In this document: in pieces, positions 1 through 62,523 of the stretch
Numbering within the stretch: the first letter of the stretch is position 1
Layout: each line of letters begins with the position of its first letter
Translations under genes and position numbers: made by a program
From: Thermogemmatispora sp.
GTDB lineage: Bacteria > Chloroflexota > Ktedonobacteria > Ktedonobacterales > Ktedonobacteraceae
Assembly: GCF_019683635.1 (NCBI RefSeq)
Contig: NZ_JADGIA010000004.1
Span: 1 to 62,523, forward strand
Direction of reading: 5' to 3'
Length of the DNA stretch: 62,523 bases
The notes under the pieces: generated by a model
Databases searched by the model: none
What the model was told of the DNA's origin: nothing
The model's input: only the letters and a program-made list of their open reading frames with translations

Positions 1-211
1 CTACGCTGGCCGCAAGCGCAACAATAAGAGAGGGATCGAGGTCGGCGCTTCAGCCTGGTCTACTTGATCAGCGGATACCGACTTCGATCCCTCTTCCTGT
101 TTGCGGTACGGTCTACGCTGGCCGCAAGCGCAACAATAAGAGAGGGATCGAGGTCGGCGCTTCAGCCTGGTCTACTTGATCAGCGGATACCGACTTCGAT
201 CCCTCTTCCTG
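1..211 (+). repeat. Tandem 112-bp repeat, two copies, each with a long hairpin
   Basis: Positions 1-99 recur without a visible change at 113-211; the period is 112 bp and the last 13 bases of the first unit differ from what follows the second. Within each unit an 18-bp stem forms between 28-45 and 78-95 (140-157 and 190-207 in copy two), around a 32-nt loop. The two departures from perfect pairing are both G opposite T when read as plus-strand RNA, so they would be G-U pairs there but A-C mismatches in minus-strand RNA. The array touches the window edge and may continue upstream. No protein frame, U-tract or CRISPR-style changing spacer is seen. It could be a small RNA, a processing element or an end of a mobile element. 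Confidence 0.85.
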
Positions 212-271
212 CTTACCGGCAGAGGTGACGCGCTTTGAGCGCCACCCGTGAGAGGAAGGCCACTCTCTGGG

Positions 272-1912
272 CTATGACTCAGCGCGCAGAATGCGGCCCA
301 GGAATTCGTAGCGCTCGGGATGGCGCCGTGCCAGATAGAAGGAATAGAGCAGCCCGATGATCACCCAGCCGATGACGAAGAGCGGCAAGATGTTCAAGGG
401 GAAGGGCGTTGGGAAGAAGCCCAGGCCGGTGAAGAAGTCGCCGATCACCGGCAGCGGTGGCATGATGAACGAAATCAGAGGAATCAGCAAGAAGAGGCAG
501 CTAACGATCGGCGCGATCAGATGGAGCAGTGGGTTAAAGTTCTGGCGATCGAAGCGCAGCGCGAAAGCCGGTGTCGAGAGGTTCACCAGGATATAGACCA
601 CCAGGAAGCTGATTGTGCCGATCGTCGCCAGCCAGGCGTAGCTGGTGATGCCGCTGGTCTGCGTGTAAACTTTGCCATCGGCGATGCCCAGGGCGTAGCT
701 CACGCTGCCATCGGGATTGTTCTTCTGGATGATGAAAGCCAGGAAGATGATGACCAGGATCGTGAACAGGCTCTGGGCCATGATAGCGTAGTGGGGACTC
801 TTCCAGCGCGGGTGCGTGCGCCCGAAGACGCGCGGCAGGATGCCCTCACGACCCATCGCGTAGAAGTAGCGCACCATCCCGTTATGGAAGGCCAGACAGG
901 CTGCGAAGCTGCTGGTGGTCACGGCGATGATCATCAGGACTTTCAGCCACCCACCAACGAAGTGGTCGGCCAGGTTATAGTAGGGGGTTGGGGCGATGGC
1001 AATATTGCCCAGGGTATCGCCGGCGTGCTGCCAGCCGAGGCCGATGACAGCGCTATAGGTGGTCCAGATGTAGAGCACAGCCATGATCAGGATCACCGAG
1101 AAGATGGCCGTAGGCACAGCCCAGCGCGGGTTACGCGACTCCTCGCCGTAGACGGCGCCGGCCTCGAAGCCGATCCAGGACCAGATGCCGAGCGCCATAG
1201 CCACACCGATGCCCAGCACTCCACCCGGGGCAACCCCTTTGAGATCGGAGCCTGCGGGCGTAAAGGTATGGAGCAGGTCATGGCCGGCGGCTCCTCCATG
1301 AATGGTGATCATCAGGTCGAGCAGCACCAGACTCCCGATCTCTAGTACAAGAAAAGGAGCGAGCCACCAGGTAGACCACTTGATGTCGAAGAAGGAGAGC
1401 AAAAAGACGAGGACGCAGCCGATGAGGGCGTAGGTAACCCAGCCCAGTGGCATCTGGAAGCCAAGATAGGTGGAAATATTAATGTCGGCCAGGCCGCCGA
1501 AGGCCGCTTGAGAGGAGGCTTCGAAAATAGCGTAGCCGAAGAGCATCAGCCAGCCCGCCTGGAAGGCCGTGCCCGCTCCCAGGCCATGCCGTACCCAGGT
1601 ATAGAAGCCGCCCGCCGAAGTCAGGCGGCGCGAGAAATAGACGATCGAGATGCCGAAGAGCAGCAGCCCGATCGCCGAGAGCAGGAAGACCAGCGGCACG
1701 CTGGCGCCAGCCTGCGCTGCCATGTTGGGCACGTTAAAAAACATGGCCGCAATCGGCGCCGCCCCAGCGAAGCAGTAGTACATGACGCTGGGCATGCCGA
1801 TGGCATTGATGTGCAGCTTGTCGAGGTCCTGGCGCTCTTCCAGGGCGATGTCGCCCTCGGGAAGGGCTGCGCCGGGCGTCGTCTGCCCCACCAATTCTTC
1901 CTGAGATGCCAT
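272..1912 (-). CDS. APC-superfamily amino acid permease
   Basis: A 546-residue integral membrane protein with about twelve to fourteen hydrophobic segments, typical in length for the amino acid-polyamine-organocation (APC) family of secondary transporters. A hydrophilic N-terminus of about 35 residues precedes the first helix, where the glycine-rich APC signature (GAAPIAAMFFN region) lies; a second conserved stretch is WSWIGFEAGAVYGEE in the middle of the protein, which resembles the GYE-type substrate region of the family. The ATG has a strong ribosome binding site (GGAGGTG, 5 nt away). A second permease of the same superfamily lies 348 bp upstream on the same strand. Substrate cannot be told from sequence; amino acids or amines are the family default. 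Confidence 0.88.
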   Translation of the reverse strand: MASQEELVGQTTPGAALPEGDIALEERQDLDKLHINAIGMPSVMYYCFAGAAPIAAMFFNVPNMAAQAGASVPLVFLLSAIGLLLFGISIVYFSRRLTSAGGFYTWVRHGLGAGTAFQAGWLMLFGYAIFEASSQAAFGGLADINISTYLGFQMPLGWVTYALIGCVLVFLLSFFDIKWSTWWLAPFLVLEIGSLVLLDLMITIHGGAAGHDLLHTFTPAGSDLKGVAPGGVLGIGVAMALGIWSWIGFEAGAVYGEESRNPRWAVPTAIFSVILIMAVLYIWTTYSAVIGLGWQHAGDTLGNIAIAPTPYYNLADHFVGGWLKVLMIIAVTTSSFAACLAFHNGMVRYFYAMGREGILPRVFGRTHPRWKSPHYAIMAQSLFTILVIIFLAFIIQKNNPDGSVSYALGIADGKVYTQTSGITSYAWLATIGTISFLVVYILVNLSTPAFALRFDRQNFNPLLHLIAPIVSCLFLLIPLISFIMPPLPVIGDFFTGLGFFPTPFPLNILPLFVIGWVIIGLLYSFYLARRHPERYEFLGRILRAES

Positions 1913-2204
1913 AAATCACCTCCAGTTCAGGTCTTGCTATGAAGACCAGATCATCTGCAGAGCGCTTGCTTGATGAATAGCGGTAAGTCTGGTGCTATCC
2001 TGGGTTAAGGCAACGCTGCTGGTGTGGCGCACGGCTCCTTTGCTCACCCGCTCACTCACTTGCTACCCCCTCGCTGCTGGCCAGCAAGCCCGGTCACTGT
2101 CCCTCAACTGGCGAGGGTAGCGTGCCTGCCTGCCGGCTCGCTGACGGACTGACCGCCAGCCAGCAGCCAGACGGCCAGCAGCGCTGACAGAATATACTGG
2201 CTGG

Positions 2205-2238
2205 CTGGCTCTGCTACCAACAATAACAGCAGAGCCAG
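2205..2238 (-). terminator. Strong hairpin just downstream of the second permease gene
   Basis: An 11-bp perfect inverted repeat (2205-2215 with 2228-2238) with a 12-nt loop lies about 22 nt beyond the stop codon of the upstream permease gene. No T-tract follows on the minus strand, so it may be an RNA-stabilising end rather than a classical rho-independent terminator. The rest of the 348-bp gap (1913-2260) holds short CT- and CAGC-rich reiterations and no gene that I can see. Confidence 0.45.
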
Positions 2239-2260
2239 ACCCTGTCAACGCGCTTGCCGG

Positions 2261-3769
2261 CTAAGCTCCACGCTCGATCTCTTGCCAGGCCGCCTCACCG
2301 GTTGCGAACATACTGATGATGGCACCTATCATCAGCGTCGCCGCCGTCAGACCTGCGACAATCAGGCTCCACTGCTGGTTGGTCAGCAGGGGTACCCACG
2401 AGTTGAGGGCTGTATCAACGATGGCGATGATGCCGGTGATCAGACCGACAACCGAGCTTAGCAGTAGCACGGGCATCGGCACGAGGCGGTTCAACAGCAG
2501 CGCCCGGCGATCGCGTATATACAGCCCCAAGATCAGAATAAACAGGAAAATGGTTGAGAAGGCCCATAGGATCGTTCCGGCTCCAATACCGACGAAATAG
2601 ACTTCGAGGGAGAGGTCTGCCGGATTACTGCCGAACAAGTAAGGAATAACCATAAAGAAGAGGATCGTGATAAAGATGGCCGCGGCAGTCTGGATGGCGA
2701 TGGCGCGGGCTGGTTGGCGATTGCTGTTGAGCAGACCGAGGCCCACCGGAATGCGGCGGTCGAAGCCAGCCACCATCAGGAAGCGGGCATAGATGTGGTT
2801 ATAGACCATCGTCACCAGACAGAAGACGCCCAGCATGCAGACGGCAACTACGTTGCCGGCTAGCTTCCCCAGAGCTGTGTCGACAGTGGTCACGAGGGCA
2901 AAGAGCACGTAGGCAGACTTTGGCCCTTCGACGACCAGGACGGCGAAGGTCACGAGGACATAGCCAACCACCACAATAAGCGTCCCCCACAACAGATGAC
3001 GCAGGATCAGCTGGCGGCGTGCCCCTGCGCTGGGAGCAATCGTCTCCGCCTGCATTGTGATCGGCAAATAGACCCCCAGATAGCCCAGGGTGATCACCCC
3101 AAAGAGGCCGAAGTTACCTCCGGTCTTTGGGTCCCAGCTGATCAGCCAGTCTGAGAGCCGCGAGAAGCTCGTCGCCGGCGCATGTCCAGTCGCAAGCCAG
3201 ACGATGCCCGCTAAAATGACGAGACCACTGGCAATCAGTAAGAGGACGAAAGCGGCGTTGGTAATGTTCTGTACCGTGCGGTGCGGCTGCACAGCCATGA
3301 AGCCTGAGATCAGGATGACCACGCTCAGGGCCAGACCTTGCTGCCAGGGAGCGGTCAACCAGCCACTGTTGAGACCCGGGATATAGCTGATCGCCAGGTC
3401 GCTGGTGGCCATCAAGAGCAGTGGAGCAGGCAGCCAAACACAGAAGCCCACAAAGAAGCTCATGTAGCTGCCAAAGATGCGATAGGCCCAGTTGTACAGA
3501 GAGCCTTCGTGTGGAAAGATGACACTTAGTTGGGCAGTGGCAATGGCGCAGGGCACAAAGAAAAGAATCGCTCCTGCTAGCCAGAAGGTAATGCCCGCCG
3601 CGCCACCCGCAATGGCATTAGAGACGTTGGTCGGAAAGAAGATTAGCAAGACATAGAGAGTCATCAGGTCCCAGCTGGTCAATATCGCTGGCATGACCTT
3701 GCCTGGATACTCTTCGGAGGTCAGTACATGCGGCGGTCTATCCCCCTGTGACCGGCTACTGGTAATCAT
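2261..3769 (-). CDS. APC-family permease
   Basis: A 502-residue membrane transporter with about twelve hydrophobic helices, of the APC superfamily (amino acid permease type). I place the start at the ATG at 3769, because it has an ideal ribosome binding site (AAGGAGG, 4-5 nt away); a start 10 codons upstream has none. The N-terminal 25 residues are polar, then the first helix follows (SWDLMTLYVLLIFFP). It is not close in sequence to the neighbouring permease at 272-1912, so the pair is not a recent duplication. A near-consensus promoter and a palindrome sit immediately upstream, which suggests that this gene is specifically regulated. Substrate unknown. Confidence 0.87.
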   Translation of the reverse strand: MITSSRSQGDRPPHVLTSEEYPGKVMPAILTSWDLMTLYVLLIFFPTNVSNAIAGGAAGITFWLAGAILFFVPCAIATAQLSVIFPHEGSLYNWAYRIFGSYMSFFVGFCVWLPAPLLLMATSDLAISYIPGLNSGWLTAPWQQGLALSVVILISGFMAVQPHRTVQNITNAAFVLLLIASGLVILAGIVWLATGHAPATSFSRLSDWLISWDPKTGGNFGLFGVITLGYLGVYLPITMQAETIAPSAGARRQLILRHLLWGTLIVVVGYVLVTFAVLVVEGPKSAYVLFALVTTVDTALGKLAGNVVAVCMLGVFCLVTMVYNHIYARFLMVAGFDRRIPVGLGLLNSNRQPARAIAIQTAAAIFITILFFMVIPYLFGSNPADLSLEVYFVGIGAGTILWAFSTIFLFILILGLYIRDRRALLLNRLVPMPVLLLSSVVGLITGIIAIVDTALNSWVPLLTNQQWSLIVAGLTAATLMIGAIISMFATGEAAWQEIERGA

Positions 3770-3807
3770 GGAACCTCCTTCGATGATTGCAGTTCCCACA
3801 TGCCCTC

Positions 3808-3836
3808 ACCATAGCAGATACTTTCATACATGTCAA
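3808..3836 (-). promoter_or_regulatory. Sigma-70-type promoter of the permease gene
   Basis: On the minus strand, TTGACA (3831-3836) is followed after 17 nt by TATGGT (3808-3813). Transcription would start near 3801, giving a leader of about 30 nt before the ATG at 3769. The -35 box is a full consensus match and the -10 box matches four of six. Confidence 0.6.
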
Positions 3837-3838
3837 TG

Positions 3839-3855
3839 CATTTGTCTCACAAATG
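3839..3855. promoter_or_regulatory. Palindromic operator candidate upstream of the permease promoter
   Basis: CATTTGT-CTC-ACAAATG is a perfect 7-bp inverted repeat with a 3-bp centre. It ends only 2 bp from the -35 box of the permease promoter. The neighbouring bases repeat the half-site loosely (AAATGTAATAAATGT). Size and position fit a dimeric repressor or activator site; no regulator gene lies next to it. Confidence 0.5.
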
Positions 3856-3931
3856 TAATAAATGTAAGTTATTATAACGTCTAACTGAAGGGACTAGAAG
3901 GAAAGCAGGCGGTCTGTCATGAGAGGAATGG

Positions 3932-4909
3932 CTATGAAGGGGATGAACTGTTCAGTAGGGCGATCGCTGGAGCGAGGGCCTCCATATATTCCTCCCAGAC
4001 TACCCAATAGGAGATGTGATACTGTTGACGATAGCGTAGCAATTGAGAATAAATCTCCTCTGAGCTGCCAATGAGGAAGTAAGGTGTTGTAGCAATCTCT
4101 TGCTCACTGAGACCGTAGCGGGCGGCGACCTCGGCCAGGGCCTGCTGGCGCTTGTCGGTCAAGATGACTTCGAGAACGATCAGGTTCAATTCGAGCGAGG
4201 CGAAGCGCGGGCCGGCAGCCTGACGTACCCAGGTTAGCTTCTCGGCCAGAGCGGGGGCCAGGGCGTCCTGTATATCCAGACTCTGATTCATATGGCCGGC
4301 CACGCTGATGGTCTGTGTCCGGGGGGAGAAGCCGACAATAGTCGCCTCGCGTGCCGCCAGCGAGAGCAAGCGTTTGCCGCTACCGCCCACCAGAATTGGC
4401 GGATAGGGACGCTGTTGCGGCTGCAGTGCAAGGGTCAGCCCCTCGATCGTGTAGTGCCGGCCACTGAAGCTGAGTCGCTCACCGGCCAGCAGGGCCTTGA
4501 TGATCTGCAAGGATTCGGCGAGTCGCTCTATGCGCACACCGGGCGACGCAAAGGGAATACCGCATTGCTGGTACTCACTCGCCATCCAACCGGCTCCCAG
4601 GCCCAGCTCGAAGCGTCCGCCGCTGAAAACATCGAGGGTGGCCACCTCGCGCGCCAACATGACGGGGTGGCGGAAATCGTTGGCGAAGACGTAGCTTCCC
4701 ACGCGCAAGTGCGCGGTGGCCGTGGCAATACGTGCCAGAGCCAGCGTTGTGGCAAACTGATCGCCGATGTGGTCGGGCAGCAGAAAAGTCGAGTAGCCCA
4801 GCTGCTCGGCGCGTTGAGCCTGTGCTAGCAGGGTTGCAAAATCAGGTGTGGTGTTATGCGACAGGACACCAAAGCGCAGAGGACGACGATTGTCTGCTAT
4901 CTCGCTCAT
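3932..4909 (-). CDS. LLM-class (luciferase-like, F420-type) oxidoreductase
   Basis: A 325-residue protein of the bacterial luciferase-like monooxygenase superfamily, which forms TIM barrels that use FMN or F420. The N-terminus RFGVLSHNT, the stretch AEQLGYSTFLLPDH, and the segment GGRFELGLGAGWMASEY are family hallmarks, and PPILVGGSGKRLL lies in the second half. It most resembles the F420-dependent TIGR03621-like group, but the cofactor is inferred. The start is set at 4909, preceded by AAGGAG; an upstream in-frame start would add 33 residues of non-conserved sequence. It lies 234 bp downstream of accB on the same strand and may be its own unit. Confidence 0.85.
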   Translation of the reverse strand: MSEIADNRRPLRFGVLSHNTTPDFATLLAQAQRAEQLGYSTFLLPDHIGDQFATTLALARIATATAHLRVGSYVFANDFRHPVMLAREVATLDVFSGGRFELGLGAGWMASEYQQCGIPFASPGVRIERLAESLQIIKALLAGERLSFSGRHYTIEGLTLALQPQQRPYPPILVGGSGKRLLSLAAREATIVGFSPRTQTISVAGHMNQSLDIQDALAPALAEKLTWVRQAAGPRFASLELNLIVLEVILTDKRQQALAEVAARYGLSEQEIATTPYFLIGSSEEIYSQLLRYRQQYHISYWVVWEEYMEALAPAIALLNSSSPS

Positions 4910-5143
4910 ATGGTACGACGCTCCTTGTTTCGGGCTGCCTGCCTCCAGGCAACAGAGCACTCGTGGCAGGGAAGGATGAAAAGAGGGACCCGGTGGTCTG
5001 CTTACCATGCTGCGAGCCTCTGCGCCCGACCAGGTCCCTGGAAAAGCAAAGATGCATTCTCAACTGCGCTCTGCGCGATTGTCTACCCGTGGAGAGTAGG
5101 AGGAGGGTTGACAGCCTTCCACGGACTGGTCAAGCGATTCTGG

Positions 5144-5659
5144 CTAGACCGGCTCAACGCGCAGAAGCACCTCGTCCTTCTGAACGACTGCCCCATTCTC
5201 CACCAGGATCTTAGTCACGCGCCCGGCGACCGGGGAAGGTACCTCGTTAAAGGATTTCATGGCCTCGATCAGGGCCACTGTTTGGCCGACCTGGATGACA
5301 TCGCCGATCGAGACGAAAGGTGGCTCATCCGGCGAAGGGGCTGCGTAGTAGACTCCGGAGAGCGGTGCTACGACCGGAATCGTGCGCTCCTCCTCGCGGC
5401 TCTTAGCCGAGGCGGCTTTGCTGGCTCCTGTAGGCCGTTTCGCCGCGCCCCGGCTGCGCACCATTGTCACAGGATTTGTCACCACCTCGCTAACGGTTGG
5501 TGCAGTCACCAGCACCATCCCTGGCTGGCGGCGAATGATAATCTCCAGATCGTGCTCATTTAGCTCCAACTCGGCCACTGAGCTGCCTTCGAGCACGTGC
5601 ACCAATTCCTCCAGGCGCTCGATCCAGGCCGTCTTTCGATCTTCTTCCTTATTGCTCAT
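5144..5659 (-). CDS. accB: Biotin carboxyl carrier protein of acetyl-CoA carboxylase
   Basis: A 171-residue carrier subunit of acetyl-CoA carboxylase, which carries CO2 on biotin between AccC and the carboxyltransferase for malonyl-CoA synthesis. The biotinylation site is in [10 protein letters not shown] near the C-terminus (Lys is the biotin acceptor; the family norm is EAMKMMNE). The N-terminal part has the usual helix-forming segment, then an Ala/Pro/Lys-rich linker, then the biotinyl lipoyl-like fold beginning near [10 protein letters not shown] start at 5659 (MSNKEED); a codon earlier is also ATG, and a TTG at 5695 is less likely. It follows fabF by 147 bp on the same strand. Confidence 0.93.
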
Positions 5660-5806
5660 CATCACACTCGCTCGCAGATTAGAGGCATACAGCAAACCGG
5701 AGCAGGCCGTACCTGGGCACCCTACCAGTGCGCCGGCTAGGCTTGTCCACCCCGGTTCACTCAGATCCAGAGAGGCGAGCAGGCAACAGCGTAGTACAGC
5801 TATTGA

Positions 5807-7051
5807 CTACTCGCTCTCCTCGTAGCGCTTGAAGATCAGGCAGGCGTTATGTCCGCCGAAGCCCATTGAATTGGACATGGCCACCCGGACCTGGGCCTGG
5901 CGTGCCTGGTTGGGCACGTAATCCAGATCGCAGTCGGGGTCGGGATGGTGCAGGTTGATGGTCGGTGGAATGATCCCGGTGAGCAGCGTCATGATGCTGA
6001 TGGCAGCCTCGACAGCTCCCGCGGCCCCGAGGGTGTGGCCGGTCATCGACTTCGTGGAGCTGATCGCCAGGCGATAGGCGTGCTCGCCGAAGCAGGTCTT
6101 GATGGCCTGGGTTTCGGTGCGGTCATTGTAGGGCGTCGAGGTGCCGTGCGCATTGATATAATCAACATCTTCAGGACGCAGGCCAGACTTGCGCAGAGCC
6201 ATCTGCATCGCACGCACCAAACCAGCGCCGCCGGGAGCCGGCTCAGTCACGTGGTAGGCATCGCCCGTTGCGCCATAGCCGACCATCTCGGCCAGGATCG
6301 TCGCCCCGCGCGCCTTCGCAAACTCCAGCTCCTCCAGAATAAGGACCGCGGCCCCTTCGCCCATCACAAAACCGTCGCGGGTGGCGTCGAAAGGACGACT
6401 GGCCCCCTGTGGATCATCGTTGCGCCGCGAGAGGGCATGCATATTATCGAAAGCGGCAATGGCGATCGGCGTAATGCCGCGCTCGGAGCCGCCGGCGATC
6501 ATCGCCTTCGCGTCGCCGCGCCGAATGGTTTCCCAGGCCTCGCCGATCGTATGGGCGCTGGTCGCGCAGGCCGAAACAGCGGCCCAGTTGGGTCCGCGCG
6601 CACCCGTCATGATCGAGACAATGCCCGGGGCGCCATCAACAATCATCATATTGATAAAGAAGGGACTGATGCGGTCTGGACCCCGCTCGAAGAGGATGCG
6701 AAATTGCTCGTGGAGCGTCATCAGACCGCCGATACCGCTGCCGATATAGACCCCCACATCGTCAGCAATTTCCTCGCTGATCTCCAGGCGAGACTGGGCC
6801 AGCGCTTGCTTGGTGGCAGCAATAGCGATATGTTGGTAGGGGTCAGTGCGGCGAATCTCCTTGCGGTCCATATAGGCCGAAGGATCGAAGTCTTTGATCT
6901 GGCCCCCGAATTTCACGCGGAAGGGGCTGGTATCGAAGCCGACGATTTCGGCGATGCCGGATTTCCCTTGGCAGAGGGCTTCCCAGGAAGACGCCACATC
7001 GTTCCCCAGGGGAGTAATCAGCCCTAAACCGGTTACAACGACACGTCTCAT
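5807..7051 (-). CDS. fabF: Beta-ketoacyl-ACP synthase II
   Basis: A 414-residue condensing enzyme that elongates acyl-ACP with malonyl-ACP in fatty acid synthesis. The Cys-His-His catalytic set is visible: cysteine in VSACATSAHTIGEAW, histidine in NAHGTSTPYND, and histidine in GHTLGAAGAVEA. The C-terminus has the glycine-rich SNSMGFGGHNACL. Length is normal for FabF. The start is at 7051, with GGAGGTGACGT directly upstream; a longer in-frame version from 7084 is not supported. It sits between accC and accB, all read in the same direction. FabB-type activity cannot be excluded from sequence alone. Confidence 0.95.
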   Translation of the reverse strand: MRRVVVTGLGLITPLGNDVASSWEALCQGKSGIAEIVGFDTSPFRVKFGGQIKDFDPSAYMDRKEIRRTDPYQHIAIAATKQALAQSRLEISEEIADDVGVYIGSGIGGLMTLHEQFRILFERGPDRISPFFINMMIVDGAPGIVSIMTGARGPNWAAVSACATSAHTIGEAWETIRRGDAKAMIAGGSERGITPIAIAAFDNMHALSRRNDDPQGASRPFDATRDGFVMGEGAAVLILEELEFAKARGATILAEMVGYGATGDAYHVTEPAPGGAGLVRAMQMALRKSGLRPEDVDYINAHGTSTPYNDRTETQAIKTCFGEHAYRLAISSTKSMTGHTLGAAGAVEAAISIMTLLTGIIPPTINLHHPDPDCDLDYVPNQARQAQVRVAMSNSMGFGGHNACLIFKRYEESE

Positions 7052-7084
7052 TACGTCACCTCCTCTATAGTCGGGTTCCCTCAA

Positions 7085-7315
7085 CCGCTCTCGGGCCAGC
7101 AGGCAAGGCGCTGTGATAGCGTGTGATCCACTGTCAAGCCCTGGCTCTGATTGAGCACTGACCTGCTAACCGGGCCAGCCTCCGCGGCTCACATGGCTGG
7201 CCGACCGGCCAGACCGACCAGCCCAGACCGGCTGGCCAGAGAACGAGAACAGAGCGGCAAGGAGAGGCCCGCTGAGAACCCAGCGAGACCCGGCACGAAC
7301 CCAGTGCAAACCCGG
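7085..7315. other. Gap between accC and fabF with GGCCAG-type inverted repeat
   Basis: This 231-bp gap has no convincing gene. It contains CTGGCC-GACC-GGCCAG (7197-7212) and neighbouring CTGGCC/GGCCAG reiterations, which could form a hairpin in the accC-fabF transcript. It may attenuate or process the operon mRNA. Confidence 0.35.
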
Positions 7316-8665
7316 TCAGATGCCAAGTGAGGCAGCCTCCTCCTGGAGGAACCGGGTATAGGCTTCTCCACGGATAAAGACCTGGTGTCTGAGCAGACGC
7401 TGGTGGAAAGGAATCGTCGTGGGCAGGCCCTCGATAACGAACTCATCGAGCGCGCGCTGCATACGCGCAATGGCGGCCTCGCGATCCTCGGCCCACACGA
7501 TCAGCTTGGCCAGCAGCGAGTCGTAGTGTGGAGGAACCGAATAGCCGGCATAGAGATGGCTATCGACGCGCACACCAGGGCCGCCGGGCGGCAGATATTT
7601 CTCCACCACACCGGTCTGTGGACGGAAATCGGCCTCGGCATCCTCTGCCGTGATCCGGCACTCGATGGCGTGACCGCGGAACTGAATGTCCTCCTGCTTC
7701 AGGTGTAGCGGCTCGCCGGCGGCAATGCGGATCTGCTCCTTGACGAGGTCGACGCTGGTCACCATTTCTGTGACCGGGTGCTCCACCTGTAGGCGCGTGT
7801 TCATCTCCATGAAATAGTAGCGGTTCTCATCGTCGAGAAGAAACTCCAGCGTCCCGGCGTTGGTATAGCCGATCTGCTGCACGGCGCGGATGGCCTTCAT
7901 GCCGATCTCTTGTCGTAGCTCGGGAGGCAGCAGCGGGCTGGGCGACTCCTCAAGAACTTTCTGATTGCGGCGCTGGCAGGAGCAATTACGCTCGCCCAGG
8001 TGAACGCCGTTGCCGTGGTGATCGACAAGAACCTGGATCTCGATATGGCGCGCGCGCGGCAGGTAGCGCTCCAGATAGAGGCCATCATCGCGGAAGGCTT
8101 CGCGAACCTCGTTCTGGGCCAGGGTGAAGACGCGTTCAAACTCGTCAGGGCTGTTGACCAGGCGGATGCCGCGCCCTCCTCCGCCGGCAGCAGCCTTCAA
8201 CATCAAGGGAAAGCCGATCTCGCGCGCGGCCTCTCGCGCCTCCGCCAGCGTGCGTAACACGCGTGTACCCGGTAGCATCGGCAGCCCGGCGGCGGCCATC
8301 GCCTCGCGGGCCGAGACCTTATCGCCCATGATCGCCATCGCCGTGGCGGAAGGGCCAATAAAGGTCAGGTTCACATCTGCACAGATCTGGGCAAAGCTGG
8401 GATTCTCTGAGAGGAAACCATAGCCGGGATGAATAGCTTCGGCCCCGGAGATAAGAGCGGCGCTGATAATATTAGGAATATTAAGATAACTTTTGCCGCT
8501 TGGCCCAGGTCCTATACAGATGTGCTCGTCCGCCATGCGTACCGGCAGAGAATCGCGATCAGCCTCGGAATGCGCGATGATCGTACGGATACCCATCTCG
8601 CGACAGGCGCGGATGACCCGTACAGCGATTTCGCCACGGTTAGCAATGAGGATCTTTCGAAACAT
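7316..8665 (-). CDS. accC: Biotin carboxylase subunit of acetyl-CoA carboxylase
   Basis: A 449-residue ATP-grasp enzyme that carboxylates biotin on AccB using bicarbonate and ATP. Evidence: N-terminal KILIANRGEIAVRVIRA, the glycine-rich ATP loop AAAGGGGRGIRLV, ERNCSCQRRNQK (bicarbonate/biotin site region), and FMEMNTRLQVEHPVTE with the catalytic Glu/Arg set. Length equals the family norm. The start at 8665 begins exactly at the conserved MFRKILIANRGE; a longer in-frame extension of 47 residues is not conserved-looking. It heads the accC-fabF-accB gene set and has an extended -10 promoter about 100 nt upstream. Confidence 0.96.
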   Translation of the reverse strand: MFRKILIANRGEIAVRVIRACREMGIRTIIAHSEADRDSLPVRMADEHICIGPGPSGKSYLNIPNIISAALISGAEAIHPGYGFLSENPSFAQICADVNLTFIGPSATAMAIMGDKVSAREAMAAAGLPMLPGTRVLRTLAEAREAAREIGFPLMLKAAAGGGGRGIRLVNSPDEFERVFTLAQNEVREAFRDDGLYLERYLPRARHIEIQVLVDHHGNGVHLGERNCSCQRRNQKVLEESPSPLLPPELRQEIGMKAIRAVQQIGYTNAGTLEFLLDDENRYYFMEMNTRLQVEHPVTEMVTSVDLVKEQIRIAAGEPLHLKQEDIQFRGHAIECRITAEDAEADFRPQTGVVEKYLPPGGPGVRVDSHLYAGYSVPPHYDSLLAKLIVWAEDREAAIARMQRALDEFVIEGLPTTIPFHQRLLRHQVFIRGEAYTRFLQEEAASLGI

Positions 8666-8768
8666 GACTTTTGGATCGGACAGGACGGACGCAGGAGATC
8701 TGCGCAGTCCATGCTTGCTCTCATCGTGATTTTCCCCGGCCTGATATGGCAGGGGCAATTTACGGGTT

Positions 8769-8777
8769 ATTATACCA
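8769..8777 (-). promoter_or_regulatory. Extended -10 promoter for accC
   Basis: On the minus strand, TG-G-TATAAT gives a perfect -10 box (ATTATA on the plus strand, 8769-8774) with an upstream TG. The -35 region is poor, as is common with extended -10 promoters. Transcription would begin near 8762, about 97 nt before the accC ATG. The remaining gap to 9024 shows no gene. Confidence 0.5.
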
Positions 8778-9024
8778 TGCCCGCTCGAAAGCGACCAGTG
8801 GGGCAATGGCGTGTTTCCTGCTGGTCAAGCTGGCTTGCTCTCTCGGCTGGTTAGAAGTGAGGATGATGGAGAATGTCCTGTCTCGGGTGCGACCTGGGCC
8901 ACGGGTTAAGATGGGAGTAAAGCAAAGCAGAAAGAGGGGAGAAGAGGCAAGCTGACCGGGAAAATGAGGCCCGCGGTCCGGTGGCATTGCAGCTGCAGCG
9001 CGCCAGGGGCGCCAGCACTCTGAC

Positions 9025-11337
9025 TTAGAAGTGCCAGGAGGACGTTCGCGGGCCTGGGGCGGCCTGGTCACGCAAGCGCGCGGCTTCGGCCTCGGCCTGG
9101 CGTGCCTCGCGCTTCCGTCGCAGTTTTTTGAGGACCTCGGCTTTCCGTTCCCAGTGATCAGGATCATGGGGGGCGATTTGGATGGCGCGCTCGGCGGCTT
9201 CCAGTGCCTCATCATAGCGTCCCAGCTCCTGGCAGAGGAGCGCTTTATTATGCCAGGCTGAGGCAAGCTGAGGATCACGTCGCAGGGCCTCATCATAGGC
9301 TTCGAGCGCCTGGCGATAGTATCCCAAACGATAGAGCGTATTCCCTTTCCCGTTCCAGCAGAGGGTCAGGTCCCGGTTCAGCATCAGAGCCTGATCATAG
9401 GCGCGCAGCGCTTCGGGAAAACGTTCCAGCGCATATAAGGCGGCGGCTTTGCCTTGCCAGGCCAGAGCATGATTCGGATCGAGAGCCAGCGCGCGGTTAT
9501 AGCTTTCCAGGGCAGCGGCATGGCGGCCTTGCTCGCTCAGAATCGCGCCACGTCGAACCCAGGCTTTGACATAGCCTGGATCGTACTTGAGGGCCTCGTC
9601 CAGCATATCCAGCGCCTGGCGCAGACGATGCTGACTGTAGTAGATCTGAGCGATGCCATACCAGGCAGGGGCATAGTGAGGATCGAGGGTGCGCGCTCGC
9701 TCAAAGGCGCTCAGAGCCTCTGGCCAGCGCTGGAGGTCATAGAGGACTGCCCCCTTACCGGCCCAGGCGGGAACAAGGTCGGTCTGCAGTCGGGTGGCCT
9801 CCTCAAAGGAGTCGAGCGCCTGGCGCACCTGACCCAGCTCGTGGAGCACCTGCCCCCTGCCGCACCAGGCCAGAGCCTGCTGATTATCGTAGCGCAAAGC
9901 CCGCTCGAAGGCGTCGAGAGCCTCGCGCTGGCGCCCCCGGCGGCTGAGCAGTAGTCCCTTGTTGTACCAGGCGCGAGCCATGCCGGGGTCGTAGCGCAGG
10001 GCGGTCTCAAAGGCGGCCAGAGCCTCTGTCTCGCGATGCAGACCGGAGAGCGCCGCCCCTTTCCCATTCCAGGCGGTGGCGTTACGTGCCTCAAGCTGGA
10101 GTGCTCGCTCAAACGCCTGAAGCGCTTCCTGATAGCGATGGAGGGCGTTGAGTGCCGTGCCTTTGCCAATCCAGGAAGTGACCAGCGTGGGGTCCAGATT
10201 GAGTGCCTTGTTAAAGGATTCCAGGGCCTCGCGGTGCTGGGAGCGTGCGCCGTGGGTGAGACCGCGCCCCTGCCAGGCCAGGGCCTGCGAGGGGTCGCGA
10301 GCAAGGACGCGCTCATAGAGTTCGAGCGCCTCTGTCAGGCGGCCCTGCGATCGTAGCTGGCGAGCCTGTTCGATCAGGCGACTCGTGTCGCTATGCGTCT
10401 GTGGAGAGCTGCCTGGCTCACGACACTCGCGCAGAACCTCCAGCACCTCCTGAGCACTGGCCGGGCGCTTCTCCGGGTCCATTTCCAGCATGCGCTGAAG
10501 AAGGGCTTCCAGAGCAGGGGGAACAGCCGGATTCAGCTCGGAAGCGGGCCGGAAAAAGAAAGGCTGGTCTGAGGGATCAACGCCGGTGAGCAGATGGTGC
10601 AACAGGGCTCCCAGGCTGTAGATATCGGAGCGGGGGGTCGATTGGGCCTTGCCGTACTGCTCTGGGGCCGCATAGCCTGGGGAGCCGAGAGCCGTGGTGT
10701 CGCGCGATTGGCCCGGCTTGAAGAGGCGCGCGATGCCGAAATCGATCAGATAGAGGCGCCCGCTGTTATCGATCATCACGTTAGAAGGCTTCAGATCGCG
10801 GAAGACAATCGGCGGCTGATGGCTATGCAGGTAGCCGAGCACATCGCAGAGCTGCTCGGCCCAGGTCAGCACCTGGTCAACTGGCAAAGGACCACCACCC
10901 TGGCGCGCCAGATATTCCTCCAACGACTCGCCCTCGATGAAATCCATGACCAGATATGAGCGATCGTTTTCGGTAAAGTGATCGTAGATGCGCGGCAGAT
11001 TGGGGTGGCGCAGCTCGGCCAGCAAGTTGGCCTCACGCTCAAAAGCCTGTTCGGCCTCCTGGACGCGCGCCGGGGTCAGGCCGACCTTGCTCATCTCTTT
11101 CACTGCCACCGGACGATTATTCAAGCGCGTATCAGCGGCTTTGTAGACGGCTCCCATTCCTCCCTGACCGATCAGGCTCAGCAGCTGATAGCGTCCGGCT
11201 AGCAGCATCTCCTCTGTCAGGGGTCCTGTCGTATGCTGGAACGGCAGGGCGGCGGCGCAGTGCTGACAGAAACGCGCCGTTGGTGGATTGGCCATGCCGC
11301 AGCGATCACAAAAGACTTCCTGCTCCTGCGTTGTCAT
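9025..11337 (-). CDS. Serine/threonine protein kinase with zinc ribbon and TPR tail
   Basis: A 770-residue cytoplasmic Hanks-type kinase. It begins with a zinc ribbon (two CxxC pairs within the first 30 residues, FCDRCG and FCQHCA). The kinase domain covers about residues 45-305: P-loop GQGGMGAVYKA, catalytic lysine in VAVKEM, catalytic FRDLKPSN, and LIDFGIARL. From about residue 320 to the end are some twelve TPR units of 34 residues, each opened by a motif such as AWxGKG. No transmembrane segment is seen, unlike PknB-type kinases. The TPR tail probably binds partners or substrates. I start at ATG 11337; a GTG at 11352 is possible. It has the same head as the kinase at 16909-18951. Confidence 0.93.
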   Translation of the reverse strand: MTTQEQEVFCDRCGMANPPTARFCQHCAAALPFQHTTGPLTEEMLLAGRYQLLSLIGQGGMGAVYKAADTRLNNRPVAVKEMSKVGLTPARVQEAEQAFEREANLLAELRHPNLPRIYDHFTENDRSYLVMDFIEGESLEEYLARQGGGPLPVDQVLTWAEQLCDVLGYLHSHQPPIVFRDLKPSNVMIDNSGRLYLIDFGIARLFKPGQSRDTTALGSPGYAAPEQYGKAQSTPRSDIYSLGALLHHLLTGVDPSDQPFFFRPASELNPAVPPALEALLQRMLEMDPEKRPASAQEVLEVLRECREPGSSPQTHSDTSRLIEQARQLRSQGRLTEALELYERVLARDPSQALAWQGRGLTHGARSQHREALESFNKALNLDPTLVTSWIGKGTALNALHRYQEALQAFERALQLEARNATAWNGKGAALSGLHRETEALAAFETALRYDPGMARAWYNKGLLLSRRGRQREALDAFERALRYDNQQALAWCGRGQVLHELGQVRQALDSFEEATRLQTDLVPAWAGKGAVLYDLQRWPEALSAFERARTLDPHYAPAWYGIAQIYYSQHRLRQALDMLDEALKYDPGYVKAWVRRGAILSEQGRHAAALESYNRALALDPNHALAWQGKAAALYALERFPEALRAYDQALMLNRDLTLCWNGKGNTLYRLGYYRQALEAYDEALRRDPQLASAWHNKALLCQELGRYDEALEAAERAIQIAPHDPDHWERKAEVLKKLRRKREARQAEAEAARLRDQAAPGPRTSSWHF

Positions 11338-11586
11338 AAAAAAACCCGTCACTCAGGCTCGAACTGCAGCGGTTCCCACTGGCGGGCAGGGGCGTCGCAT
11401 CGCACTCTTCACCCATCCTATATCATAGCACAGCCAGCCAGGTCGCGGTCGGCCTGCGTGCGCCCGCTCCGCTCCGCCGTTCCCCACGATCGCCGCTGAT
11501 CTCTCTGCCTCTCGGCGCTGCTCCCGTAGCAGAGAGCTAATCTATGCGCATGCATCGCTATAAGCGGTGCCATCCATAGCTACTCT

Positions 11587-12507
11587 TTAGGTCTCATCCG
11601 GCCCCCTCTGCCCGCGACCTGGAAGCGCGGGGGCCGACCTCTCCTCCTGGCTGCCAAGCACGGTGGGGGGCCGGGTACGCCATAGCTGCAGCCATTCATC
11701 GAGGCTCAAAGTTTCGGCGCGGCGCTCCGGCGCGATCCCGGCCTGACGTAGCCAGCTCTGCACTGTCTCGGCTGGCAAGTCCAGTCCACGCGCGAGGGCA
11801 TTGTGCAGCTGCTTGCGTCGCTCCCCAAAGCCAGCCTGAACCAGGCGGAAGAAGAGGGTGCGCTCCGTGGGGGTCAGCGCTGCCCGCGGCTGAACCTCGA
11901 CACGCACAATGGCGGAGTCGACGCGCGGCGGTGGATAGAAAGCCCGCGCCGGTACACGGGCGATGAGCTGCGGTCGTCCGAAGAACTGGACGCTCACGCC
12001 CAGCAGACTCAGGTCGCCGGGCGCGGCCACGATGCGTTGCGCAACCTCGTACTGAATCATTACAACGATCAGCTGGGGAGGATGCTCGCTCTCCAGAAAA
12101 TGGCGGAAGGTGGGTGCTGTGATATAGTAGGGCAAATTGGCCACTAGCTTGTAAGGCTGCTTCTCAAAGAGGGCGCGTGGATCAACAGTCAACAGGTTCT
12201 GAGCCACCACCTCGACATTGCCAAAGGGAGCGGTGGTTTCGGCGAGCAGGCGCAGCATAGAGCGCTCCAGCTCTACAGCAACCACCCGCCCTGCACGGTG
12301 GGCCAGCTCGCGCGTTAAAACGCCGGTGCCTGCCCCTACCTCAAGCACCGTATCAGTTGGGGCCAGCTCTGCCGCGTCCACAATGCGCGCCAGCACGCCA
12401 CGGTCGACCAGGAAATGTTGCCCGAACGACTTCAAAGGTCGCATGCCGTGCTGCTGGAGTAAGGAGCGCAAGGTGCGCGGGCTGGTCAGATCAAGCTCTT
12501 CAGCCAT
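11587..12507 (-). CDS. ksgA: 16S rRNA adenine dimethyltransferase
   Basis: A 306-residue SAM-dependent enzyme that dimethylates two adjacent adenines (A1518 and A1519, E. coli numbering) in the 3'-end hairpin of 16S rRNA. Evidence: KSFGQHFLVDRGVLARI at the N-terminus, the SAM motif I LEVGAGTGVLTRELA, and the catalytic NLPYYIT motif. Length is somewhat above the 270-290 norm because of a Pro/Arg/Glu-rich C-terminal tail of about 25 residues. It lies 38 bp downstream of a small membrane-protein gene, probably in one operon. A GTG start at 12519 is an alternative; a GAGGTGA stretch sits close to it. Confidence 0.95.
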   Translation of the reverse strand: MAEELDLTSPRTLRSLLQQHGMRPLKSFGQHFLVDRGVLARIVDAAELAPTDTVLEVGAGTGVLTRELAHRAGRVVAVELERSMLRLLAETTAPFGNVEVVAQNLLTVDPRALFEKQPYKLVANLPYYITAPTFRHFLESEHPPQLIVVMIQYEVAQRIVAAPGDLSLLGVSVQFFGRPQLIARVPARAFYPPPRVDSAIVRVEVQPRAALTPTERTLFFRLVQAGFGERRKQLHNALARGLDLPAETVQSWLRQAGIAPERRAETLSLDEWLQLWRTRPPTVLGSQEERSAPALPGRGQRGPDET

Positions 12508-12545
12508 CGTTGGGCGCACTCACCTCATGTTTGTCATGGCTAGTG

Positions 12546-13331
12546 TTAGAGTTTCCCCGGGCCGGGACGACGCAGCGAGCCTTGCTGATGAGTGTGGACC
12601 AGCAGCCAGACGACCACCCCACCGATGGCAAGGGGGAGCGCACACAGGAGGCAGACCACCAGAACCGCGATGATGAGACCGACGGCGGCCCCAAGCAGAC
12701 CAACAATCAGGGCAATGATGCCGCCGACCAGTCCCACAATGAGACCCACCCCACCCAGCAACAGGCCGAAGATAAGCGCTCCGACCCAGGGGAGCAGCTT
12801 GAGAAGCAGCGCCAGCAGAACCAGGCAAGGCACGATCCAGACGAGGTGATGGCCCCGCTGTGGCTGAGGCCGTGCCCACCAGGGGGGCGGTGACCATGCA
12901 GGGCGAACGCTTGCCCTCCAGGGCTGAGGCTGACGGAAAGAGGGTTGCTGGTCCGCCTCGGCTCCCGGGTTTGCCCGCAGCTCAGGCTGAGCTGAGACTG
13001 CCGCTGACCAACTCTCGCCAGCTTCGTTCAGAGATGCGGCAGACCTGGCTGGTTCGGAGGCCGCCGGCGCCGGGCCTTCCTCTTCTTGATTCGGATAGTC
13101 TTGGGCCGGGTAGCCGCGTCGATAACTGTAGTCATGCAACGGCCCCAAATCATGCCCAGGAGGCTCCTGGTGCGGCTGTGGACTCTGACCTCGCCCGCGC
13201 CTGCGGCTCAGAAAGCTCCAGGATGAAGAGCGCTGGCTGCCAGCTTCGCCCTCAGCACCAGTGACATGTTGCCCGCTCGCTCTCCCTGATTCAGGTTGCG
13301 GCGCTTGCCAGTCTTGCTCTTGCTGCTGCAT
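12546..13331 (-). CDS. Hypothetical membrane protein with glycine-rich hydrophobic C-terminus
   Basis: A 261-residue protein of no recognised family. Its first 155 residues are polar and rich in Gln, Pro, Ser and Glu with no obvious fold. Residues about 165-245 are almost wholly hydrophobic and form three or four membrane segments with regular GxxxG-like spacing (LLLGGVGLIVGLVGGIIAL). The start at 13331 has AAGGAG 9 nt upstream. It precedes ksgA and is divergent from the penicillin-binding protein gene, which is 258 bp away. The function is unknown; such a layout suggests a disordered cytoplasmic or external arm tethered to the membrane. Confidence 0.7.
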   Translation of the reverse strand: MQQQEQDWQAPQPESGRASGQHVTGAEGEAGSQRSSSWSFLSRRRGRGQSPQPHQEPPGHDLGPLHDYSYRRGYPAQDYPNQEEEGPAPAASEPARSAASLNEAGESWSAAVSAQPELRANPGAEADQQPSFRQPQPWRASVRPAWSPPPWWARPQPQRGHHLVWIVPCLVLLALLLKLLPWVGALIFGLLLGGVGLIVGLVGGIIALIVGLLGAAVGLIIAVLVVCLLCALPLAIGGVVVWLLVHTHQQGSLRRPGPGKL

Positions 13332-13461
13332 AGATCTCGCTCCTTGTGGCCCTCACTTCCTGCTGGTACTGGCCCCTTTTTCCCTGACGCTGACCACGGT
13401 GATACAAAGTCCCCCCAGGGAACGATCTATTACCATAGGATACGCAAAGGGGCTACGGGGG

Positions 13462-13490
13462 TTGCAGAGTGGTCTCGAATTACCTATGAT
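13462..13490 (+). promoter_or_regulatory. Promoter of the penicillin-binding protein gene
   Basis: TTGCAG (13462-13467), 17 nt, then TATGAT (13485-13490, five of six consensus bases). Transcription would start near 13497, giving a leader of about 93 nt before the ATG at 13590. This supports the shorter start for the coding region. Confidence 0.45.
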
Positions 13491-13589
13491 GATACGCGAA
13501 AACACATCGATCGTTCTATAAATGGAAGAGGGCGTTGGTGCATTCGCCGCCATCAGATCTGCTTGCAAGCCGAGGAGAGAAAGGGAGCA

Positions 13590-15971
13590 ATGGATTACCA
13601 CGAGAGTCAAGCCGCGGGGGGACCCGAGCGTGGTGGATCGCTGAGCCCCAGGGTCCCGGGGCTGCATCTGCCGGCTCGTCGCCTTCCTGGAGCCAGCGGA
13701 CAGCCACCTGTCCTGGCTCCGTTACCCACTACGGGCGGGGGGAATGGAATGCCTCCGCTACGTCGCTGGCGCACCAATCGCATTCTTCTGCGCAAGCGCT
13801 GGCGCAGGCGTTTCTATCCGCGCCGCACGCCGCGCTGGGCGGTAATGCTCCTGGTGGCCACGCTGCTCGGTCTCGCCCTCTTTTCGAGTAGCGCTGGTGC
13901 CGTCTACGCCTATTATGAGGCACAGCTGCCCTTGCTGCGTAATATTGCCAATAACAATGCGCTCTTCCAGACGACGCGCATTTACGATCGCAATGGCAAC
14001 CTGCTCTATGAGCTGTTTGATCATAGCGCCGATCATGGTCGCCGCACTTATGTCAGTTATACCGATATCTCGCCGCTCTTGATCAATGCCACGGTGGCCG
14101 CAGAGGACCATACCTTCTGGGAGAACTCGGGCGTTGATCTGCAGGGCATTCTGCGCGCCGTCTTCTCGAATCTACAGAGCCAGAGCGTCGTTCAGGGCGG
14201 CAGCACGATTACGCAGCAGCTCATTAAGAACGAGCTGTTCAGCAATCAGCCCCGGACGCTGGCGGTGAAAGCCGAAGAGGCCGTGTTGGCCTATGGTCTG
14301 ACACAGCAGTATCCGAAGTGGAAGATCATGGAGATGTACCTCAACACGGTCTACTACGGCGACCTGAACTATGGCGCCGAGGCCGCGGCTGAGAACTACT
14401 TCAATCTGCAGCCAAAGTGCACGGCCACGCGCTGCAAGCCAGCGGTGGCCCAGCTCGATCTGGCTCAGGCCTCGCTGCTGGCCGGTCTGCCGCAAAGCCC
14501 TTCCTATTATGATCCGACGGTCAATAAGCCTGCGGCCCTGGCGCGCCAGCAGGTGGTCCTGCAGTCAATGGTCGAGCTGGGAATGATTACCGCTCAGCAG
14601 GCCGCTGCCGCCGAGGCCGAGAGCCAGAAGTTTGTCTTTAAGCCCTACAGCGAGACCCATCATATTCAGGCCCCCCACTTTGTCCAGTACGTCATCGATC
14701 AGCTGACGTCTCTGCTCGGCAGCCAGAATTTACTCGACGGAGGGTATAATGTCTACACCACCCTCGATCTGACGCTGGAGAAGAAGGTCGAGCAGATCGT
14801 TCACAATCGCCTCTACACCGTGCAGTACGACTCCTACCTGGGGCAGTATGAGGGGCCGCTGTATAAAACGAACAACGTGAATAATGCAGCAGTAGTGGTG
14901 ATGAGTCCAACAACGGGCGAGATTCTGGCAATGGACGGCAGCGCCGATTTCAATAATCAGAGTCCCAAGGTGCAGGGTCAGTATAATTCGGCGCTCGCCC
15001 TGCGCCAGCCCGGCTCGGCCTTTAAGCCCATCGTCTATGCTGCAGCCTTCGAGATGGGCTGGTATCCGGCGATGATTGTCCCGGACCATCTCACGATTTA
15101 TCCGACCAAAGATGCAAATTCGCCTTCTGGCTACTATACCCCAAATAACTACGATCAGAAATTTCACACGACCTTTCCGATGACGATTCGCAACGCCATT
15201 GCGAACTCGTTTAACATTCCGGCGGTGACGACGGTCGAGTACGTCGGCTTCAACAATGTGCTGAATATGGCCAAGCGTCTGGGGATTACCTCCATCGATA
15301 CCGCCGACCTGCAGGCCTGTCGCAAGAACTACAATGCACCGAAGGCGACACCGGAACAGTGTTTCTTTCCTTCGATCGCCCTGGGAACGGCGGAGGTCTC
15401 CCTGCTGGAACTGACCGGTGCCTATGCCACCTTTGCCAATCAAGGGGTGAGGGTCCCGCCGGTCTCCATCCTGGAGATTACCGATAGCCTGGGTCACCCG
15501 CTCTATCGCTATGATGCTGCCCATCCGCATGGGGTGCGTGCTCTGGGAGCTGATGTCTCGTTCCTGATTAGCAGCATTCTCTCAGATAAGGCTTCGCGCT
15601 ATCATGAGTTTGGTCCGGGTAACCCGCTGGAGCTGACCGATCGCCCAGCTGCCGCCAAAACTGGTACAACCCAGACTTTCCGTGATAACTGGACCGTTGG
15701 CTATACCCCCTATCTGGCGGTTGGGGTTTGGGCCGGCAATAGCGATAATAGTGCTATGGATAATGTGATTGGTATCACGGGAGCCGGCCCCATCTGGCAT
15801 GATGTGATGGAGTATGCTTCGCAGCGCTATCATTATCCGGCTGAGGACTTTATCCGCCCGGCCAATGTCCATCTGGGCACGGTCTCCGCTCTCACTGGTC
15901 TCTTGCCGCGTCCAGGCGAGCCAACGGTGAGTGATTGGTTTATCGATGGCACGCTGCCCACGACCTCCTGA
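13590..15971 (+). CDS. Class A penicillin-binding protein (glycosyltransferase plus transpeptidase)
   Basis: A 793-residue bifunctional peptidoglycan synthase. A polar N-terminal tail of about 75 residues, rich in Arg near the membrane, precedes one transmembrane segment (AVMLLVATLLGLALF). The GT51 domain has the catalytic glutamate in AEDHTFWENSGVD and the GGSTITQQLIKN motif. The transpeptidase has the SxxK serine in PGSAFKP (about residue 475), SxN in NSFNIP, and KTG in KTGTTQTF (about residue 689). The start at 13590 has AAGGGAG upstream. It acts outside the membrane in wall synthesis, so this bacterium makes peptidoglycan. PBP1A/2C-type subgroup not determined. Confidence 0.94.
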   Translation: MDYHESQAAGGPERGGSLSPRVPGLHLPARRLPGASGQPPVLAPLPTTGGGNGMPPLRRWRTNRILLRKRWRRRFYPRRTPRWAVMLLVATLLGLALFSSSAGAVYAYYEAQLPLLRNIANNNALFQTTRIYDRNGNLLYELFDHSADHGRRTYVSYTDISPLLINATVAAEDHTFWENSGVDLQGILRAVFSNLQSQSVVQGGSTITQQLIKNELFSNQPRTLAVKAEEAVLAYGLTQQYPKWKIMEMYLNTVYYGDLNYGAEAAAENYFNLQPKCTATRCKPAVAQLDLAQASLLAGLPQSPSYYDPTVNKPAALARQQVVLQSMVELGMITAQQAAAAEAESQKFVFKPYSETHHIQAPHFVQYVIDQLTSLLGSQNLLDGGYNVYTTLDLTLEKKVEQIVHNRLYTVQYDSYLGQYEGPLYKTNNVNNAAVVVMSPTTGEILAMDGSADFNNQSPKVQGQYNSALALRQPGSAFKPIVYAAAFEMGWYPAMIVPDHLTIYPTKDANSPSGYYTPNNYDQKFHTTFPMTIRNAIANSFNIPAVTTVEYVGFNNVLNMAKRLGITSIDTADLQACRKNYNAPKATPEQCFFPSIALGTAEVSLLELTGAYATFANQGVRVPPVSILEITDSLGHPLYRYDAAHPHGVRALGADVSFLISSILSDKASRYHEFGPGNPLELTDRPAAAKTGTTQTFRDNWTVGYTPYLAVGVWAGNSDNSAMDNVIGITGAGPIWHDVMEYASQRYHYPAEDFIRPANVHLGTVSALTGLLPRPGEPTVSDWFIDGTLPTTS

Positions 15972-16050
15972 GCGCCAGCGGGCGCGGGCGCGACCTCCAT
16001 CGCTGATGAAGGTTTCTCCTGTCCTCGTCTCTGAAACACCCACCCAGGCG

Positions 16051-16095
16051 GCGCCGCTCTCCTCAATGGGGGGAGCGGCGCTATTCTCTGTCTTC
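16051..16095 (+). terminator. Rho-independent-like terminator after the penicillin-binding protein gene
   Basis: A 9-bp perfect stem (GCGCCGCTC, 16051-16059, with 16073-16081) is followed by a pyrimidine- and T-rich run. It is 80 nt downstream of the stop codon and upstream of the next gene. Confidence 0.55.
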
Positions 16096-16181
16096 TTTCC
16101 CCTCGTATCGTGATATCATAAAAAGAGCAGAGTAAGGTACTGGATGTTGCAACATGGCTTATTGTGGAGGTTTCTGTTTCT

Positions 16182-16781
16182 ATGAGTAGCGAATCCGGGC
16201 AGGAAGCGAGCAAGAAGGGCCCGCAGCAGCCTCAGTCATCAGCCGCTCACACGAACAACGCCAATGCTTCTGCCGCCTCCTCCTCTTCATCATCCTCCGA
16301 TGCTGAGCAGGAACTCAACGAGGCGCTGGAGAGCGGTTTCCGCCCTCTGACGCGCATGGAGCGTCGTCAGCTCTGGTTGAGGGAGTACGGAGAGCAGGAT
16401 GTGGCGCTGCAGATGTGGATTCAGCTGGTGGAGCAGCATGATCTAGAGATCGAGATGATGCTGCAGATGCATGGGCTGCTCATTTTCGGGGTGATGGTGA
16501 GCACTGCCCACTATGCCCAGTTCTACATTGATCTCAATGAGGAGACGCACCGCGAGCACGATCCCGATACTGCTGATGCCCTGCGCAAGTACTATACGGC
16601 GCTGGTGCCGCCGCCCGATCAGCCGGAGTATGGGCCAGAAGGCTTACCGGTTGTCTACCACTATATCCATATGCGCGATGTGACCATCCTGAGCGGCGGA
16701 CACAAGTTCAAGGTGCCCTACTGGCGGGGCAAAGCCTCGCGCGTCGATGCCTTTGTGGTTGGGGCAACCGTTGGGGATTAG
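16182..16781 (+). CDS. Conserved-looking hypothetical protein
   Basis: A 199-residue soluble protein that I do not recognise. The first 50 residues are low complexity, rich in Ser, Ala and Gln (a run of Ser near residue 35). Residues 55-199 look folded: RMERRQLWLREYGEQDVALQ, a helical Met- and Leu-rich segment, HYAQFYIDLNEETHREHD, then a Pro-rich stretch and a C-terminal part that may be beta (HYIHMRDVTILSGGHKFKVPYW). The start at 16182 has GGAGG 10-11 nt upstream; a GTG six codons earlier overlaps that site. It is a single gene between two terminator-like or convergent boundaries. Confidence 0.68.
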   Translation: MSSESGQEASKKGPQQPQSSAAHTNNANASAASSSSSSSDAEQELNEALESGFRPLTRMERRQLWLREYGEQDVALQMWIQLVEQHDLEIEMMLQMHGLLIFGVMVSTAHYAQFYIDLNEETHREHDPDTADALRKYYTALVPPPDQPEYGPEGLPVVYHYIHMRDVTILSGGHKFKVPYWRGKASRVDAFVVGATVGD

Positions 16782-16908
16782 CTCGCCTCGCGCCCACCGT
16801 GCCGCAAGCCTGCTGCGAGTCTCCCTTTCCCAAGCCATCCATTAATTGGGCTTCCGCTGGTCCAGTCCTCGCCCTTGCCAGGCTGAAGGGGAGCTGATCC
16901 GTCCGTCC

Positions 16909-18951
16909 TTAGTTGATCTCCCAGACGTAGACGCTTCCATCCTGGCCGCCGCAGGCAAGGTAGCGCCCATCAGGTGACCAGGCGAGGGAGTAAATAAAAC
17001 CTTGCTGGCTGTCGTGGGCGAAGAGCTGCCGACCATCCATTGCCTGCCAGCAATGGACCTGACCATCGCGTCCGCCGGAGGCCAGCAGGGAACCTCGGGG
17101 GCGCCAGCTGAGGGCGTAGACTACCCCCTTGTGCCGGCGATAGATGAGCTGCTGCCTGCCGTGTTGGCTCTCCCAGATCTCGACGCTGCCGCCGGTCTTC
17201 CCTGCGGCGACGTAGCGCCCGTCGCGCGACCAGGCGATGGCGTTGATGCGCCGCTGCTGGCCGTAGCAGTGGATCTCTTTCCGTGAGAGGAGCCAGGAGG
17301 TCAGAAAGCTGCGTCCTTTGTTAGCAGGGCGTGGCCAGATGTGCAAGAGACCATCGCTGCCCCCCGAGGCGAGGCGCTGACCATCGGGGGACCAGGCTAC
17401 CGCTTTGACGCTGCGTCGATGGCCGCGATAGCTGCTGCTCTCCCAGGGGCTGGCCGCGGCCCAGACATGGACGGTAGCGTCATCGCTGGCCGAGGCCAGA
17501 GACTGGCCATCGGGCGCCCAGGCGACGCTGTAGACGTAGGAGGTATGACCCTGGTAGCTGGTGAGTTCATCGCCTGTGCTCAGGCTCCACAGGCGCACCG
17601 TGCCATCGCGTCCCGCTGAGGCAAGGCGCTGGCCGTCGGGGGACCAGGCCAGGCTGTAGACCGGTCCTCGATGCCCATTGCAGCACTGTTGCAGTCGCCC
17701 GCTGAGCGCCTCCCAGATCTGGACGCTGCCATCGGCCCCACTGGAGGCCAGAAGGCGCCCATCAGGGGACCAGGCGAGTGTGTAGATGCTGCTGTTCCGA
17801 CGATGGCCTGTATAGAGGCAGCGTATGATCAGGGGGGCAGTGGGAGGCGCGACGACGGAAACCGCCGTACTCGCAGAGGCCGGCGTGGGCCACGTGGGCC
17901 GGTACTGGCTGGCGCTCGGGCGTCCTGAGACAGTCAGGTGCTGGGTGAGCAGGCTTTCGAGTTCGGCTTTGACCTCCTGGATGCTACCCGGGCGGCGGCT
18001 GGCCTCTGTCTGGACCATGCGCATCACCAGTGCCTCTAGCCGACGATGTGCGGCGTCCTGCTGTGGAAAAGGGGCGAAGGTGAAAGGAGAGAGCGAGGGG
18101 TCCTGACCGGTGATCAGTTGATGGAGCGTAGCCCCAAGGGCGTAAATGTCCGTTTGCGGTGTCGACTGGGCCTTGCCGTACTGCTCGGGGGCGGCATAGC
18201 CAGCAGAGCCGAGAGCCGTTGTATCTTTGCTCTGGCCGGGCTTGAAGAGACGCGCGATGCCGAAATCGATCAAATAGAGATGCCCATCGCCCGTCAGCAT
18301 GATGTTCGCCGGCTTGAGGTCGCGGAAGATAATAGGTGGCTGGCGACTATGCAGGTAGTTGAGCACATCGCAGAGCTGAAGGCCAAGGCGCAGAACCTCG
18401 TCAAGGGGCAGTCGCCTGTCAGGTGTCTGACTCAGGCGCTCCTCCAGCGTTTCCCCTTCGATAAAGTCCATCACCAGGTACCAGCGCCCGTTTTCAGAGA
18501 AGTGGTCGTAAATACGTGGGAGATTCGGATGAATCAATCCAGCCAGCAACAGGGCCTCGTGCTGAAATGCCGCGGTGGCCTCCTGCAGCTCCTTGGAACT
18601 CAAGTACTGCTGACTCATCTCCTTAATGGCCAGCGTACGATTGGCCAGCAGTAGATCGGTTGCGCGGTAGACGGCACCGAAGCCCCCTTTCCCGACCTGA
18701 GCGATGATCTTGTAGCGTCCTCGCAGCAAAACGTTGGCTGGCAGGAGACCGGTGGTAGTGCTAGTCGGCGAGGCGGGAGCCGAGGTCGTCTGAGTCGGGA
18801 TCTGGGCCTGGTCGGCCACTAACGAGGGAGGCGCGCCATTCTGCAGCGGACGGCCACAGGCGAAGCAGAAACGGGCCTGGGGACGATTAGCCGCGCCACA
18901 GATGTCACAATAAAGAAGAAAGGAACCCTGCATGGCTTGCTGGTCCTGCAT
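16909..18951 (-). CDS. Serine/threonine protein kinase with zinc ribbon and WD40 propeller
   Basis: A 680-residue cytoplasmic kinase. An N-terminal zinc ribbon (YCDICG, FCFACG) leads into a short Pro/Thr linker and the kinase domain: GKGGFGAVYRA, catalytic lysine in LAIKEM, FRDLKPAN, LIDFGIARLF. From about residue 385 to the end are seven WD40 repeats, each with an AWSPDG turn and a W near the end, which would close one seven-bladed propeller. Kinase and activation-loop text (GYAAPEQYGKAQSTP) is nearly the same as in the TPR kinase at 9025-11337, so the two tails were joined to related heads. The start is uncertain (18951 or 18933). It is divergent from the metallo-hydrolase gene, 68 bp away. 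Confidence 0.93.
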   Translation of the reverse strand: MQDQQAMQGSFLLYCDICGAANRPQARFCFACGRPLQNGAPPSLVADQAQIPTQTTSAPASPTSTTTGLLPANVLLRGRYKIIAQVGKGGFGAVYRATDLLLANRTLAIKEMSQQYLSSKELQEATAAFQHEALLLAGLIHPNLPRIYDHFSENGRWYLVMDFIEGETLEERLSQTPDRRLPLDEVLRLGLQLCDVLNYLHSRQPPIIFRDLKPANIMLTGDGHLYLIDFGIARLFKPGQSKDTTALGSAGYAAPEQYGKAQSTPQTDIYALGATLHQLITGQDPSLSPFTFAPFPQQDAAHRRLEALVMRMVQTEASRRPGSIQEVKAELESLLTQHLTVSGRPSASQYRPTWPTPASASTAVSVVAPPTAPLIIRCLYTGHRRNSSIYTLAWSPDGRLLASSGADGSVQIWEALSGRLQQCCNGHRGPVYSLAWSPDGQRLASAGRDGTVRLWSLSTGDELTSYQGHTSYVYSVAWAPDGQSLASASDDATVHVWAAASPWESSSYRGHRRSVKAVAWSPDGQRLASGGSDGLLHIWPRPANKGRSFLTSWLLSRKEIHCYGQQRRINAIAWSRDGRYVAAGKTGGSVEIWESQHGRQQLIYRRHKGVVYALSWRPRGSLLASGGRDGQVHCWQAMDGRQLFAHDSQQGFIYSLAWSPDGRYLACGGQDGSVYVWEIN

Positions 18952-19019
18952 GCTACCGATGATCTGCCTGCATGGTAGCATCTGGAACGTTCGTCTGTCA
19001 AGAAGAGGGATGACAAACG

Positions 19020-19760
19020 ATGAGCTATCTCATGCTGCTTGGTACGGGCACCTGTCAAATCGAGCTGGAGCGCCGGGCCTCCAGCGTTCTCCTGCACCTG
19101 GCTGGGCTGCCCATCCTCTTCGATTGCGGGCGCGGCATCAGCCAGCGTCTCGCTGAAGTTGGCCTCAATCCCAACGCTCTGGAGCATATCGTCATCTCGC
19201 ACTTTCACCCCGATCACGTCTCCGATCTCATTCCCCTGCTGCATGCGGGCGCCTGGTCGCGGCGGCAGCCGCGTAAACATGACCTCCACCTCTACGGGCC
19301 GCCTGGACTGCAGCGCCTGATCGATGGACTGATGCGCCTCTTCAGTCCACACAGCTTCCGTCAGCCCCATTATCAGATTCTGGTCCACGAAATTACAGAG
19401 GAAGCATTTCAGATCGGCCCTTACCGCTTTGATTTCATCGAGCTGCCGCCCGCGGGCAACCACGGCCTGCGTTTCAGCTGGCAGGGGCAGCGCTACGCCA
19501 TTACCGGCGACTCCTCCTTTCATGAGCAAGAGCGCCTCTTTCTGCAGGGCGTGGACCTGGCCATCATCGACTCTGGCCATCTCAGCGATGACGAGATCGT
19601 CCAGCTGGCCGCTGCTACCCAGGTCAGGACGCTCGTCTGCTCGCATCTCTACCGCGAGCTTGACGCCGCCCGCCTGCAGGAGCGGGCGCGCGCCGAGGGC
19701 TATCGCGGCCTGATCATCGTTGGGCGCGATCTCATGACCTTTGCCTTGCCCGACGAGTGA
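19020..19760 (+). CDS. MBL-fold metallo-hydrolase, RNase Z-like
   Basis: A 246-residue beta-lactamase-fold metal hydrolase. The metal-binding HxHxDH motif is SHFHPDHVSD (about residue 60-70); ITGDSSFHE carries the next Asp and CSHLY a later His. The fold starts at once (LLGTGTCQIELERRASS) and the order fits the RNase Z / ElaC-like group, which process tRNA 3' ends or cleave phosphodiesters. The protein is shorter than most RNase Z (300 residues) and lacks an obvious exosite arm, so I do not name it rnz. The start has GAGGGATGA upstream. Confidence 0.85.
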   Translation: MSYLMLLGTGTCQIELERRASSVLLHLAGLPILFDCGRGISQRLAEVGLNPNALEHIVISHFHPDHVSDLIPLLHAGAWSRRQPRKHDLHLYGPPGLQRLIDGLMRLFSPHSFRQPHYQILVHEITEEAFQIGPYRFDFIELPPAGNHGLRFSWQGQRYAITGDSSFHEQERLFLQGVDLAIIDSGHLSDDEIVQLAAATQVRTLVCSHLYRELDAARLQERARAEGYRGLIIVGRDLMTFALPDE

Positions 19761-19790
19761 CACACGAGCGAACAGACGAGCACTGAGACC

Positions 19791-22700
19791 TTAGTCGTTT
19801 GGACAGAGGCGATGAGCGGTTAAGAGTTCCGGTGGAATCGGGCGATCTGGCAGCGGCGGGCGCCCGCGGTGATGGTAGAGGTGCATACCGCTGCGGGAAT
19901 CGATCAGCACCAGGGTGAACTGGCGCAGCAGGGGACTGCCCGGAGGCAGCGCTCGCGCCACGCGATCACCCGGAAGCCGCGGATTGAGCACGATCCAGTC
20001 GACGCTGGCTCCTGGATTGCGCAGAGCTTGCTGCCAGAGCCGGCCCGAGCCATCGTAGATCACATTACGGAAGTTGATGCCGGCCTCCGAAACGTCGAAA
20101 TTGGTGGGAGAGACGTCCTCTAAGATCAGGCCGCCGTTGTAGTGCCTGGCCAGGTAGATGCTGACCGGGTGGGTGCCGGTGCAGGAGTTCCCGTAGAGGC
20201 CGTCCTGCAGGGTCACAATGCCGGTCGCGGCAATGAAGCAAGCCTGACCGCAGATCGCTCCGGCGCAGGCCAGGCGCCCCAGGAGATGAAGCCGCCCCCG
20301 CAACAGGCGCAGCCCACTGCTCATCAACGTGGCCAACAGCAGGGCAGCTGGCACCACAACCGCCGCGCCGTGCCGATCGTTGTAGAGGCGCCCGGGATCA
20401 TGGCCCGGCCCGATCTCCGGTAACAGGATCAGCGCCTGCCCGCTATAGATCGAGAGCACATAGAAGCCGAGGGGGGCCATGAAGGCGATCAGAGCCAGGG
20501 TCTCCGGCCTCAGCCGGTGACTGAGCAGAAAGAAGATGAAGGCCAGCAGCGAGAGAAAGAGCAAAAATGGCCCGAAGGTTTTCACAGAGAGCAGCATGTA
20601 GGTCAGCAGCGAGAGACTGACATTGTGATAGGTATAGAAGCGGCCAGCTCGGGCGAAGCTGGAGAGCAACATCTCAGAGGAAAAAGGGCCATGCAAGAAA
20701 AAGAAGGTGTCGCCAAAGATGATGCGGTTCCAGGCCAGCCAGAGGGCGATGCCGAGGCCCCCCAGGAGGGCGAAAACGAGGGTATTGGCGCAGATCTCGG
20801 CGAAGGAGCGCCGCTTGAGCAGGCTGGTCAGGCTGACCAGGAGAAGCAAACAAACAAAGAAAGACCAGCCTTCGTAGCGGGAGAGCGTTGCCAGGAAGGT
20901 GCCGGCAGCCGCCAGTACCAGGTAGCGCGGGCGATTCTCCTGGGCCCAGCTCAAGAAGTAGTAGCCGGCCACCGTCATCATGCAAATCAGGATTAATTCG
21001 GTGAGCGGTGTCGACTGAAGGTAGAGAATATTGGGATTGAGCATGAAGACCAGGGAACAGAGGAAGGCGGCCCAGCGGTCGCGTGTCAGGCGCAGGCCAC
21101 CGCGGTAGAGGTAGAGGGCAGCGATGATATAGCAGATCATTGAGACAAAGCTGCCGGCTAGCCCAGAGTGCCAGAGGAAGTCATTCCAGACGAAAGGCAG
21201 CATCAGCACATGAGGCAGCGGCAGCCAGACGCCGCCAAGCTGGGCCAGACCGGGCGTGGCGCTATCGAAGACGCTGCGGGCGATGCGCAGGTGGGCGTAG
21301 GCATCTCCGTAGAGTAGGATCTCCTGATGGACAAAGAAGTAGACGCAGGCCGAGATGCTGCTCAGGCAAGCGCAGAGGAAGGTCACCAGTGCTCCCAGGT
21401 CATGGGGACGCGAGCGCCGAATGCGCGGCAAGGGACGGATGGTCGTCTCGGGTGTCAAAACCAGGCGCAGTGGCTTGAAGGGGGTATGAGCGCCCAAGCG
21501 AATAGGGGTCAGGCCGACCTCGATCTCGCTCGGCCCGCGCTGAGGAGTCGAGGGAATCACCGTAGAGCTGAACTGGTTGATAGATTGTGGCTGCTTGAGC
21601 AGGTGGAAGCCGTGCAGTGTCTTCTGCCAGTAGTGGGGCCGAACCAGCAGCTCGGCGAGGGCCAGATAAGCGGCCAGGCTGTCCAGCAGCCAGCAGCAGG
21701 GCATCAGCAAGGCCCAGGGCACCAGCGCATAATAGCGGCGATGCAGCAGCGCCAGCAGGTTGAGGTAGAGGTGGAAAAAGTTGCCGAAGATCAGACAGAA
21801 GGCGCCCGCGTAGAGGATGGGGCCGGGGAAGAGCAGGTGGTAGAAAGCCTGGTAGCGGCCACCGGTGCAGACGTAGAAGATCGAGAGCGCCCAGACGATG
21901 GGATTCAGGAGAAGGCTGGCGGCGCTGGCGCCGATCACCAGTTGCACGCTACAGAGTTCGCGCAGGCGCCGCTCGCGCCAATAGGCCAGGGGATGGCGCA
22001 TATAGACCAGATAGGTCTGCATATAGCCTTTAATCCAGCGCGAGCGCTGGCGTAGCCAGTTGCTGAGGCGAGAATTAGCCTCCTCATAGGTCGTCGAATC
22101 GAGAATCACGGTCTTGAAGCCATGTCGGAAGAGGCGCAGGCCGAGATCGCAGTCCTCGGTAACATTGAAGGCGTCCCAGCCGCCGACGGCGCGCAGCACA
22201 GAGACGCGAAAGTGGTTCGAGGTGCCACCGAGCGGCAGCGGCAGACCGAGCCGTTGCAAGCCCGGCAGCACCAGATCAAACCAGAGGGAATACTCAGCGG
22301 TAAAGAGGCGAGTCAGGAGATTTTGTGAAGGATTATAGCAATTCAGACGCGCCTGCACGCAGGCCAGCGAGTAGTCGTGCTGAGCGAAGGTCAGCACAGC
22401 TTTTTTCAGCTGCAAAGGATCGGGGATATCCTCGGCGTCGTAGATGACCAGGTAGTCGCCCCGGGCGTGTAGCAGTCCATAGTTACAGGCGCGGGCCTTG
22501 GTGCGGGGATAGCCGCGTGGCACGACGAGCACCCGGAAGTGAGCGGGGAGGGCCAGCTGCTTGAGGGCGGCACGCGTCTCCACATCATCTTCCTCTGTCA
22601 GCAGGAGGATCTCCAAACGATCGCGGGGGTAGTCCAGGGCGCGCAGAGCGGTCACCATCTGGCCGACCACGGCGGCCTCACGGTAGAGCGGGCACAGGAT

Positions 22701-23183
22701 GGTGTAGCGGGGCCAGTCAGCATTATTGAGGGCCTTGATCAGATGCTCGTCGATCCCCTCATCGCCGCTGGCCTCGACGGGGGCCAGCAGGTGGGTACCC
22801 AGAATAGCGAACTGCAGCAGCAAATGGGCAACATAGAGCAGCGTGATCAGGGTCGAGGCCACAACCAGCAGCACTGGCCCTTTCCAGGCCAAAGCGCTGC
22901 CCCAGATCAGCAAGAGGCCACCCAGTATCATAAGCTGCGCCCGACTGAAGGTGTGCAGGGCGGCGCGCTCAGGGTGGAATGGTGCAAAGACGGTCACCTC
23001 CTTGCCATGAATCAGGATCGGACGGCAGGCCGCACGCTGGTATTCTGCAAGCTCGCGACTGTTGCTGCGCGCCGCGCTGGGGCTAACGTTGCCCTCTAGC
23101 CAGCGCCGATAGCGCGCCACACGGTTGCGAAATTGTAGCTCGCTGAATTTAGGGGACTCTTTTGTCAGAAGACCGGACGCCAT
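19791..23183 (-). CDS. Fused family-2 glycosyltransferase and GT-C-like membrane transferase
   Basis: A 1130-residue membrane protein with two modules. Residues about 70-130 hold two helices; 155-400 form a processive GT2 domain like cellulose synthase: IYDAEDIPDP (DxD), VTEDCDLGLRLF, and QRSRWIKGYMQT (QxxRW). More helices follow to about residue 530. After a polar linker (540-600) a second polytopic module begins near LLYGDAYAHLRIARSV, with an acidic first loop and some ten helices, in the style of dolichyl-phosphate mannosyltransferase/ArnT GT-C enzymes (SRYEGWSFFVC). The start at 23183 has GGAGGAGAGG. It probably makes and modifies a surface glycan together with the GT2 gene 36 bp upstream. 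Confidence 0.88.
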   Translation of the reverse strand: MASGLLTKESPKFSELQFRNRVARYRRWLEGNVSPSAARSNSRELAEYQRAACRPILIHGKEVTVFAPFHPERAALHTFSRAQLMILGGLLLIWGSALAWKGPVLLVVASTLITLLYVAHLLLQFAILGTHLLAPVEASGDEGIDEHLIKALNNADWPRYTILCPLYREAAVVGQMVTALRALDYPRDRLEILLLTEEDDVETRAALKQLALPAHFRVLVVPRGYPRTKARACNYGLLHARGDYLVIYDAEDIPDPLQLKKAVLTFAQHDYSLACVQARLNCYNPSQNLLTRLFTAEYSLWFDLVLPGLQRLGLPLPLGGTSNHFRVSVLRAVGGWDAFNVTEDCDLGLRLFRHGFKTVILDSTTYEEANSRLSNWLRQRSRWIKGYMQTYLVYMRHPLAYWRERRLRELCSVQLVIGASAASLLLNPIVWALSIFYVCTGGRYQAFYHLLFPGPILYAGAFCLIFGNFFHLYLNLLALLHRRYYALVPWALLMPCCWLLDSLAAYLALAELLVRPHYWQKTLHGFHLLKQPQSINQFSSTVIPSTPQRGPSEIEVGLTPIRLGAHTPFKPLRLVLTPETTIRPLPRIRRSRPHDLGALVTFLCACLSSISACVYFFVHQEILLYGDAYAHLRIARSVFDSATPGLAQLGGVWLPLPHVLMLPFVWNDFLWHSGLAGSFVSMICYIIAALYLYRGGLRLTRDRWAAFLCSLVFMLNPNILYLQSTPLTELILICMMTVAGYYFLSWAQENRPRYLVLAAAGTFLATLSRYEGWSFFVCLLLLVSLTSLLKRRSFAEICANTLVFALLGGLGIALWLAWNRIIFGDTFFFLHGPFSSEMLLSSFARAGRFYTYHNVSLSLLTYMLLSVKTFGPFLLFLSLLAFIFFLLSHRLRPETLALIAFMAPLGFYVLSIYSGQALILLPEIGPGHDPGRLYNDRHGAAVVVPAALLLATLMSSGLRLLRGRLHLLGRLACAGAICGQACFIAATGIVTLQDGLYGNSCTGTHPVSIYLARHYNGGLILEDVSPTNFDVSEAGINFRNVIYDGSGRLWQQALRNPGASVDWIVLNPRLPGDRVARALPPGSPLLRQFTLVLIDSRSGMHLYHHRGRPPLPDRPIPPELLTAHRLCPND

Positions 23184-23219
23184 TGAATCCTCTCCTCCAC
23201 ACTCCTCCAGTAATACTGC

Positions 23220-24017
23220 TCAAATACATCCATGCTCTTCTTGATAGCAGCGACCGCTGTAGTTGCTCAGCTCGCAGAGGGCTTCCCAGCAGAGGGCGAG
23301 CTTGCGCCGCAGTGACGGCCTGACGGGTTCGCTCGCTTTCTCTGTGCCAATCGCGATCTCGGTGTAGACGTAGCCAGCGCGCACAAATTTATGGATCATT
23401 TCGGCATTAATGAGGTGCCCCTGCATCTCCAGGGCTTGTTGACGGAAAAACTCGGCGCGATAGAGCTTAAAGGGACAGGAGAGATCGCGCACACGCAGAC
23501 CCAGAGTGAAGCGCAACAGCCAGCTCCAGAGCAGCGCGGTCAACTGCTGCCAGCCCTGGCGCTGGCGAAAGCCGAGCACTGCGTCGTAGTCGCTCAGCAG
23601 GGCAAAGCTGCGCTTGAGGAGGTCCACATTGAAGCCAGGCTGAGCCTCCGTGAGGAGGACGAACTCTTTGCTGGTTTGGCTCAGGGCACTGACCAGGGCC
23701 TGGCCATAACTGCAGCTCGCGGGCTGGTGTAGGACGATCAGCCGCGGCTCCTCCGCGGCAAGGCGTTCGAGCAGTATGCCAGTGCGATCATGGCTCCCGC
23801 GATCGACAGCAAGAATCTCCAGGTCATCGGCCCAATCTGCCAGGTTGCTCAGCAGCGAGCGCACAACCAGTTCGATGCTCGCTTCGTCGTTCTGCGTCAA
23901 GAGCACGATCGAGAGGCTGCGTGGAACAGCGGCGGCTTCAGTATTGGACAGGACTTGCGCCCTGCCCGGTGCCTCCGTATCCTTGGTGTCGCTTTGTGCC
24001 AGGGACGATATGCTCAT
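23220..24017 (-). CDS. GT2-type glycosyltransferase, DPM1-like, with altered active site
   Basis: A 265-residue GT2-fold protein. SIVLLTQNDEASIELVVRSL is the usual N-terminal strand and helix; LEILAVDRGSHDRT stands where families have DDGSTDGT; ALVSALSQTSKEFVLLTEAQPGF stands where the nucleotide-sugar DxD (typically DADLQ) is expected, but the Asp pair is absent. LGLRVRDLSCPFKLYR matches the F-K-x-Y/R region of DPM1-like enzymes. No membrane segment is certain. It starts at 24017 with GAAAGGA upstream, and is 36 bp before the GT2/GT-C fusion gene. It may be a catalytically reduced partner; a non-DxD enzyme is also possible. Confidence 0.8.
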   Translation of the reverse strand: MSISSLAQSDTKDTEAPGRAQVLSNTEAAAVPRSLSIVLLTQNDEASIELVVRSLLSNLADWADDLEILAVDRGSHDRTGILLERLAAEEPRLIVLHQPASCSYGQALVSALSQTSKEFVLLTEAQPGFNVDLLKRSFALLSDYDAVLGFRQRQGWQQLTALLWSWLLRFTLGLRVRDLSCPFKLYRAEFFRQQALEMQGHLINAEMIHKFVRAGYVYTEIAIGTEKASEPVRPSLRRKLALCWEALCELSNYSGRCYQEEHGCI

Positions 24018-24370
24018 TGTGCTAGATATCCTTTCTCTAGATATGTGGCTACAGGTGCTTATTACCGTCTTTCTTCACACCGTAGAAGAAAGCTTTCCTT
24101 GCCTTTCTTAAGCTATTATGCGGGTGAGGAATTTAATATGTATTTGAATATGACCAAGACGGAGATAAGAGGGGACGAATGTTTGCTTCTGCATAAAAGA
24201 CTGGCATAGTCTCTTTGATATGAAGTACAATCAATTAATACAAGATCGTCGCTGATGAGAGAGGGGCTGAGAGATAGAGCGTAGGACTCTTGCCCGGAGA
24301 GTGTAGCTGGGCGGACAGCTTTTCGTCGTAGTACCTAAAAGGACGATCAGATGAGAGGAAGATTCCGACC
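24018..24370. other. Divergent intergenic region, AT-rich
   Basis: This 353-bp space parts the minus-strand glycosyltransferases from the plus-strand DUF488 gene. It is visibly richer in A and T than its flanks. No gene was found; one plus-strand promoter candidate is listed separately, and no good minus-strand promoter was picked out. Confidence 0.6.
24215..24244 (+). promoter_or_regulatory. Promoter candidate for the DUF488 gene
   Basis: TTGATA (24215-24220), 18 nt, then TACAAG (24239-24244). The -35 box matches five of six bases, the -10 box four. Transcription near 24251 would leave a leader of about 120 nt before the GTG at 24371. Confidence 0.35.
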
Positions 24371-25285
24371 GTGGCTATGCTCTATCGTCAGCGGCTCATC
24401 TTAGCACTGGCCGAACTGGCTGAGGGAGAGCTAGAGGAGGAGGCGGCGCAGCAGCTGCTGATGCTCTTATGCGACCGTGTGCGGAGCGAGCAAAGAGAGG
24501 CTCCTTATGAATTCGTTCCTGGGGGGAGGCGCTGGCGCAGCTTTGTTCTGGAGCACGACCTGCAGACGCTGCGTCTGCGTCGCTATCTGACGCCGCCGCC
24601 GCGGGTGGCGCTGCTTGCTCCTGTGGCAGGAGGCTCCTACCTGTCCCAGCTCCGTCAGGAGGATCGCCGCTTGTTGTCGCAAGTGTGGGAGGAAGGCCGG
24701 GGCCTGATGGCTGAGCGGAGTGGAGGCTTGCAGCTGCTGAGATGGCACCGGCAGCCCAGTGCTCTCCCCTCGCTGGAGGGGGGGCGTGGCGAAGCAGAGG
24801 AGAGCGCCTGTCTCTTCACGCTCGGCTACGAAGGCTTAAGCCTGGACGCCTATCTAACTCTGTTGCTCTCCCATCAGGTGCGTCTTCTAGTCGATGTACG
24901 ACGTCACCCATTTTCGCGCAAGTTTGGCTTTGCCAGGAAGCGCCTGGCTCAGGCCCTCTACGAGGTGGGGATCGCCTATCTCCATCTCCCGGCTCTGGGG
25001 GTGCCCTCCGAGCTGCGGAAAGAGCTGGAGAGCGAAGATGCGTATCGCGCTCTCTTTGCTCGTTATGTCACTGATCTGCTTCCGCAGGCAAAGGAGAGCA
25101 TTGAGCAGCTAGCAGCTCTCATTGCTGAAAAGAGGCGAGTGGCGCTGACCTGTTTTGAGGCTGATCCCGGCCACTGCCATCGTGCTGTCCTGGCTGCGTA
25201 CCTGCGTCGGCACGGCCACATCACTGTTCCTATCGTGCACGTAACCAGTACAACTGTCTCTGTCGAAGTGCAAGAGCCTGGCTAG
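24371..25285 (+). CDS. DUF488-domain protein with N-terminal extension
   Basis: A 304-residue protein. The C-terminal half (about 145-300) is a DUF488 domain: LFTLGYEGLSLDAYLTLL, LLVDVRRHPFSRKFGFARKRL, HLPALGVP, YVTDLLPQ, and VALTCFEADPGHCHRAVLA with paired Cys/His. The DUF488 family has no settled function; the Cys/His set could bind metal or form a catalytic site. The N-terminal 140 residues are helical and acidic or Arg-rich and have no match that I know. The GTG start has AGAGGA upstream; ATG at 24377 is the alternative. It is followed at 103 bp by the gene at 25389-26258, in the same direction, and they are likely cotranscribed. Confidence 0.82.
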   Translation: MAMLYRQRLILALAELAEGELEEEAAQQLLMLLCDRVRSEQREAPYEFVPGGRRWRSFVLEHDLQTLRLRRYLTPPPRVALLAPVAGGSYLSQLRQEDRRLLSQVWEEGRGLMAERSGGLQLLRWHRQPSALPSLEGGRGEAEESACLFTLGYEGLSLDAYLTLLLSHQVRLLVDVRRHPFSRKFGFARKRLAQALYEVGIAYLHLPALGVPSELRKELESEDAYRALFARYVTDLLPQAKESIEQLAALIAEKRRVALTCFEADPGHCHRAVLAAYLRRHGHITVPIVHVTSTTVSVEVQEPG

Positions 25286-25388
25286 TTGCAGCTGGCAGAC
25301 ACTGGCTGTGCTGGAAGGCTAGACGGCTGTGGCCAGCCAGGGCTTGAAGTGAGGGGACCGACCCCGCTGGCGCAAAGGAGGCTCTAGC

Positions 25389-26258
25389 GTGTATCTGCCT
25401 GAGACCCTGCCCGATGCTCGTGTATTGATCGCCGTCAAAGCCTATCCCCTCCCCTCCAGTAAATACGAAGAGCTGGTCTGTACCGCGGGAGTGCTAGAAA
25501 ATGGCAGATGGATACGCATTTACCCGATACCCTTCCGTAGCCTTCCCTATGGAGAGCAATATCGTAAATTCGAGTGGATTCGGCTCAATCTCGTCAAGAA
25601 TGCTAAAGATTTTCGCCCAGAGAGCTATCGGCCTCGCCTTAATCTTGACGAGCCAATCATACTCGATGGCCACATATCTGCTAGCCCCCAAGGCTGGGAA
25701 GAGCGCAAGAGCTATGTGCTTCGGGAAGTCTTCGATTCGATGTCGGAGGTTATTCGCTTGGCCAAAGGTCCAGAGCTGCGTTCGCTAGCTGTGCTTAAGC
25801 CTCGTGAAATCATCGACTTCACGATAGAGCCGACTAGCCGTCGCTGGAAAAAGAAGTGGGACGATTACTTTCTACAAAGCAATCTATTTGAGCAAGACAA
25901 CTCTGGGGAGGGGAAGAGGAGAGTTCCTATTAAGAAGCTGCCTTACAAATATTCCTATGTCTTCATGAGCGAAGGTGATAGCAAACCTCATAAGCTCTTA
26001 ATAGAGGATTGGGAGCTTGGTGCACTGTACTGGAACTGTTTGACGAGTACTGAGGGCGTTGAAGAGGAAGCCAATCGCCTGGTGCGTCGCAAGTATCTGG
26101 ATGAGTTTTGCTCAACGAGAGATATCTATTTGTTTCTGGGTACAACTTGGCAGTACCATCGGATAAGTCTTAACCCTTTTATTATTATTGGTGTTTTCTA
26201 TCCGCCAAAGCAGTCCCAAAAGCAAAAAGCCACCCCTATTCAGCTCAACCTTTTCTAA
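25389..26258 (+). CDS. Unknown protein ending in a sliding-clamp-binding-like motif
   Basis: A 289-residue soluble protein of no named family that I know. It opens with VLIAVKAYPLPSSKYEELVCTAG, then GRWIRIYPIPFRSLPYG, rich in aromatic residues. The final residues are PIQLNLF, which match the QL(S/D)LF-type beta-clamp-binding peptide used by many bacterial replication and repair proteins, and which sit at the free C-terminus as clamp motifs often do. The GTG start at 25389 has a perfect AAAGGAGG 7 nt away. Its codons are visibly richer in A and T than all neighbours, as in a transferred gene. With DUF488 next to it, a DNA-related role is my inference; no nuclease or helicase motif is seen. Confidence 0.75.
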   Translation: MYLPETLPDARVLIAVKAYPLPSSKYEELVCTAGVLENGRWIRIYPIPFRSLPYGEQYRKFEWIRLNLVKNAKDFRPESYRPRLNLDEPIILDGHISASPQGWEERKSYVLREVFDSMSEVIRLAKGPELRSLAVLKPREIIDFTIEPTSRRWKKKWDDYFLQSNLFEQDNSGEGKRRVPIKKLPYKYSYVFMSEGDSKPHKLLIEDWELGALYWNCLTSTEGVEEEANRLVRRKYLDEFCSTRDIYLFLGTTWQYHRISLNPFIIIGVFYPPKQSQKQKATPIQLNLF

Positions 26259-26281
26259 AGAGAAAAAGGAGCAGCAACAGT

Positions 26282-27100
26282 TCAGACCAGAGTCACGCGC
26301 TCCTTGCGCCATTCCAGCTTGCTATATTTTTCGGCCACGAGCTGCTCGGCCAGCTCCAGCTCGGAGCGGCTCAACTCACCGGGCACAAACTCCCGCTCCA
26401 GAGCCTGACCGAAGCCCTGACGGAAAGCCTCTGCTACCTGCTCCCAGCTCGCGTCTGGAGCGAAAGCATGCAGCGGCTGCGTCTTCTGGCGATAAAAGGC
26501 CAGAGCCTCGGCCCGGGCGGCCTCATCGGGGAAGCGCAGCAGCCCATAGAACTCCTCTGCCCGATCGTCCAGCGGCAGAGAACCCTGCTGCAGCAGGGCA
26601 TCCTCGCGCCAGACCTGGGCGCTGCCCACCAGCTTATAGCCACCGCTGGTCAAATCAGCCTGGGTTGAAGAAGCGAAGCAGGCCGCCGAGGGATGCTTCT
26701 GCACGCGACCATCGCTGATCTCTGCCTGCACGCCCAACAAGGCCAGCGCCTCTAATAAGCCGTGGGCCAGGTAGCTATAAGCTGCCACCACTCCGGAAGG
26801 CACCCCATAACGTCGGCTGATCACGATGCTGTAGGTGAACTCATCGCGGTGATAGACTGCGCGGCCCCCGGTTGGACGGCGCACCAGAGCCACACCGCGC
26901 TCGCGGCAGAGATCGCTGAGAATCTCGCGTTCTACGTTCTGAAAGCGGCCCAGCGAGATCGATGGCTGTGACCAGCGGAAAACACGCAAGGTTGGCGGCG
27001 CCTCGCCGCGCAAATGATGAATGAGAATGGCCTCATCGATAGCCATATTCAGGGCCGCATCGCGCACACCGGTATCGAGAAAACGAAACATCTCGGCCAT
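26282..27100 (-). CDS. Lipoate-protein ligase A / LipM-like octanoyltransferase
   Basis: A 272-residue member of the biotin/lipoate A/B ligase fold. Evidence: DAALNMAIDEAILIHH at the N-terminus, RVFRWSQPSISLGRFQ, the RRPTGGRAVYH substrate-binding motif, and SAACFASSTQADLTSGGYKLVGSAQ, where the Cys matches the nucleophile of LipM/LipL-type octanoyltransferases and the Lys is the conserved catalytic residue. It transfers octanoyl or lipoyl groups onto lipoyl domains or GcvH. LipM is my preference because of the Cys, but LplA-type ligase is not excluded. AAGGA lies 9 nt before the start. It is 32 bp downstream of tgt in the same direction. Confidence 0.87.
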   Translation of the reverse strand: MAEMFRFLDTGVRDAALNMAIDEAILIHHLRGEAPPTLRVFRWSQPSISLGRFQNVEREILSDLCRERGVALVRRPTGGRAVYHRDEFTYSIVISRRYGVPSGVVAAYSYLAHGLLEALALLGVQAEISDGRVQKHPSAACFASSTQADLTSGGYKLVGSAQVWREDALLQQGSLPLDDRAEEFYGLLRFPDEAARAEALAFYRQKTQPLHAFAPDASWEQVAEAFRQGFGQALEREFVPGELSRSELELAEQLVAEKYSKLEWRKERVTLV

Positions 27101-27132
27101 AAGCTGCTATCCTTCTTGTCTCCAAGCCAGGC

Positions 27133-28371
27133 TCACGACGACGTCGCGCGGGAAGCCGCCCGGGCCAGCCACTTCGCTCGCTGTTCCTCGCGTGCCGTTT
27201 CCGAGGCTGGCACATAGCTGGCCAGGAAGGCATCACGGAAAGCCGGAAAGGTCCCGGCCAGAATCGCCGCACGTGCCTCCGCGGCCAGGCGCAGCATGAA
27301 GCGCAGATTGTGAATGCTCCCCAGGCGATAGTAGAGCTGCTCCTCTGCCCGCGCTAGGTGGTGCAGGTAAGCAGCGCTATAGTGGCGACAGGTATAACAA
27401 TCGCAGCCCTCCTCGACAGGACCATGCTCTGTGCGAAAGCGGGCTCGCTTAATATTAACCCGTCCGTAGCGCGTAAAGAGGCCGCCGTGGCGTGCCACCC
27501 GCGTTGGCAACACGCAGTCGAACAGATCCATTCCCAGGTCGATCCCCATAATCAGGTCCTCGGGTGAGCCGACCCCCAGCAAATGGCGTGGCTTCTCGCG
27601 GGGCAGCGCGGGCGTTGTCGCGCGCAGCAGCTCCCACATCAGCGCTTTTGGCTCGCCGACCGACAGTCCCCCGATCGAGAGGCCGAAGAATGGCAGCGAG
27701 CCAATGAAGCGAGCGCTCTCCTGGCGCAGCTCAGGCTCGAAGGCCCCTTGGACGATACCAAAGAGAGCCTGGGGGCGCTCTGGGCGATGTGGATGCTGAG
27801 TGAAGGCCTCCAGGGCGCGCAGGGCCCAGCGATGAGTGCGCTCCATTGCCGCGCGAGCCTCCTGGGGCGTACAGGGATAGCCGCTACAGATATCCAGGGG
27901 CAGGACAAAATCGGCTCCTAGCTCGGCCTCGATCTGCAAGCCACGCTCAGGAGTCAACAAGTGCAGCGAACCATCCAGATGCGACTTAAAAGTCACGCCT
28001 TCCTCGGTGAGCGTGCGCAGGTGGCCCAGACTAAAGACCTGGAAGCCGCCGCTATCGGTCAACATCGGACCGGGCCAGCGCATAAAAGCGTGCAAGCCGC
28101 CGAAGCTATCGATCAGCTGCGAACCGGGGCGCAGCATCAGATGATAAGTATTGGCGAGAATGATCTGCGCGCCTGCGGCCTGCACCTCCTCGGGGGTCAG
28201 ACACTTGACCGTGGCCTGCGTGCCAACGGGCATAAACATCGGCGTCTGAATCAACCCGTGGGGGGTCTGGAGCGTACAGGCGCGCGCCCAGGTCGGGGCC
28301 GACGGCGCTGGAGGATTCTCGACGTCGATCGTAAAAGCAAACGAGCTGGAACGAGCCGCGAGTGCGTCCAC
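27133..28371 (-). CDS. tgt: Queuine/preQ1 tRNA-guanine transglycosylase
   Basis: A 412-residue enzyme that exchanges guanine-34 of certain tRNAs for the queuosine precursor preQ1. Evidence: TPMFMPVGTQATVK, nucleophile and base-binding region MLTDSGGFQVFSL, FKSHLDGS, LPLDICSGYP, GIVQGAFEPELRQESARFI, and the zinc site CDCYTCRHYS followed by a conserved His. The GTG at 28371 has an AGGGAG ribosome site; a TTG start 19 codons upstream is weaker. The N-terminus is 20-25 residues longer than is usual. No preQ1 riboswitch was recognised in the leader. Likely cotranscribed with the lipoate gene. Confidence 0.95.
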   Translation of the reverse strand: MDALAARSSSFAFTIDVENPPAPSAPTWARACTLQTPHGLIQTPMFMPVGTQATVKCLTPEEVQAAGAQIILANTYHLMLRPGSQLIDSFGGLHAFMRWPGPMLTDSGGFQVFSLGHLRTLTEEGVTFKSHLDGSLHLLTPERGLQIEAELGADFVLPLDICSGYPCTPQEARAAMERTHRWALRALEAFTQHPHRPERPQALFGIVQGAFEPELRQESARFIGSLPFFGLSIGGLSVGEPKALMWELLRATTPALPREKPRHLLGVGSPEDLIMGIDLGMDLFDCVLPTRVARHGGLFTRYGRVNIKRARFRTEHGPVEEGCDCYTCRHYSAAYLHHLARAEEQLYYRLGSIHNLRFMLRLAAEARAAILAGTFPAFRDAFLASYVPASETAREEQRAKWLARAASRATSS

Positions 28372-28581
28372 TGGCCACTCCCTTTGCAACAACGAGCTTG
28401 CCTGATGAGAGGGGGCCGGCCCAGTCAAGTCAGCGCCGCCGGGTGGGTATAGCGGGCCGGGTTGACGAAGCCCTGAATCACCAGGCAGCGGCTCAGATCA
28501 GCTCAGTAGAGCGAGAGGACACGAAACCTGAGCCGGGCAATCTCATTACACCTATCTGCCGGGCGCGACTCCTCTGTTGAG

Positions 28582-28610
28582 AGTATAGCGAATTGGCAGG
28601 GTTTACGCAA
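28582..28610 (-). promoter_or_regulatory. Promoter candidate for tgt and the lipoate gene
   Basis: On the minus strand TTGCGT (28605-28610), 17 nt, then TATACT (28582-28587, five of six). Transcription near 28575 gives a leader of about 200 nt to the GTG at 28371. Confidence 0.45.
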
Positions 28611-28758
28611 CGTCTCGCCCGACGCAAGCTCTATCTGGCGGCGACGCTGGCTCTTTTTGACAAAGCGAGAAACATCGTGAAACCAATGTAAGGCCGTCCA
28701 CTTCACATGAAAAGCGCGTAAAAATATCAAAACGCTGACTGATTGGGACTAGAATCAC

Positions 28759-28787
28759 TTGAAAAACAGCAAAAGTTGGTGTATGCT
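28759..28787 (+). promoter_or_regulatory. Promoter candidate for the zinc-ribbon gene
   Basis: TTGAAA (28759-28764, five of six) and TATGCT (28782-28787, four of six) are 17 nt apart. Transcription near 28794 gives a leader of about 137 nt before the TTG at 28931. Confidence 0.4.
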
Positions 28788-28930
28788 TTCAAGCGGTAAT
28801 CCGAGACTGGTCTTGCGCACAGTGCCATCAGGCATGGGTCCCACGCTGCTCAGGGCGACAAACAGACTGGTGACAGAGGCCAGAAATGGACCTGAAAGGA
28901 TACCGACCATACCACTAAGGAGGTCCTTGG

Positions 28931-29239
28931 TTGAGTTTCGTCGACAAAACTCTCAAGTGCCGTGATTGCGGAAACGAATTCGTCTTCACAGCAGGGGAAC
29001 AGGAGTTTTTCCAGCAAAAGGGCCTGCTGAACCAGCCTGCGCGTTGCCCGGCCTGTCGGGCCTTGCGGCGTCAGGCAGCAGGAGGAGGAAGCAGCCGGAG
29101 TGAGCGCGCGCCACGTGAGATGCACACGGTGATCTGCGCCGAGTGCGGGCAGGAGGCCAAAGTGCCCTTCCTCCCTCGCAACGACCGGCCTGTCTACTGC
29201 AGCAGCTGCTATGACAAAGCGCGCGTGGCGCGACGCTAG
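28931..29239 (+). CDS. Small zinc-ribbon protein
   Basis: A 102-residue protein with four CxxC pairs in two groups: KCRDCG ... RCPACR in residues 9-44 and ICAECG ... YCSSCYD near residues 70-93, joined by a Ser/Arg-rich basic linker. Each group can hold one zinc. The first half resembles small bacterial zinc-ribbon proteins of the type 'probable zinc-binding domain', of uncertain role; nucleic acid or protein binding is plausible. The TTG start at 28931 has AAGGAGGTCCTTGG, a very strong site, 6 nt away, which decides the start. It is a single gene with its own terminator-like hairpin at 29479-29522. Confidence 0.8.
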   Translation: MSFVDKTLKCRDCGNEFVFTAGEQEFFQQKGLLNQPARCPACRALRRQAAGGGSSRSERAPREMHTVICAECGQEAKVPFLPRNDRPVYCSSCYDKARVARR

Positions 29240-29284
29240 CCGGCGACGTTCGCTGCGGATCAGTCCCTGATCGGACGAGCTGGA

Positions 29285-29304
29285 CAGGTCAGGTCAGGTC
29301 AGGT
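29285..29304. repeat. Four tandem copies of CAGGT
   Basis: A 5-bp microsatellite (CAGGT x4) just after the zinc-ribbon gene. It lies outside any coding region and its role is unknown. Confidence 0.7.
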
Positions 29305-29478
29305 TCATTGCCTGCATCCAGGCTGTGAGGTGGCCAGGAGCGCAGGAGAGACGGGGGACAGATAGCGCACCCCTTGTTCACCTCCCTCCACTGCGCAGCT
29401 CTGCTTGTGGCTCGCGCTCTTGTGAGGGAAGGTGATCCTGGAACGTAGGAATCATTGTAGCAATTGATCTGCTTCACG

Positions 29479-29522
29479 GACAAGACCAAGGTCTGCTCTT
29501 GGCCTTGTCTCTTTCTTTTCTT
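29479..29522 (+). terminator. Rho-independent terminator upstream of the first rel gene
   Basis: A 12-bp stem (29479-29490 with 29498-29509, one G-U) with a 7-nt loop is followed by a T-rich run (TCTTTCTTTTCTT). It would end transcripts that read from the zinc-ribbon gene. The rest of 29240-29557 shows no gene. Confidence 0.75.
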
Positions 29523-29557
29523 CGTTCATCGGCGCTCGGGTGCTCGCCGTCGACTGC

Positions 29558-29585
29558 TTGACAGTAATGCCTCGCACCTTATAAT
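29558..29585 (+). promoter_or_regulatory. Consensus promoter of the first rel gene
   Basis: TTGACA (29558-29563), 16 nt, then TATAAT (29580-29585): both boxes are full consensus matches. Transcription would begin near 29592, only about 15 nt before the GTG at 29607 or 90 nt before the ATG at 29682. Confidence 0.75.
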
Positions 29586-29606
29586 TACAAGGTAATACAC
29601 AGGCAG

Positions 29607-32312
29607 GTGTCTAACATTTCTCAACGGCCAGCTAAATTTGTTGAACAGTATACGCACAGGCAGAGGATCGGGTACCCAGATATGGATTCACGTGAACAAA
29701 ATGGAAGCCGGCATGAGGCGGGTACCCTGATGGGGCCAGAGGGAACTGATGGCCGACTCGTGGCCTCGATGGTTTCCCCAGATATGAGCGTGGACACCGA
29801 TGCACTCATCACTGCAGCCCCGGATGCCGCCAGTCAGGATCAGGATCGGCAAGGGCGGCGACAGCGAACCTGGACGGTGATCTATCCATATCAGCCCTCT
29901 GATGGGCATCTGGAGGGCGATGCCCTTGAGCAATTGCTGGCGGAGACACGGGCTTATCTCTCGCCACAGGATCTGGCGAAGATCGAGCGGGCTTACGAGC
30001 TGGCGAATCGGGCCCATATGGGGGTACGGCGTCGCTCGGGCGAGCCGTATATTCAGCATCCGCTGGCGGTGGCGCTCATTCTGACTCAGATGCGCATTGA
30101 TGCCGATGGCATTGTGGCCGCCTTACTCCATGATGTGGTTGAGGACAGTGACTATACCTTGGAGGAGGTACGGGCCCAGTTCGGTCCGGCGGTGGCGACC
30201 ATTGTGGACGGGGTGACAAAGTTTGATGCTCTGGCCGGCAAGCCCGGGTCCGGCTCCCCATCCGGGAGCGGCTCGCGTACGCCTGCCCCCGAGTCCGAAC
30301 GCGCAGAGGAGGCTGTGCGCGATCTCAAGAGCCGCCTGCGCTCCGAGACGGTGCGCAAGATGCTCCTGGCAATGGCGGAAGATCCGCGCGTGGTGGTCAT
30401 CAAGCTGGCCGACCGCCTGCATAATATGCGTACGCTCAGCGCCATGCCGCCGACCAAGCAGCAGATTATTGCCCGCGAGACAAGCGAGATCTATGCGCCA
30501 CTGGCGCGACGGCTGGGCATGGGCCTGGTGCAGGCCGAGCTGGAAGATCTGGCCTTTTATTATCTGGAGCCGGAACGCTACGAGCGCCTGGCGCGTGAGG
30601 TCGAGGAGGAGCGGCGCAAACGTCAGCCGTATGTCGATGCCGTCTGCAGTGCCATTGAGGAGGAGATGCGCCGCGCCGAGATCCATGCCGAGGTGCTGGC
30701 CTGGCAGAAGCATCTGGCCAGTATCAACCGTAAGTTGCTGCAGAGCGGCGGCGAGGTTAGTCAGCTGCATGACCTGGTCTCGTTCCGTATCCTCGTTGAT
30801 AGTGACCACGACTGTTATCTGGCCCTGGGCCATATCCATGCTCTCTGGCGGCCAAAAGATGGGCGCATCAAGGACTATATCGCTACCCCCAAGGTCAATG
30901 GCTACCAGTCCCTCCATACGACGGTCTTCTGCCTCGATGATCGCCTCGCTGAGATCCAGATCCGCACCCACGAGATGCAGCGCACGGCGGACTATGGGAT
31001 CGCCAGCTATTGGTACCTGCGTGAGCGCGGTGGCTCTCGCCTCTCCTATCGCGAGATGATCGCCTGGATCGAGCAACTGCGCGAGTGGCAGCGTGAGCTG
31101 CCGCAGAGCGCCGATGATTTCATAGAGGCCGTCAAGGGCGATATCTTCCAGGAGCAGATTTTTGTTTTTACCCCCAAAGGGGAAATTAAGGATCTTCCCC
31201 GCGGATCGACCCCGGTCGATATGGCCTATCGTATCCACACGGATATCGGCGATCACTGCGCGGGGGCCCGGATCATCACAAGCCTGGGTGACAGCGAGCG
31301 CCTGGTGACGCGCCTGGTCCCGCTGGATTATGAGCTGAAGAGTGGCGAGATCGTCGATATTGTGACCAACCAGGCGATTCATCCGACGCGCGACTGGCTG
31401 ACCTTTGTGCGTACGGCCAACGCGCGCACCAAGATTAAGCGCTACCTGAAGAATCACGAGCGCGAAATCAATCTGCAGCTTGGACGCGAGCGGCTGGATC
31501 TGGCGCTGAAGGCGGCGGGAGCAGTGGGCCTTGAGGCTCTGCGCGATGAGGAGCTGCTGCCCTTAGCGAGCGCGCGCAAGTATCAGTCGGTGGAGGCCCT
31601 CTATGTGGCGCTGGGACGGGGAGATCTGCCAATAGAGGACCTGGTCGAGCAGCTGCTACCGGTCTTGCGCGAGCGTGGGGCGCTGCGGCAGGCCGAAGCT
31701 ACCGCTGGATCATCTGACTCCGAGGGGCTGCCTGTGGTCGCCGGTCCAGCGCTCAATGGGCACCGTTTGCCGGCACCGGGTGCGGCGGCCCAGACCAACG
31801 AGAGGCCTCCGGCCCCTGGCGTGGCTACCCGCCTCGCTCATTGCTGTTGTCCCCTTCCGGGGGACACCATTGCTGGCTTTCTCAGCCCGAATAAGGGGTT
31901 GATCGTTCACCGCCAGGATTGCCGTACGCTCCAGCGCTTCCGCGAGCGTGTCAAAGGTCGGATCTTTGCTCTGGACTGGTCGCAGGTCAAAACGCAGTCC
32001 TATCTAGCCCCTATCACTATTGTGGCCCGTGATCGGGCTGGCCTCCTGCGCGATGTTGCGGCGGTGGTCAGTGATGCCGGCATCAACATGACGGCGGTCT
32101 CCTCAACGACGAATCCGGCCTTACAGAAGGCCGTGATTACGGCAACGATGGAGATCCAATCGGTGGACCAGATCGAGCGCGTTTTCAAACGCTTGCTCCA
32201 GGTCAAAAGTGTGGTTAGCGTGCGGCGCAACCTGGGGCATCGGGCTGGCCAAAGTGGTAGAGTCAATAGCCGCGCAGGCGCAGAGAGTACCCTTTCCGAG
32301 CCGCTCAGCTGA
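29607..32312 (+). CDS. Bifunctional (p)ppGpp synthetase/hydrolase
   Basis: A 901-residue RelA/SpoT homologue that makes and destroys the alarmone (p)ppGpp. A poorly conserved head of about 100 residues precedes the HD hydrolase: GEPYIQHPLAVALIL, LLHDVVEDSDYT, KLADRLHNMRTL, all intact. The synthetase has RIKDYIATPKVNGYQSLHT and EIQIRT; the RxKD motif is of the bifunctional type. TGS (IFVFTPKGEIKDL), a Zn-finger-like CCCPLPGD segment and a C-terminal ACT domain (RDRAGLLRDVAAVV) follow. The start is uncertain: GTG 29607 or ATG 29682, which has GAGGATCGGG upstream. A paralogue without a working hydrolase site is 521 bp downstream. Confidence 0.93.
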   Translation: MSNISQRPAKFVEQYTHRQRIGYPDMDSREQNGSRHEAGTLMGPEGTDGRLVASMVSPDMSVDTDALITAAPDAASQDQDRQGRRQRTWTVIYPYQPSDGHLEGDALEQLLAETRAYLSPQDLAKIERAYELANRAHMGVRRRSGEPYIQHPLAVALILTQMRIDADGIVAALLHDVVEDSDYTLEEVRAQFGPAVATIVDGVTKFDALAGKPGSGSPSGSGSRTPAPESERAEEAVRDLKSRLRSETVRKMLLAMAEDPRVVVIKLADRLHNMRTLSAMPPTKQQIIARETSEIYAPLARRLGMGLVQAELEDLAFYYLEPERYERLAREVEEERRKRQPYVDAVCSAIEEEMRRAEIHAEVLAWQKHLASINRKLLQSGGEVSQLHDLVSFRILVDSDHDCYLALGHIHALWRPKDGRIKDYIATPKVNGYQSLHTTVFCLDDRLAEIQIRTHEMQRTADYGIASYWYLRERGGSRLSYREMIAWIEQLREWQRELPQSADDFIEAVKGDIFQEQIFVFTPKGEIKDLPRGSTPVDMAYRIHTDIGDHCAGARIITSLGDSERLVTRLVPLDYELKSGEIVDIVTNQAIHPTRDWLTFVRTANARTKIKRYLKNHEREINLQLGRERLDLALKAAGAVGLEALRDEELLPLASARKYQSVEALYVALGRGDLPIEDLVEQLLPVLRERGALRQAEATAGSSDSEGLPVVAGPALNGHRLPAPGAAAQTNERPPAPGVATRLAHCCCPLPGDTIAGFLSPNKGLIVHRQDCRTLQRFRERVKGRIFALDWSQVKTQSYLAPITIVARDRAGLLRDVAAVVSDAGINMTAVSSTTNPALQKAVITATMEIQSVDQIERVFKRLLQVKSVVSVRRNLGHRAGQSGRVNSRAGAESTLSEPLS

Positions 32313-32833
32313 CCCGGCAAGGCAAAGAGCGTCTTTGATCAGCAAGCGAAGCGGAACGCCTCTCTGTGGCCGCTCTCTTGCTGGTGCTCTCCCTCGTTGC
32401 CAGGCGATGTACTTCCTGCTTTTGACTGAGCGGGCAGACGTGGGCGGCTGAGCTTGCCGCTGTTGCCTCTGTGACAGGCTGGCTGCGGGCCATTTCTCTC
32501 CTCTCTGATGTGATGGTACTCTTTACCCTGGGGTTGTCCAGCAGATGTCATCTTCGTTCGCCAAACCGATCGCGCTTTGGTTCCGCGCTGACAGGGGTTT
32601 CCCGGGGGTCTGTGCCTGTGGGGGCAGCTAGACAACGCTATCTGCAAGGTCTATAATCTGAAAGGATGTACTGCTAGAACCTGTGGAACTCTAGGCCCGG
32701 GATGCTGCCAGGGACAAGTGAAGGAGCACATTGGTGAAAAAGAACGGTGGCAGGGCCTCTGACGATTCTTGTAAAGCTACCCTGGAAGAACGATAAGTGA
32801 ATCTACACGGGACCATATCCTGCAGTTTTCTGC
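32313..32833. other. Gap between the two rel genes
   Basis: A 521-bp stretch with no supported gene. It contains a promoter for the second rel gene near its right end (listed separately), so the two rel genes need not share a transcript. Confidence 0.55.
32629..32657 (+). promoter_or_regulatory. Promoter of the second rel gene
   Basis: TAGACA (32629-32634), 17 nt, then TATAAT (32652-32657). The -10 box is a full match and the -35 box matches five of six. Transcription near 32664 leaves a leader of about 170 nt. Confidence 0.65.
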
Positions 32834-35425
32834 ATGAAATATAGAAATGTGCACATGGTCGAGATGACGATCAAGCCTGAGTCAGGCCGGCAGTTGGGAG
32901 GGCGCTTATCCGTGTCTGCGGCGGGAGCGCCGGGGGAAGTGGAAACTGGCGGAGGTCTGACCACTGCCGTTGGAGAGAAGCCCCCCGACGAGCGCGCGGC
33001 AGAAGCCTTGCTGGCTCGTGTCCGCGAATATATGTCTCCCGCTGAGATTGAGCAGGTACAGCATGCTTTGCGTCTGGCGCAGGAGCGCTGTCGCGGTGTC
33101 AGGGGAAAGCGTGCCCTGCCCCCCCTGGAACATGCGCTGGGGGTGGCCTTAATCCTGGCCGAGATGCGCATCGATGCCATCGGCGTCGCCGCGGGCCTGA
33201 TTTTCGAGGCGGTTGATGCCGAGCTGCTCTCGTTGGAGCGCGTGACTGAGGAGCTGGGGCAGCCGGTGGCGCGCGTGGTGAGCAGTATGCTGCGCCTCAA
33301 CATTCTGGAGCGCAAGAAGCATGTTGGCGCTCAGCTTTTGCCTGCGGGCCGTACCGAGGTGGAGAGCAGCCGCGAGAGCCGTAAGCGGCGCAACCGCGAT
33401 GCGCTACAGCATCAGCAGGCGGAGACGGTGCGCAAGATGTTTCTGGCCATGTCCGATGATCCGCGGGTAGTTCTGCTGAAACTGGCCTATCGCCTGCACG
33501 CGATGCGTATGTTGCGCGATCCGGTTTTCCAGTATGACCCGCAGGAGCGGCTGACGATGGCGCGCGAGACGCGCGAGATCTATGCACCGCTGGCGGGCCG
33601 CCTCGGGATGTCACGCGTGGAGTGCGAGCTGGAGGACCTGGCTTTCGAGATCTTGCAGCCTGTGCAATATGCCTGGGTCCGTGATCAGATGGAGGCCGAG
33701 AAAAAGCAGTGGGGGGCCTATGTGGAGAAGGTCTGTGAGATTCTGCGCCGCGAGATGGCGGCCATCGGCCTGAAACATGTGGAGGTCTCTGGGCGCATTA
33801 AGCACCTCTACAGCTTCTACAAGAAGATTCTGCGCGCCGCTGGCCTGCCGACCCAGCCGAGCCTGCTTGGCACAGAGAGCCTGGAGGATTTGAAGCGCGG
33901 CCTGGATCTGAATCAGATCCATGATGTGATCGCCTTCCGCATCCTGGTGGAGACCACCCAGGATTGTTATCTGGCCTTGGGCCATGTCCATAGTCTCTGG
34001 AAGCCTAAAGAGGGCCGTATTAAGGACTATATTGCAAATCCCAAGCCGAACGGCTATCAGGCCCTCCATACGACGGTCTTCTGCGTCGACGAGCAGTTGG
34101 TGGAGATTCAGATTCGCACCTTTGAGATGCATCAGATCGCCGAGTATGGGGTGGCCATGCACTGGCACTATAAGGATGTGGGGGATCACGCTTCTCCTTC
34201 AGCCAAGGAGCTGTTGACCTGGCTACGCCAGCTGGCTGAGTGGCAGCGCGAGCTGCGGGCTTCGCAGAGCGGCGAGCCTGAGCCACCAGAGAGGTCGCGC
34301 AGCGATCCGTTCTCTGAGCAGATCTTTGTCTTTACTCCCAAGGGCGAGGTTAAGGATCTGCCAGTTGGCTCGACGCCGATCGATTTCGCTTATCGCATCC
34401 ATAGCGAGATTGGTAACCACTGCGCCGGTGCACGCATCATTACGGAGATCGGCGATGGCGAGAGCGAGCGGCTGGTAGCGCGCATGGTTCCCCTTGACTA
34501 CGAGCTGAAGAATGGGGAGATCGTCGATATTACAACAAGCCGCACGGCTCATCCGAGCCGCGACTGGCTCAATTTTGCGCGCACAGCCACGGCTCGCAGC
34601 CATATTCGCCGTTATCTGAAGGCCCACGAGCGCGATATCAATATCCAGATTGGACGGGAACGCCTGGATCGCGAGCTGAAGGCCCTCGGCGTCCGCGGAC
34701 TGGAGGTGCTGACGGAGGATCTGCAGGATCGTTTGCTGGAGGAGTACAACGCTCAGCGCGAGCAGCGGGAGCCGCGCCTGGCTTCCTTTGAGGATCTGCT
34801 GGCGGCTATTGGCAGCGATAAGATCCGCCAGCACTGGGTGGCGGTACGCCTGGGCGAGTATCTGCAGATCCGCGACCGCGATGGACGTGAGCGTGAGAAT
34901 GGCGCTCACCAGGAGGAGGAGCCGCTGCTGTCAACGAGCAGTACGAAGGAGGCTCCAGCGGTCAATCTCTATGTCGATGGGGTCACTGGCCTGCTGACAC
35001 GCCTGGCAAACTGCTGCTGCCCTCTGCCTGGCGATGCTATCGTGGGCTTTATTAGCCGTGGCCGCGGTGTGATTGTACATCGGGCCGATTGCCCCAATAT
35101 CGCCCGCTACCGCGAGCATAGCAGCGAGCGCTTGATTACGGTGAGCTGGGCCGGCGTGGAGCAGTCGCACTATCTGGCCCCGATCGTGGTGACGGCCCGC
35201 GATCGCCCGGGCCTGATGCGCGATATTGCCGGAGCCATCGCCGAGCTGGGCATCAATATGGCTGCTTTGTCTACTCATACCAACGGCTCGCGTGAGCTGG
35301 CGGTGGTCAATGCGACGCTGGAGATCGAGAACCTGGAGCAGCTCCAGCGTATCATTGCTCGCCTTGAACGAGTAAAGGATGTATTGCAGGTAGGGCGCGA
35401 TTTGAAGCGTAGCCGCAGGCACTAG
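32834..35425 (+). CDS. RelA/SpoT paralogue with degenerate hydrolase domain
   Basis: An 863-residue RelA/SpoT protein with the same TGS-CCCPLPGD-ACT tail as the gene before it. In the hydrolase domain the HD-type motif reads LIFEAVDAE where the neighbour has LLHDVVEDS, and KLAYRLHAMRML replaces KLADRLHNMRTL, so metal-dependent hydrolysis should be lost. The synthetase keeps RIKDYIANPKPNGYQALHT and EIQIRT. A 30-residue insert (around DLKRGLDLNQIHD) lies in the synthetase. So it is probably a synthetase-only alarmone enzyme, with RxKD rather than the E. coli RelA-like EXDD motif. The start at 32834 has no clear ribosome site; ATG 32855 is an alternative. Confidence 0.9.
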   Translation: MKYRNVHMVEMTIKPESGRQLGGRLSVSAAGAPGEVETGGGLTTAVGEKPPDERAAEALLARVREYMSPAEIEQVQHALRLAQERCRGVRGKRALPPLEHALGVALILAEMRIDAIGVAAGLIFEAVDAELLSLERVTEELGQPVARVVSSMLRLNILERKKHVGAQLLPAGRTEVESSRESRKRRNRDALQHQQAETVRKMFLAMSDDPRVVLLKLAYRLHAMRMLRDPVFQYDPQERLTMARETREIYAPLAGRLGMSRVECELEDLAFEILQPVQYAWVRDQMEAEKKQWGAYVEKVCEILRREMAAIGLKHVEVSGRIKHLYSFYKKILRAAGLPTQPSLLGTESLEDLKRGLDLNQIHDVIAFRILVETTQDCYLALGHVHSLWKPKEGRIKDYIANPKPNGYQALHTTVFCVDEQLVEIQIRTFEMHQIAEYGVAMHWHYKDVGDHASPSAKELLTWLRQLAEWQRELRASQSGEPEPPERSRSDPFSEQIFVFTPKGEVKDLPVGSTPIDFAYRIHSEIGNHCAGARIITEIGDGESERLVARMVPLDYELKNGEIVDITTSRTAHPSRDWLNFARTATARSHIRRYLKAHERDINIQIGRERLDRELKALGVRGLEVLTEDLQDRLLEEYNAQREQREPRLASFEDLLAAIGSDKIRQHWVAVRLGEYLQIRDRDGRERENGAHQEEEPLLSTSSTKEAPAVNLYVDGVTGLLTRLANCCCPLPGDAIVGFISRGRGVIVHRADCPNIARYREHSSERLITVSWAGVEQSHYLAPIVVTARDRPGLMRDIAGAIAELGINMAALSTHTNGSRELAVVNATLEIENLEQLQRIIARLERVKDVLQVGRDLKRSRRH

Positions 35426-35578
35426 GGTTGAGGCCGCGCCGCCCCCGCTGACGCTCGCGACGTTGAGCTTCGGCTGGCTGAGCTGCCATCGCTGGTGAAT
35501 GCGAGGCAACTGCTCGCTGTGGTTGCTCTTCTTCAGCCATCTCCCTGGTAACTCTTCCCCGGGGCGAGGATACGTCGT

Positions 35579-37048
35579 CTACTCCAACCAATGGAGACGC
35601 AGGGCGCTGACTATCGCCTGAGTCCGATTGCGAGCTTTGAGCTTGCGCTTGATGGCCTGAATGTCTGCTTTGACAGTCTCAACGCTGAGGGCAAGCTGCC
35701 GAGCGATGGCCTGGTTGCTGGCTCCGGTGCTGAGCAGCTGCAGTATCTGGCGCTCGCGCGGCGTGAGTGGCGAGTCGGCGCTCCCCTGGGGAAAGCGCGC
35801 TTCGAGGCGTGTGCCTTGCCGGGGGGCGCTCTGGATCGTTAGACTGCCGCCGGCCCGCTGGACGCGCTCGCGCATCAAGTAGAGTCCCAGCTGGTGCTGT
35901 AGGCCACGCTCGCGTTGCTCTGGCGTAAAGCCCTTCCCGTTATCTTCGATCCTCACAACGAGTGTTCCATCCTGATGCTGTATCCTGATAATGACACGGC
36001 TGGCCTGCGCATGTTTGCGTACATTATTGAGTGCCTCTTGCACGAGGTGGAAGACCGTTGGTTCGAGATGGTGAGGGATGGCAAGCGGCTGCTCTATCCT
36101 TTCTTCCAGGACGATGGACGGCTCGGCTCGCTGGAAGTCTTCCAGTAGCGAGTGCAGGGCCAGCTCAAAGCTGACCTCGCCGAGCGGTGCGGGGGCCAGG
36201 GTGGCAATGGTTTCGCGTAGGCCCTCCAGGCTCTGGCGCAGTTGCTGTTGGGCTTCGGTCAGGGCGTGCCTGGCTTCCTCTGGCTGGCTCTCCAGCCAGC
36301 GGCTTGCGGCCTCTAGCTGGTGAAGGATGTGCGCTAGCTCCTGAGCCAGGCTGTCGTGGAGAGTGTGGGCCAGGCGCGCTCGTTCTTCTTCGATGGCCGT
36401 TTCTGAGGGCGGTAAGGGTCTGGGCGCAGCAGCGGCTACCGCTGCGCCGCTTCGTCGTCTATGGGGACGGCTCTCGGTCGCCTGCTCATAAGCGACTGCC
36501 ACTGTTGGGGACGAAACGGCGGGGAGGTAGCGTACAAGCAGCGACAGGCAAAGCTGAAAGAGGTTACTCTTGAGCAGGGTCACAGGATCACTTTGAGTGG
36601 CTAATTGGCTGCCCTGGCGGCGGGTGAAGCAGAGGACCAGGAGACCGCTGGCAGGCTGGCCAGCTTGCCCAAGAGGGCAGAGGAGCAGGCTCCCAGCGGC
36701 GCCGCTCCAGTAGCGCTCGCTGGGCAGAGCCTGCGGCTCTTGCTGGATAGAGGAGATGAAGCGCGGGGCTTGTGCGCGCATGACGCTGCCGAAGATGCCA
36801 CTCAGTGGAATAAGATCGGTGGTACCAGCCTGACGCTGGCTGTGGCTGTGAGCAGGAGAACGCGAAGGCGGGCGGCCACTGCTTGCCAGCAGGCGCAGAT
36901 GCTGGGTGTCTTCTTCGCAGAGGAAGAGCAGGCTGCGCTGGGCAGCGCTACCCTGGCGCAGAAAGTCGAGAAGCAAACGTCGTCCTTCTCCCTCGGGCTG
37001 GCGTTGGAGGCGCTCGATGATCTCTAGAAGCCGCTCCGCTCTGAGCAT
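35579..37048 (-). CDS. HisKA_3-type histidine kinase with its own LuxR DNA-binding domain
   Basis: A 489-residue soluble signalling protein. The N-terminal 165 residues look like a GAF-type sensor. The HisKA_3 dimerisation box holds the phospho-acceptor His in AHTLHDSLAQELAHIL (about residue 230), and the ATPase has HLVQEALNNVRKHAQ and VVRIEDNGKGFTPEQ (N and G1 boxes). After about residue 425 is a LuxR/GerE helix-turn-helix: LTPRERQILQLLSTGASNQAI, then SVETVKADIQAIKRKL. There is no receiver domain and no membrane helix. So sensing, kinase and DNA-binding parts lie in one chain, unlike the usual NarX/NarL split. Start could be 37048 or 37090; both have weak ribosome sites. Confidence 0.9.
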   Translation of the reverse strand: MLRAERLLEIIERLQRQPEGEGRRLLLDFLRQGSAAQRSLLFLCEEDTQHLRLLASSGRPPSRSPAHSHSQRQAGTTDLIPLSGIFGSVMRAQAPRFISSIQQEPQALPSERYWSGAAGSLLLCPLGQAGQPASGLLVLCFTRRQGSQLATQSDPVTLLKSNLFQLCLSLLVRYLPAVSSPTVAVAYEQATESRPHRRRSGAAVAAAAPRPLPPSETAIEEERARLAHTLHDSLAQELAHILHQLEAASRWLESQPEEARHALTEAQQQLRQSLEGLRETIATLAPAPLGEVSFELALHSLLEDFQRAEPSIVLEERIEQPLAIPHHLEPTVFHLVQEALNNVRKHAQASRVIIRIQHQDGTLVVRIEDNGKGFTPEQRERGLQHQLGLYLMRERVQRAGGSLTIQSAPRQGTRLEARFPQGSADSPLTPRERQILQLLSTGASNQAIARQLALSVETVKADIQAIKRKLKARNRTQAIVSALRLHWLE

Positions 37049-37291
37049 GGGAGGTCTCTCTCGATCAGGGCTGTGGTGAAGAGCAGGCACGCTCGCTGGT
37101 GAGGTTGGTACGACGGCATGGCCGTTGTTGTAGTTTGCTGTGCTCTTGCTCTTACCATACCCAGGGGATACAAGCTATGTCTTCCTATGTAAGAGGAAGC
37201 TTCTATGACGAGCAGTGGGTAGCCATCGGCGGAGAAGATTCGCTGTTGTCCTCCGCTCTCCCCGGGAGCAATCAGACGCCAGGGTGGCTGA

Positions 37292-38104
37292 CTAGGAGCG
37301 GCCTTTTTTGGGCTTGGCCGGAGATGGTGCTGCACTGGAAGAAGCGGTCTGGCTCTTCGGAGAGCGGAGGGCAGCGATTTCGGCCTCAGTCAGCGGGCGC
37401 CAGGCGCCGGGCGGTAAGTCACCCAGAGTCAGGGGGCCAATCGCGACCCGTTGCAGCTCCAGAACGGGATGGCCGACGCTGGCCAGCATGCGCCGTATCT
37501 GCCGTTTTCGCCCCTCATGCAGACGTAGCTCTAGCCACGTGCCGGCGGCGGTTCGGTGTAGCTGCTGTATGCCAACGGGGGCGGTGCGGTAGAGGCGGCC
37601 ATCGTCTTCCTTGATCATCACTCCCTGGCGGAGCTGTTCCAGGGTGTTGGGGGAGGGATGGCCCCGCACGAGTGCGCGATAGCGTTTCTCCGGTGCGAAG
37701 CGTGGATGGGTCATCTGCAGCGCAAACTCGCCGTCGTTGGTCAGCAGCAGCAAGCCGGTGGTCTCCAGGTCGAGCCGCCCCACGGGATAAAGGCGCAGGT
37801 GGCGCAGCTCCTTGGGCAGCAGATCAAGCACTGTGGGCCGTCCCTGGGGGTCACTCACGGTGCTGACGTAGCCCGCTGGCTTGTGGAGCATGAGATAGAG
37901 ATGGCGCTCCGGCGCCTGGATGGGCCGACCATCAACGGTAATCCTGTCTCGCTCGGGATCGATGCGTGTCGCCGGCGTGGTCACGGTCTCTCCATTGACC
38001 TGCACTCGCCCGCTGAAGATGAGAGCTTCAGCGTGGCGACGCGAGGCAACGCCGGCGTGGGCCAGAAAGCGAGCGAGGCGCTCTGTGCCTGTCGATGCGC
38101 TCAT
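37292..38104 (-). CDS. rluB: Ribosomal large-subunit pseudouridine synthase B type
   Basis: A 270-residue pseudouridine synthase of the RsuA/RluB/RluE/RluF family. The N-terminal S4 RNA-binding domain (LARFLAHAGVASRRHAEALI) leads to the catalytic motif with Asp in YPVGRLDLETTGLLLLTNDG. KGRS and other Lys/Pro-rich text close the C-terminus. RluB (23S rRNA psi2605) is the usual type in Gram-positive-like and Chloroflexota genomes; RsuA is not excluded. It overlaps the gene before it by 4 bp (ATGA), a sign of translational coupling. Confidence 0.92.
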   Translation of the reverse strand: MSASTGTERLARFLAHAGVASRRHAEALIFSGRVQVNGETVTTPATRIDPERDRITVDGRPIQAPERHLYLMLHKPAGYVSTVSDPQGRPTVLDLLPKELRHLRLYPVGRLDLETTGLLLLTNDGEFALQMTHPRFAPEKRYRALVRGHPSPNTLEQLRQGVMIKEDDGRLYRTAPVGIQQLHRTAAGTWLELRLHEGRKRQIRRMLASVGHPVLELQRVAIGPLTLGDLPPGAWRPLTEAEIAALRSPKSQTASSSAAPSPAKPKKGRS

Positions 38105-39324
38105 AGCGACTTCTTTCCTGCCATGCAGATGCCGCAGCGTTTAGCGCGGCAGGTTTCTTGATAGATATGGTGTAGGCCCTGTTGTTGACAGGCGAGCCGC
38201 GGCTCGGCGGGTAGCAGGAGCTGTCGAGACATAGCCCGTGTGACCTGGTTGGACGGCAGGGCTGGATACGAGTGATAGAGCTGCCGGGCCTGGTGAGCAA
38301 GAGCCTCGTTCCCCTCGATCAGGGCGACAGCGTAGGCAAAGGGCAAGACAACGTTGCAGATGAGAATATCGCTGCGCGCACTGCTGAGAGGGGCCAGGGC
38401 GGCCCGCAGCTCGGCGATTGCCTGTTTGGGCTTCTCGATGCTCAGGGCAGCCTGCAGCCTCGCCCAGGCACCCGTCGTAGACCAGCGGGCTACCAGCAGG
38501 CCCAGGGTCTGGAGGCGCGCCGCATCCAGCGGAGGCGGTTTCGACGCTCGTCCTTCTGGCTCGGGCAGCGCCGCTGTGAAACCAAGCAGACGCTGACCAC
38601 AGGCGCGGAAAAAGCGACGATCGCGCCCGTAGCCCAGGCCCTCAGCCAGCGCTGTGATCAGGCAAACGTCGTAGGCAGAGAAGGGATCTCGGGCTTCGGC
38701 CTGACGCAGGGCTGCCACAAAGCGGGCGGCTTTCTCTTCAAAGCGCAGAATACCGGCCAGGGTCAGGAGGCGTACGCGCTCCTCCGCTGTCATCTCAGGC
38801 CAGAGACGCTGACAGGGCCAGCGCGCTGGAGAGCCATCGGCGGCCAGAGGGAACAGTTGCAGATCGGCAGGGGTGATCACTGCATCGTAGAGAGAGCAGA
38901 CGAGAACGAGGCTGCCGTCCTGACGCCGTGGGGGCATGGCTTGATCGTAGATCAGCACGACGTGGAGAATCACGTCGTTGTAGCGCGTGTCGCGATGGTG
39001 ACCATGCGTCTGCCAATCGCTGGCACGCACGTGCAGCTCGACATCGCCGACCAGCTCCTGCTCTCCATCGTGCAGGACGGCGTCGCGAACATCCGGTCCG
39101 CAGCGGCCACCGGGTCGCCCGGGAAAGAGCAAGAGCAGCGAACCGCCCTGACTCAACGGGAGCAAGGCCCCGGGCTGGAGTGCCCACCAGCGACGCGCCA
39201 CCTCATCCTCGCTCAAGTCGCTGCCTGGATCTGGGGCCTGGCCCTTGGCGGCAGCCTGCGAACCGCTTGTTCCTCTCTTCGATCCCATGAATTCCTTTTT
39301 TCGCCGCCTCTCATCCTCGTGCAT
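38101..39324 (-). CDS. DUF2851 family protein
   Basis: A 407-residue protein of the DUF2851 family, whose function is not established. The family hallmark is visible: FPGRPGGRCGPDVRDAVL, then VGDVELHVRASDWQTHGHHRD, with His/Asp residues that could bind metal or act as catalysts, and YNDVILHVVLIYD. The C-terminal end has CRAKRCGICMAG, a short Cys cluster. The start is uncertain: ATG 39324 has GGAGGAGAGG upstream, ATG 39288 has AAGGA. A longer frame to 39420 runs into the next gene's 3' end. It overlaps rluB by 4 bp. Confidence 0.83.
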   Translation of the reverse strand: MHEDERRRKKEFMGSKRGTSGSQAAAKGQAPDPGSDLSEDEVARRWWALQPGALLPLSQGGSLLLLFPGRPGGRCGPDVRDAVLHDGEQELVGDVELHVRASDWQTHGHHRDTRYNDVILHVVLIYDQAMPPRRQDGSLVLVCSLYDAVITPADLQLFPLAADGSPARWPCQRLWPEMTAEERVRLLTLAGILRFEEKAARFVAALRQAEARDPFSAYDVCLITALAEGLGYGRDRRFFRACGQRLLGFTAALPEPEGRASKPPPLDAARLQTLGLLVARWSTTGAWARLQAALSIEKPKQAIAELRAALAPLSSARSDILICNVVLPFAYAVALIEGNEALAHQARQLYHSYPALPSNQVTRAMSRQLLLPAEPRLACQQQGLHHIYQETCRAKRCGICMAGKKSL

Positions 39325-39406
39325 AACAACCCTGCCTCTCCTCCACTTGTTCTCTTCTCCTCTGGGGGTAGCTTGCGCGGGCAGCGTCGTCACCCTGCCA
39401 GTGGCC

Positions 39407-41410
39407 TCAGCTGCGCTCACTCTCTTCCGCCTCGCTGGCGGTCTGCGTCGCCTCAGCGCTCAGCGTTTCGATCTGAGCCGCCTCCTGTCCAGCGGGCTGC
39501 AGCGGGGCCTCGGGGTTGAAGCTCTCCTCTTGCTCTCCCTTTTCCTGGTGGGCCGTGGTCGCCGTCTCCACTACCTCCTCATGGTCTTCGCGGGCCTCGC
39601 TCTCTGGTGGAGCGTTTGTCTGGGCGGCCCCTCCCGCTGTGCTCTCTTCCGCCTCGACGGGACCCGACGAAGGCTCTGGGATGACAGTTGCTATCTCGCT
39701 AGGAGCAGTTACCTCCGGGGAGGTTGCTGTCTCGGCCTCGGGAGAGGCTTCCTCTTCATCGCTCATCGGCTCTGCACCTTCCTGAGCGGCCAGCACCGCT
39801 TTCCCAGCTGCCATAGCTTCTGCTGCCTGCTCCAGGAGCAGGGCCGCAGGCGGGGCTGCTTGCGCTGCCGAGACTGCCTCTCCTGGCTCTCGCCGCTCTT
39901 CCTCTTGAGGCGGTGCGGTCTCAAGGCCAGCCTGCTCTTCCTCGGGAAGCGAGATAGCCTCTGCGGGCTCCGCTTCCGGGCTGAGAGCGGGCATCTCCGA
40001 ACCAGGCTGTACCGCCGTTGACGCTCCTGACAGTGCCGCTTCCTCAGTACGAGCGGGCGTGTCTGACTCGCTGGAAGGGGTCTGCTCGTTCTGCTCCTGT
40101 TGTCTCTCTGTCTCGACTGATGGGCTGACTGCCGCGTTCTGAGCAGGGGCTGATCTGTCAAGGTCATCCGCTGCCGGGGCAATAGCCTGGGCCCAATGCT
40201 CGACCTCGCGCGCCGTCATCTGGGCCACCTCGGCGGCGTGGCTTGCCTGGGCCACCGCTTGCTCAACCTCTGCCAGCTCCTGCGTGAGATGGCGGCCTGA
40301 CGGTAACAGTTCAAGGCGAGCCGCCGCCAGGGCTGCGCGTTCGATTGCCAGTCTGGCAGCCTCCTCTGCGGCCTCTGCAGCGGCCCGGGCCTCGCGCACC
40401 AATTCGGCGGGCGAGGCCGGCAGCAATGACGAGGCAAGCACTGCTGGCGTCACGGGTGAGAAATCAGCCTCTTCATCGTCGCTCTCGGCCTCGGGTAGCT
40501 CAGGGGGTTCGTCGAAGCCATACAGGGCTGCCTGGCGTGGACGCTCAACCGAGGGCGGTGCTGGCGAAGCCTGCCGAGCCTCTGTTGCTGAAGATGCCTG
40601 CTGGCTGGTCTGCTCCGGCGCGGCAGGCGCCGAAGAGGCCCCTTCCTCAGCGACATGCGCAAGAGGCGCGCTCAGCGACTCCTTCTGCAGCGAGACAGCG
40701 CCGTTCTCGCCTGCCGCCAGCTGACTCACCCAATCTGGTTCAGGCGGTCGCTGCCCTCCAGGAGCTGCCTCCAGATCCTGGTCAAACGCGTGCCAGGCGG
40801 TGCCTGCCGGTTCAAACGCAGCTGAAGGCTGGTCGGTGCTGCTCTCGGTGACCCCTTCCGCCGTATCTGCTGGCGAGGGAGAAGCCAGGCCAGACCGTCC
40901 CCAGCTGGCCCGCAGCTGCTCCTCGCGCCGCCCTTCCTCCAGAAGCAGATGTGTCAGAGCCTGCAGCTCCTTAAGCGCTGGATTGCCACTAGCGGTCTCG
41001 CCGATCTCAGTTGAGATTCCGGGGGCAGCCGCCTCCCTCTCTGCCGAAGGAGGCATTGCTTGCTCTCGATCCTCCTCAGCCTCTCCTACGGAAGAAGCTG
41101 TCCCTGGCAGACTGCTGGTGGTCTCGACCTGGGGCTGAGGGGCTGAAGCTGGCGCGCCCTCAGTCAGCGACTCCAGGGTCTGTAGTTGCTGACGAACCAG
41201 CGAGAGCCGTTCTTCGAGACGTTGCAGACGGGCTGTCCGCTTCTCCAGGCGAGCCTGCGCCCGATTCAGGCGCTCGACCGCTTTCGCCCGGGCGGTCTGC
41301 GCTTTCTGCAGGCGTTGAAGCAGGCGGCGCTCGCGCTTGCGCAGCTTCTTTGTCAGGTCGACCAGAGCCTCTTGTGGCTCTGCCTCATGGTCAGATGGCA
41401 CCTGCGTCAT
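39407..41410 (-). CDS. Glu/Ala-rich coiled-coil protein of unknown function
   Basis: A 667-residue protein with extreme composition: Glu, Ala, Pro, Ser and Gln make up most of it, and there are no aromatic-rich conserved blocks. Residues about 10-85 form a basic coiled coil (LTKKLRKRERRLLQRLQKAQ and following heptads). A helical stretch AREARAAAEAAEEAARLAIE with HLTQELAEVEQAVAQ lies past the middle. The rest looks disordered. No signal peptide or membrane segment is evident. The start at 41410 has GAGGAGAG. It precedes the DUF2851 gene in the same direction by 82 bp. A scaffold or filament-like role is only a guess. Confidence 0.68.
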   Translation of the reverse strand: MTQVPSDHEAEPQEALVDLTKKLRKRERRLLQRLQKAQTARAKAVERLNRAQARLEKRTARLQRLEERLSLVRQQLQTLESLTEGAPASAPQPQVETTSSLPGTASSVGEAEEDREQAMPPSAEREAAAPGISTEIGETASGNPALKELQALTHLLLEEGRREEQLRASWGRSGLASPSPADTAEGVTESSTDQPSAAFEPAGTAWHAFDQDLEAAPGGQRPPEPDWVSQLAAGENGAVSLQKESLSAPLAHVAEEGASSAPAAPEQTSQQASSATEARQASPAPPSVERPRQAALYGFDEPPELPEAESDDEEADFSPVTPAVLASSLLPASPAELVREARAAAEAAEEAARLAIERAALAAARLELLPSGRHLTQELAEVEQAVAQASHAAEVAQMTAREVEHWAQAIAPAADDLDRSAPAQNAAVSPSVETERQQEQNEQTPSSESDTPARTEEAALSGASTAVQPGSEMPALSPEAEPAEAISLPEEEQAGLETAPPQEEERREPGEAVSAAQAAPPAALLLEQAAEAMAAGKAVLAAQEGAEPMSDEEEASPEAETATSPEVTAPSEIATVIPEPSSGPVEAEESTAGGAAQTNAPPESEAREDHEEVVETATTAHQEKGEQEESFNPEAPLQPAGQEAAQIETLSAEATQTASEAEESERS

Positions 41411-42005
41411 GGCGCTCTTCTCTCCTCTTGTCTTCTCTTCTCTGAGACTGGTTGGTGACTGCCGCTGGATAAAAACAGGCGAATGAGCGAACGCCCCTGC
41501 ACCCTCAGCCTTGCCTGGCTGCACTGAGGTCGATCGGACAATCCGCCGCTCTTTCCGGGGTCAACTCATCCATCTATCCAGCTCTTTATCCACCAGACCA
41601 CATGATCAATCAAGCTACCTGCCTCGCTGCCATCTGCCTACCTCAGTTTTGCTGCGCTCACGGCGCGACTGCGGCGGCTGGTGAAGGGAAGGGGGTCGCT
41701 TCACTGGCCGGACACAGGTCCGGCCACAGCCTGAGTCGGGCCAGGGTCTACTTGCGGTGATGAGCTAACGAGAGTAGTCAATGAGTGCGAGTGAGTGCCC
41801 CACCCTCCTTTCGGAAGAGGATAGCGCATCGTCTCCAAGATTGCAATAGACGCCTGCTGGAAGCCACCGGGCTGGTAAATCTGGGGGAGAGCCAGAGACA
41901 GATGCCCTTGCCAGGCAGGGCAGAGAGGAGCAAGCGAGTGTGTGGGAGCTATTGACGAGCACAAGCTTCCTTCCACAGTCCAGTCAGCTCTGCCCCTGCT
42001 GGCAG
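41411..42005. other. Gap with a short hairpin
   Basis: In this 595-bp stretch I find no gene. GGCCGGA-CACAGG-TCCGGCC (41706-41725) is a perfect 7-bp inverted repeat with a 6-nt loop. It is 280 bp beyond the end of the ccm operon and has no U-tract. Confidence 0.5.
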
Positions 42006-42500
42006 CTAGTGAAGACCGCGGGTCCGCCCGCTCCGGTACCAGGCGAATGGCCAGCGCCAGACCATCAGGAGCACCAGGACAGTGAAAAAGACTACCAGCG
42101 AGAACGTCAGGAAAGCATCGAGGGGGACAGGATGCTGGCGCTCGACGAAGAGCCAGCGCATTCCCATTGCCACCGGCCAGGAGATGATCCAGGCACGCAG
42201 CGTATAGAACGTCATGAGGCGCGTGCTCGTCTCCAACTTGCGACGGTAGACTCCCAGCCAGGGGGCGATCAGGAACCAGCCCAGCATGAAAGGCAGCGCC
42301 ACCGTCACGATTTGGGAAAGGAGGGCCCCGCCGTTCAACTCATGATGGCTCGTCAAGCCGAAGAAAGCAAACAGCAGAAAAACGAGTACATCCCCAACTA
42401 CCAGATTGGCCACGTAACCAGGCGTCGTCTTCAGGGGGGCAGGGGACGACGCCGGCGGCTGCTGACCAGGCTCTTCGAGGTTTCTCTCCATTGCTGCCAT
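42006..42500 (-). CDS. DUF3054 family membrane protein
   Basis: A 164-residue protein with four hydrophobic segments: GDVLVFLLFAFFGL, a central IVTVALPFMLGWFLIAPWLG, a short one ahead of MGMRWLF, and a C-terminal FSLVVFFTVLVLLMVW. The text GDVLVFLLFAFFG...H and P-F-x-x-GW fit DUF3054, an uncharacterised membrane family often near ccm or unrelated operons. It comes 117 bp after ccmD in the same direction, so it may belong to the ccm transcript. AGGAG lies 10 nt before the ATG. No catalytic residues are evident. Confidence 0.78.
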   Translation of the reverse strand: MAAMERNLEEPGQQPPASSPAPLKTTPGYVANLVVGDVLVFLLFAFFGLTSHHELNGGALLSQIVTVALPFMLGWFLIAPWLGVYRRKLETSTRLMTFYTLRAWIISWPVAMGMRWLFVERQHPVPLDAFLTFSLVVFFTVLVLLMVWRWPFAWYRSGRTRGLH

Positions 42501-42617
42501 TATTCTGTTACTCCTGAACAATCTATGCCAAAGATCATATCACAAAGGGAAGGCAAGAGAGACCAGGCTCCTTCAATCAGATAGCCATGCCTCTCTCCAC
42601 GTCTGATAGCGTGGCGG

Positions 42618-42764
42618 CTACTCCTGTCGCGCTTCGTGCTCGCGCACCAGCTCCTCAACCGCCGCCAACTCGGTGCGCACCGCGCGAATGCGCAGCGCGA
42701 CGAAGGCCAGATAAGCGAACAGCCCGGCCCACACCAGGGCGTAGGCGATGACCATATACACCAT
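42618..42764 (-). CDS. ccmD: Heme exporter protein CcmD
   Basis: A 48-residue protein with one transmembrane segment near the N-terminus (VIAYALVWAGLFAYLAFVAL) followed by a charged helix RIRAVRTELAAVEELVRE. This size, topology and position after ccmC are diagnostic of CcmD, which helps release heme-loaded CcmE from CcmABC. GGAGG is 9 nt from the ATG. It is too short for ordinary gene calling but the reading frame is clean and the place is correct. Confidence 0.86.
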   Translation of the reverse strand: MVYMVIAYALVWAGLFAYLAFVALRIRAVRTELAAVEELVREHEARQE

Positions 42765-42860
42765 GTTGTCAGTACCTCCTCTTCCTCGACGCTGGCTCCG
42801 TGTCAGGCAGGCAGCGGACCGCAGCGTAGGCCAACATCACCGGCGCTCTGCACCTTCCGC

Positions 42861-43604
42861 TTAATCGACCGCCTGCAGACGGGCGCGCAGTCGCCACGTC
42901 AGGTGTTGGAGACGCACCAGCTGATAGAGTTGGATCAGCAGCACGCAGTAAAAGAGCGTGAAGCTGACCAGAGCGAGCATCAGGACCAGCACGACCGAGG
43001 GGGGTAGGGCGCCAGGGGTGCCGATCTCCGCTGCCGGGTGGAGGGTACGCCACCAGTTTACCGATTCATAGATAATAGGGACATCGATCACGCCCAGGAT
43101 CGCCAACACCGCGCCGGCGCGCGCACTCGTGGACGTTTTGCCAAGATAGCTGCGCAGCATCAGATAAGCGATATAGAGGAACCAGAGAATCAGGCTCGTC
43201 GTCAAGCGAGCGTCCCAGGTCCACCAGGTGCCCCAGGTCGCACGACCCCAGAGCGAGCCAGTCACCAGCGTCAGCGTCGTAAAGATTGCGCCGGCCTCTG
43301 CTGCAGCCAGTGCCAGCCAGTCCCAGCGCTCGTCTTCGCGCCACAGGTAGACAGCGCCTCCCAGGGCCACGATCACGAATGAGAGCATGGCCAGCCAGGC
43401 CACCGGCACATGAAAGTAGAAAATGCGCTGTGAGAGGCCCTCGATAGCATCAGTGGGGGCATAGAGAAAGATCGCCCAGATAGAGATCATCATGCCCACA
43501 AATGCCAGGGCGCCTAGCAGCAGCGACGCAATGGGCAGGGAGGGCCTTCTCATCGGCGCTGCGGCCTCCTGAAGGGCCGCGCCTGTCTTATTGATCACAG
43601 CCAT
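42861..43604 (-). CDS. ccmC: Heme exporter protein CcmC
   Basis: A 247-residue membrane protein of the heme-handling family with about six helices. The tryptophan-rich WWD signature WGTWWTWDARLT binds heme and hands it to CcmE; conserved His residues are in YFHVPVAWLA and the C-terminal segment TLHP. The start at 43604 has AGGAGG, 12 nt away. It follows ccmB by 77 bp. All the partners of heme delivery are in this cluster. Confidence 0.95.
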   Translation of the reverse strand: MAVINKTGAALQEAAAPMRRPSLPIASLLLGALAFVGMMISIWAIFLYAPTDAIEGLSQRIFYFHVPVAWLAMLSFVIVALGGAVYLWREDERWDWLALAAAEAGAIFTTLTLVTGSLWGRATWGTWWTWDARLTTSLILWFLYIAYLMLRSYLGKTSTSARAGAVLAILGVIDVPIIYESVNWWRTLHPAAEIGTPGALPPSVVLVLMLALVSFTLFYCVLLIQLYQLVRLQHLTWRLRARLQAVD

Positions 43605-43681
43605 ACGTGCCGTTTTCCTCCTGGCGGGTTGCCGGCCCGCCGTCCCTCGTCAACAACAACAACAGCTCACTCACGCTTTGT

Positions 43682-44368
43682 TTACTCCTCAATCACATAG
43701 GAGAAGGTCAGGAGTGCCAGGCTTAAAAAGATCACGTCAAAGGCGGCCAGCAGTCCCAGCCAGGGAGGCTCGTCAGGAGCCGCGATCATCAGCGCCCCTG
43801 TGGCCCGCACTGCAGCGATCACGACCGGCACAATCAGCGGAAAGACTAACAGCGGCAGCAGCAACTCGCGCGCGCGCGTGGCGGCGGTCATCGCTGAAAA
43901 GAGGGTGCCGATGATGGCCACGCCGAGGGTGCCGAGCAGGACGATCGGGAGCAGCTCGCCGCTGAAGAGAGGGACCGAGAAGAGAGCGGCGAAGATCGGC
44001 AGGGCAACCAGTTCGACGATGCCGATGAAGAGCAGGTTGCCGAGTAACTTCGCCAGGTAGATAGCGCGGCGGTCTACCGGACAGAGCAGCAAGCGATCCA
44101 GAGAGCCACCCTCGCGCTCGGCGGCGATAGTGCGCCCCAGGCCGAGCAGGCTTGCGAAGACAAAGGCCACCCAGAGGGCACCGGGGGCCACAGCTGCCCG
44201 ATTCTCAACGCGCAGATCAAAAGCGAAATTAAAGATCACAAAGACCAACAGGGCGAAGAGGCCCATTCCCAGCCAGGTTTGCTTACTGCGCAACTCGTAA
44301 CGGATATCTTTGCCGAGAATTGCCAGCACCTGGCTGCAAAAAAGACGCAGAGTGCTCAACGTACTCAT
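43682..44368 (-). CDS. ccmB: Heme exporter protein CcmB
   Basis: A 228-residue membrane subunit of the CcmABCD complex with six hydrophobic helices. Evidence: AILGKDIRYELRSKQTWLGMGLFALLVF at the start (the family norm is a basic N-terminus before helix one), LGRTIAAEREGGSLDRLLL in the first cytoplasmic loop, which contacts the ATPase. The start overlaps the ccmA stop by one base and AGGAGG is about 10 nt upstream, so translation is coupled. Confidence 0.93.
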   Translation of the reverse strand: MSTLSTLRLFCSQVLAILGKDIRYELRSKQTWLGMGLFALLVFVIFNFAFDLRVENRAAVAPGALWVAFVFASLLGLGRTIAAEREGGSLDRLLLCPVDRRAIYLAKLLGNLLFIGIVELVALPIFAALFSVPLFSGELLPIVLLGTLGVAIIGTLFSAMTAATRARELLLPLLVFPLIVPVVIAAVRATGALMIAAPDEPPWLGLLAAFDVIFLSLALLTFSYVIEE

Positions 44369-45192
44369 CAGCCAACCACCTCCTGATAGGCCCGGCGCAC
44401 CTGTGCCAGCTCCAGGCCCGCCACGGCCTCCTGATAGACGATCCGTCCACCTTTGAGCATCACCAGGCGATCTGCCTGCTGCAGAGCAAACTCCGGTCGA
44501 TGGGTCGTCAGGATCAGCGTTCCACCTTCAGCCATATGCTCGGCCAGCAACGTAGACAGGAGGGCCGTGCCAGCTTCATCCAGCCCTGTTTCGGCCTCAT
44601 CCAGCAGGAGCAGGCGCGGCCCATGTAGCAAAGCGCGAGCCAGGGCCAGGCGTTGCAGCTGGCCGCGCGAGAGTGAGCCGACGCGGTCACGGGCACGTCG
44701 AGCCAGACCGACCCGCTCCAGCAGCGAGAGTGCGCGCTCGCGTCCTCTCGCTACCCCATACATGCGCGCGAAGAAGAGCAAGTTTTCCAGAGCGGTCAGC
44801 TCCTCATAAAGATAGGGTTGATGCGCCACGAAGCCCACCAGCCGCCGTACCTCCTGGGCATCGTGCACACAGTCCAGGCCCGCCACCAGGGCTTGACCTG
44901 CCGTGGGGCGCGTCAGACAGGCCAGGATACGCAGGAGCGTCGTTTTGCCGGCTCCGTTGGCGCCTAGCAAAGCAAGCCGCTCGCCGGCCCGCAGGCTCAG
45001 ATCGATCCCGCGTAGCACTGGGCGAAAGGCGAAACTCTTCCTCAGCCCCTGGATCTCCACTAAAGGCCGCTCCGCCTCTGGCCGGGGAGACGTCTCCTGC
45101 CTTCCAGCTTCTTGAGCCAGTGAAGACCCCTCTGTACAGGTCTGATCAGGCCGTTGCCTGCTTACTCGCTCATCGCTACCTGTGTATGTCAT
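44368..45192 (-). CDS. ccmA: Heme-export ABC ATPase CcmA
   Basis: A 274-residue ABC ATPase. Walker A is LLGANGAGKTTLL, the signature is SLSRGQLQRLALAR (C-motif variant LSRGQ), Walker B is LLLLDEAETGLD, and the switch His is in LILTTHR. A polar N-terminal tail of 40 residues precedes the domain. ATP hydrolysis drives release of heme-CcmE from CcmC. It overlaps ccmB by one base. The start at 45192 has a weak ribosome site. Confidence 0.94.
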   Translation of the reverse strand: MTYTGSDERVSRQRPDQTCTEGSSLAQEAGRQETSPRPEAERPLVEIQGLRKSFAFRPVLRGIDLSLRAGERLALLGANGAGKTTLLRILACLTRPTAGQALVAGLDCVHDAQEVRRLVGFVAHQPYLYEELTALENLLFFARMYGVARGRERALSLLERVGLARRARDRVGSLSRGQLQRLALARALLHGPRLLLLDEAETGLDEAGTALLSTLLAEHMAEGGTLILTTHRPEFALQQADRLVMLKGGRIVYQEAVAGLELAQVRRAYQEVVG

Positions 45193-45300
45193 TCCGCTCC
45201 GCTTCTCTTCTTATCGTCAGCCTCTAGTGCCTGCCTGCTCTCTGCGGCGGCCTGGCTGGCTGGTCAGCTCCAGATGTCCCGCCTCGCGTGGTGCCGCGCC

Positions 45301-46722
45301 TCAGCTTTTCCCTGAGCGACGTTTGGCGTTGGAAGATGAGCGCGAACTCTCCACGGTCTGGCGCTCCTTCGCCCCGCGGCGGTGCTCTTTTTCCTGCTCA
45401 AGGCTCATCAGAACGCGCAGACGCTCCTTGATCCTGGCCCGCTCCTCGGTGTACTCCGCCTTCTTGAGCCGTCCCTCCTCGAAAGCCTTATCCAGCTCCA
45501 GCAACTGGCGCAGGAGGCGATCCTGCTCACTGCTCCCGGCGTCGGCCTTGCCGCGGGTGGGCGTTGCCTCGGGCTGCGCATGCTCCGCATGTGCGCTAGC
45601 CGAACGCTTCTGGGCATGCTGGCGCCCCCGAGGCTTGCTCTCACGCCAGCGCTGGAAGAGATGATAGAGCAGCGAGGATAGCACAATGATCGCCAGCATC
45701 ACCAGTACGCCACCGACCAGCCAGACCCAGGTTGGAACCACGAGCAACCCCTGGCTTTGGCTCTGACCGCTGCCCAGCGGCAGACCCTGCAGCTTGACAT
45801 GAACCTGGTCGCCGCTGCGGAAATTCTGGTTCTGCAGCAGCAGATAGGGATGGCTGTTCGCCGTCATCAGCCCCTTGGAGGGCAACGCGCCCGAGCTGGC
45901 CTGCAGGGCAGGAGGCGTCAAGACCGAGAGCTGAACCGTTGGATAGAAGAACGTATAGGCAAAATCATAGCTAGTGCTCTGATAAGGCACCTCGAATGAG
46001 AAAGAAAATTGTGTCTCGCCCGGAGGCACCGCCGCATCGCTGGCGAAGCCACCTGCGACCTGAATGGCCTCGACGCTGTTAAAACCCTGGTCCAGGGCCA
46101 CATTGCGCGCGCCCTGGGGCAGCGAGAAGAGCAGGGCGTTAGGGCGTCCCTGGCTGGCGTTCAGCGACCCCACATAGGTTGTCTTCCCCACATTCTGGAA
46201 AAAGTAGATCTCCGAAACCGTGAACGTTCCCTTGCTGGCATCCGGCTCATGAATAAGAATCGTGGCCTGGACCACGGCCAGATCCGCGCTACTGCTGGTA
46301 GCATCGTAGACTGTTAGCTCGATCTGCTGTACGGCCTGTTTACTGAAATCAACCAGGTCAGAGACATATTGAGCCCCCTGGTAGCGCGTATAGACCGCAT
46401 ACTTGAGCGTGCTGGCTGTGGCCAGGCCAGTGAAGAGAAAGGCCCCCTGGCTATCGGTCTTAAGCGTAGTCAGATCGCGAGCCGAGCCGTCCTGAGCCAT
46501 CTGCAGCGTCACGCTTTGTCCCGCTACCGGCGCATTGTTATGGGTTCCGTTGACCAGATGACCGCGGATCGTGCCCGTGCCGGCGCCGCTCGCTGCCTGC
46601 GCTGGAGCTACTGGCATCAGGAGCCAGAGCAGCGAAAGGAGCGATAACAGAGATATCGTCAAAGTTAAGATAAGGCGACCAACGGCAGGCCCAGCACTAG
46701 ACACCGTTGCTTCTTCCGACAT
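45301..46722 (-). CDS. Membrane-anchored extracytoplasmic protein of the ccm cluster
   Basis: A 473-residue protein in the ccm operon without a known name. A signal-like N-terminal helix (LTLTISLLSLLSLLWLL) ends in AQAASG. Next is a beta-rich part starting GTIRGHLVNGTHNNAPVAG, like carboxypeptidase-regulatory or transthyretin-type modules, then a second beta-rich part. A C-terminal helix (VWLVGGVLVMLAIIVLSSLLY) is followed by a charged coiled-coil tail with RLLRQLLELDKAFEEGRL. This last text resembles that of the CcmI-like neighbour. Its start lies inside the 3' end of that gene (26-bp overlap). It may take part in apocytochrome handling or be a shared membrane scaffold. Confidence 0.75.
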   Translation of the reverse strand: MSEEATVSSAGPAVGRLILTLTISLLSLLSLLWLLMPVAPAQAASGAGTGTIRGHLVNGTHNNAPVAGQSVTLQMAQDGSARDLTTLKTDSQGAFLFTGLATASTLKYAVYTRYQGAQYVSDLVDFSKQAVQQIELTVYDATSSSADLAVVQATILIHEPDASKGTFTVSEIYFFQNVGKTTYVGSLNASQGRPNALLFSLPQGARNVALDQGFNSVEAIQVAGGFASDAAVPPGETQFSFSFEVPYQSTSYDFAYTFFYPTVQLSVLTPPALQASSGALPSKGLMTANSHPYLLLQNQNFRSGDQVHVKLQGLPLGSGQSQSQGLLVVPTWVWLVGGVLVMLAIIVLSSLLYHLFQRWRESKPRGRQHAQKRSASAHAEHAQPEATPTRGKADAGSSEQDRLLRQLLELDKAFEEGRLKKAEYTEERARIKERLRVLMSLEQEKEHRRGAKERQTVESSRSSSNAKRRSGKS

Positions 46723-47092
46723 CTTCCTCCCTCAACAGGCGCAATCGCTCTTCAATCAGGGCATCGAGTTCCTTTTCGCGTGTATGGCGCTCCTTGATAG
46801 CGAGCAGCGCGCGCCGCAGATAGCGCTCCCGCAAGGAGCGGTAATCAGTTTCCGTCAAATTGCCAAGTTGATATTCCAGCTCCACCTCGTGGAGGGCAGC
46901 GCGCGCTGCTGTCTCCTCTTCAGATGGAGCCAGCGGCGGTGAGGCAGCCCCGGTCAAGTCTCCCCCTGCTTCAGCGGAGACACCTGCTTGGTGACCTGCC
47001 GGGCGTACCAGCGGGTAGAGCACCAGGGCCAGGGCTAGCAGCCCGAGGGGGACAGCTAGCAGCAGAGCCAGTGGCGAGCCAGGGAAGATCAT
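46697..47092 (-). CDS. CcmI-like small membrane protein
   Basis: A 131-residue protein: one N-terminal membrane helix (LALLLAVPLGLLALALVLY), a spacer, then a helical hairpin VELEYQLGNLTETDYRSLRERYL and a basic tail. The text ELEYQLGNLTETDY with a following basic helix resembles the 'membrane hinge' in CcmI/CcmH-type proteins; the TPR part of E. coli CcmI is absent. It lies directly between ccmH and the orphan gene, with a one-base overlap at its start, as CcmI does in other ccm clusters. The name is therefore by position and shape. Confidence 0.7.
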   Translation of the reverse strand: MIFPGSPLALLLAVPLGLLALALVLYPLVRPAGHQAGVSAEAGGDLTGAASPPLAPSEEETAARAALHEVELEYQLGNLTETDYRSLRERYLRRALLAIKERHTREKELDALIEERLRLLREEDVGRSNGV

Positions 47093-47661
47093 CAGTACCC
47101 CCTCTGTGCATGCGATGGCTGGAAGAGCGGATCATCGGCGGCCAGCTCGGCCTCTAACTCTGCGCGATAGCGCTCCAACTCCTCGTCAGGCTCGGCCCCC
47201 GAGGGCACGATCTCCACGGCAGCCGAAGCGGAAGGAGAATCAGCCGCCCGGCGTTGACGCCACTCACGCACGACGAAGAAGATGAGCACAGCGCCACCCA
47301 GAAGCATGGCCGGTGGGATCAGCCAGACAAGCAGACTGAAGCCCTGGCGAGGCGGATTCCAGAGGATCGTCTCCCCGTAGCGATCCACAAAGTACTGGAT
47401 CACTTCCTGCTCCGAGCGGCCCTCTTGAAGCTGTTGGCGAATGACCGCACGCATCTGCTGAGCCAGCTCTGAAGGCGAATCCTGAACCGACTCGCCCTGG
47501 CAGATGGGGCAGCGCAACTGAGAAGCCACCTCGGCGACCCGCTGATCCAGGGTCGTTGGCTTTGGATGGGAGAGGTAAACAAACCACCAAACGAGCGCGA
47601 TGCTCACAACGAGCAGCAGCCCCACCGCCGGGACCAGCGCTCGCATCGGCAATCGTCTCAT
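47092..47661 (-). CDS. ccmH: Cytochrome c maturation protein CcmH
   Basis: A 189-residue thiol-handling subunit that keeps apocytochrome CxxCH cysteines reduced. The redox motif is LRCPICQGESVQDS (family norm LRCPxCQ) in a three-helix domain on the outside; a membrane helix near the start and another near residue 115 (LLVWLIPPAMLLGGAVLIFFVV) anchor it. The C-terminus is a 50-residue acidic tail. It overlaps ccmF by 4 bp (ATGA) and is followed by the CcmI-like gene. Confidence 0.94.
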   Translation of the reverse strand: MRRLPMRALVPAVGLLLVVSIALVWWFVYLSHPKPTTLDQRVAEVASQLRCPICQGESVQDSPSELAQQMRAVIRQQLQEGRSEQEVIQYFVDRYGETILWNPPRQGFSLLVWLIPPAMLLGGAVLIFFVVREWRQRRAADSPSASAAVEIVPSGAEPDEELERYRAELEAELAADDPLFQPSHAQRGY

Positions 47662-49835
47662 TGGCTCACCTCCTCTCCAGGTTCCCTCAAACTAGAGTCA
47701 GAAGGGCCTGGCGCGGACGGTGTTGCTGCGCGCTCAATGGCCTGAGCCGAGGCAACGACCGCTTTCTCCTGGGCGCTGGCCTTTCCAGTGCTGGAGCCTG
47801 TAAGGGCCTTCGAAGCCTGAACGGGCGGCCTGCCAGGTACCGTGGTCCCCTCGGCGATAGTGAGCGGGCTTGTCAGGCGGCCTGAGCGCAAGCGCGTAGG
47901 CGGCTCCGGCCACCAGCAGACCACGCCGCCCAGAATCAAGACCAGTCCACCGAGCCAGACCAGGACCGTCAGCGGATTCACATAAATATGGATCGTTGCC
48001 TGGGCAGCCCCCTGCCAGTCTTCAAGGAAGACATAAAGGTCCGTCAGCCCGTAGGTTGTAATCGAGATCATACTGGCCGGCTGGTCGCTGAAATTATGAT
48101 AGATCTGGCGCCCAGGGTAGATATAGCGCAGGAGCTGGCCATGCTGCCAGATCTGGAACTGAGCTACCACCACATCTTTCTCGGGATAGAAATCCTCGAT
48201 GTTGCCCAGATAGACGAGCTGGTAGCCGGCGATACTCACCTGCTGGCCAGGCTTCAAGGTCGCGTCGCTCTGTTGCTGGAAGAAGTGGGAGCCAACGACC
48301 CCGACGGCCAAAATCAGCAGGCCGAGATGAACCAGGTAGCCTCCATAGCGGCGGCGATAGCGTGCAAAGAGCATCAGCAGCGCGCGCACGTACGACTCGC
48401 CGTGGCGGTGGCGTACCCGTACCCCACGCCATAACTCATACAGGATTGCGCAGCCGGTGAAGCTACAGACCGCAAAGGCCACATTTGCCCACAACGACGG
48501 AACCCCAAGCAGAGGCAGAATGGCGGCGCAGAGAGCCGCCAGCAGGGCGGGGGGAGCCAAATTGCGGCGCAATGCCTGGAATGACGTACGACGCCAGGCC
48601 AGGAGCGGGCCAATTCCCATAGCCAGCAGGAGCAACAAGAAGAGAGGGCCAGTCACCTGATTATAGAAAGGCGCCCCGACGCTCATCTCCTGATGGCGCA
48701 CAGCCGCTGAAATCAGCGGGAAGAGCGTCCCCCAGAGCGTGGCAAAGGCGATCCCGACCAGCAGTAAATTGTTCACCAGAAAGATCCCCTCGCGCGAGAC
48801 CACCGAATCAAACTCCTGCTCAGCGCGCAGGCGGGGCAAGCGGAACAGGAAAAGGCCCAGGCTGAAGACGATCACCAGCGCCAGGAAAGCCAGGAAATAG
48901 GAACCGATGGTCGAGTAAGCGAAAGAGTGGACCGAGCTAATGATGCCACTGCGCACCTCGAAGGTGCCGAAGATTGACAGAGCGAAAGAGGCGATGACCA
49001 GCGCCAGATTCCAGACCTTCAGCATACCGCGGCGCTCCTGCACCATTGTCGAGTGCAGGAAAGCCGTCGCCGTCAGCCAGGGCAAGAGTGCAGCATTCTC
49101 CACCGGGTCCCAGCCCCAATAGCCGCCCCAGCCGAGGACATGGTAGGCCCACCAGGCTCCCATGAGCAACCCGGCGCTCTGGATCGTCCAGGCTGCCAGC
49201 ATCCAACGTCGGAGCGCGCGCAGCCATTCACTATCGAGCCGGCCCGTAATCATCGCTGCCACCGCAAAGGCGAAAGGCAGCGAAAAACTCATATAACCCA
49301 TCAGCAGCAGCGGCGGATGCAGCAGCATGCCCGGGTCCATCAACAGCGGATTCAGCCCCACACCGTCGGCGGGAGGATGGGCAAGGCGTACAAAAGGACT
49401 GGAGACTGTCGCCAGTACCACCAGAAAAAAGGCTTCGATGGCCATCAGCGTCGCCAGGACATAGGGGACCAGGGCCGCAGGCGCGCGGTGCGAGGTCACC
49501 ACGAAGATGGCTGAGAACAACGCCAGCGTCAATGCCCAGTAGAGCAGCGAACCCTCCTGACCGCCGTAGAAAGCCGCTGTCACATAGTACCAGGGCATGC
49601 TCAGGCTAGAGTGCTGCGCCACATAGCTGACGCCAAAATCGTGCAGCAAGAATGAGGCTACCAAAGCCCCCGAGGCCAGCAGCAGGAAAGCCGCCACCGC
49701 CAGTGTCGCCCGTCGGGCGCTCGCCACCAGCGCCTCACTCTGCCGCAAAGCTCCAGCCACCGCCGCCACCGGCGTATAGATCGCGAAAAGCAGCGCCAAC
49801 AGAATAGCGCTCGCGCCCAGATCAGAAACGTACAC
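47658..49835 (-). CDS. ccmF: Heme lyase subunit CcmF
   Basis: A 725-residue polytopic protein that joins heme to apocytochrome c. The heme-handling WWD signature is WGGYWGWDPVENAALLPWL, preceded by conserved His (LHPPLLLMGYM). About fourteen helices and a periplasmic loop near the C-terminus fit the family. I start at GTG 49835, where a GGGAG-type ribosome site lies 9 nt upstream; a longer in-frame start at 49895 has none. The C-terminal 80 residues are polar and probably cytosolic. It overlaps ccmH by 4 bp. Confidence 0.94.
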   Translation of the reverse strand: MYVSDLGASAILLALLFAIYTPVAAVAGALRQSEALVASARRATLAVAAFLLLASGALVASFLLHDFGVSYVAQHSSLSMPWYYVTAAFYGGQEGSLLYWALTLALFSAIFVVTSHRAPAALVPYVLATLMAIEAFFLVVLATVSSPFVRLAHPPADGVGLNPLLMDPGMLLHPPLLLMGYMSFSLPFAFAVAAMITGRLDSEWLRALRRWMLAAWTIQSAGLLMGAWWAYHVLGWGGYWGWDPVENAALLPWLTATAFLHSTMVQERRGMLKVWNLALVIASFALSIFGTFEVRSGIISSVHSFAYSTIGSYFLAFLALVIVFSLGLFLFRLPRLRAEQEFDSVVSREGIFLVNNLLLVGIAFATLWGTLFPLISAAVRHQEMSVGAPFYNQVTGPLFLLLLLAMGIGPLLAWRRTSFQALRRNLAPPALLAALCAAILPLLGVPSLWANVAFAVCSFTGCAILYELWRGVRVRHRHGESYVRALLMLFARYRRRYGGYLVHLGLLILAVGVVGSHFFQQQSDATLKPGQQVSIAGYQLVYLGNIEDFYPEKDVVVAQFQIWQHGQLLRYIYPGRQIYHNFSDQPASMISITTYGLTDLYVFLEDWQGAAQATIHIYVNPLTVLVWLGGLVLILGGVVCWWPEPPTRLRSGRLTSPLTIAEGTTVPGRPPVQASKALTGSSTGKASAQEKAVVASAQAIERAATPSAPGPSDSSLREPGEEVSQ

Positions 49836-49964
49836 AGCTCTCTTCTCCCTCGAAAACACTTCCACAGTGGGCCAGTCTCTCAAGCAGGCGGCCACTGTGG
49901 CAGGCAGAGAAGGCAGAGATCAGCCGAAGACCGAAACATAGCAGGGCCATTACCAGATCCAGCC

Positions 49965-50495
49965 TCAACTGCTGCTGGGTGTTGGCGTCGCGGCCTGGAA
50001 CTTCGAAGGGCACTTGGCCAGCAGCGTCTGAGCCTCGAAGGTGCCCTGGCCGTGATAGTAGCCCTCAACCACCACCTGGATGCCCGCCCGGAAAATATCA
50101 GGAACGACGCCGCTGTACACCACTGGCAACGACTGCCGGTTATCTGTAATCACAAAGCTCAGCGTCTGATCGTGGCGCTCGATCGAGCCGGGCTGTACCA
50201 CACCCATCACCCGTACCGCCTGACTACTGCAGGTCGTACAGTGCTTCAACTCGGCGATCGTCATATAGTAGACAGCGCTGGAGCGCGTATTCGCCACAAT
50301 CAAATAGACGACAGCAGCGGCGATTGCCAGACCAGCGACCAGCAGACCAGCCGGCCAGCGCCGGCGCCGGCGCACTGGAGCCTGGACGGTATCCTTCTCA
50401 GTCTGAGTAGAAACCACAGCCGACTGCACGAAGGGAACCTCCATATAACTAGAAGGCGAGCCTGAGCCACAGGCGAACAAGCCCGCGCTTCCCAC
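49965..50495 (-). CDS. ccmE: Heme chaperone CcmE, Cys-type variant
   Basis: A 176-residue heme chaperone. A polar, Arg-rich N-terminus (VRRRRRW) leads to one membrane helix and a beta-barrel (OB-fold) domain: SSAVYYMTIAEL, VRVMGVVQPGSIERHDQ, VVVEGYYHGQGTFEAQTLLAKCPSKF. In E. coli the last motif is HxxxY, where His binds heme covalently; here it is CPSKF, so Cys replaces His and Phe replaces Tyr. Cys-type (CxxxY) CcmE proteins are known from archaea and several Gram-positive-like lineages. The start is uncertain (GTG 50495 or ATG 50444). Confidence 0.9.
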   Translation of the reverse strand: MGSAGLFACGSGSPSSYMEVPFVQSAVVSTQTEKDTVQAPVRRRRRWPAGLLVAGLAIAAAVVYLIVANTRSSAVYYMTIAELKHCTTCSSQAVRVMGVVQPGSIERHDQTLSFVITDNRQSLPVVYSGVVPDIFRAGIQVVVEGYYHGQGTFEAQTLLAKCPSKFQAATPTPSSS

Positions 50496-50623
50496 TCATG
50501 CTTACTTCCATGCGCTTGCTCTTGCTCACATCGCCCGCTCCTCTGGCTGTCGGAGCGCGACATCCTGACCACCGCAAGCGGGGCAGAGCGGACAGTCAGC
50601 CAAGAGCACGCCACTTGAATCGG

Positions 50624-51103
50624 CTAACGACTTGTGAGGCTAGCCTCGAACAGGATATTGAGCAAGGCGCCGAGGGCGAAGACCACAACACCCAGGGCCA
50701 GCATCAAGCGAGGGGCAACCTGAGCAAAGCGCGATGAGCGACGAGCCAGCCGGCGGATCGAACTTTGTCCCAGATAAAAAGCCAAGGCGAACAAAGCCAA
50801 CGCCAGCGCGATTTTCAAGCTCAACGTCAGCAGATAAGGCCAGCCGAGGCTCGTCTCCGTCAGGCGGTCCACCGTTAAGAAGGCTCCGCTCACCAGGAGC
50901 AGGCCGACGCAGCCATTGACCAGGCGTCTAAAGCGCGCTGCGATTTTTGCGGCCAGCTCAGGCGCGGGAGCCAGGCGCAAGGCCGGCTGAACCACCAGCA
51001 AATACATGGCACTGCCACCGACCCAGGTAGCAGCGGCCAGCGTATGGATCACCCGCATAATCAGCAGCAGCCCCTGCGGCAGCAGCGCCGGCAGCCAGTC
51101 CAT
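50624..51103 (-). CDS. CopD-like small membrane protein
   Basis: A 159-residue protein with four hydrophobic segments. VIHTLAAATWVGGSAMYLLVVQPAL is the histidine and tryptophan stretch of the CopD (copper resistance D) domain family; a second helix contains GLLLVSGAFLT and the last has ALGVVVFALGALLNIL. CopD-like domains are thought to handle copper or heme-linked redox partners in the membrane. It lies between the thioredoxin-like gene and ccmE, with gaps of about 120 bp each side, and may serve cytochrome assembly. Copper or heme binding is unproven. Confidence 0.78.
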   Translation of the reverse strand: MDWLPALLPQGLLLIMRVIHTLAAATWVGGSAMYLLVVQPALRLAPAPELAAKIAARFRRLVNGCVGLLLVSGAFLTVDRLTETSLGWPYLLTLSLKIALALALFALAFYLGQSSIRRLARRSSRFAQVAPRLMLALGVVVFALGALLNILFEASLTSR

Positions 51104-51224
51104 AGCCAGCCCCTTTTATCCTCATAGCTCAACTTCTCGTTTTCTTCCTTGCCCGCCTGGGTAAGGTATCTTCCTCTCCCAGCTTCCGAACTTCTCACCA
51201 GCAGAGGCCTGTTGTCCCCTTATC

Positions 51225-51869
51225 TCAGTGGTTCAGCAGTCCCAGGCCCTGCTCCAGTAGCTGCACCGTCAGCTCGCCCTCGTGCCAGCCCACGATCTTA
51301 CCTGTGCGATCGATGAAGATCGTCGTTGGCAGATTGGCCACGCCATAGCTGATGGCCGTCGCGCCACTGCTATCGCTGACATTCGTATACGTAATTCCAT
51401 GCGCCTGCAAGAAGCTCAGCGCATCGTTACGATTATCCTGGAAATCGAGGCCCAGAAAGACGACACCCTGCCCCTGTACACGCTGCCAGGTCGCCTGGAG
51501 GACTGGGGCCTCGCGCTGGCACGGCTCACAGGAGGACTGCCAGACGTTGAGTACAATCGCCTGTCCCTTAAAATCGGAGAGAGCGACCGAGCTATTAGAC
51601 CCGGCGCCCGAGGCCAGCAGAGGCAGGCGGAAATCCGGAGCCATCTTTCCTACCAGGGGGCCGCTGAAGCCCGCTGGTGCCGAGCCACTGCTCGCATTCT
51701 GCCCCGGGGCGGGAGTCAGCAACTGTGACCAGAGCACGGCCAGGAGCGCCACATTCAACAGACTGACAATCACAAAAATTGCAATGCTGCGCTTCCGTCT
51801 GCGCCGTGCCAGGACCAGCTCGCTGGCCGTCGCGGGGCTGTCGTTAACCGGTAGCGTTTCACTGCTCAT
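51225..51869 (-). CDS. Membrane-anchored thioredoxin-like protein (ResA/TlpA/CcmG type)
   Basis: A 214-residue protein: N-terminal membrane helix (IAIFVIVSLLNVALLAVLW), then a thioredoxin fold with the redox motif WQSSCEPCQREAPVL (CEPC) and a cis-Pro in NLPTTIFID. It faces the outside and would reduce apocytochrome cysteines for CcmH/CcmF. The name CcmG is by role; ResA of Gram-positives is equally near. It lies first in the run of ccm genes and has its own promoter. AGGG is about 5 nt from the ATG. Confidence 0.92.
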   Translation of the reverse strand: MSSETLPVNDSPATASELVLARRRRKRSIAIFVIVSLLNVALLAVLWSQLLTPAPGQNASSGSAPAGFSGPLVGKMAPDFRLPLLASGAGSNSSVALSDFKGQAIVLNVWQSSCEPCQREAPVLQATWQRVQGQGVVFLGLDFQDNRNDALSFLQAHGITYTNVSDSSGATAISYGVANLPTTIFIDRTGKIVGWHEGELTVQLLEQGLGLLNH

Positions 51870-51962
51870 CGGTGCCCTGTTCGTTTTGCGTGCAAGATGA
51901 TGCCAGGCTAGATTATGAGGGTGCTGCCTGATAGCGGGCTTGCAATCGTTGACCCATACCTT

Positions 51963-51991
51963 ACAATAGCCTGAATATCAATAGCTGTCAA
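51963..51991 (-). promoter_or_regulatory. Promoter candidate of the ccm/thioredoxin operon
   Basis: On the minus strand TTGACA (51986-51991), 17 nt, then TATTGT (51963-51968). The -35 is a full match, the -10 four of six. Transcription near 51956 leaves a leader of about 87 nt. Confidence 0.55.
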
Positions 51992-52067
51992 ATGACAGTG
52001 GCCAGGGGCGCGAGTGACCAGCTCCCGTAGCGCTGGCGTGTAACCATAGGCAAACGCACAACCAAAC

Positions 52068-52111
52068 AAAAAAAGGCGCCCGCAAGAGCGTGCTGTTGCT
52101 CTCCGGGCGCC
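52068..52111 (-). terminator. Rho-independent terminator of the DJ-1/PfpI gene
   Basis: GGCGCCCG (52075-52082) pairs with CGGGCGCC (52104-52111), with an inner AGAGC/GCTCT stem. A run of seven T follows on the minus strand (A-run at 52068-52074). It is about 60 nt past the stop codon of the DJ-1/PfpI-type gene. Confidence 0.85.
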
Positions 52112-52170
52112 TCCCTTCTACCTTGCCGCAGAACCAGATTCCCGATCGTCGTTCAGTGGGCCAGATGAGG

Positions 52171-52734
52171 TTAGCCGCGGGCGCTCACGCGGCTCTGGGC
52201 AAACAGCTCGATCATTGCCCGATTGAAGGCGGGCAGATCGCGAGGGCTACGGCTGCTCACCCAATTGCGATCGCGCACGACCTCCTGATCAACCCAGTTG
52301 CCGCCGGCGTTGCGGATGTCATCCTGGATCGTATGGTAGCTCGTTAAGGTGCGCCCGCGTACCAGTCCTGCGGAGACCAGCAGCCAGGGACCATGACAAA
52401 TGACCGCGATAGGCTTGCCGGCGGCGTCAATGCGCCGTACAAATTCCTGGGCCTCGCGCTGCACACGCAGGGCATCAGCGTTCAAGGCCCCACCTGGAAG
52501 AAGGACGGCATCAAACTCGTCGGGGTTGGCCTGCTGCAGTGTCAAATCGACTGGAAAACTGTCACCCTTCTCGACATGGTTGACGCCCTGGATCTGACCC
52601 GCCTTTGGGGCCACAATGGCCGTGCGCGCTCCCGCTGCCTCCAGGGCCTTCTTTGGCTCGCTCAGCTCAACCTGCTCAAAGTAATCCGTTGCCAGAATAG
52701 CCACACGCATGCCTTGCAGATTCGTCCCTTGCAT
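52171..52734 (-). CDS. DJ-1/PfpI-family glutamine amidotransferase-like protein
   Basis: A 187-residue protein of the PfpI/YhbO group. MRVAILATDYFEQVELSEP shows the catalytic-site Glu early, and AVICHGPWLLVSAGL the nucleophilic Cys with its His. AAGARTAIVAPKAG and VLLPGGALNADALR fit the family. These act as chaperones, deglycases or proteases, which sequence cannot tell apart. The start is at 52734, with AAAGGAGG 9 nt upstream; an in-frame start 7 codons earlier has none. It is a single gene with its own terminator. Confidence 0.9.
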   Translation of the reverse strand: MQGTNLQGMRVAILATDYFEQVELSEPKKALEAAGARTAIVAPKAGQIQGVNHVEKGDSFPVDLTLQQANPDEFDAVLLPGGALNADALRVQREAQEFVRRIDAAGKPIAVICHGPWLLVSAGLVRGRTLTSYHTIQDDIRNAGGNWVDQEVVRDRNWVSSRSPRDLPAFNRAMIELFAQSRVSARG

Positions 52735-53002
52735 CGATCGCAACCTCCTTTGCAAAGGTCAACAGGCAAAGACAACCATTGTCAGAGGAGCGTGTGCTAT
52801 GCGCACGCTGCTTCCTCCACCCACAGGTACACGCGTGGCCCCCCGTGTAAGGAGACTCTGCCGTTGATGCTGGACGCCGGCATGCTCGTACTATCTATAA
52901 AGTGAGGACTATCCAGGTCCGGGTGGTTCAAGCAGACAAGAGGACAGGCGAAAACGAAAACGATCCCTACCCTTTGATAGCAGGCTGGACAGGCCCGGTG
53001 GC

Positions 53003-54430
53003 CTAGCCCAGGCGCGGCAGCTCCACCTTCGACCGCGCGCGGAAGATTAAGCGAATCCCTGTTCCAGCGAAGCCGAAAGCCTCGCGTAGACGATTTTCCA
53101 GATAGCGCTCGTAGCTGAAATGAAGGTAATCCGGGTTGTTCACAAAGAAGACGAAGGTTGGCGGATTGACCTGGGCCTGAGTGGCGTAGAAGATCTTAAG
53201 CTGGTGCCCGTGAACCGTGGCCGGGTGATGGCGGCGGATGGCTTCCTGCACAACCTCGTTCAGACGCGCTGTGGGAATGCGCACGAAGCGCGTGTCGGCA
53301 ATTTCGATGGCCTTACGTAGCAGCGACTGAACGTGGTAGCCGGTTTTGGCCGAAGCAAAGACCACCGGGGCATAGGGAATGAACTTGAGGCCCGCGCTCA
53401 GAATCTTGCGATACTCTTCGGCCTCGGCGATTTCCCTCGCCAGGCTAATAGGCTCTCCCCGACGAGCAGCACGGCGCTGCTCCTGGACGATATCCCACTT
53501 ATTGACCACGACAATGATGCCTTTGGCCTGCTCGTGCACATAACCCGCGATATGTGTATCTTGAGCCGCCAATCCCTCAACAGCGTCGATCAGTAGGAGG
53601 GCCACATCGCAGCGGTCGATAGCGCGCATCGAGCGTATCACGCTGTATTTCTCAATACCTGGCACTATGCGTCCGCGTCGCCGGATGCCGGCGGTATCGA
53701 TGAGCACGAGCTTGCGCTCCTCAAAGAGCAGCTCGGTATCGATCATATCGCGCGTCGTGCCGGGCACATCGCTCACAATAGCGCGCTCGTAGCCCAGGAT
53801 ACGGTTGAGTAGCGACGACTTGCCGACATTCGGACGTCCGACGATGGCAATGCGCACTTGCTCCGTCTCGTCCTCTTCGGTGTGCTCCTCGGGCGTCTCC
53901 GGCGGCAGGGACTCGACGATCTTGTCCAGCAAGTCGCCGGTTCCCAGGCCGTGCAGAGCCGAGATATCGATCGGTTCGCCCAGGCCGAGAGCATAAAACT
54001 CGGGGGCATACTGGCGCTGGCTATCGTTATCGGCCTTATTTGCGGCCAGGATCACTGGCTTATTGGTGCGGCGCAGCAGGGCCGCCACTTCCTCGTCAGC
54101 GGTGGTGATGCCTGTGCGCACATCCACCATAAAGACAATAACATCGGCCTCCTCGATAGCCAGGCGCACCTGGGAGCGCACGTGCTCCATCAGGTCTCCG
54201 CTCAGGCCGCTCAAACCAACCTGGCCGGGCGGGGCCGCCTCGCCGAGGGCCAGACCACCGGTGTCGATTAGCGTAAACGTTCGTCCATTCCAGTCTGTAT
54301 CTCCATAAAGGCGGTCGCGCGTTGTCCCGGGCAGATCCTCGACAATAGCGCGCCGCTCACCGATCATGCGATTGAAAAACGTGGATTTGCCGACATTCGG
54401 TCGGCCTACAATGGCGACAAGTGGCTTCAT
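53003..54430 (-). CDS. der: Ribosome-assembly GTPase Der (EngA)
   Basis: A 475-residue GTPase with two tandem G domains, needed for 50S ribosome assembly. Domain one: GRPNVGKSTFFNR, DTGG, NKAD. Domain two: GRPNVGKSSLLNR, DTAGIRRRG, NKWD. The C-terminal KH-like domain begins near VPIPTARLNEVVQEAI-type text (IPTARLNEVVQEAIR). Length is normal. The start at 54430 has GGTGGTAGGGG upstream. An ATTATA box (minus-strand TATAAT) lies about 60 nt upstream of the ATG. Confidence 0.97.
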   Translation of the reverse strand: MKPLVAIVGRPNVGKSTFFNRMIGERRAIVEDLPGTTRDRLYGDTDWNGRTFTLIDTGGLALGEAAPPGQVGLSGLSGDLMEHVRSQVRLAIEEADVIVFMVDVRTGITTADEEVAALLRRTNKPVILAANKADNDSQRQYAPEFYALGLGEPIDISALHGLGTGDLLDKIVESLPPETPEEHTEEDETEQVRIAIVGRPNVGKSSLLNRILGYERAIVSDVPGTTRDMIDTELLFEERKLVLIDTAGIRRRGRIVPGIEKYSVIRSMRAIDRCDVALLLIDAVEGLAAQDTHIAGYVHEQAKGIIVVVNKWDIVQEQRRAARRGEPISLAREIAEAEEYRKILSAGLKFIPYAPVVFASAKTGYHVQSLLRKAIEIADTRFVRIPTARLNEVVQEAIRRHHPATVHGHQLKIFYATQAQVNPPTFVFFVNNPDYLHFSYERYLENRLREAFGFAGTGIRLIFRARSKVELPRLG

Positions 54431-54497
54431 AGCCCCTACCACCCCTTTCTTGCGATCCCGCAGAGTAGTAAGTGAGAGAAAAAACAGCCTGGACTTG

Positions 54498-54503
54498 ATT
54501 ATA
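54498..54503 (-). promoter_or_regulatory. -10 box candidate for der
   Basis: ATTATA on the plus strand is a perfect TATAAT on the minus strand. No good -35 box is 17 nt upstream. Transcription near 54491 would leave a leader of about 60 nt. The 347-bp divergent gap from 54431 to 54777 has no gene and also carries the ClpN-gene promoter. Confidence 0.4.
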
Positions 54504-54552
54504 ACACAAACTCAGACTTGCTTTGAGTCCCTATTTTTCGCCTCCCGGCAAC

Positions 54553-54582
54553 AGGACAATCTTTATTGCGATATGCTATAAT
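54553..54582 (+). promoter_or_regulatory. Promoter of the stand-alone Clp N-domain gene
   Basis: AGGACA (54553-54558), 18 nt, then TATAAT (54577-54582). The -10 is a full match, the -35 matches four of six. Transcription near 54589 leaves a leader of about 190 nt. Confidence 0.5.
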
Positions 54583-54777
54583 GCTAGAGTTGGTACCCTA
54601 CCTGGCGCAGCCAGCTGAGAAGAAGAGGGAAGGCTGGAGAGAGGGACGCGGCTCTTAGTGCCAGGGCAGGCTAGGCCAGCGAGGCGAAAGCAGTGAGCAG
54701 TTTATTCAGGCCGAGAGCAGGAGCGGGGTCATCTGTGGCCCGAGCTTCTGCTGCTTGGCAGCAAAGGCAGGAGAAGC

Positions 54778-55254
54778 ATGGTCCAGAGTCGTTTTCACTA
54801 CTTTACAGACAGCGCTAAGCTTGCCCTCAAAGAAGCGCAGCAGTCCGCGGAAAGGTATCAGCAATCGTATATTGCTCCAGAGCATTTGCTTCTGGGAATA
54901 ACCACAGCTAGAGCAACAACCGTTGCAAAGCTACTAGAGAGACTGGAGGTTGAGCAGTCCCTGCTTCAGGCGATGACGGAGCGGGCCATTGCAGACTGGC
55001 TGGCGGCTCATCCTGGCGGTGAGACGAGCTGGCAGGGTCTCACCCCAGAAACCAAGCAGGCTATTGAGTTAGCAGTCGGTGAGGCCAGCCGGGAGCAGCA
55101 GGGCTTTATTGGCAGCGAGCATCTACTCCTGGCTCTCCTGAGCCAGGATGGAACCCTGGCCAGTGAGGTTCTTGCGCGGGCCGGTCTCGACCTGGAAAGG
55201 GCACGGGCAAAGCTTCACCGTCTGCGGCAGGAGGAAGACACCTCTGAGCCTTGA
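54778..55254 (+). CDS. Stand-alone Clp N-terminal (ClpC/ClpA N-domain) protein
   Basis: A 158-residue protein made of two copies of the Clp N repeat: FTDSAKLALKEAQQSAERYQQ ... APEHLLLGI in the first half and LTPETKQAIELAVGEASREQ ... GSEHLLLALL in the second. There is no ATPase domain. In ClpA/ClpC this domain docks adaptors and substrates. Alone it could compete for adaptors or serve as an adaptor itself; similar free-standing proteins exist in actinobacteria and Chloroflexota. GGAGAAGC lies just before the ATG. It is a single gene with a promoter and a hairpin at its end. Confidence 0.88.
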   Translation: MVQSRFHYFTDSAKLALKEAQQSAERYQQSYIAPEHLLLGITTARATTVAKLLERLEVEQSLLQAMTERAIADWLAAHPGGETSWQGLTPETKQAIELAVGEASREQQGFIGSEHLLLALLSQDGTLASEVLARAGLDLERARAKLHRLRQEEDTSEP

Positions 55255-55283
55255 GCGACGCATCCGGCGCGATCCATGATCCA

Positions 55284-55327
55284 AGGGGGAGCAGTCTGCG
55301 GGCCTACAAGCCCCGACTGCTCCCCCT
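55284..55327. terminator. Bidirectional hairpin between convergent genes
   Basis: A 13-bp perfect inverted repeat (55284-55296 with 55315-55327) encloses a smaller GGGC/GCCC stem. It lies between the plus-strand Clp N-domain gene and the minus-strand secreted protein, whose 3' ends are 86 bp apart. There is no T-run on either side, so it may act by RNA stability rather than classical release. Confidence 0.6.
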
Positions 55328-55340
55328 GCTGTGTTCAGGG

Positions 55341-58300
55341 CTACTTGAGAGCGATGGCAAAGACGTGTAAATGGCCGCCCAGGACCGTGGTAGGCAGCGT
55401 AATGCTCTTGACTGTCTTCTCCGGGTCGAGTGGCAGCTCGGCGTAGAAGACGTAGGCTCGTTGGAGCTGCGGACCGTTGGGGCGATTGTAATAAGCGGTC
55501 GCGATGGCGATGCTATTGCCGCAACTGGGGGTAAAGGAGCCACCTCCCAGGGTCCAGTCGCTCAGGCAGAGCGGCAGCGGCTGAGCAGAGCCATCGCTGT
55601 AGCGAACCAGCACCTGGCCGTGGGCGCCCGAGGCATCGCTGTGGTCTGCGGCGCCCAGCAGGGCCAGCGCGGTCTTATGGGTGCTTCCACTCAGAAGAAG
55701 CGTCTGGCCGCTCGCCAGGTAATTATTGTTGGCCCCTGAAGCGACATTTGGCCAGCTAAAGGTCACACCATTGTAAGTAAACGGCTGCCAGGGAAAGATC
55801 CCGACCGCGGCCAGGGCCTGAGCGGAATAGCTGGCCCCTGTGCCGTCGAAGTTAGCGGTCTGAGGATTGCTATCATCGCTTGTGCCAGCATTATTGTAGG
55901 GAGTATCCTCCGCCGTCTTGGTGGCCACGGCAAAGACGTGCAACAGGCCCTGGTTGACCGTGGCTGGTAGCGTCACACTTTTGACCGTCTTGCCGCTCTG
56001 CAGGGCCACCTCGGCATAGAAAATGTAGGTCTTGACAAACTCCTGTCCCGTTGGCTGGTTGCGGTAGGACAGGGTGACAAAGATGCCATTCCCGAAAGAT
56101 GGCTCGCGCGTCTTGCCCTCATTGAGGGTCCAGTCGCTGAAGCCAAGGGTAAACGGTTGACGGCTGCCATCGCTGTAGTTGACGTAGGCGGTGCCATACG
56201 AGGGACCGCCCGAGGCCGCACCCAGGAAGGCCAGCAGACTGGCATTCTTCTGAGGGGCCACTGGCAGCGTCTGCCCGGCGGCGATATAGTTGTTGAGCTG
56301 ACCGGCGGCGGCGTTGGGCCACTGAAAGACCACGCCGGTCACGCCACGGTAGAAAGCATTGTCGCCGGGATTGATCCCCGCCTGCTGCAAGGCTTGCAGC
56401 GAATAGCTGTGGCCAGCGTTATCGAAATTGGCCTGAGTGGGCAGGTGGTCGTCGCTCACCCCAATGTTGTTGTAACTACCGTAGAGTCCTTTGGTGGCAA
56501 TAGCGAAAATGTGCAGGCGGCTGGTGCCGGCAGGTTCTGGAGGCAAAGTCACGCTCTTAATCGCTTTAGTCGCATCGACTGTTACATCAGCATAAAACAG
56601 GTAGACTGTCACCGGTTGTTGACCACCAGGTCCATTGCGGTAGCTCATTGTCGCCACCAGCTTATTGTTAAAAGCGGGTGTGCTGGTAGTCCAGTCGGTC
56701 AGGCCAAGTGTGAAAGACTGCGTCGAGCCATCGCTATAGTTAATACGTGCGGTGCCACTGGTCGATCCCTGAGTAGCCGAGCCGAGGAAGGCCACCAGCG
56801 TCACGCCTGGTCCACTGTTCAGAGGGATCGTCTGGCCATTGGCCTGGTAATTATCCTTGACCCCGGCGGGCAGGTCCGGCCAGATGAAAGCCAGGCCATT
56901 ACAGAGCACACTTGCCCCTGGGGTAATGCCGGCCTGGGCCAGAGCTGTCGCAGAGTAGCTATAGCCCAGGCCATCGTAGTTAGCTGCCTGCACATTCTGT
57001 GTAAAGTCATCGCTGATGCCGACGTTGTTGTAGGTCGCTGGGGGTGGGGGGGCGCTGCTCTTATTGAGCAACCCGTAGATTGTCAGCGTTGTCTTGGTTG
57101 GCACGAAGACCCGGCCATCGGCGATTGTTGGCGTACTGAACTTCACGTAGCTATCAAGCGTATCGTAGTCTGGGTCCTGGGCGCTGCTATATAGCTCATG
57201 GCTCAGGTTAGTCGCATCGTAGGCGCGCAAAGCGCCGCCTGGATCGATCAGCCAGAGAATCCCGTTGCTCGTTCCGTTGCTAGAGAGCGAGGGGTTGCCG
57301 CCGGAGAAGAGGAAGCTTCTCTCTGGGGTCTGGGAGCTAGGTGTTGGTGGAAGCAAGACCTGTCCTTTGCTATTACGCTGCAGACGGTAAGCCAGGGTAG
57401 GGTGTCCGACGCTGGAGACATAGACATACTCCGCGCTCGCACTGCGCCAATAAGCGGGGGTGCCATAGATGCCGCCGACGGTGCTGGGAGGTGTCTCCTC
57501 AAGCACCTGGTCTACATCGGTACGGCTCCGATTGGTGTCTGTGCAAGGTTGAGTGATCGTTGTGAACTGGCCCAGCTTATTGATATCGAGCACGTAAAGG
57601 CGGCCTTCCTTGCCGCCGCCGATCAACTCCGGGTAAGAGGGAAGCAGCAGCGGCCCACCCGAGCCAAGGTCGGCGTCGGCCTCCCCCAGGCACTCCTGGT
57701 TGAAGGGGGCGAAGTAGTCCAGCAAGCGCAAATCGGGACTTAGCTTGACAAAGCTATCGCCGAGCGATGGACGAGGAGCGGAAGGCTCAAAGTCGCCGTT
57801 ACCGCTGATGAAGTAGATATTGCCCTCGCTATCGGCGGCCAGGCCGCCACCGCCGTGCCAGACGCCAGCACCGGCCCCATCGGGGGTCACGTTGAAGGCG
57901 TGGGTTTGGCGGAAGCTGCTGCCATCGTAGGCATAGCTGATGATCCAGCCGTGGTACGGCATATTATCGCAGAACGAGCCCCAGGCGATGTAGATCTGGC
58001 CATTGGCCAGCAGCAGGGCGGCGCGCTGGCGCTCGTAGCGGGGGTCGAAGCTCACGCTGCCGTTCTGGCTGCCGGCGCCCTGGCCAGGGACGCTGGCCCG
58101 GACCACCACCGGGCTGCCGGGGCGCTCGCGGCCCGTGCTGATGTCAATGGCGTGGAGCCGATCGAAGAACTGCCCGCTACTATTTTCCGAGAAGGTCACA
58201 AAGAACATTGTTCGGGTGGCTGGATCGATCACGGGCGTGCCGGTGATCCCGACCTCTGGCACCGTATCGCCGCAGGCCACGTCCTCCCAAGCAACCGTCG

Positions 58301-58787
58301 TCTCCCCGGGGAGCAGGTAGTTGACGTGCCAGAGCGGAGGAGGAGCGCCATTGCTGACCTGGGCGTCGGCATCGAAAGCGTAGATGCTATCGTGCTCGGT
58401 TGCCACAAAGACCACATTGTGGAGTGTGCCATTGACGCTGAGATTGGGCACATAGAGTGGCTGGGTATAGATCTGGCCATCGACGGGATAGGCCACGCGC
58501 TTACCGAAGGTTTGGGCGTTGACATTGCTTGGGGTCAGGAGTGTTTCCGTGGTATTCTGACCGCTGCGCCAATTATCGTTTTTGTAGGTCAACACGGCGG
58601 TATGGCCGCTACTGCGTGGGGCTTTCGCCTGGATCTGGCGAGTGGTGATCGCCAAATGGGCGCCGGACTGCTGGGAATGTAGTCGGGCGCTCATAAAGGG
58701 ACCGGGCAAGAGTGTTGTGGCAAGTGCCAGCAATGTCAGCAGCCCAAGCAGTGGATGCGGCTGACGAGAGAAATGAGCCTGGTTCAT
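55341..58787 (-). CDS. Large secreted beta-propeller protein with three C-terminal repeat modules
   Basis: An 1148-residue exported protein. The signal peptide is GLLTLLALATTLLPG near residue 15-30. Residues about 60-585 look like a PQQ/quinoprotein-type or YVTN-like beta-propeller (GIYGTPAYW, NIYFISGNG, VFVATEHDSIYAFDAD). From about residue 586 three copies of a 185-residue module follow, each opened by YNN(V/I/A)G(I/V/T)SDD and ended by a VKSVTLP-x-HVFAIA-type strand. The modules may be carbohydrate-binding or surface-binding. No catalytic motif was found. The start at 58787 has GAGGAGG; it is probably loosely bound to the cell surface or released. Confidence 0.85.
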   Translation of the reverse strand: MNQAHFSRQPHPLLGLLTLLALATTLLPGPFMSARLHSQQSGAHLAITTRQIQAKAPRSSGHTAVLTYKNDNWRSGQNTTETLLTPSNVNAQTFGKRVAYPVDGQIYTQPLYVPNLSVNGTLHNVVFVATEHDSIYAFDADAQVSNGAPPPLWHVNYLLPGETTVAWEDVACGDTVPEVGITGTPVIDPATRTMFFVTFSENSSGQFFDRLHAIDISTGRERPGSPVVVRASVPGQGAGSQNGSVSFDPRYERQRAALLLANGQIYIAWGSFCDNMPYHGWIISYAYDGSSFRQTHAFNVTPDGAGAGVWHGGGGLAADSEGNIYFISGNGDFEPSAPRPSLGDSFVKLSPDLRLLDYFAPFNQECLGEADADLGSGGPLLLPSYPELIGGGKEGRLYVLDINKLGQFTTITQPCTDTNRSRTDVDQVLEETPPSTVGGIYGTPAYWRSASAEYVYVSSVGHPTLAYRLQRNSKGQVLLPPTPSSQTPERSFLFSGGNPSLSSNGTSNGILWLIDPGGALRAYDATNLSHELYSSAQDPDYDTLDSYVKFSTPTIADGRVFVPTKTTLTIYGLLNKSSAPPPPATYNNVGISDDFTQNVQAANYDGLGYSYSATALAQAGITPGASVLCNGLAFIWPDLPAGVKDNYQANGQTIPLNSGPGVTLVAFLGSATQGSTSGTARINYSDGSTQSFTLGLTDWTTSTPAFNNKLVATMSYRNGPGGQQPVTVYLFYADVTVDATKAIKSVTLPPEPAGTSRLHIFAIATKGLYGSYNNIGVSDDHLPTQANFDNAGHSYSLQALQQAGINPGDNAFYRGVTGVVFQWPNAAAGQLNNYIAAGQTLPVAPQKNASLLAFLGAASGGPSYGTAYVNYSDGSRQPFTLGFSDWTLNEGKTREPSFGNGIFVTLSYRNQPTGQEFVKTYIFYAEVALQSGKTVKSVTLPATVNQGLLHVFAVATKTAEDTPYNNAGTSDDSNPQTANFDGTGASYSAQALAAVGIFPWQPFTYNGVTFSWPNVASGANNNYLASGQTLLLSGSTHKTALALLGAADHSDASGAHGQVLVRYSDGSAQPLPLCLSDWTLGGGSFTPSCGNSIAIATAYYNRPNGPQLQRAYVFYAELPLDPEKTVKSITLPTTVLGGHLHVFAIALK

Positions 58788-58993
58788 CAATCCTCCTCCT
58801 CTTCTACTGCACCAGGATAAAGCTGCTTCCATGCAGATGTGAGTGTAGTATTTTCTGAGTGATAGTTTGCATTCGAAAAAATTCAAGGCAAGAATAGAGG
58901 AGCTAGTTTGCTGGAGTATGTAGCTGCTCTAATTGTAGTTTAGAATGAAGAAAAAGAGGGAGGGAGGCAAAGCAGAGGGAGAAGGGAGCTTTC

Positions 58994-60286
58994 TCAGCGT
59001 CGAGAGGAAGCTGCGTCCTCCTCCAGGATCTGGCGAACCAGGCGCTCGGCCAGAGCGATGGAATAGTTCTGGCCGCGATCGTGGGGGTAGACCTGGAACA
59101 TATTGGCCAGCCAGAGGCCGGGCAGGGGGGTCTTCAGGGGTGGAAGATGCTCGCGGTAGTCTGGGGTCACGATTGGTTGGGCGAAGGGAGCGCGGAACAT
59201 CCAGCTTTCGCGCACCCAGGAGGCATCGAAATCGGGACGGATGCGGCGCAAGCAGGGCAAGAACTGGGCCAGGACCTCGGCTTTCTCCATCTGGAAGAGC
59301 GGGTCATCCATTGGGCGATAGTTGCCCAGGTAGAGCAGATGGCGACCGCCATACTCCTCGGGGGGGCGCAGGTTGGTATGTTCGACGATGCTCAGGAATG
59401 GATAGCCCGGATCGCAGATATTGAGCCAGTAGGTAGCTGTCAGGCGGCGATCGAGGGCCAGAATCAGGCAGTGGGCGCCGTAAGCCTGGCCCCACTCGTA
59501 GCGGGCGCGGTAGTCTGGGGGCAGGGCTGGAATCAGGCGCAGGGTTAGGCGGGTAGCCAGGGTAGAGATTATCCGATCGACCGTCCAGGTGCCGCGGGTT
59601 GTGCGCACCTGCCAGCCGCCGTCGGCCTGCGGCTCGGCGCCTTCGATGCGTGTCCCGAGCAGGATCTTGCCGCCGAGGGAGGTGATCCGTTCTGCCAGGC
59701 GGTCGTAGAGTTGTTGAAAGCCGCCTTTGAGGTAACCCAGGCTGGTGGTGCGATCGTGGAAGCGGGCCCAGAACCAGGGCAGGGCAATCTGCTCATGGAG
59801 GGCGCCGAACTTGCTGACAAAGAGCGGTTCGAAGACCAGCTCATAGGCACGTTTCCCCATCCAGCGTCGCAGCCAGGGGGCGGCGGTGCGGCCCTCCAGG
59901 GGCCAGGAAGGAGAGAGCTTCAGGAAGGCGGCCACTGCTCCGACCCGCAGGCGCTCGTAGAAGCGCAGTGGGCGGAAGGCCAGCAGCGAGGTAGGCGAAT
60001 CGAGGCGATAGATCTGGCCCTCGATCAGTGACTCTGTGCGTGGGGTAGACCAGACCAGCTGTGGGCCGAGGCCCAGCTCTTTAATCAGGCGAATAGCGGC
60101 GCGGTCGGTGCGAAAAAGGTGGTGATAGAACTTCTCCAACCAGATGCCGGGCGCGACCTGGAAGCCAGCGGCCAGGCCGCCGGGGATCTCCTCCTGCTCG
60201 AAGACCATGACCGACTGACCGGCCTGAGCCAGGCGATAGGCGGCCACCAGGCCGAGTGCGCCGCCTCCGAAGATAGCGTATTGCAT
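58994..60286 (-). CDS. FAD-dependent oxidoreductase, amine-oxidase/HemY-like
   Basis: A 430-residue flavoprotein. The N-terminus IFGGGALGLVAAYRLAQAG is the Rossmann FAD motif (GxGxxG type), with FEQEEIPGGLAAGF next. The C-terminal FAD segment is LANMFQVYPHDRGQNYSIALAE. Total length and pattern are of protoporphyrinogen-oxidase or phytoene-desaturase-like enzymes; the substrate is not clear. AGGAG lies 11 nt before the ATG. It is 206 bp upstream of the large secreted protein in the same direction. Glycan, carotenoid or heme precursor as substrate is unproven. Confidence 0.85.
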   Translation of the reverse strand: MQYAIFGGGALGLVAAYRLAQAGQSVMVFEQEEIPGGLAAGFQVAPGIWLEKFYHHLFRTDRAAIRLIKELGLGPQLVWSTPRTESLIEGQIYRLDSPTSLLAFRPLRFYERLRVGAVAAFLKLSPSWPLEGRTAAPWLRRWMGKRAYELVFEPLFVSKFGALHEQIALPWFWARFHDRTTSLGYLKGGFQQLYDRLAERITSLGGKILLGTRIEGAEPQADGGWQVRTTRGTWTVDRIISTLATRLTLRLIPALPPDYRARYEWGQAYGAHCLILALDRRLTATYWLNICDPGYPFLSIVEHTNLRPPEEYGGRHLLYLGNYRPMDDPLFQMEKAEVLAQFLPCLRRIRPDFDASWVRESWMFRAPFAQPIVTPDYREHLPPLKTPLPGLWLANMFQVYPHDRGQNYSIALAERLVRQILEEDAASSRR

Positions 60287-60909
60287 AGTGAATATTGCTC
60301 CTCTCCCTGGTGCTTGCGATAGCCCTTGTTAGCGTTCTGGTAGCTTGGTATGGCCAGGGTCTTAGTGCCCGGGCGGGGCTTTGCGGCTTGCTTTTTTTAC
60401 TTTACTCTCTCCAGCGGCCCGAGTTAGAGTGATCTTATGGCGGGTGCCTGCGGGCCATGTCCATGAGTGGTGGAGGAGTGAGCGCATGCAAGCCGGCAGA
60501 GCCAGCCAGCCGAGTTGCTTGATCTGATCTACTGGCTGACGGGAGGGCCTCGCCTGCGTCCTTGCTCTCACGCTGATTGGCAATAATTGTACCATAGCCA
60601 TGCTTGCCATACCAGCCCTCTCTCCCACTATCGCAGATAGGCAGAGAGCCAGATGTCCTCTGTGACCCATTCAGGCTTTATCTCTCTTGCCTCTTTGGCC
60701 TCATCAATGACAAGCACGGCCAGGTTTGTTAGCGAGCTCCTTTCTCAGACTGTCAGTTGAGAAAAAAGCTCGCTAGAATGAATAGCTAGCAAGCGGTATT
60801 ATAGAAACCGCTCACTCGCGGACTCTGTGCTGCTCTTGTTGCCAGAGAGGAGAAGGAGAGAGAGGCTGAAAGGAACCTGGAGCAGAGGGGGAAGCAACTG
60901 AAGCAACTC
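60287..60909. other. Gene-poor stretch left of the decayed gene
   Basis: I find no intact coding frame here. The notable item is the long hairpin at 60730-60775, followed by a 6-bp inverted repeat AGCGGT/ACCGCT (60792-60812) around a TATTAT box. Confidence 0.6.
60730..60775. repeat. Long imperfect inverted repeat
   Basis: TAGCGAGCT (60730-60738) and TTTCTCA (60741-60747) pair with TGAGAAA (60758-60764) and AGCTCGCTA (60767-60775); two bases on each side do not pair. The loop is 10 nt. No T-run follows, and it is not at a gene end, so it looks more like a mobile-element end or RNA structure than a terminator. Confidence 0.75.
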
Positions 60910-61264
60910 ATGACCAACTTGAGCGTGCGCCTGGTTCATCAGCCCTTGGAGTGGCTGGAAGAAATAGCCAGCGTTCTAGTGGTATAGATAGATCTAGAGC
61001 TAGCAGTAGCCTCTATCTCGTCTGATGGAGTGCTCAATCTCAGTTAGCTCATCAAAGTCGCCAGATGCAGGCGAATCACCGGTCGTGGGCTGCTGGAAGC
61101 CAGTGCCGAGGGAGACCACTACATTGTCGATCCGGCACTGATGCGAGCGCTGACTCCTGAAGGACGTGCTTGGCTGCGGGGGGCCGGCGATTCAGCGTCT
61201 AGCGCCGCATTTTGGCGAGGATCGGGCCACTATCGAAAGGTTAGTGGAGGAAGCCATGAGTTGA
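60910..61264 (+). pseudogene. Decayed small gene, two amber stops and one frameshift
   Basis: A single reading frame opens at ATG 60910 (MTNLSVRLVHQPLEWLEEI) and continues past TAG at 60985 and TAG at 61045 as LIKVARCRRITGRGLLE and DHYIVDPALMRALTPEGR. A run of six G near 61178 then breaks it; removal of one G rejoins the frame to QRLAPHFGEDRATIERLV, ending at TGA 61264. Restored, the protein would be about 117 residues. The intact-looking text in both frames argues for a real former gene. Its family is not recognised. A programmed frameshift or amber readthrough is possible but less likely. Confidence 0.6.
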
Positions 61265-61303
61265 TAGCAGCGTAGTCAGGCTTAGAGCGGGAAGAGGGCG
61301 GCC

Positions 61304-61332
61304 TTGACGGGCATGCACAATTCCCATACAAT
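61304..61332 (+). promoter_or_regulatory. Promoter of the MerR-type regulator gene
   Basis: TTGACG (61304-61309) and TACAAT (61327-61332) are 17 nt apart, each five of six consensus bases. Transcription near 61339 leaves a leader of about 136 nt. The site rules out any start left of it. Confidence 0.65.
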
Positions 61333-61474
61333 CTATTTACAGGGGAGAGACGTGCTATCAGCTCGTGAAGCTCGGGAACCATTACGCATACAAGATACTC
61401 CAGATCTTTGTGAAGCCGTTCGCCGTTCATCTGTCGGCACCACACCGGCCCTGGTTCTGAAGGGAGGTCGGGCC

Positions 61475-62263
61475 ATGACGTCTGCTTCTACACCACGGCC
61501 AGAGGAGGAGTGGCTGAGCCTGCGTGAGGCCGCGGAATTACTGGGGATGCATCCAGCTACGGTGCGCCTGTGGGCCGACCGCAATGCCTTGCCCTCACGA
61601 CGTACCAGCGGAGGCCATCGCCGCTTTCGCCGCTCCGACATCGAGGCCCACCTACGTCAGGAAAGCGAGCGCAAGCCGCGCCCTGCTGCGCGCCTTCTCG
61701 TGCAAAGCGTGCTGGGGCGCGTGCGCGAAGCCTGGGCCGAAGGCGTGCTGGATCGCCTGCCCTGGCACCGCCATTTCGATGAGGCCGCCCGCGAAGCCTA
61801 TCGCCGCCTCGGACGACGCCTGCTGGAACTGCTGCTGCACGCTCTGACAGATGCCGGCGCCTATCCCGAGCTGCTGCATGAGGCCGCCCGCCTCGGCTAC
61901 GAATATGGCTCGATCACCCGCTCTTCCCATGTACCAGTGGCCGACGCTGTACGCGCCTTCCTCTATTTCCGTAGCCTCGTCGACGAGACTCTGATCCAGC
62001 TGGCCGAAGTCCAGGGAACTCGCGATCATCAAGAGATACCCTGGGCCGAAAGTCTCTACCAAATCCAACGCCTAACAAATGAGATCTTGCCCGCCCTGAT
62101 CGAGGCCGCCCTCGGCGAGAACGAAAGTCGGCCACCTTCTACAGCCCAAACAACAGGCGACCCGAGCGGAAACAGCCTGGCTCAAGAAGAACCTCCTTGC
62201 CAGCCCTCCGAAAACATGCTCTCTGCCAGAGAAGAAACAGCACACTCAGGCCGGTCGGATTGA
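61475..62263 (+). CDS. MerR-like helix-turn-helix regulator with RsbRD-like domain
   Basis: A 262-residue regulator. Residues about 10-65 form the MerR/excisionase-type winged helix: WLSLREAAELLGMHPATVRLW, then RTSGGHRRFRRSDIEAHL. The following 150 residues are helical (LLVQSVLGRVREAWAEGVLDR, LHALTDAGAYPELL, VPVADAVRAFLYFRSLV) and recall the RsbRD N-terminal or phosphosensor-type fold; the match is by eye. The C-terminal 45 residues are polar. ATG 61475 has GGGAGG 7 nt away. A GTG at 61352, with GGGGAG just before it, would add 41 residues and remains possible. Confidence 0.8.
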   Translation: MTSASTPRPEEEWLSLREAAELLGMHPATVRLWADRNALPSRRTSGGHRRFRRSDIEAHLRQESERKPRPAARLLVQSVLGRVREAWAEGVLDRLPWHRHFDEAAREAYRRLGRRLLELLLHALTDAGAYPELLHEAARLGYEYGSITRSSHVPVADAVRAFLYFRSLVDETLIQLAEVQGTRDHQEIPWAESLYQIQRLTNEILPALIEAALGENESRPPSTAQTTGDPSGNSLAQEEPPCQPSENMLSAREETAHSGRSD

Positions 62264-62523
62264 CTCCCCAATGGCCAGCTCCTCTACTATCTCCCCTCGC
62301 CTGGCCTCCGACTGACTTCTCTACCACCCCTGACTTCGTCGACCCGCTCTAGCCCTCTGCTTACCTTTCTCTCCTATGGAGCCAGCCCACTCGATACGAA
62401 ACAGGAAGGATAGACGTATTATCACCTGTGAGCAATAGAGGTTCGCCACGCTTCGGGGGATGTGCAGGCGATAGATCTCAGCAGTAATCTAGAAAGTATT
62501 CCGTAACTCCTGATCCCCAATTG
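62264..62523. other. Right edge of window
   Basis: These 260 bases have no gene, clear promoter or terminator that I can support. Confidence 0.5.

Follow-up and report, generated by a model that had tools for sequence, protein, structure and literature searches.

We identified, in a 62,523-nucleotide stretch of Thermogemmatispora DNA (hereafter the window), a pair of adjacent genes encoding a DUF488 protein of two domains and a protein predicted to carry two OB folds. Judged by its sequence, the pair is a member of PDC-M19, a candidate system already catalogued by PADLOC, and hence is not new as a system; we name the two proteins M19A and M19B accordingly. As to how PDC-M19 may work, we propose, at roughly even chances, that M19B is a clamp-docked single-stranded DNA (ssDNA)-binding adaptor that brings the DUF488 enzyme M19A to replicating DNA, likely against phages or plasmids. 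The reading of M19B as a dual-OB protein with clamp-binding motifs, and the parallel with another candidate, PDC-M45, may be new here, and an earlier mention in the literature is possible.

In the list of open reading frames (ORFs) the DUF488 gene spans 24371-25285 (plus strand, 304 aa) and the second gene 25389-26258 (plus strand, 289 aa), with 103 bp between them, while the minus strand encodes the genes on either side (23220-24017 and 26282-27100); these coordinates agree exactly with the initial annotation of the locus, which described two co-directional genes 103 bp apart bounded by opposite-strand genes. The mechanical start of the first gene is the GTG at 24371, from which the 304 residues are counted, and its likely start is the ATG at 24377 (24377-25285), because homologues begin there with M[LF]YRRK. 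A ribosome-binding-site-like sequence, AAAGGAGG, is read directly at 25375-25382 on the plus strand, 6 bases upstream of the GTG start of M19B. The initial annotation also took the composition of the locus to look foreign. The M19B gene indeed has the lowest GC content of 35 ORFs compared in the window (48.0%, GC3 0.529, versus 61.5 ± 2.2%, mean and standard deviation, for the other ORFs), and the claim holds as well for the 353-bp AT-rich spacer to the left of the pair (24018-24370, GC 0.436), in which no sigma-70-like promoter was found above chance. It does not hold for the M19A gene, whose composition is ordinary (GC 0.612, GC3 0.655), and the deviating codon use of the M19B gene (z 4.9, relative to the window ORFs only) is equalled by several ordinary genes. 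No defence genes lie beside the pair in the window, where the neighbours are lipoate ligase, tgt and relA-like genes.

M19A passes the Pfam models DUF488 (PF04343; E 8e-30, score 104.4, cut-off 22.2) and DUF488-N3a (PF22751, 'active DUF488-N3'; score 40.4, cut-off 27); it keeps the Cys/Arg motif of these domains and adds an N-terminal domain of ~130 residues. M19B had no match in Pfam or NCBIfam, and searches by sequence, profiles included, found no PDB relative of either protein. Both proteins strongly match PDC-M19 (M19A, E 3.9e-71; M19B, E 1.9e-107), M19B over nearly its whole length and M19A best over its DUF488 half, and in the window both components are present, co-directional and adjacent (103 bp). 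We found no structural difference between the catalogued system and the pair in the window; the mechanism proposed here is absent from the catalogue entry. The candidates of this catalogue stem from a 'guilt-by-embedding' survey, and validation is wanting for most of them (PMC12988326).

Loci encoding M19B were drawn from 61 relatives, 301 Chloroflexota genomes, a GTDB scan (at least 544 relatives, 80 of them kept), plasmids, phages and viral contigs. A DUF488 gene was adjacent to the M19B gene in 170 of 182 loci, which are not phylogenetically independent and include some near-identical viral contigs. On the adjacency check suggested in the initial annotation the two genes are thus neighbours in nearly all loci. 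The order was A then B in 137 loci, convergent in 31, where the 3′ ends overlap or abut, and B then A in two. The 12 non-adjacent loci include contig-edge fragments, broken copies, three very distant relatives and three loci with an ASCH-like gene. Distant solitary relatives of M19B in other Chloroflexota (L043, L044 and L045) have neither a DUF488 neighbour nor the C-terminal motif described below. In the three ASCH-like loci the gene is small and directly precedes the M19B gene (L056, 5994-6335; L063, 9566-9970; L224, 7470-7841, the last being one locus with L020); this assignment has a Pfam E of 0.0067 in one of the three loci and no match in two. These loci suggest that the partner slot of M19B is exchangeable, with an ASCH-like gene taking the place of the M19A gene.

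The pairing can also be followed from the side of M19A. Among the relatives, the two-domain M19A gene adjoins an M19B gene, intact or broken, in 10 of 12 genomes; the two exceptions are a documented loss of M19B and a genome in which no M19B was found and a run of Ns lies beside M19A (G057). Other DUF488 lineages in the relatives are not paired with M19B. The distance matrices of the two proteins correlate (r 0.60, n=87, permutation maximum 0.27), with a contribution from shared phylogeny. The pair is kept through three arrangements. In two of them the genes are separate, either with A ahead of B or convergent; in the third, which is archaeal, B lies beside a fusion in which a ParB N-domain and an HTH precede the DUF488 domain, as on plasmids of Sulfolobus and Haloquadratum. 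Such ParB-HTH-DUF488 fusions were located on archaeal plasmids at L127 2933-3979, L197 2930-3979 and L193 4088-5170, and on the Sulfolobus plasmid the fusion and M19B are followed by an ORF that looks nuclease-like by eye and has no Pfam match. CTP binding has been reported for an archaeal ParB-fold fusion containing DUF488-HTH (PMC12704722).

The distribution of the family is patchy, with about 26 strong matches in the 301 Chloroflexota genomes, and extends over bacteria, archaea, conjugative plasmids, temperate phages, prophages and 60 viral contigs; Synechococcus elongatus, included as a control genome, also has it. A search for E. coli carriers matched none, and querying the viral contigs for more archaeal members gave nothing useful. 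In the temperate Gordonia phage Eviarto (L128 4021-6268, genes 44-42), gene 43 encodes M19B, with QISLF near its end, and gene 42 the DUF488 protein, and the immunity repressor is next to the pair. In 129 loci the GC content of both genes is ~7 points lower than that of their flanks, which is consistent with mobility of the family.

Within Thermogemmatispora the history is different from what the initial annotation implied when it called the pair apparently transferred: the wording suits the family, generally AT-rich relative to its flanks, and not a recent event here. Four congeners share the position of the pair, which is intact in G002 and G003 and incomplete in G004 and G005, and T. aurantia A1-2 (L065) has the same locus. 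The pair is no recent import in this genus, and synteny speaks against a recent arrival in this genome. G005 lacks the segment corresponding to 25262-25783 of the window, that is, the end of M19A and the first 131 residues of M19B, and in G004 the 3′ part of M19B is at a contig edge. In the sister genome G001 (L212) the stretch 25369-26262, which holds M19B, is exactly absent, with a few filler bases at the junction, and the M19A gene is intact at the same locus and 93% identical. M19B is also broken in G014 and interrupted by a stop codon in G027, with M19A open in both. Where intact in the genus, M19B evolves under strong purifying selection (dN/dS 0.09-0.14), and selection on M19A is moderate (0.22-0.32). 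On these sequence comparisons the pair is an old resident of the genus that is sometimes lost.

The strands in the AlphaFold model of M19B (pLDDT 87.9) follow the order of two OB folds, predicted at residues 1-95 (25389-25673, plus strand) and ~133-273 (25785-26207, plus strand), with a conserved patch in the first of them (P20..S23....E28.VC.AG / W41.R.YP...R50). The PDB yielded 15 Foldseek matches with E < 0.001, every one an OB assembly that binds ssDNA or acts in replication or repair, a nucleotide excision repair (NER) complex among them; the best are archaeal RPA, CST, TEBP and Teb1 (E from 3e-5), followed by POT1 and HIN-200, and the six viral structures matched at E < 0.001 are all baculovirus LEF-3. 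TM-scores were low (0.2-0.3) and rmsd high, probably reflecting differing angles between the domains, and the structural matches are therefore evidence at the level of the fold only. Tandem OB folds are shared with Pfam DuOB (PF22557), in M19B by the predicted model; the window protein does not match that family and so stays below its gathering score, some M19B relatives match it weakly (best E 4.8e-4, n=9), and DuOB is the top weak match for three of nine diverse family members. The model thus predicts M19B to be a tandem-OB protein and a divergent relative of DuOB. Tandem OB folds are likewise a feature of RPA-type ssDNA-binding proteins, and distant M19B relatives carry in the second fold an RPA-like C-x4-C-x2-H zinc-like motif; M19B differs from RPA-type proteins in that it has no sequence similarity to them, its TM-scores are low and it carries clamp motifs, which do not characterise RPA. 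From the predicted fold we infer that M19B looks like an ssDNA-binding protein.

Two clamp-binding-like motifs in M19B are the basis for placing it at the replication fork. QSNLF (residues 163-167; 25875-25889, plus strand) borders a linker insertion of the second OB fold that is modelled with low confidence (low pLDDT at residues ~161-180), and QLNLF (residues 285-289; 26241-26255, plus strand) lies in the disordered tail, residues 277-289. Bacterial clamp binding follows the consensus QL[S/D]LF or QxxLF (PMC12309361), and QLNLF is the motif of Pol V UmuC, crystallised on the beta clamp (PMC3716654), to which the motif in the window is identical; many M19B homologues have QLSLF, the motif of the clamp client PolC. 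UmuC and PolC are unrelated to M19B and have the motif in common with it by convergence. Among 92 M19B representatives at 70% identity, a strict QxxLF is found in the last 14 residues of 44 (mean 1.35 and maximum 7 in 1000 shuffles), a looser form of the C-terminal motif in 70 (shuffled, 9.7) and an internal QxxLF in 69 (shuffled, 2.9, maximum 9), and by the looser patterns 65 have both motifs. ORFs neighbouring the loci carry a C-terminal QxxLF in 2 of 1462 cases. M19A homologues hold a QKLLF inside a folded helix, which is surely no clamp motif, so that the pattern alone proves nothing; the argument that M19B may bind the clamp is carried by the position and conservation of its motifs and by the predicted disorder around them. 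The archaeal motifs are mixed, QATLDQYI in Sulfolobus, QPGLDSF in Natronococcus and QAKLF in Haloquadratum. A clean switch to PCNA motifs in archaea was considered and set aside, as the members are too few and include one counter-example.

The model of M19A (AlphaFold, pLDDT 88.7) consists of a helical, winged-helix-like N-terminal domain with a small wing (residues ~1-125) and the DUF488 domain (~145-290). The latter has conserved DxR (173-175), N177, S180, R214, CxE (259-261) and CHR (267-269), among which D173, R175, C259, E261, C267, H268 and R269 are invariant across 48 homologues. Foldseek gave weak matches only, PTP-fold phosphatases among them (3ro1, E 0.09). We take DUF488 to be a member of the rhodanese-phosphatase superfamily, which Burroughs and Aravind reportedly linked in 2023 to nucleic acid modifications and conflicts.

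To describe the surroundings of the pair elsewhere we used 35 loci with full 10-kb flanks and compared the products of the two closest genes on either side, 129 proteins in all, with those of 129 outermost genes. Methylase_S occurred in eight near genes and, by Pfam, in none listed among the distal ones, where PADLOC finds one specificity subunit; near genes also included HsdR domains in three, AAA_21 in four and radical-SAM in three. Since HsdR genes of more than 1000 residues were left out, the near count is conservative. The large gene directly 5′ of M19A in L064, L069 and L074 has an HsdR match in L064, with the others 85% and 71% identical. Type I restriction-modification (RM) genes are thus enriched near the pair, which is embedded in Type I RM loci elsewhere.

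Taken together with the catalogue, these surroundings make a defence role for PDC-M19 likely. The initial annotation had guessed at a small defence module; the guess fits the catalogue because both proteins strongly match PDC-M19, and it fits the Type I RM neighbours elsewhere, while no defence island surrounds the pair in the window. In the mechanism we favour, M19B would be a tandem-OB adaptor that binds ssDNA, and its internal and C-terminal motifs would dock it on the bacterial beta sliding clamp; such docking would deliver it to replicating or newly replicated DNA. M19A would be a Cys-based enzyme of the rhodanese/phosphatase kind that has a helical reader domain of its own; recruited by M19B, it would chemically process DNA or DNA ends, and the benefit would be interference with phage or plasmid replication. 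Points against this model are the carriage of the pair by phages and plasmids, the lack of defence neighbours in the window, the low TM-scores and the mixed archaeal motifs. Its main rival keeps the docking and changes the purpose: M19B would direct M19A to stalled forks or to lesions in host DNA, for DNA repair or damage tolerance. In favour of this rival, repair proteins typically have clamp motifs and RPA-like folds, this genus has long carried the pair on its chromosome between housekeeping genes, and radical-SAM proteins occur three times among its near neighbours. Upstream of the pair in L112 (6636-9075) are two genes, one SplB-like (radical-SAM) and one 2H-phosphoesterase-like, assigned partly by eye, whose products also end in QGxLF; they form another possible clamp-client cluster. 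Repair genes do not typically show the patchy distribution, the GC depression, the location inside Type I RM loci or the presence on prophages and plasmids seen here, and M19B has repeatedly been lost or broken; we regard a repair function as rather unlikely.

The superfamily's reported link to nucleic acid modification, together with the ASCH-like gene replacing M19A in three loci and the mobile-element carriage seen, would also suit an enzyme that adds a group to, or removes one from, DNA or nucleotides in hosts and mobile elements, with the dual-OB protein as its substrate reader. The ASCH assignment is, however, sub-threshold and no donor-generating enzyme was linked to the pair, which leaves this reading improbable. 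We consider it highly improbable that the pair is a selfish or counter-defence device by which mobile elements stabilise or protect plasmid and phage replication: it does occur on conjugative plasmids, beside the repressor in temperate Gordonia phages, on 60 viral contigs and, in archaeal plasmids, as a fusion with a ParB-like partition protein, but most loci are not recognisably mobile and the chromosomal locus is stable across the genus. The toxin-like role raised in the initial annotation found no support. Two compact, often overlapping genes, and a weak resemblance of the N-terminal domain to Panacea (SocA antitoxin) in one M19A homologue (sub-threshold E 0.0053), might recall a toxin-antitoxin pair; yet M19B occurs without M19A in L056, L063 and L224 and resembles an ssDNA-binding adaptor, not a toxin, and M19A remains intact in G001 after the loss of M19B and open in G014, G027 and G005, and so is no toxin that needs M19B. 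These loss patterns led us to reject the reading, which we hold to be the least probable of all.

The clamp-docked adaptor model gains a parallel from the other DUF488 genes in the relatives. These come two in tandem, in several cases beside a dual-OB gene, and match PADLOC PDC-M45, in which M45A is a DuOB protein and M45B and M45C are DUF488 proteins. In the first DUF488 protein of PDC-M45, Q..[LM][FW] is found in the tail of 10 of 11 (shuffled, 0.17, maximum 2), in a small sample from one phylum and for a motif that was noticed before it was tested. Motifs resembling QLSLF, QLTLF or QLSLW lie in the C-terminal tails of the DUF488 proteins of L244, L245, L256, L240, L248 and others, and simple single DUF488 proteins (L249-L252 and L254) have no tail motif. 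PDC-M45 thus resembles PDC-M19 in combining DUF488, a dual-OB partner and a clamp-type motif, and differs from it in that its DUF488 proteins number two, its DuOB is canonical and the DUF488 tail, not the OB protein, carries the motif; the two catalogued candidates are therefore alike in enzyme, partner and motif, the last on different subunits. Profile-profile support for homology between M19B and M45A is weak (43.7% probability).

More tentatively, PDC-M19, PDC-M45 and the archaeal ParB-DUF488 proteins could belong to one superfamily of clamp-docked, fork-targeted immune enzymes that recognise DNA during replication; the motif would have moved between subunits (the OB protein in PDC-M19, DUF488 in PDC-M45), and in archaea its place would be taken by PCNA-type motifs or a ParB CTPase clamp. 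Both candidates are widespread and catalogued without a mechanism, and DUF488 is without a settled function; dual clamp motifs on a predicted ssDNA-binding partner give them one concrete testable hypothesis. If it is true, the host sliding clamp would join the short list of immune cues for finding replicating foreign DNA.

Apart from the pair, the window contains at 29607-35425 two adjoining relA/spoT-like genes (29607-32312 and 32834-35425) that are ~70% identical at the DNA level in parts.

Follow-up and report, generated by a model that had tools for sequence, protein, structure and literature searches.

A receiver-less fusion of a HisKA_3 histidine kinase to a LuxR helix-turn-helix in Thermogemmatispora, and its predicted partner regulator

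The analyzed stretch of Thermogemmatispora sp. DNA (62,523 nucleotides; hereafter the window) encodes a histidine kinase that carries a LuxR-type helix-turn-helix (HTH) in the same chain, without a receiver domain. This architecture, proposed in the first-pass annotation, is borne out by the open reading frame, by the Pfam matches and by its presence in all six genomes of the genus (Table 1). We lean towards the view that the protein is bifunctional, combining a kinase/phosphatase of the NarX/DesK type, which acts in trans on a response regulator encoded elsewhere in the genome, with a DNA-binding protein, in two halves that are separable.

Table 1. Coordinates of the fusion gene, its domains and related features (window positions unless a locus is given).
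Feature	Position	Strand	Details
Histidine kinase-LuxR fusion gene	35579..37048	(-)	single ORF, 489 aa, stop included; ATG at 37048
N-terminal region, weak GAF-like sensor domain, aa 1-175	36524..37048	(-)	sub-threshold GAF_2 match and family alignment
HisKA_3 dimerisation/phosphoacceptor helices, aa 222-288	36185..36385	(-)	Pfam 2.1e-14; AlphaFold2
Phospho-acceptor His231, HDxxxQ motif (HDSLAQ)	36356..36358	(-)	HD in 24/24 and Q in 24/24 of the kinase clade
HATPase_c with N, G1 and G2 motifs, aa 330-421	35786..36061	(-)	Pfam 8.4e-18
LuxR/GerE helix-turn-helix, aa 427-482	35603..35770	(-)	Pfam 5.2e-18; AlphaFold2
16-mer AGGAAGACATAGCTTG / AGGAAGACAYASCTTG, upstream of the fusion gene	37171..37186	(-)	counterpart L190:6358-6373 (-) upstream of the regulator gene
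ATPase-less homologues in relatives	L179:6070-7767; L180:3324-5021; L181:6305-7891	(-); (+); (-)	sensor, DHp and LuxR HTH kept

The HisKA_3, HATPase_c and GerE matches each lie well above the curated Pfam cut-offs; an alternative start codon of the gene is the GTG at 37090. AlphaFold2 confidently predicts the dimerisation/phosphoacceptor (DHp) helices (residues 216–254 and 256–283), the ATPase (CA) domain and an HTH of four helices, mostly with pLDDT over 90, and the best solved structures among the Foldseek matches to this model are DesK and the CA domain of VraS. Most of the N-terminus is modeled with pLDDT under 50 (residues 37–160 and 174–206). It matches GAF_2 below the Pfam cut-off (E = 0.0041) and has no PDB sequence matches at E ≤ 1, and its 175 residues are conserved across the family in the family alignment. 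A membrane part is not seen in the sequence of the protein. The catalytic motifs are present as H231-D-x-x-x-Q, Asn342, Asp369/Gly371 and Gly388. Within the clade of related kinases, Asp369, Gly371 and Gly388 are kept in all members with an ATPase domain (21/21), and Asn342 is invariant in the 13 alignment rows in which it was checked (13/13). The HDxxxQ motif has a role in phosphatase activity.

A Pfam scan of the 489-residue protein returned no Response_reg domain, and none of the open reading frames in the window matched, at E ≤ 0.01, a receiver profile derived from NarL regulators of the same genome. The linker between the CA domain and the HTH comprises only about five residues, with no receiver remnant between HATPase_c and GerE, and with such a short linker a mechanical coupling between kinase and HTH appears plausible. 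The earlier statement that no receiver lies in the chain or beside it is thus correct for the protein and for the window, but it does not extend to 13 of 24 relatives, in which a convergent regulator adjoins the kinase gene.

Judged by eye from the sequence, the fusion gene is flanked upstream by a gene for an RluB-like pseudouridine synthase and downstream by a convergent RelA/SpoT-like gene. Two RelA/SpoT-like genes are arranged in tandem at window positions 29607–32312 and 32834–35425 (+), and similar frames are seen again in the regions compared within the genus and, in g2, in the vicinity of the kinase. At the HD hydrolase site the first gene reads LLHDVVED and the second LIFEAVDA; the motif is presumably lost in the latter, which suggests that it encodes a hydrolase-dead paralogue.

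A full-length fusion frame without stops is present in 6/6 genomes of the Thermogemmatispora-like genus, the five other proteins sharing 66–94% identity with that of the window, and such a shared open frame is the result of neither chance nor sequencing error. The comparison with relatives that the first-pass annotation had called for extends this to the class, where a profile of the CA-HTH junction identified the complete fusion in 18 of 47 genomes, one copy each, all 18 within one family of 29 genomes. Kinases that this profile missed, the ATPase-less relatives among them, surfaced only by searching beside the regulator described below, so more ATPase-less forms may have escaped it, those of g3 and g4 included. 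Complete, HTH-less and ATPase-less forms, 24 kinases in all, group in a single clade with support 99/95.

In a scan of named genomes covering 80 loci, the Thermogemmatispora locus was the sole fusion, with none among the 79 loci L032–L110. Plasmid records yielded 1071 matches, 52 of them covering 80% or more of the query, and in the two records inspected (H14 and H24) kinase and regulator are adjacent, separate genes. A viral scan gave one partial match. At E ≤ 1e-30, a junction-type profile had no matches outside the family among 400 Chloroflexota genomes, and none in the phyla of a Calothrix record (L034; 0/244), of a Rhodobacteraceae record (L083; 0/299) and of a Bacillota record (L035; 0/299), although with only 9–15 candidates scored per genome these zero counts are no proof of absence. 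That a kinase and a NarL-type regulator are often encoded by separate, neighboring genes elsewhere, and that the 79 loci hold no fusion, would fit a sequencing error that merged a kinase gene with a regulator gene. The occurrence of the same frame throughout the genus and of the complete fusion in the class, together with the lack of a receiver remnant in the short linker, reduces the probability of such an artefact to a negligible level, and we consider it ruled out by the relatives.

The first-pass annotation saw no receiver in the protein or beside it and proposed a search for a receiver-only partner; this search did yield a candidate. A NarL-type regulator is encoded in the window's genome at G000:C226:33423–34082, unlinked to the fusion (which is located on contig C35), and an orthologous REC-LuxR regulator is present in 24/24 genomes that contain a member of the kinase clade. 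The regulator profile was built from seven regulators located tail-to-tail with the fusion in relatives. At E ≤ 1e-62, it identifies exactly one gene per genome in 24 of the 29 family genomes, the same 24 that have the kinase; outside the family, at the same threshold, the regulator is found in f2 (6/6) and not in f3 (0/1) or f4 (0/11). If genomes were independent, the probability of this co-occurrence would be 8e-6, but the five family genomes without either gene belong to just two genera (g3 and g4), so its real weight is far less and the co-occurrence reflects few independent events.

The regulator gene is convergent beside the kinase gene in 13/24 genomes (L135, L136, L138–L142, L148, and L179–L183). 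It lies beyond the fetched kinase region in the remaining 11 (the window's genome, G001–G006, G013, G015, G016, and G018), some of these unlinked cases resting on short contigs. In the window's genus, where the regulator is unlinked, orthology is the basis for pairing the two proteins. The trees of kinase and regulator share their main groups (g1 apart; g2; g8 with g13; g7 with g10). In the receiver of the regulator, the acidic residues, the phospho-acceptor Asp and the Lys are invariant (30/30). Its recognition helix, SEKTVKNYLS, is almost invariant and unlike that of the kinase HTH; given this difference, the two proteins probably read different sites.

The regulator can work without the fusion, as it is present in the six f2 genomes, in which no fusion was detected. 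The window's genome contains 64 receiver matches, and another partner for the kinase is therefore possible. In f2, the orthologous regulator has as its neighbor a receiver protein in which a GGDEF-like part was noted by eye (L192:678–1715 (+) and L194:6388–7443 (-)), and no kinase of the window protein's clade was seen beside it.

A 16-mer upstream of the fusion gene, conserved in most members of the genus, is identical at 14 of 16 positions to a 16-mer upstream of the regulator gene (Table 1). In the window's genome, exact matches to the pattern are confined to these two sites, from which the pattern was itself derived, so that the search is circular. Among 3964 random 300-base segments of the same genome, 121 (~3%) reached at least 14 of 16, and a third site, kept in G002, G003, G004, and G005, falls at the very start of the coding sequence, in the first codons, of an open frame unrelated to these genes in the three of these four that were inspected. 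On these grounds, the shared motif was set aside and is a weak lead only.

The 24 kinases comprise three forms. Eighteen genomes have the complete kinase with HTH. In G043, G045, and G016 the HTH is lost and HisKA_3 and the ATPase domain are kept; in G021, G024, and G046 the whole ATPase domain is lost in frame and the sensor, the HDxxxQ helix and the HTH are retained. The HTH-less kinases of G043 (open frame of 239 aa; the one of the three covered by the Pfam scan) and G045 (298 aa) lie beside the regulator, and that of G016 (217 aa) has its regulator on another contig. In the tree, the HTH-less members branch from within the HTH-bearing ones, so that loss of the HTH would most simply be secondary.

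In the ATPase-less trio, approximately 131 residues of the CA domain are missing, as judged by alignment gaps relative to G012, a genome of the same genus that retains this domain and is sister to the trio (support 99/94). A Pfam scan of G024, the one member of the trio scanned, shows no HATPase_c match, and HisKA_3 and GerE remain. The three open frames span 514–551 codons with the regulator tail-to-tail, and they form one branch (support 97/91), pointing to a single loss of the ATPase domain. Pairwise dN/dS values within the trio are 0.015/0.023, 0.007/0.205, and 0.022/0.237 for the HTH and 0.035/0.049, 0.030/0.196, and 0.035/0.177 for the DHp; with the pair G024–G021 being uninformative, these suggest that both domains are mostly under purifying selection. 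The HTH-less form thus suggests that the protein can serve as a kinase in the absence of the HTH, and the ATPase-less form that the HTH can fulfil its role in the absence of the kinase engine. Since either half has been lost in some relatives, neither is essential everywhere.

These forms bear directly on the suggestion, made in the first-pass annotation, that the protein is a one-component regulator whose HTH would be gated by the fold of the kinase or by its autophosphorylation, with no need for a receiver. The idea fits the three ATPase-less relatives, whose open frames retain the sensor, the DHp and the HTH, and agrees with the absence of a receiver from the chain and the window. For the window protein we consider it unlikely, as the regulator is conserved in every genome with the kinase clade, the catalytic motifs are retained wherever the ATPase domain is, and in the three relatives without HTH the kinase core stays, in two of them beside the regulator. 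With its catalytic residues kept and a regulator that has all phospho-acceptor residues, the window protein is therefore not simply a one-component regulator.

The recognition helix of the kinase HTH reads VKADIQAI or a close variant in 5/6 genomes of the window's genus and VKAHVQRL in G004; in much of the family it is VKSHVHHI. As the helix of the genus is unusual, its HTH may have a changed target or weaker DNA binding. Across 15 genus pairs, dN/dS (ratios of means) is low in every domain, at 0.21 for the HTH (mean dN 0.113, dS 0.538), 0.15 for the CA domain (0.090, 0.604) and 0.08 for the DHp (0.072, 0.932), with a mean dN of 0.204 and dS of 0.614 for the N-terminus. The unusual helix, the dN/dS above that of the other two domains and the dispensability of the HTH in G043, G045, and G016 are what would be expected if it had no DNA site of its own and served as a dimerisation or docking module pairing with the HTH of the regulator, or were a vestige. 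Yet the domain is still under purifying selection, its fold is supported by the GerE match and by four helices predicted at high pLDDT, and it is kept where the ATPase domain has been lost, which together make this reading rather improbable.

In the bifunctional reading that we favor, the protein would be a soluble two-component element whose GAF-like N-terminus senses a cytoplasmic signal. The NarX/DesK-type core would autophosphorylate on His231, and phosphoryl groups would be handed to the NarL-type regulator on C226 in trans, or removed from it by virtue of the HDxxxQ motif. The C-terminal LuxR HTH would bind DNA, with the kinase dimer acting as a transcription factor or being anchored at a promoter. 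The DNA-binding domain would have joined the kinase/phosphatase before the family radiated. Phosphotransfer between the two proteins, binding of the HTH to DNA and its dependence on the state of the kinase are inferred, as are the signal and the targets. A more specific version, which we offer tentatively, is that the HTH places the kinase/phosphatase on the DNA by the regulator's sites, with local phosphorylation and an occupancy that may feed back on the kinase. One sub-lineage would have shed the ATPase to become a GAF-DHp-HTH regulator, in which the former dimer helix serves as a transmitter or as a phosphatase coupled to DNA binding.

Among the literature searched, with subscription journals mostly outside it, we recognized no HisKA_3 kinase joined to a LuxR HTH without a receiver, including in the accessible parts of PMC5847659, PMC1183210, and PMC12070737. 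The accessible part of a survey covering 991 LuxR proteins of actinobacteria lists REC, PAS, HDc, AAA, CHD, FHA, PKc, TPR, and CSP as partners, and does not name a histidine-kinase ATPase among them (PMC3466318). Two further proteins were observed in the course of the analysis. A second HisKA_3-HATPase_c-GerE fusion without receiver, with a longer linker, is encoded in G043 (L197:4575–5549 (+)); it does not belong to the window protein's clade and sits on a very long branch whose place in the tree is unsure, and as a separate fusion it raises the possibility that the architecture arose more than once. In the window's genome (C206), L014:276–1640 (-) encodes a receiver and LuxR HTH preceded by a possible degenerate kinase-like N-terminus, identified by eye and without a Pfam match.

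The fusion makes two-component and one-component regulation harder to tell apart. Its relatives amount to natural deletion mutants (kinase with HTH, kinase without HTH, and DHp with HTH but no ATPase), each with the same regulator. The series makes testable both the control of an attached DNA-binding domain by the conformation of a kinase dimer and the decay of a two-component system into a one-component one.

With kinases of the NarX/DesK/VraS (HisKA_3) type, the window protein shares HisKA_3 with HDxxxQ, HATPase_c with its N, G1 and G2 motifs, and its predicted partner is likewise a regulator of the NarL type. It differs from them in having no visible membrane part and a LuxR HTH directly behind the CA domain, and in its family the gene of the predicted partner either converges on the kinase gene or is unlinked to it. 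NarL/FixJ response regulators have the same C-terminal GerE/LuxR HTH, but where they have a receiver the window protein has a kinase. Hybrid one-chain two-component systems of the kinase-receiver-HTH type are known fusions, and in them, too, a single chain contains the sensor, the kinase and the DNA-binding domain; in the window protein, however, no receiver stands between kinase and HTH, and a separate regulator exists. One-component LuxR regulators, finally, combine a sensor with an HTH in the absence of a receiver. The ATPase-less proteins of G021, G024, and G046 look closest to these, whereas in the window protein the kinase appears to be complete, with both DHp and CA.
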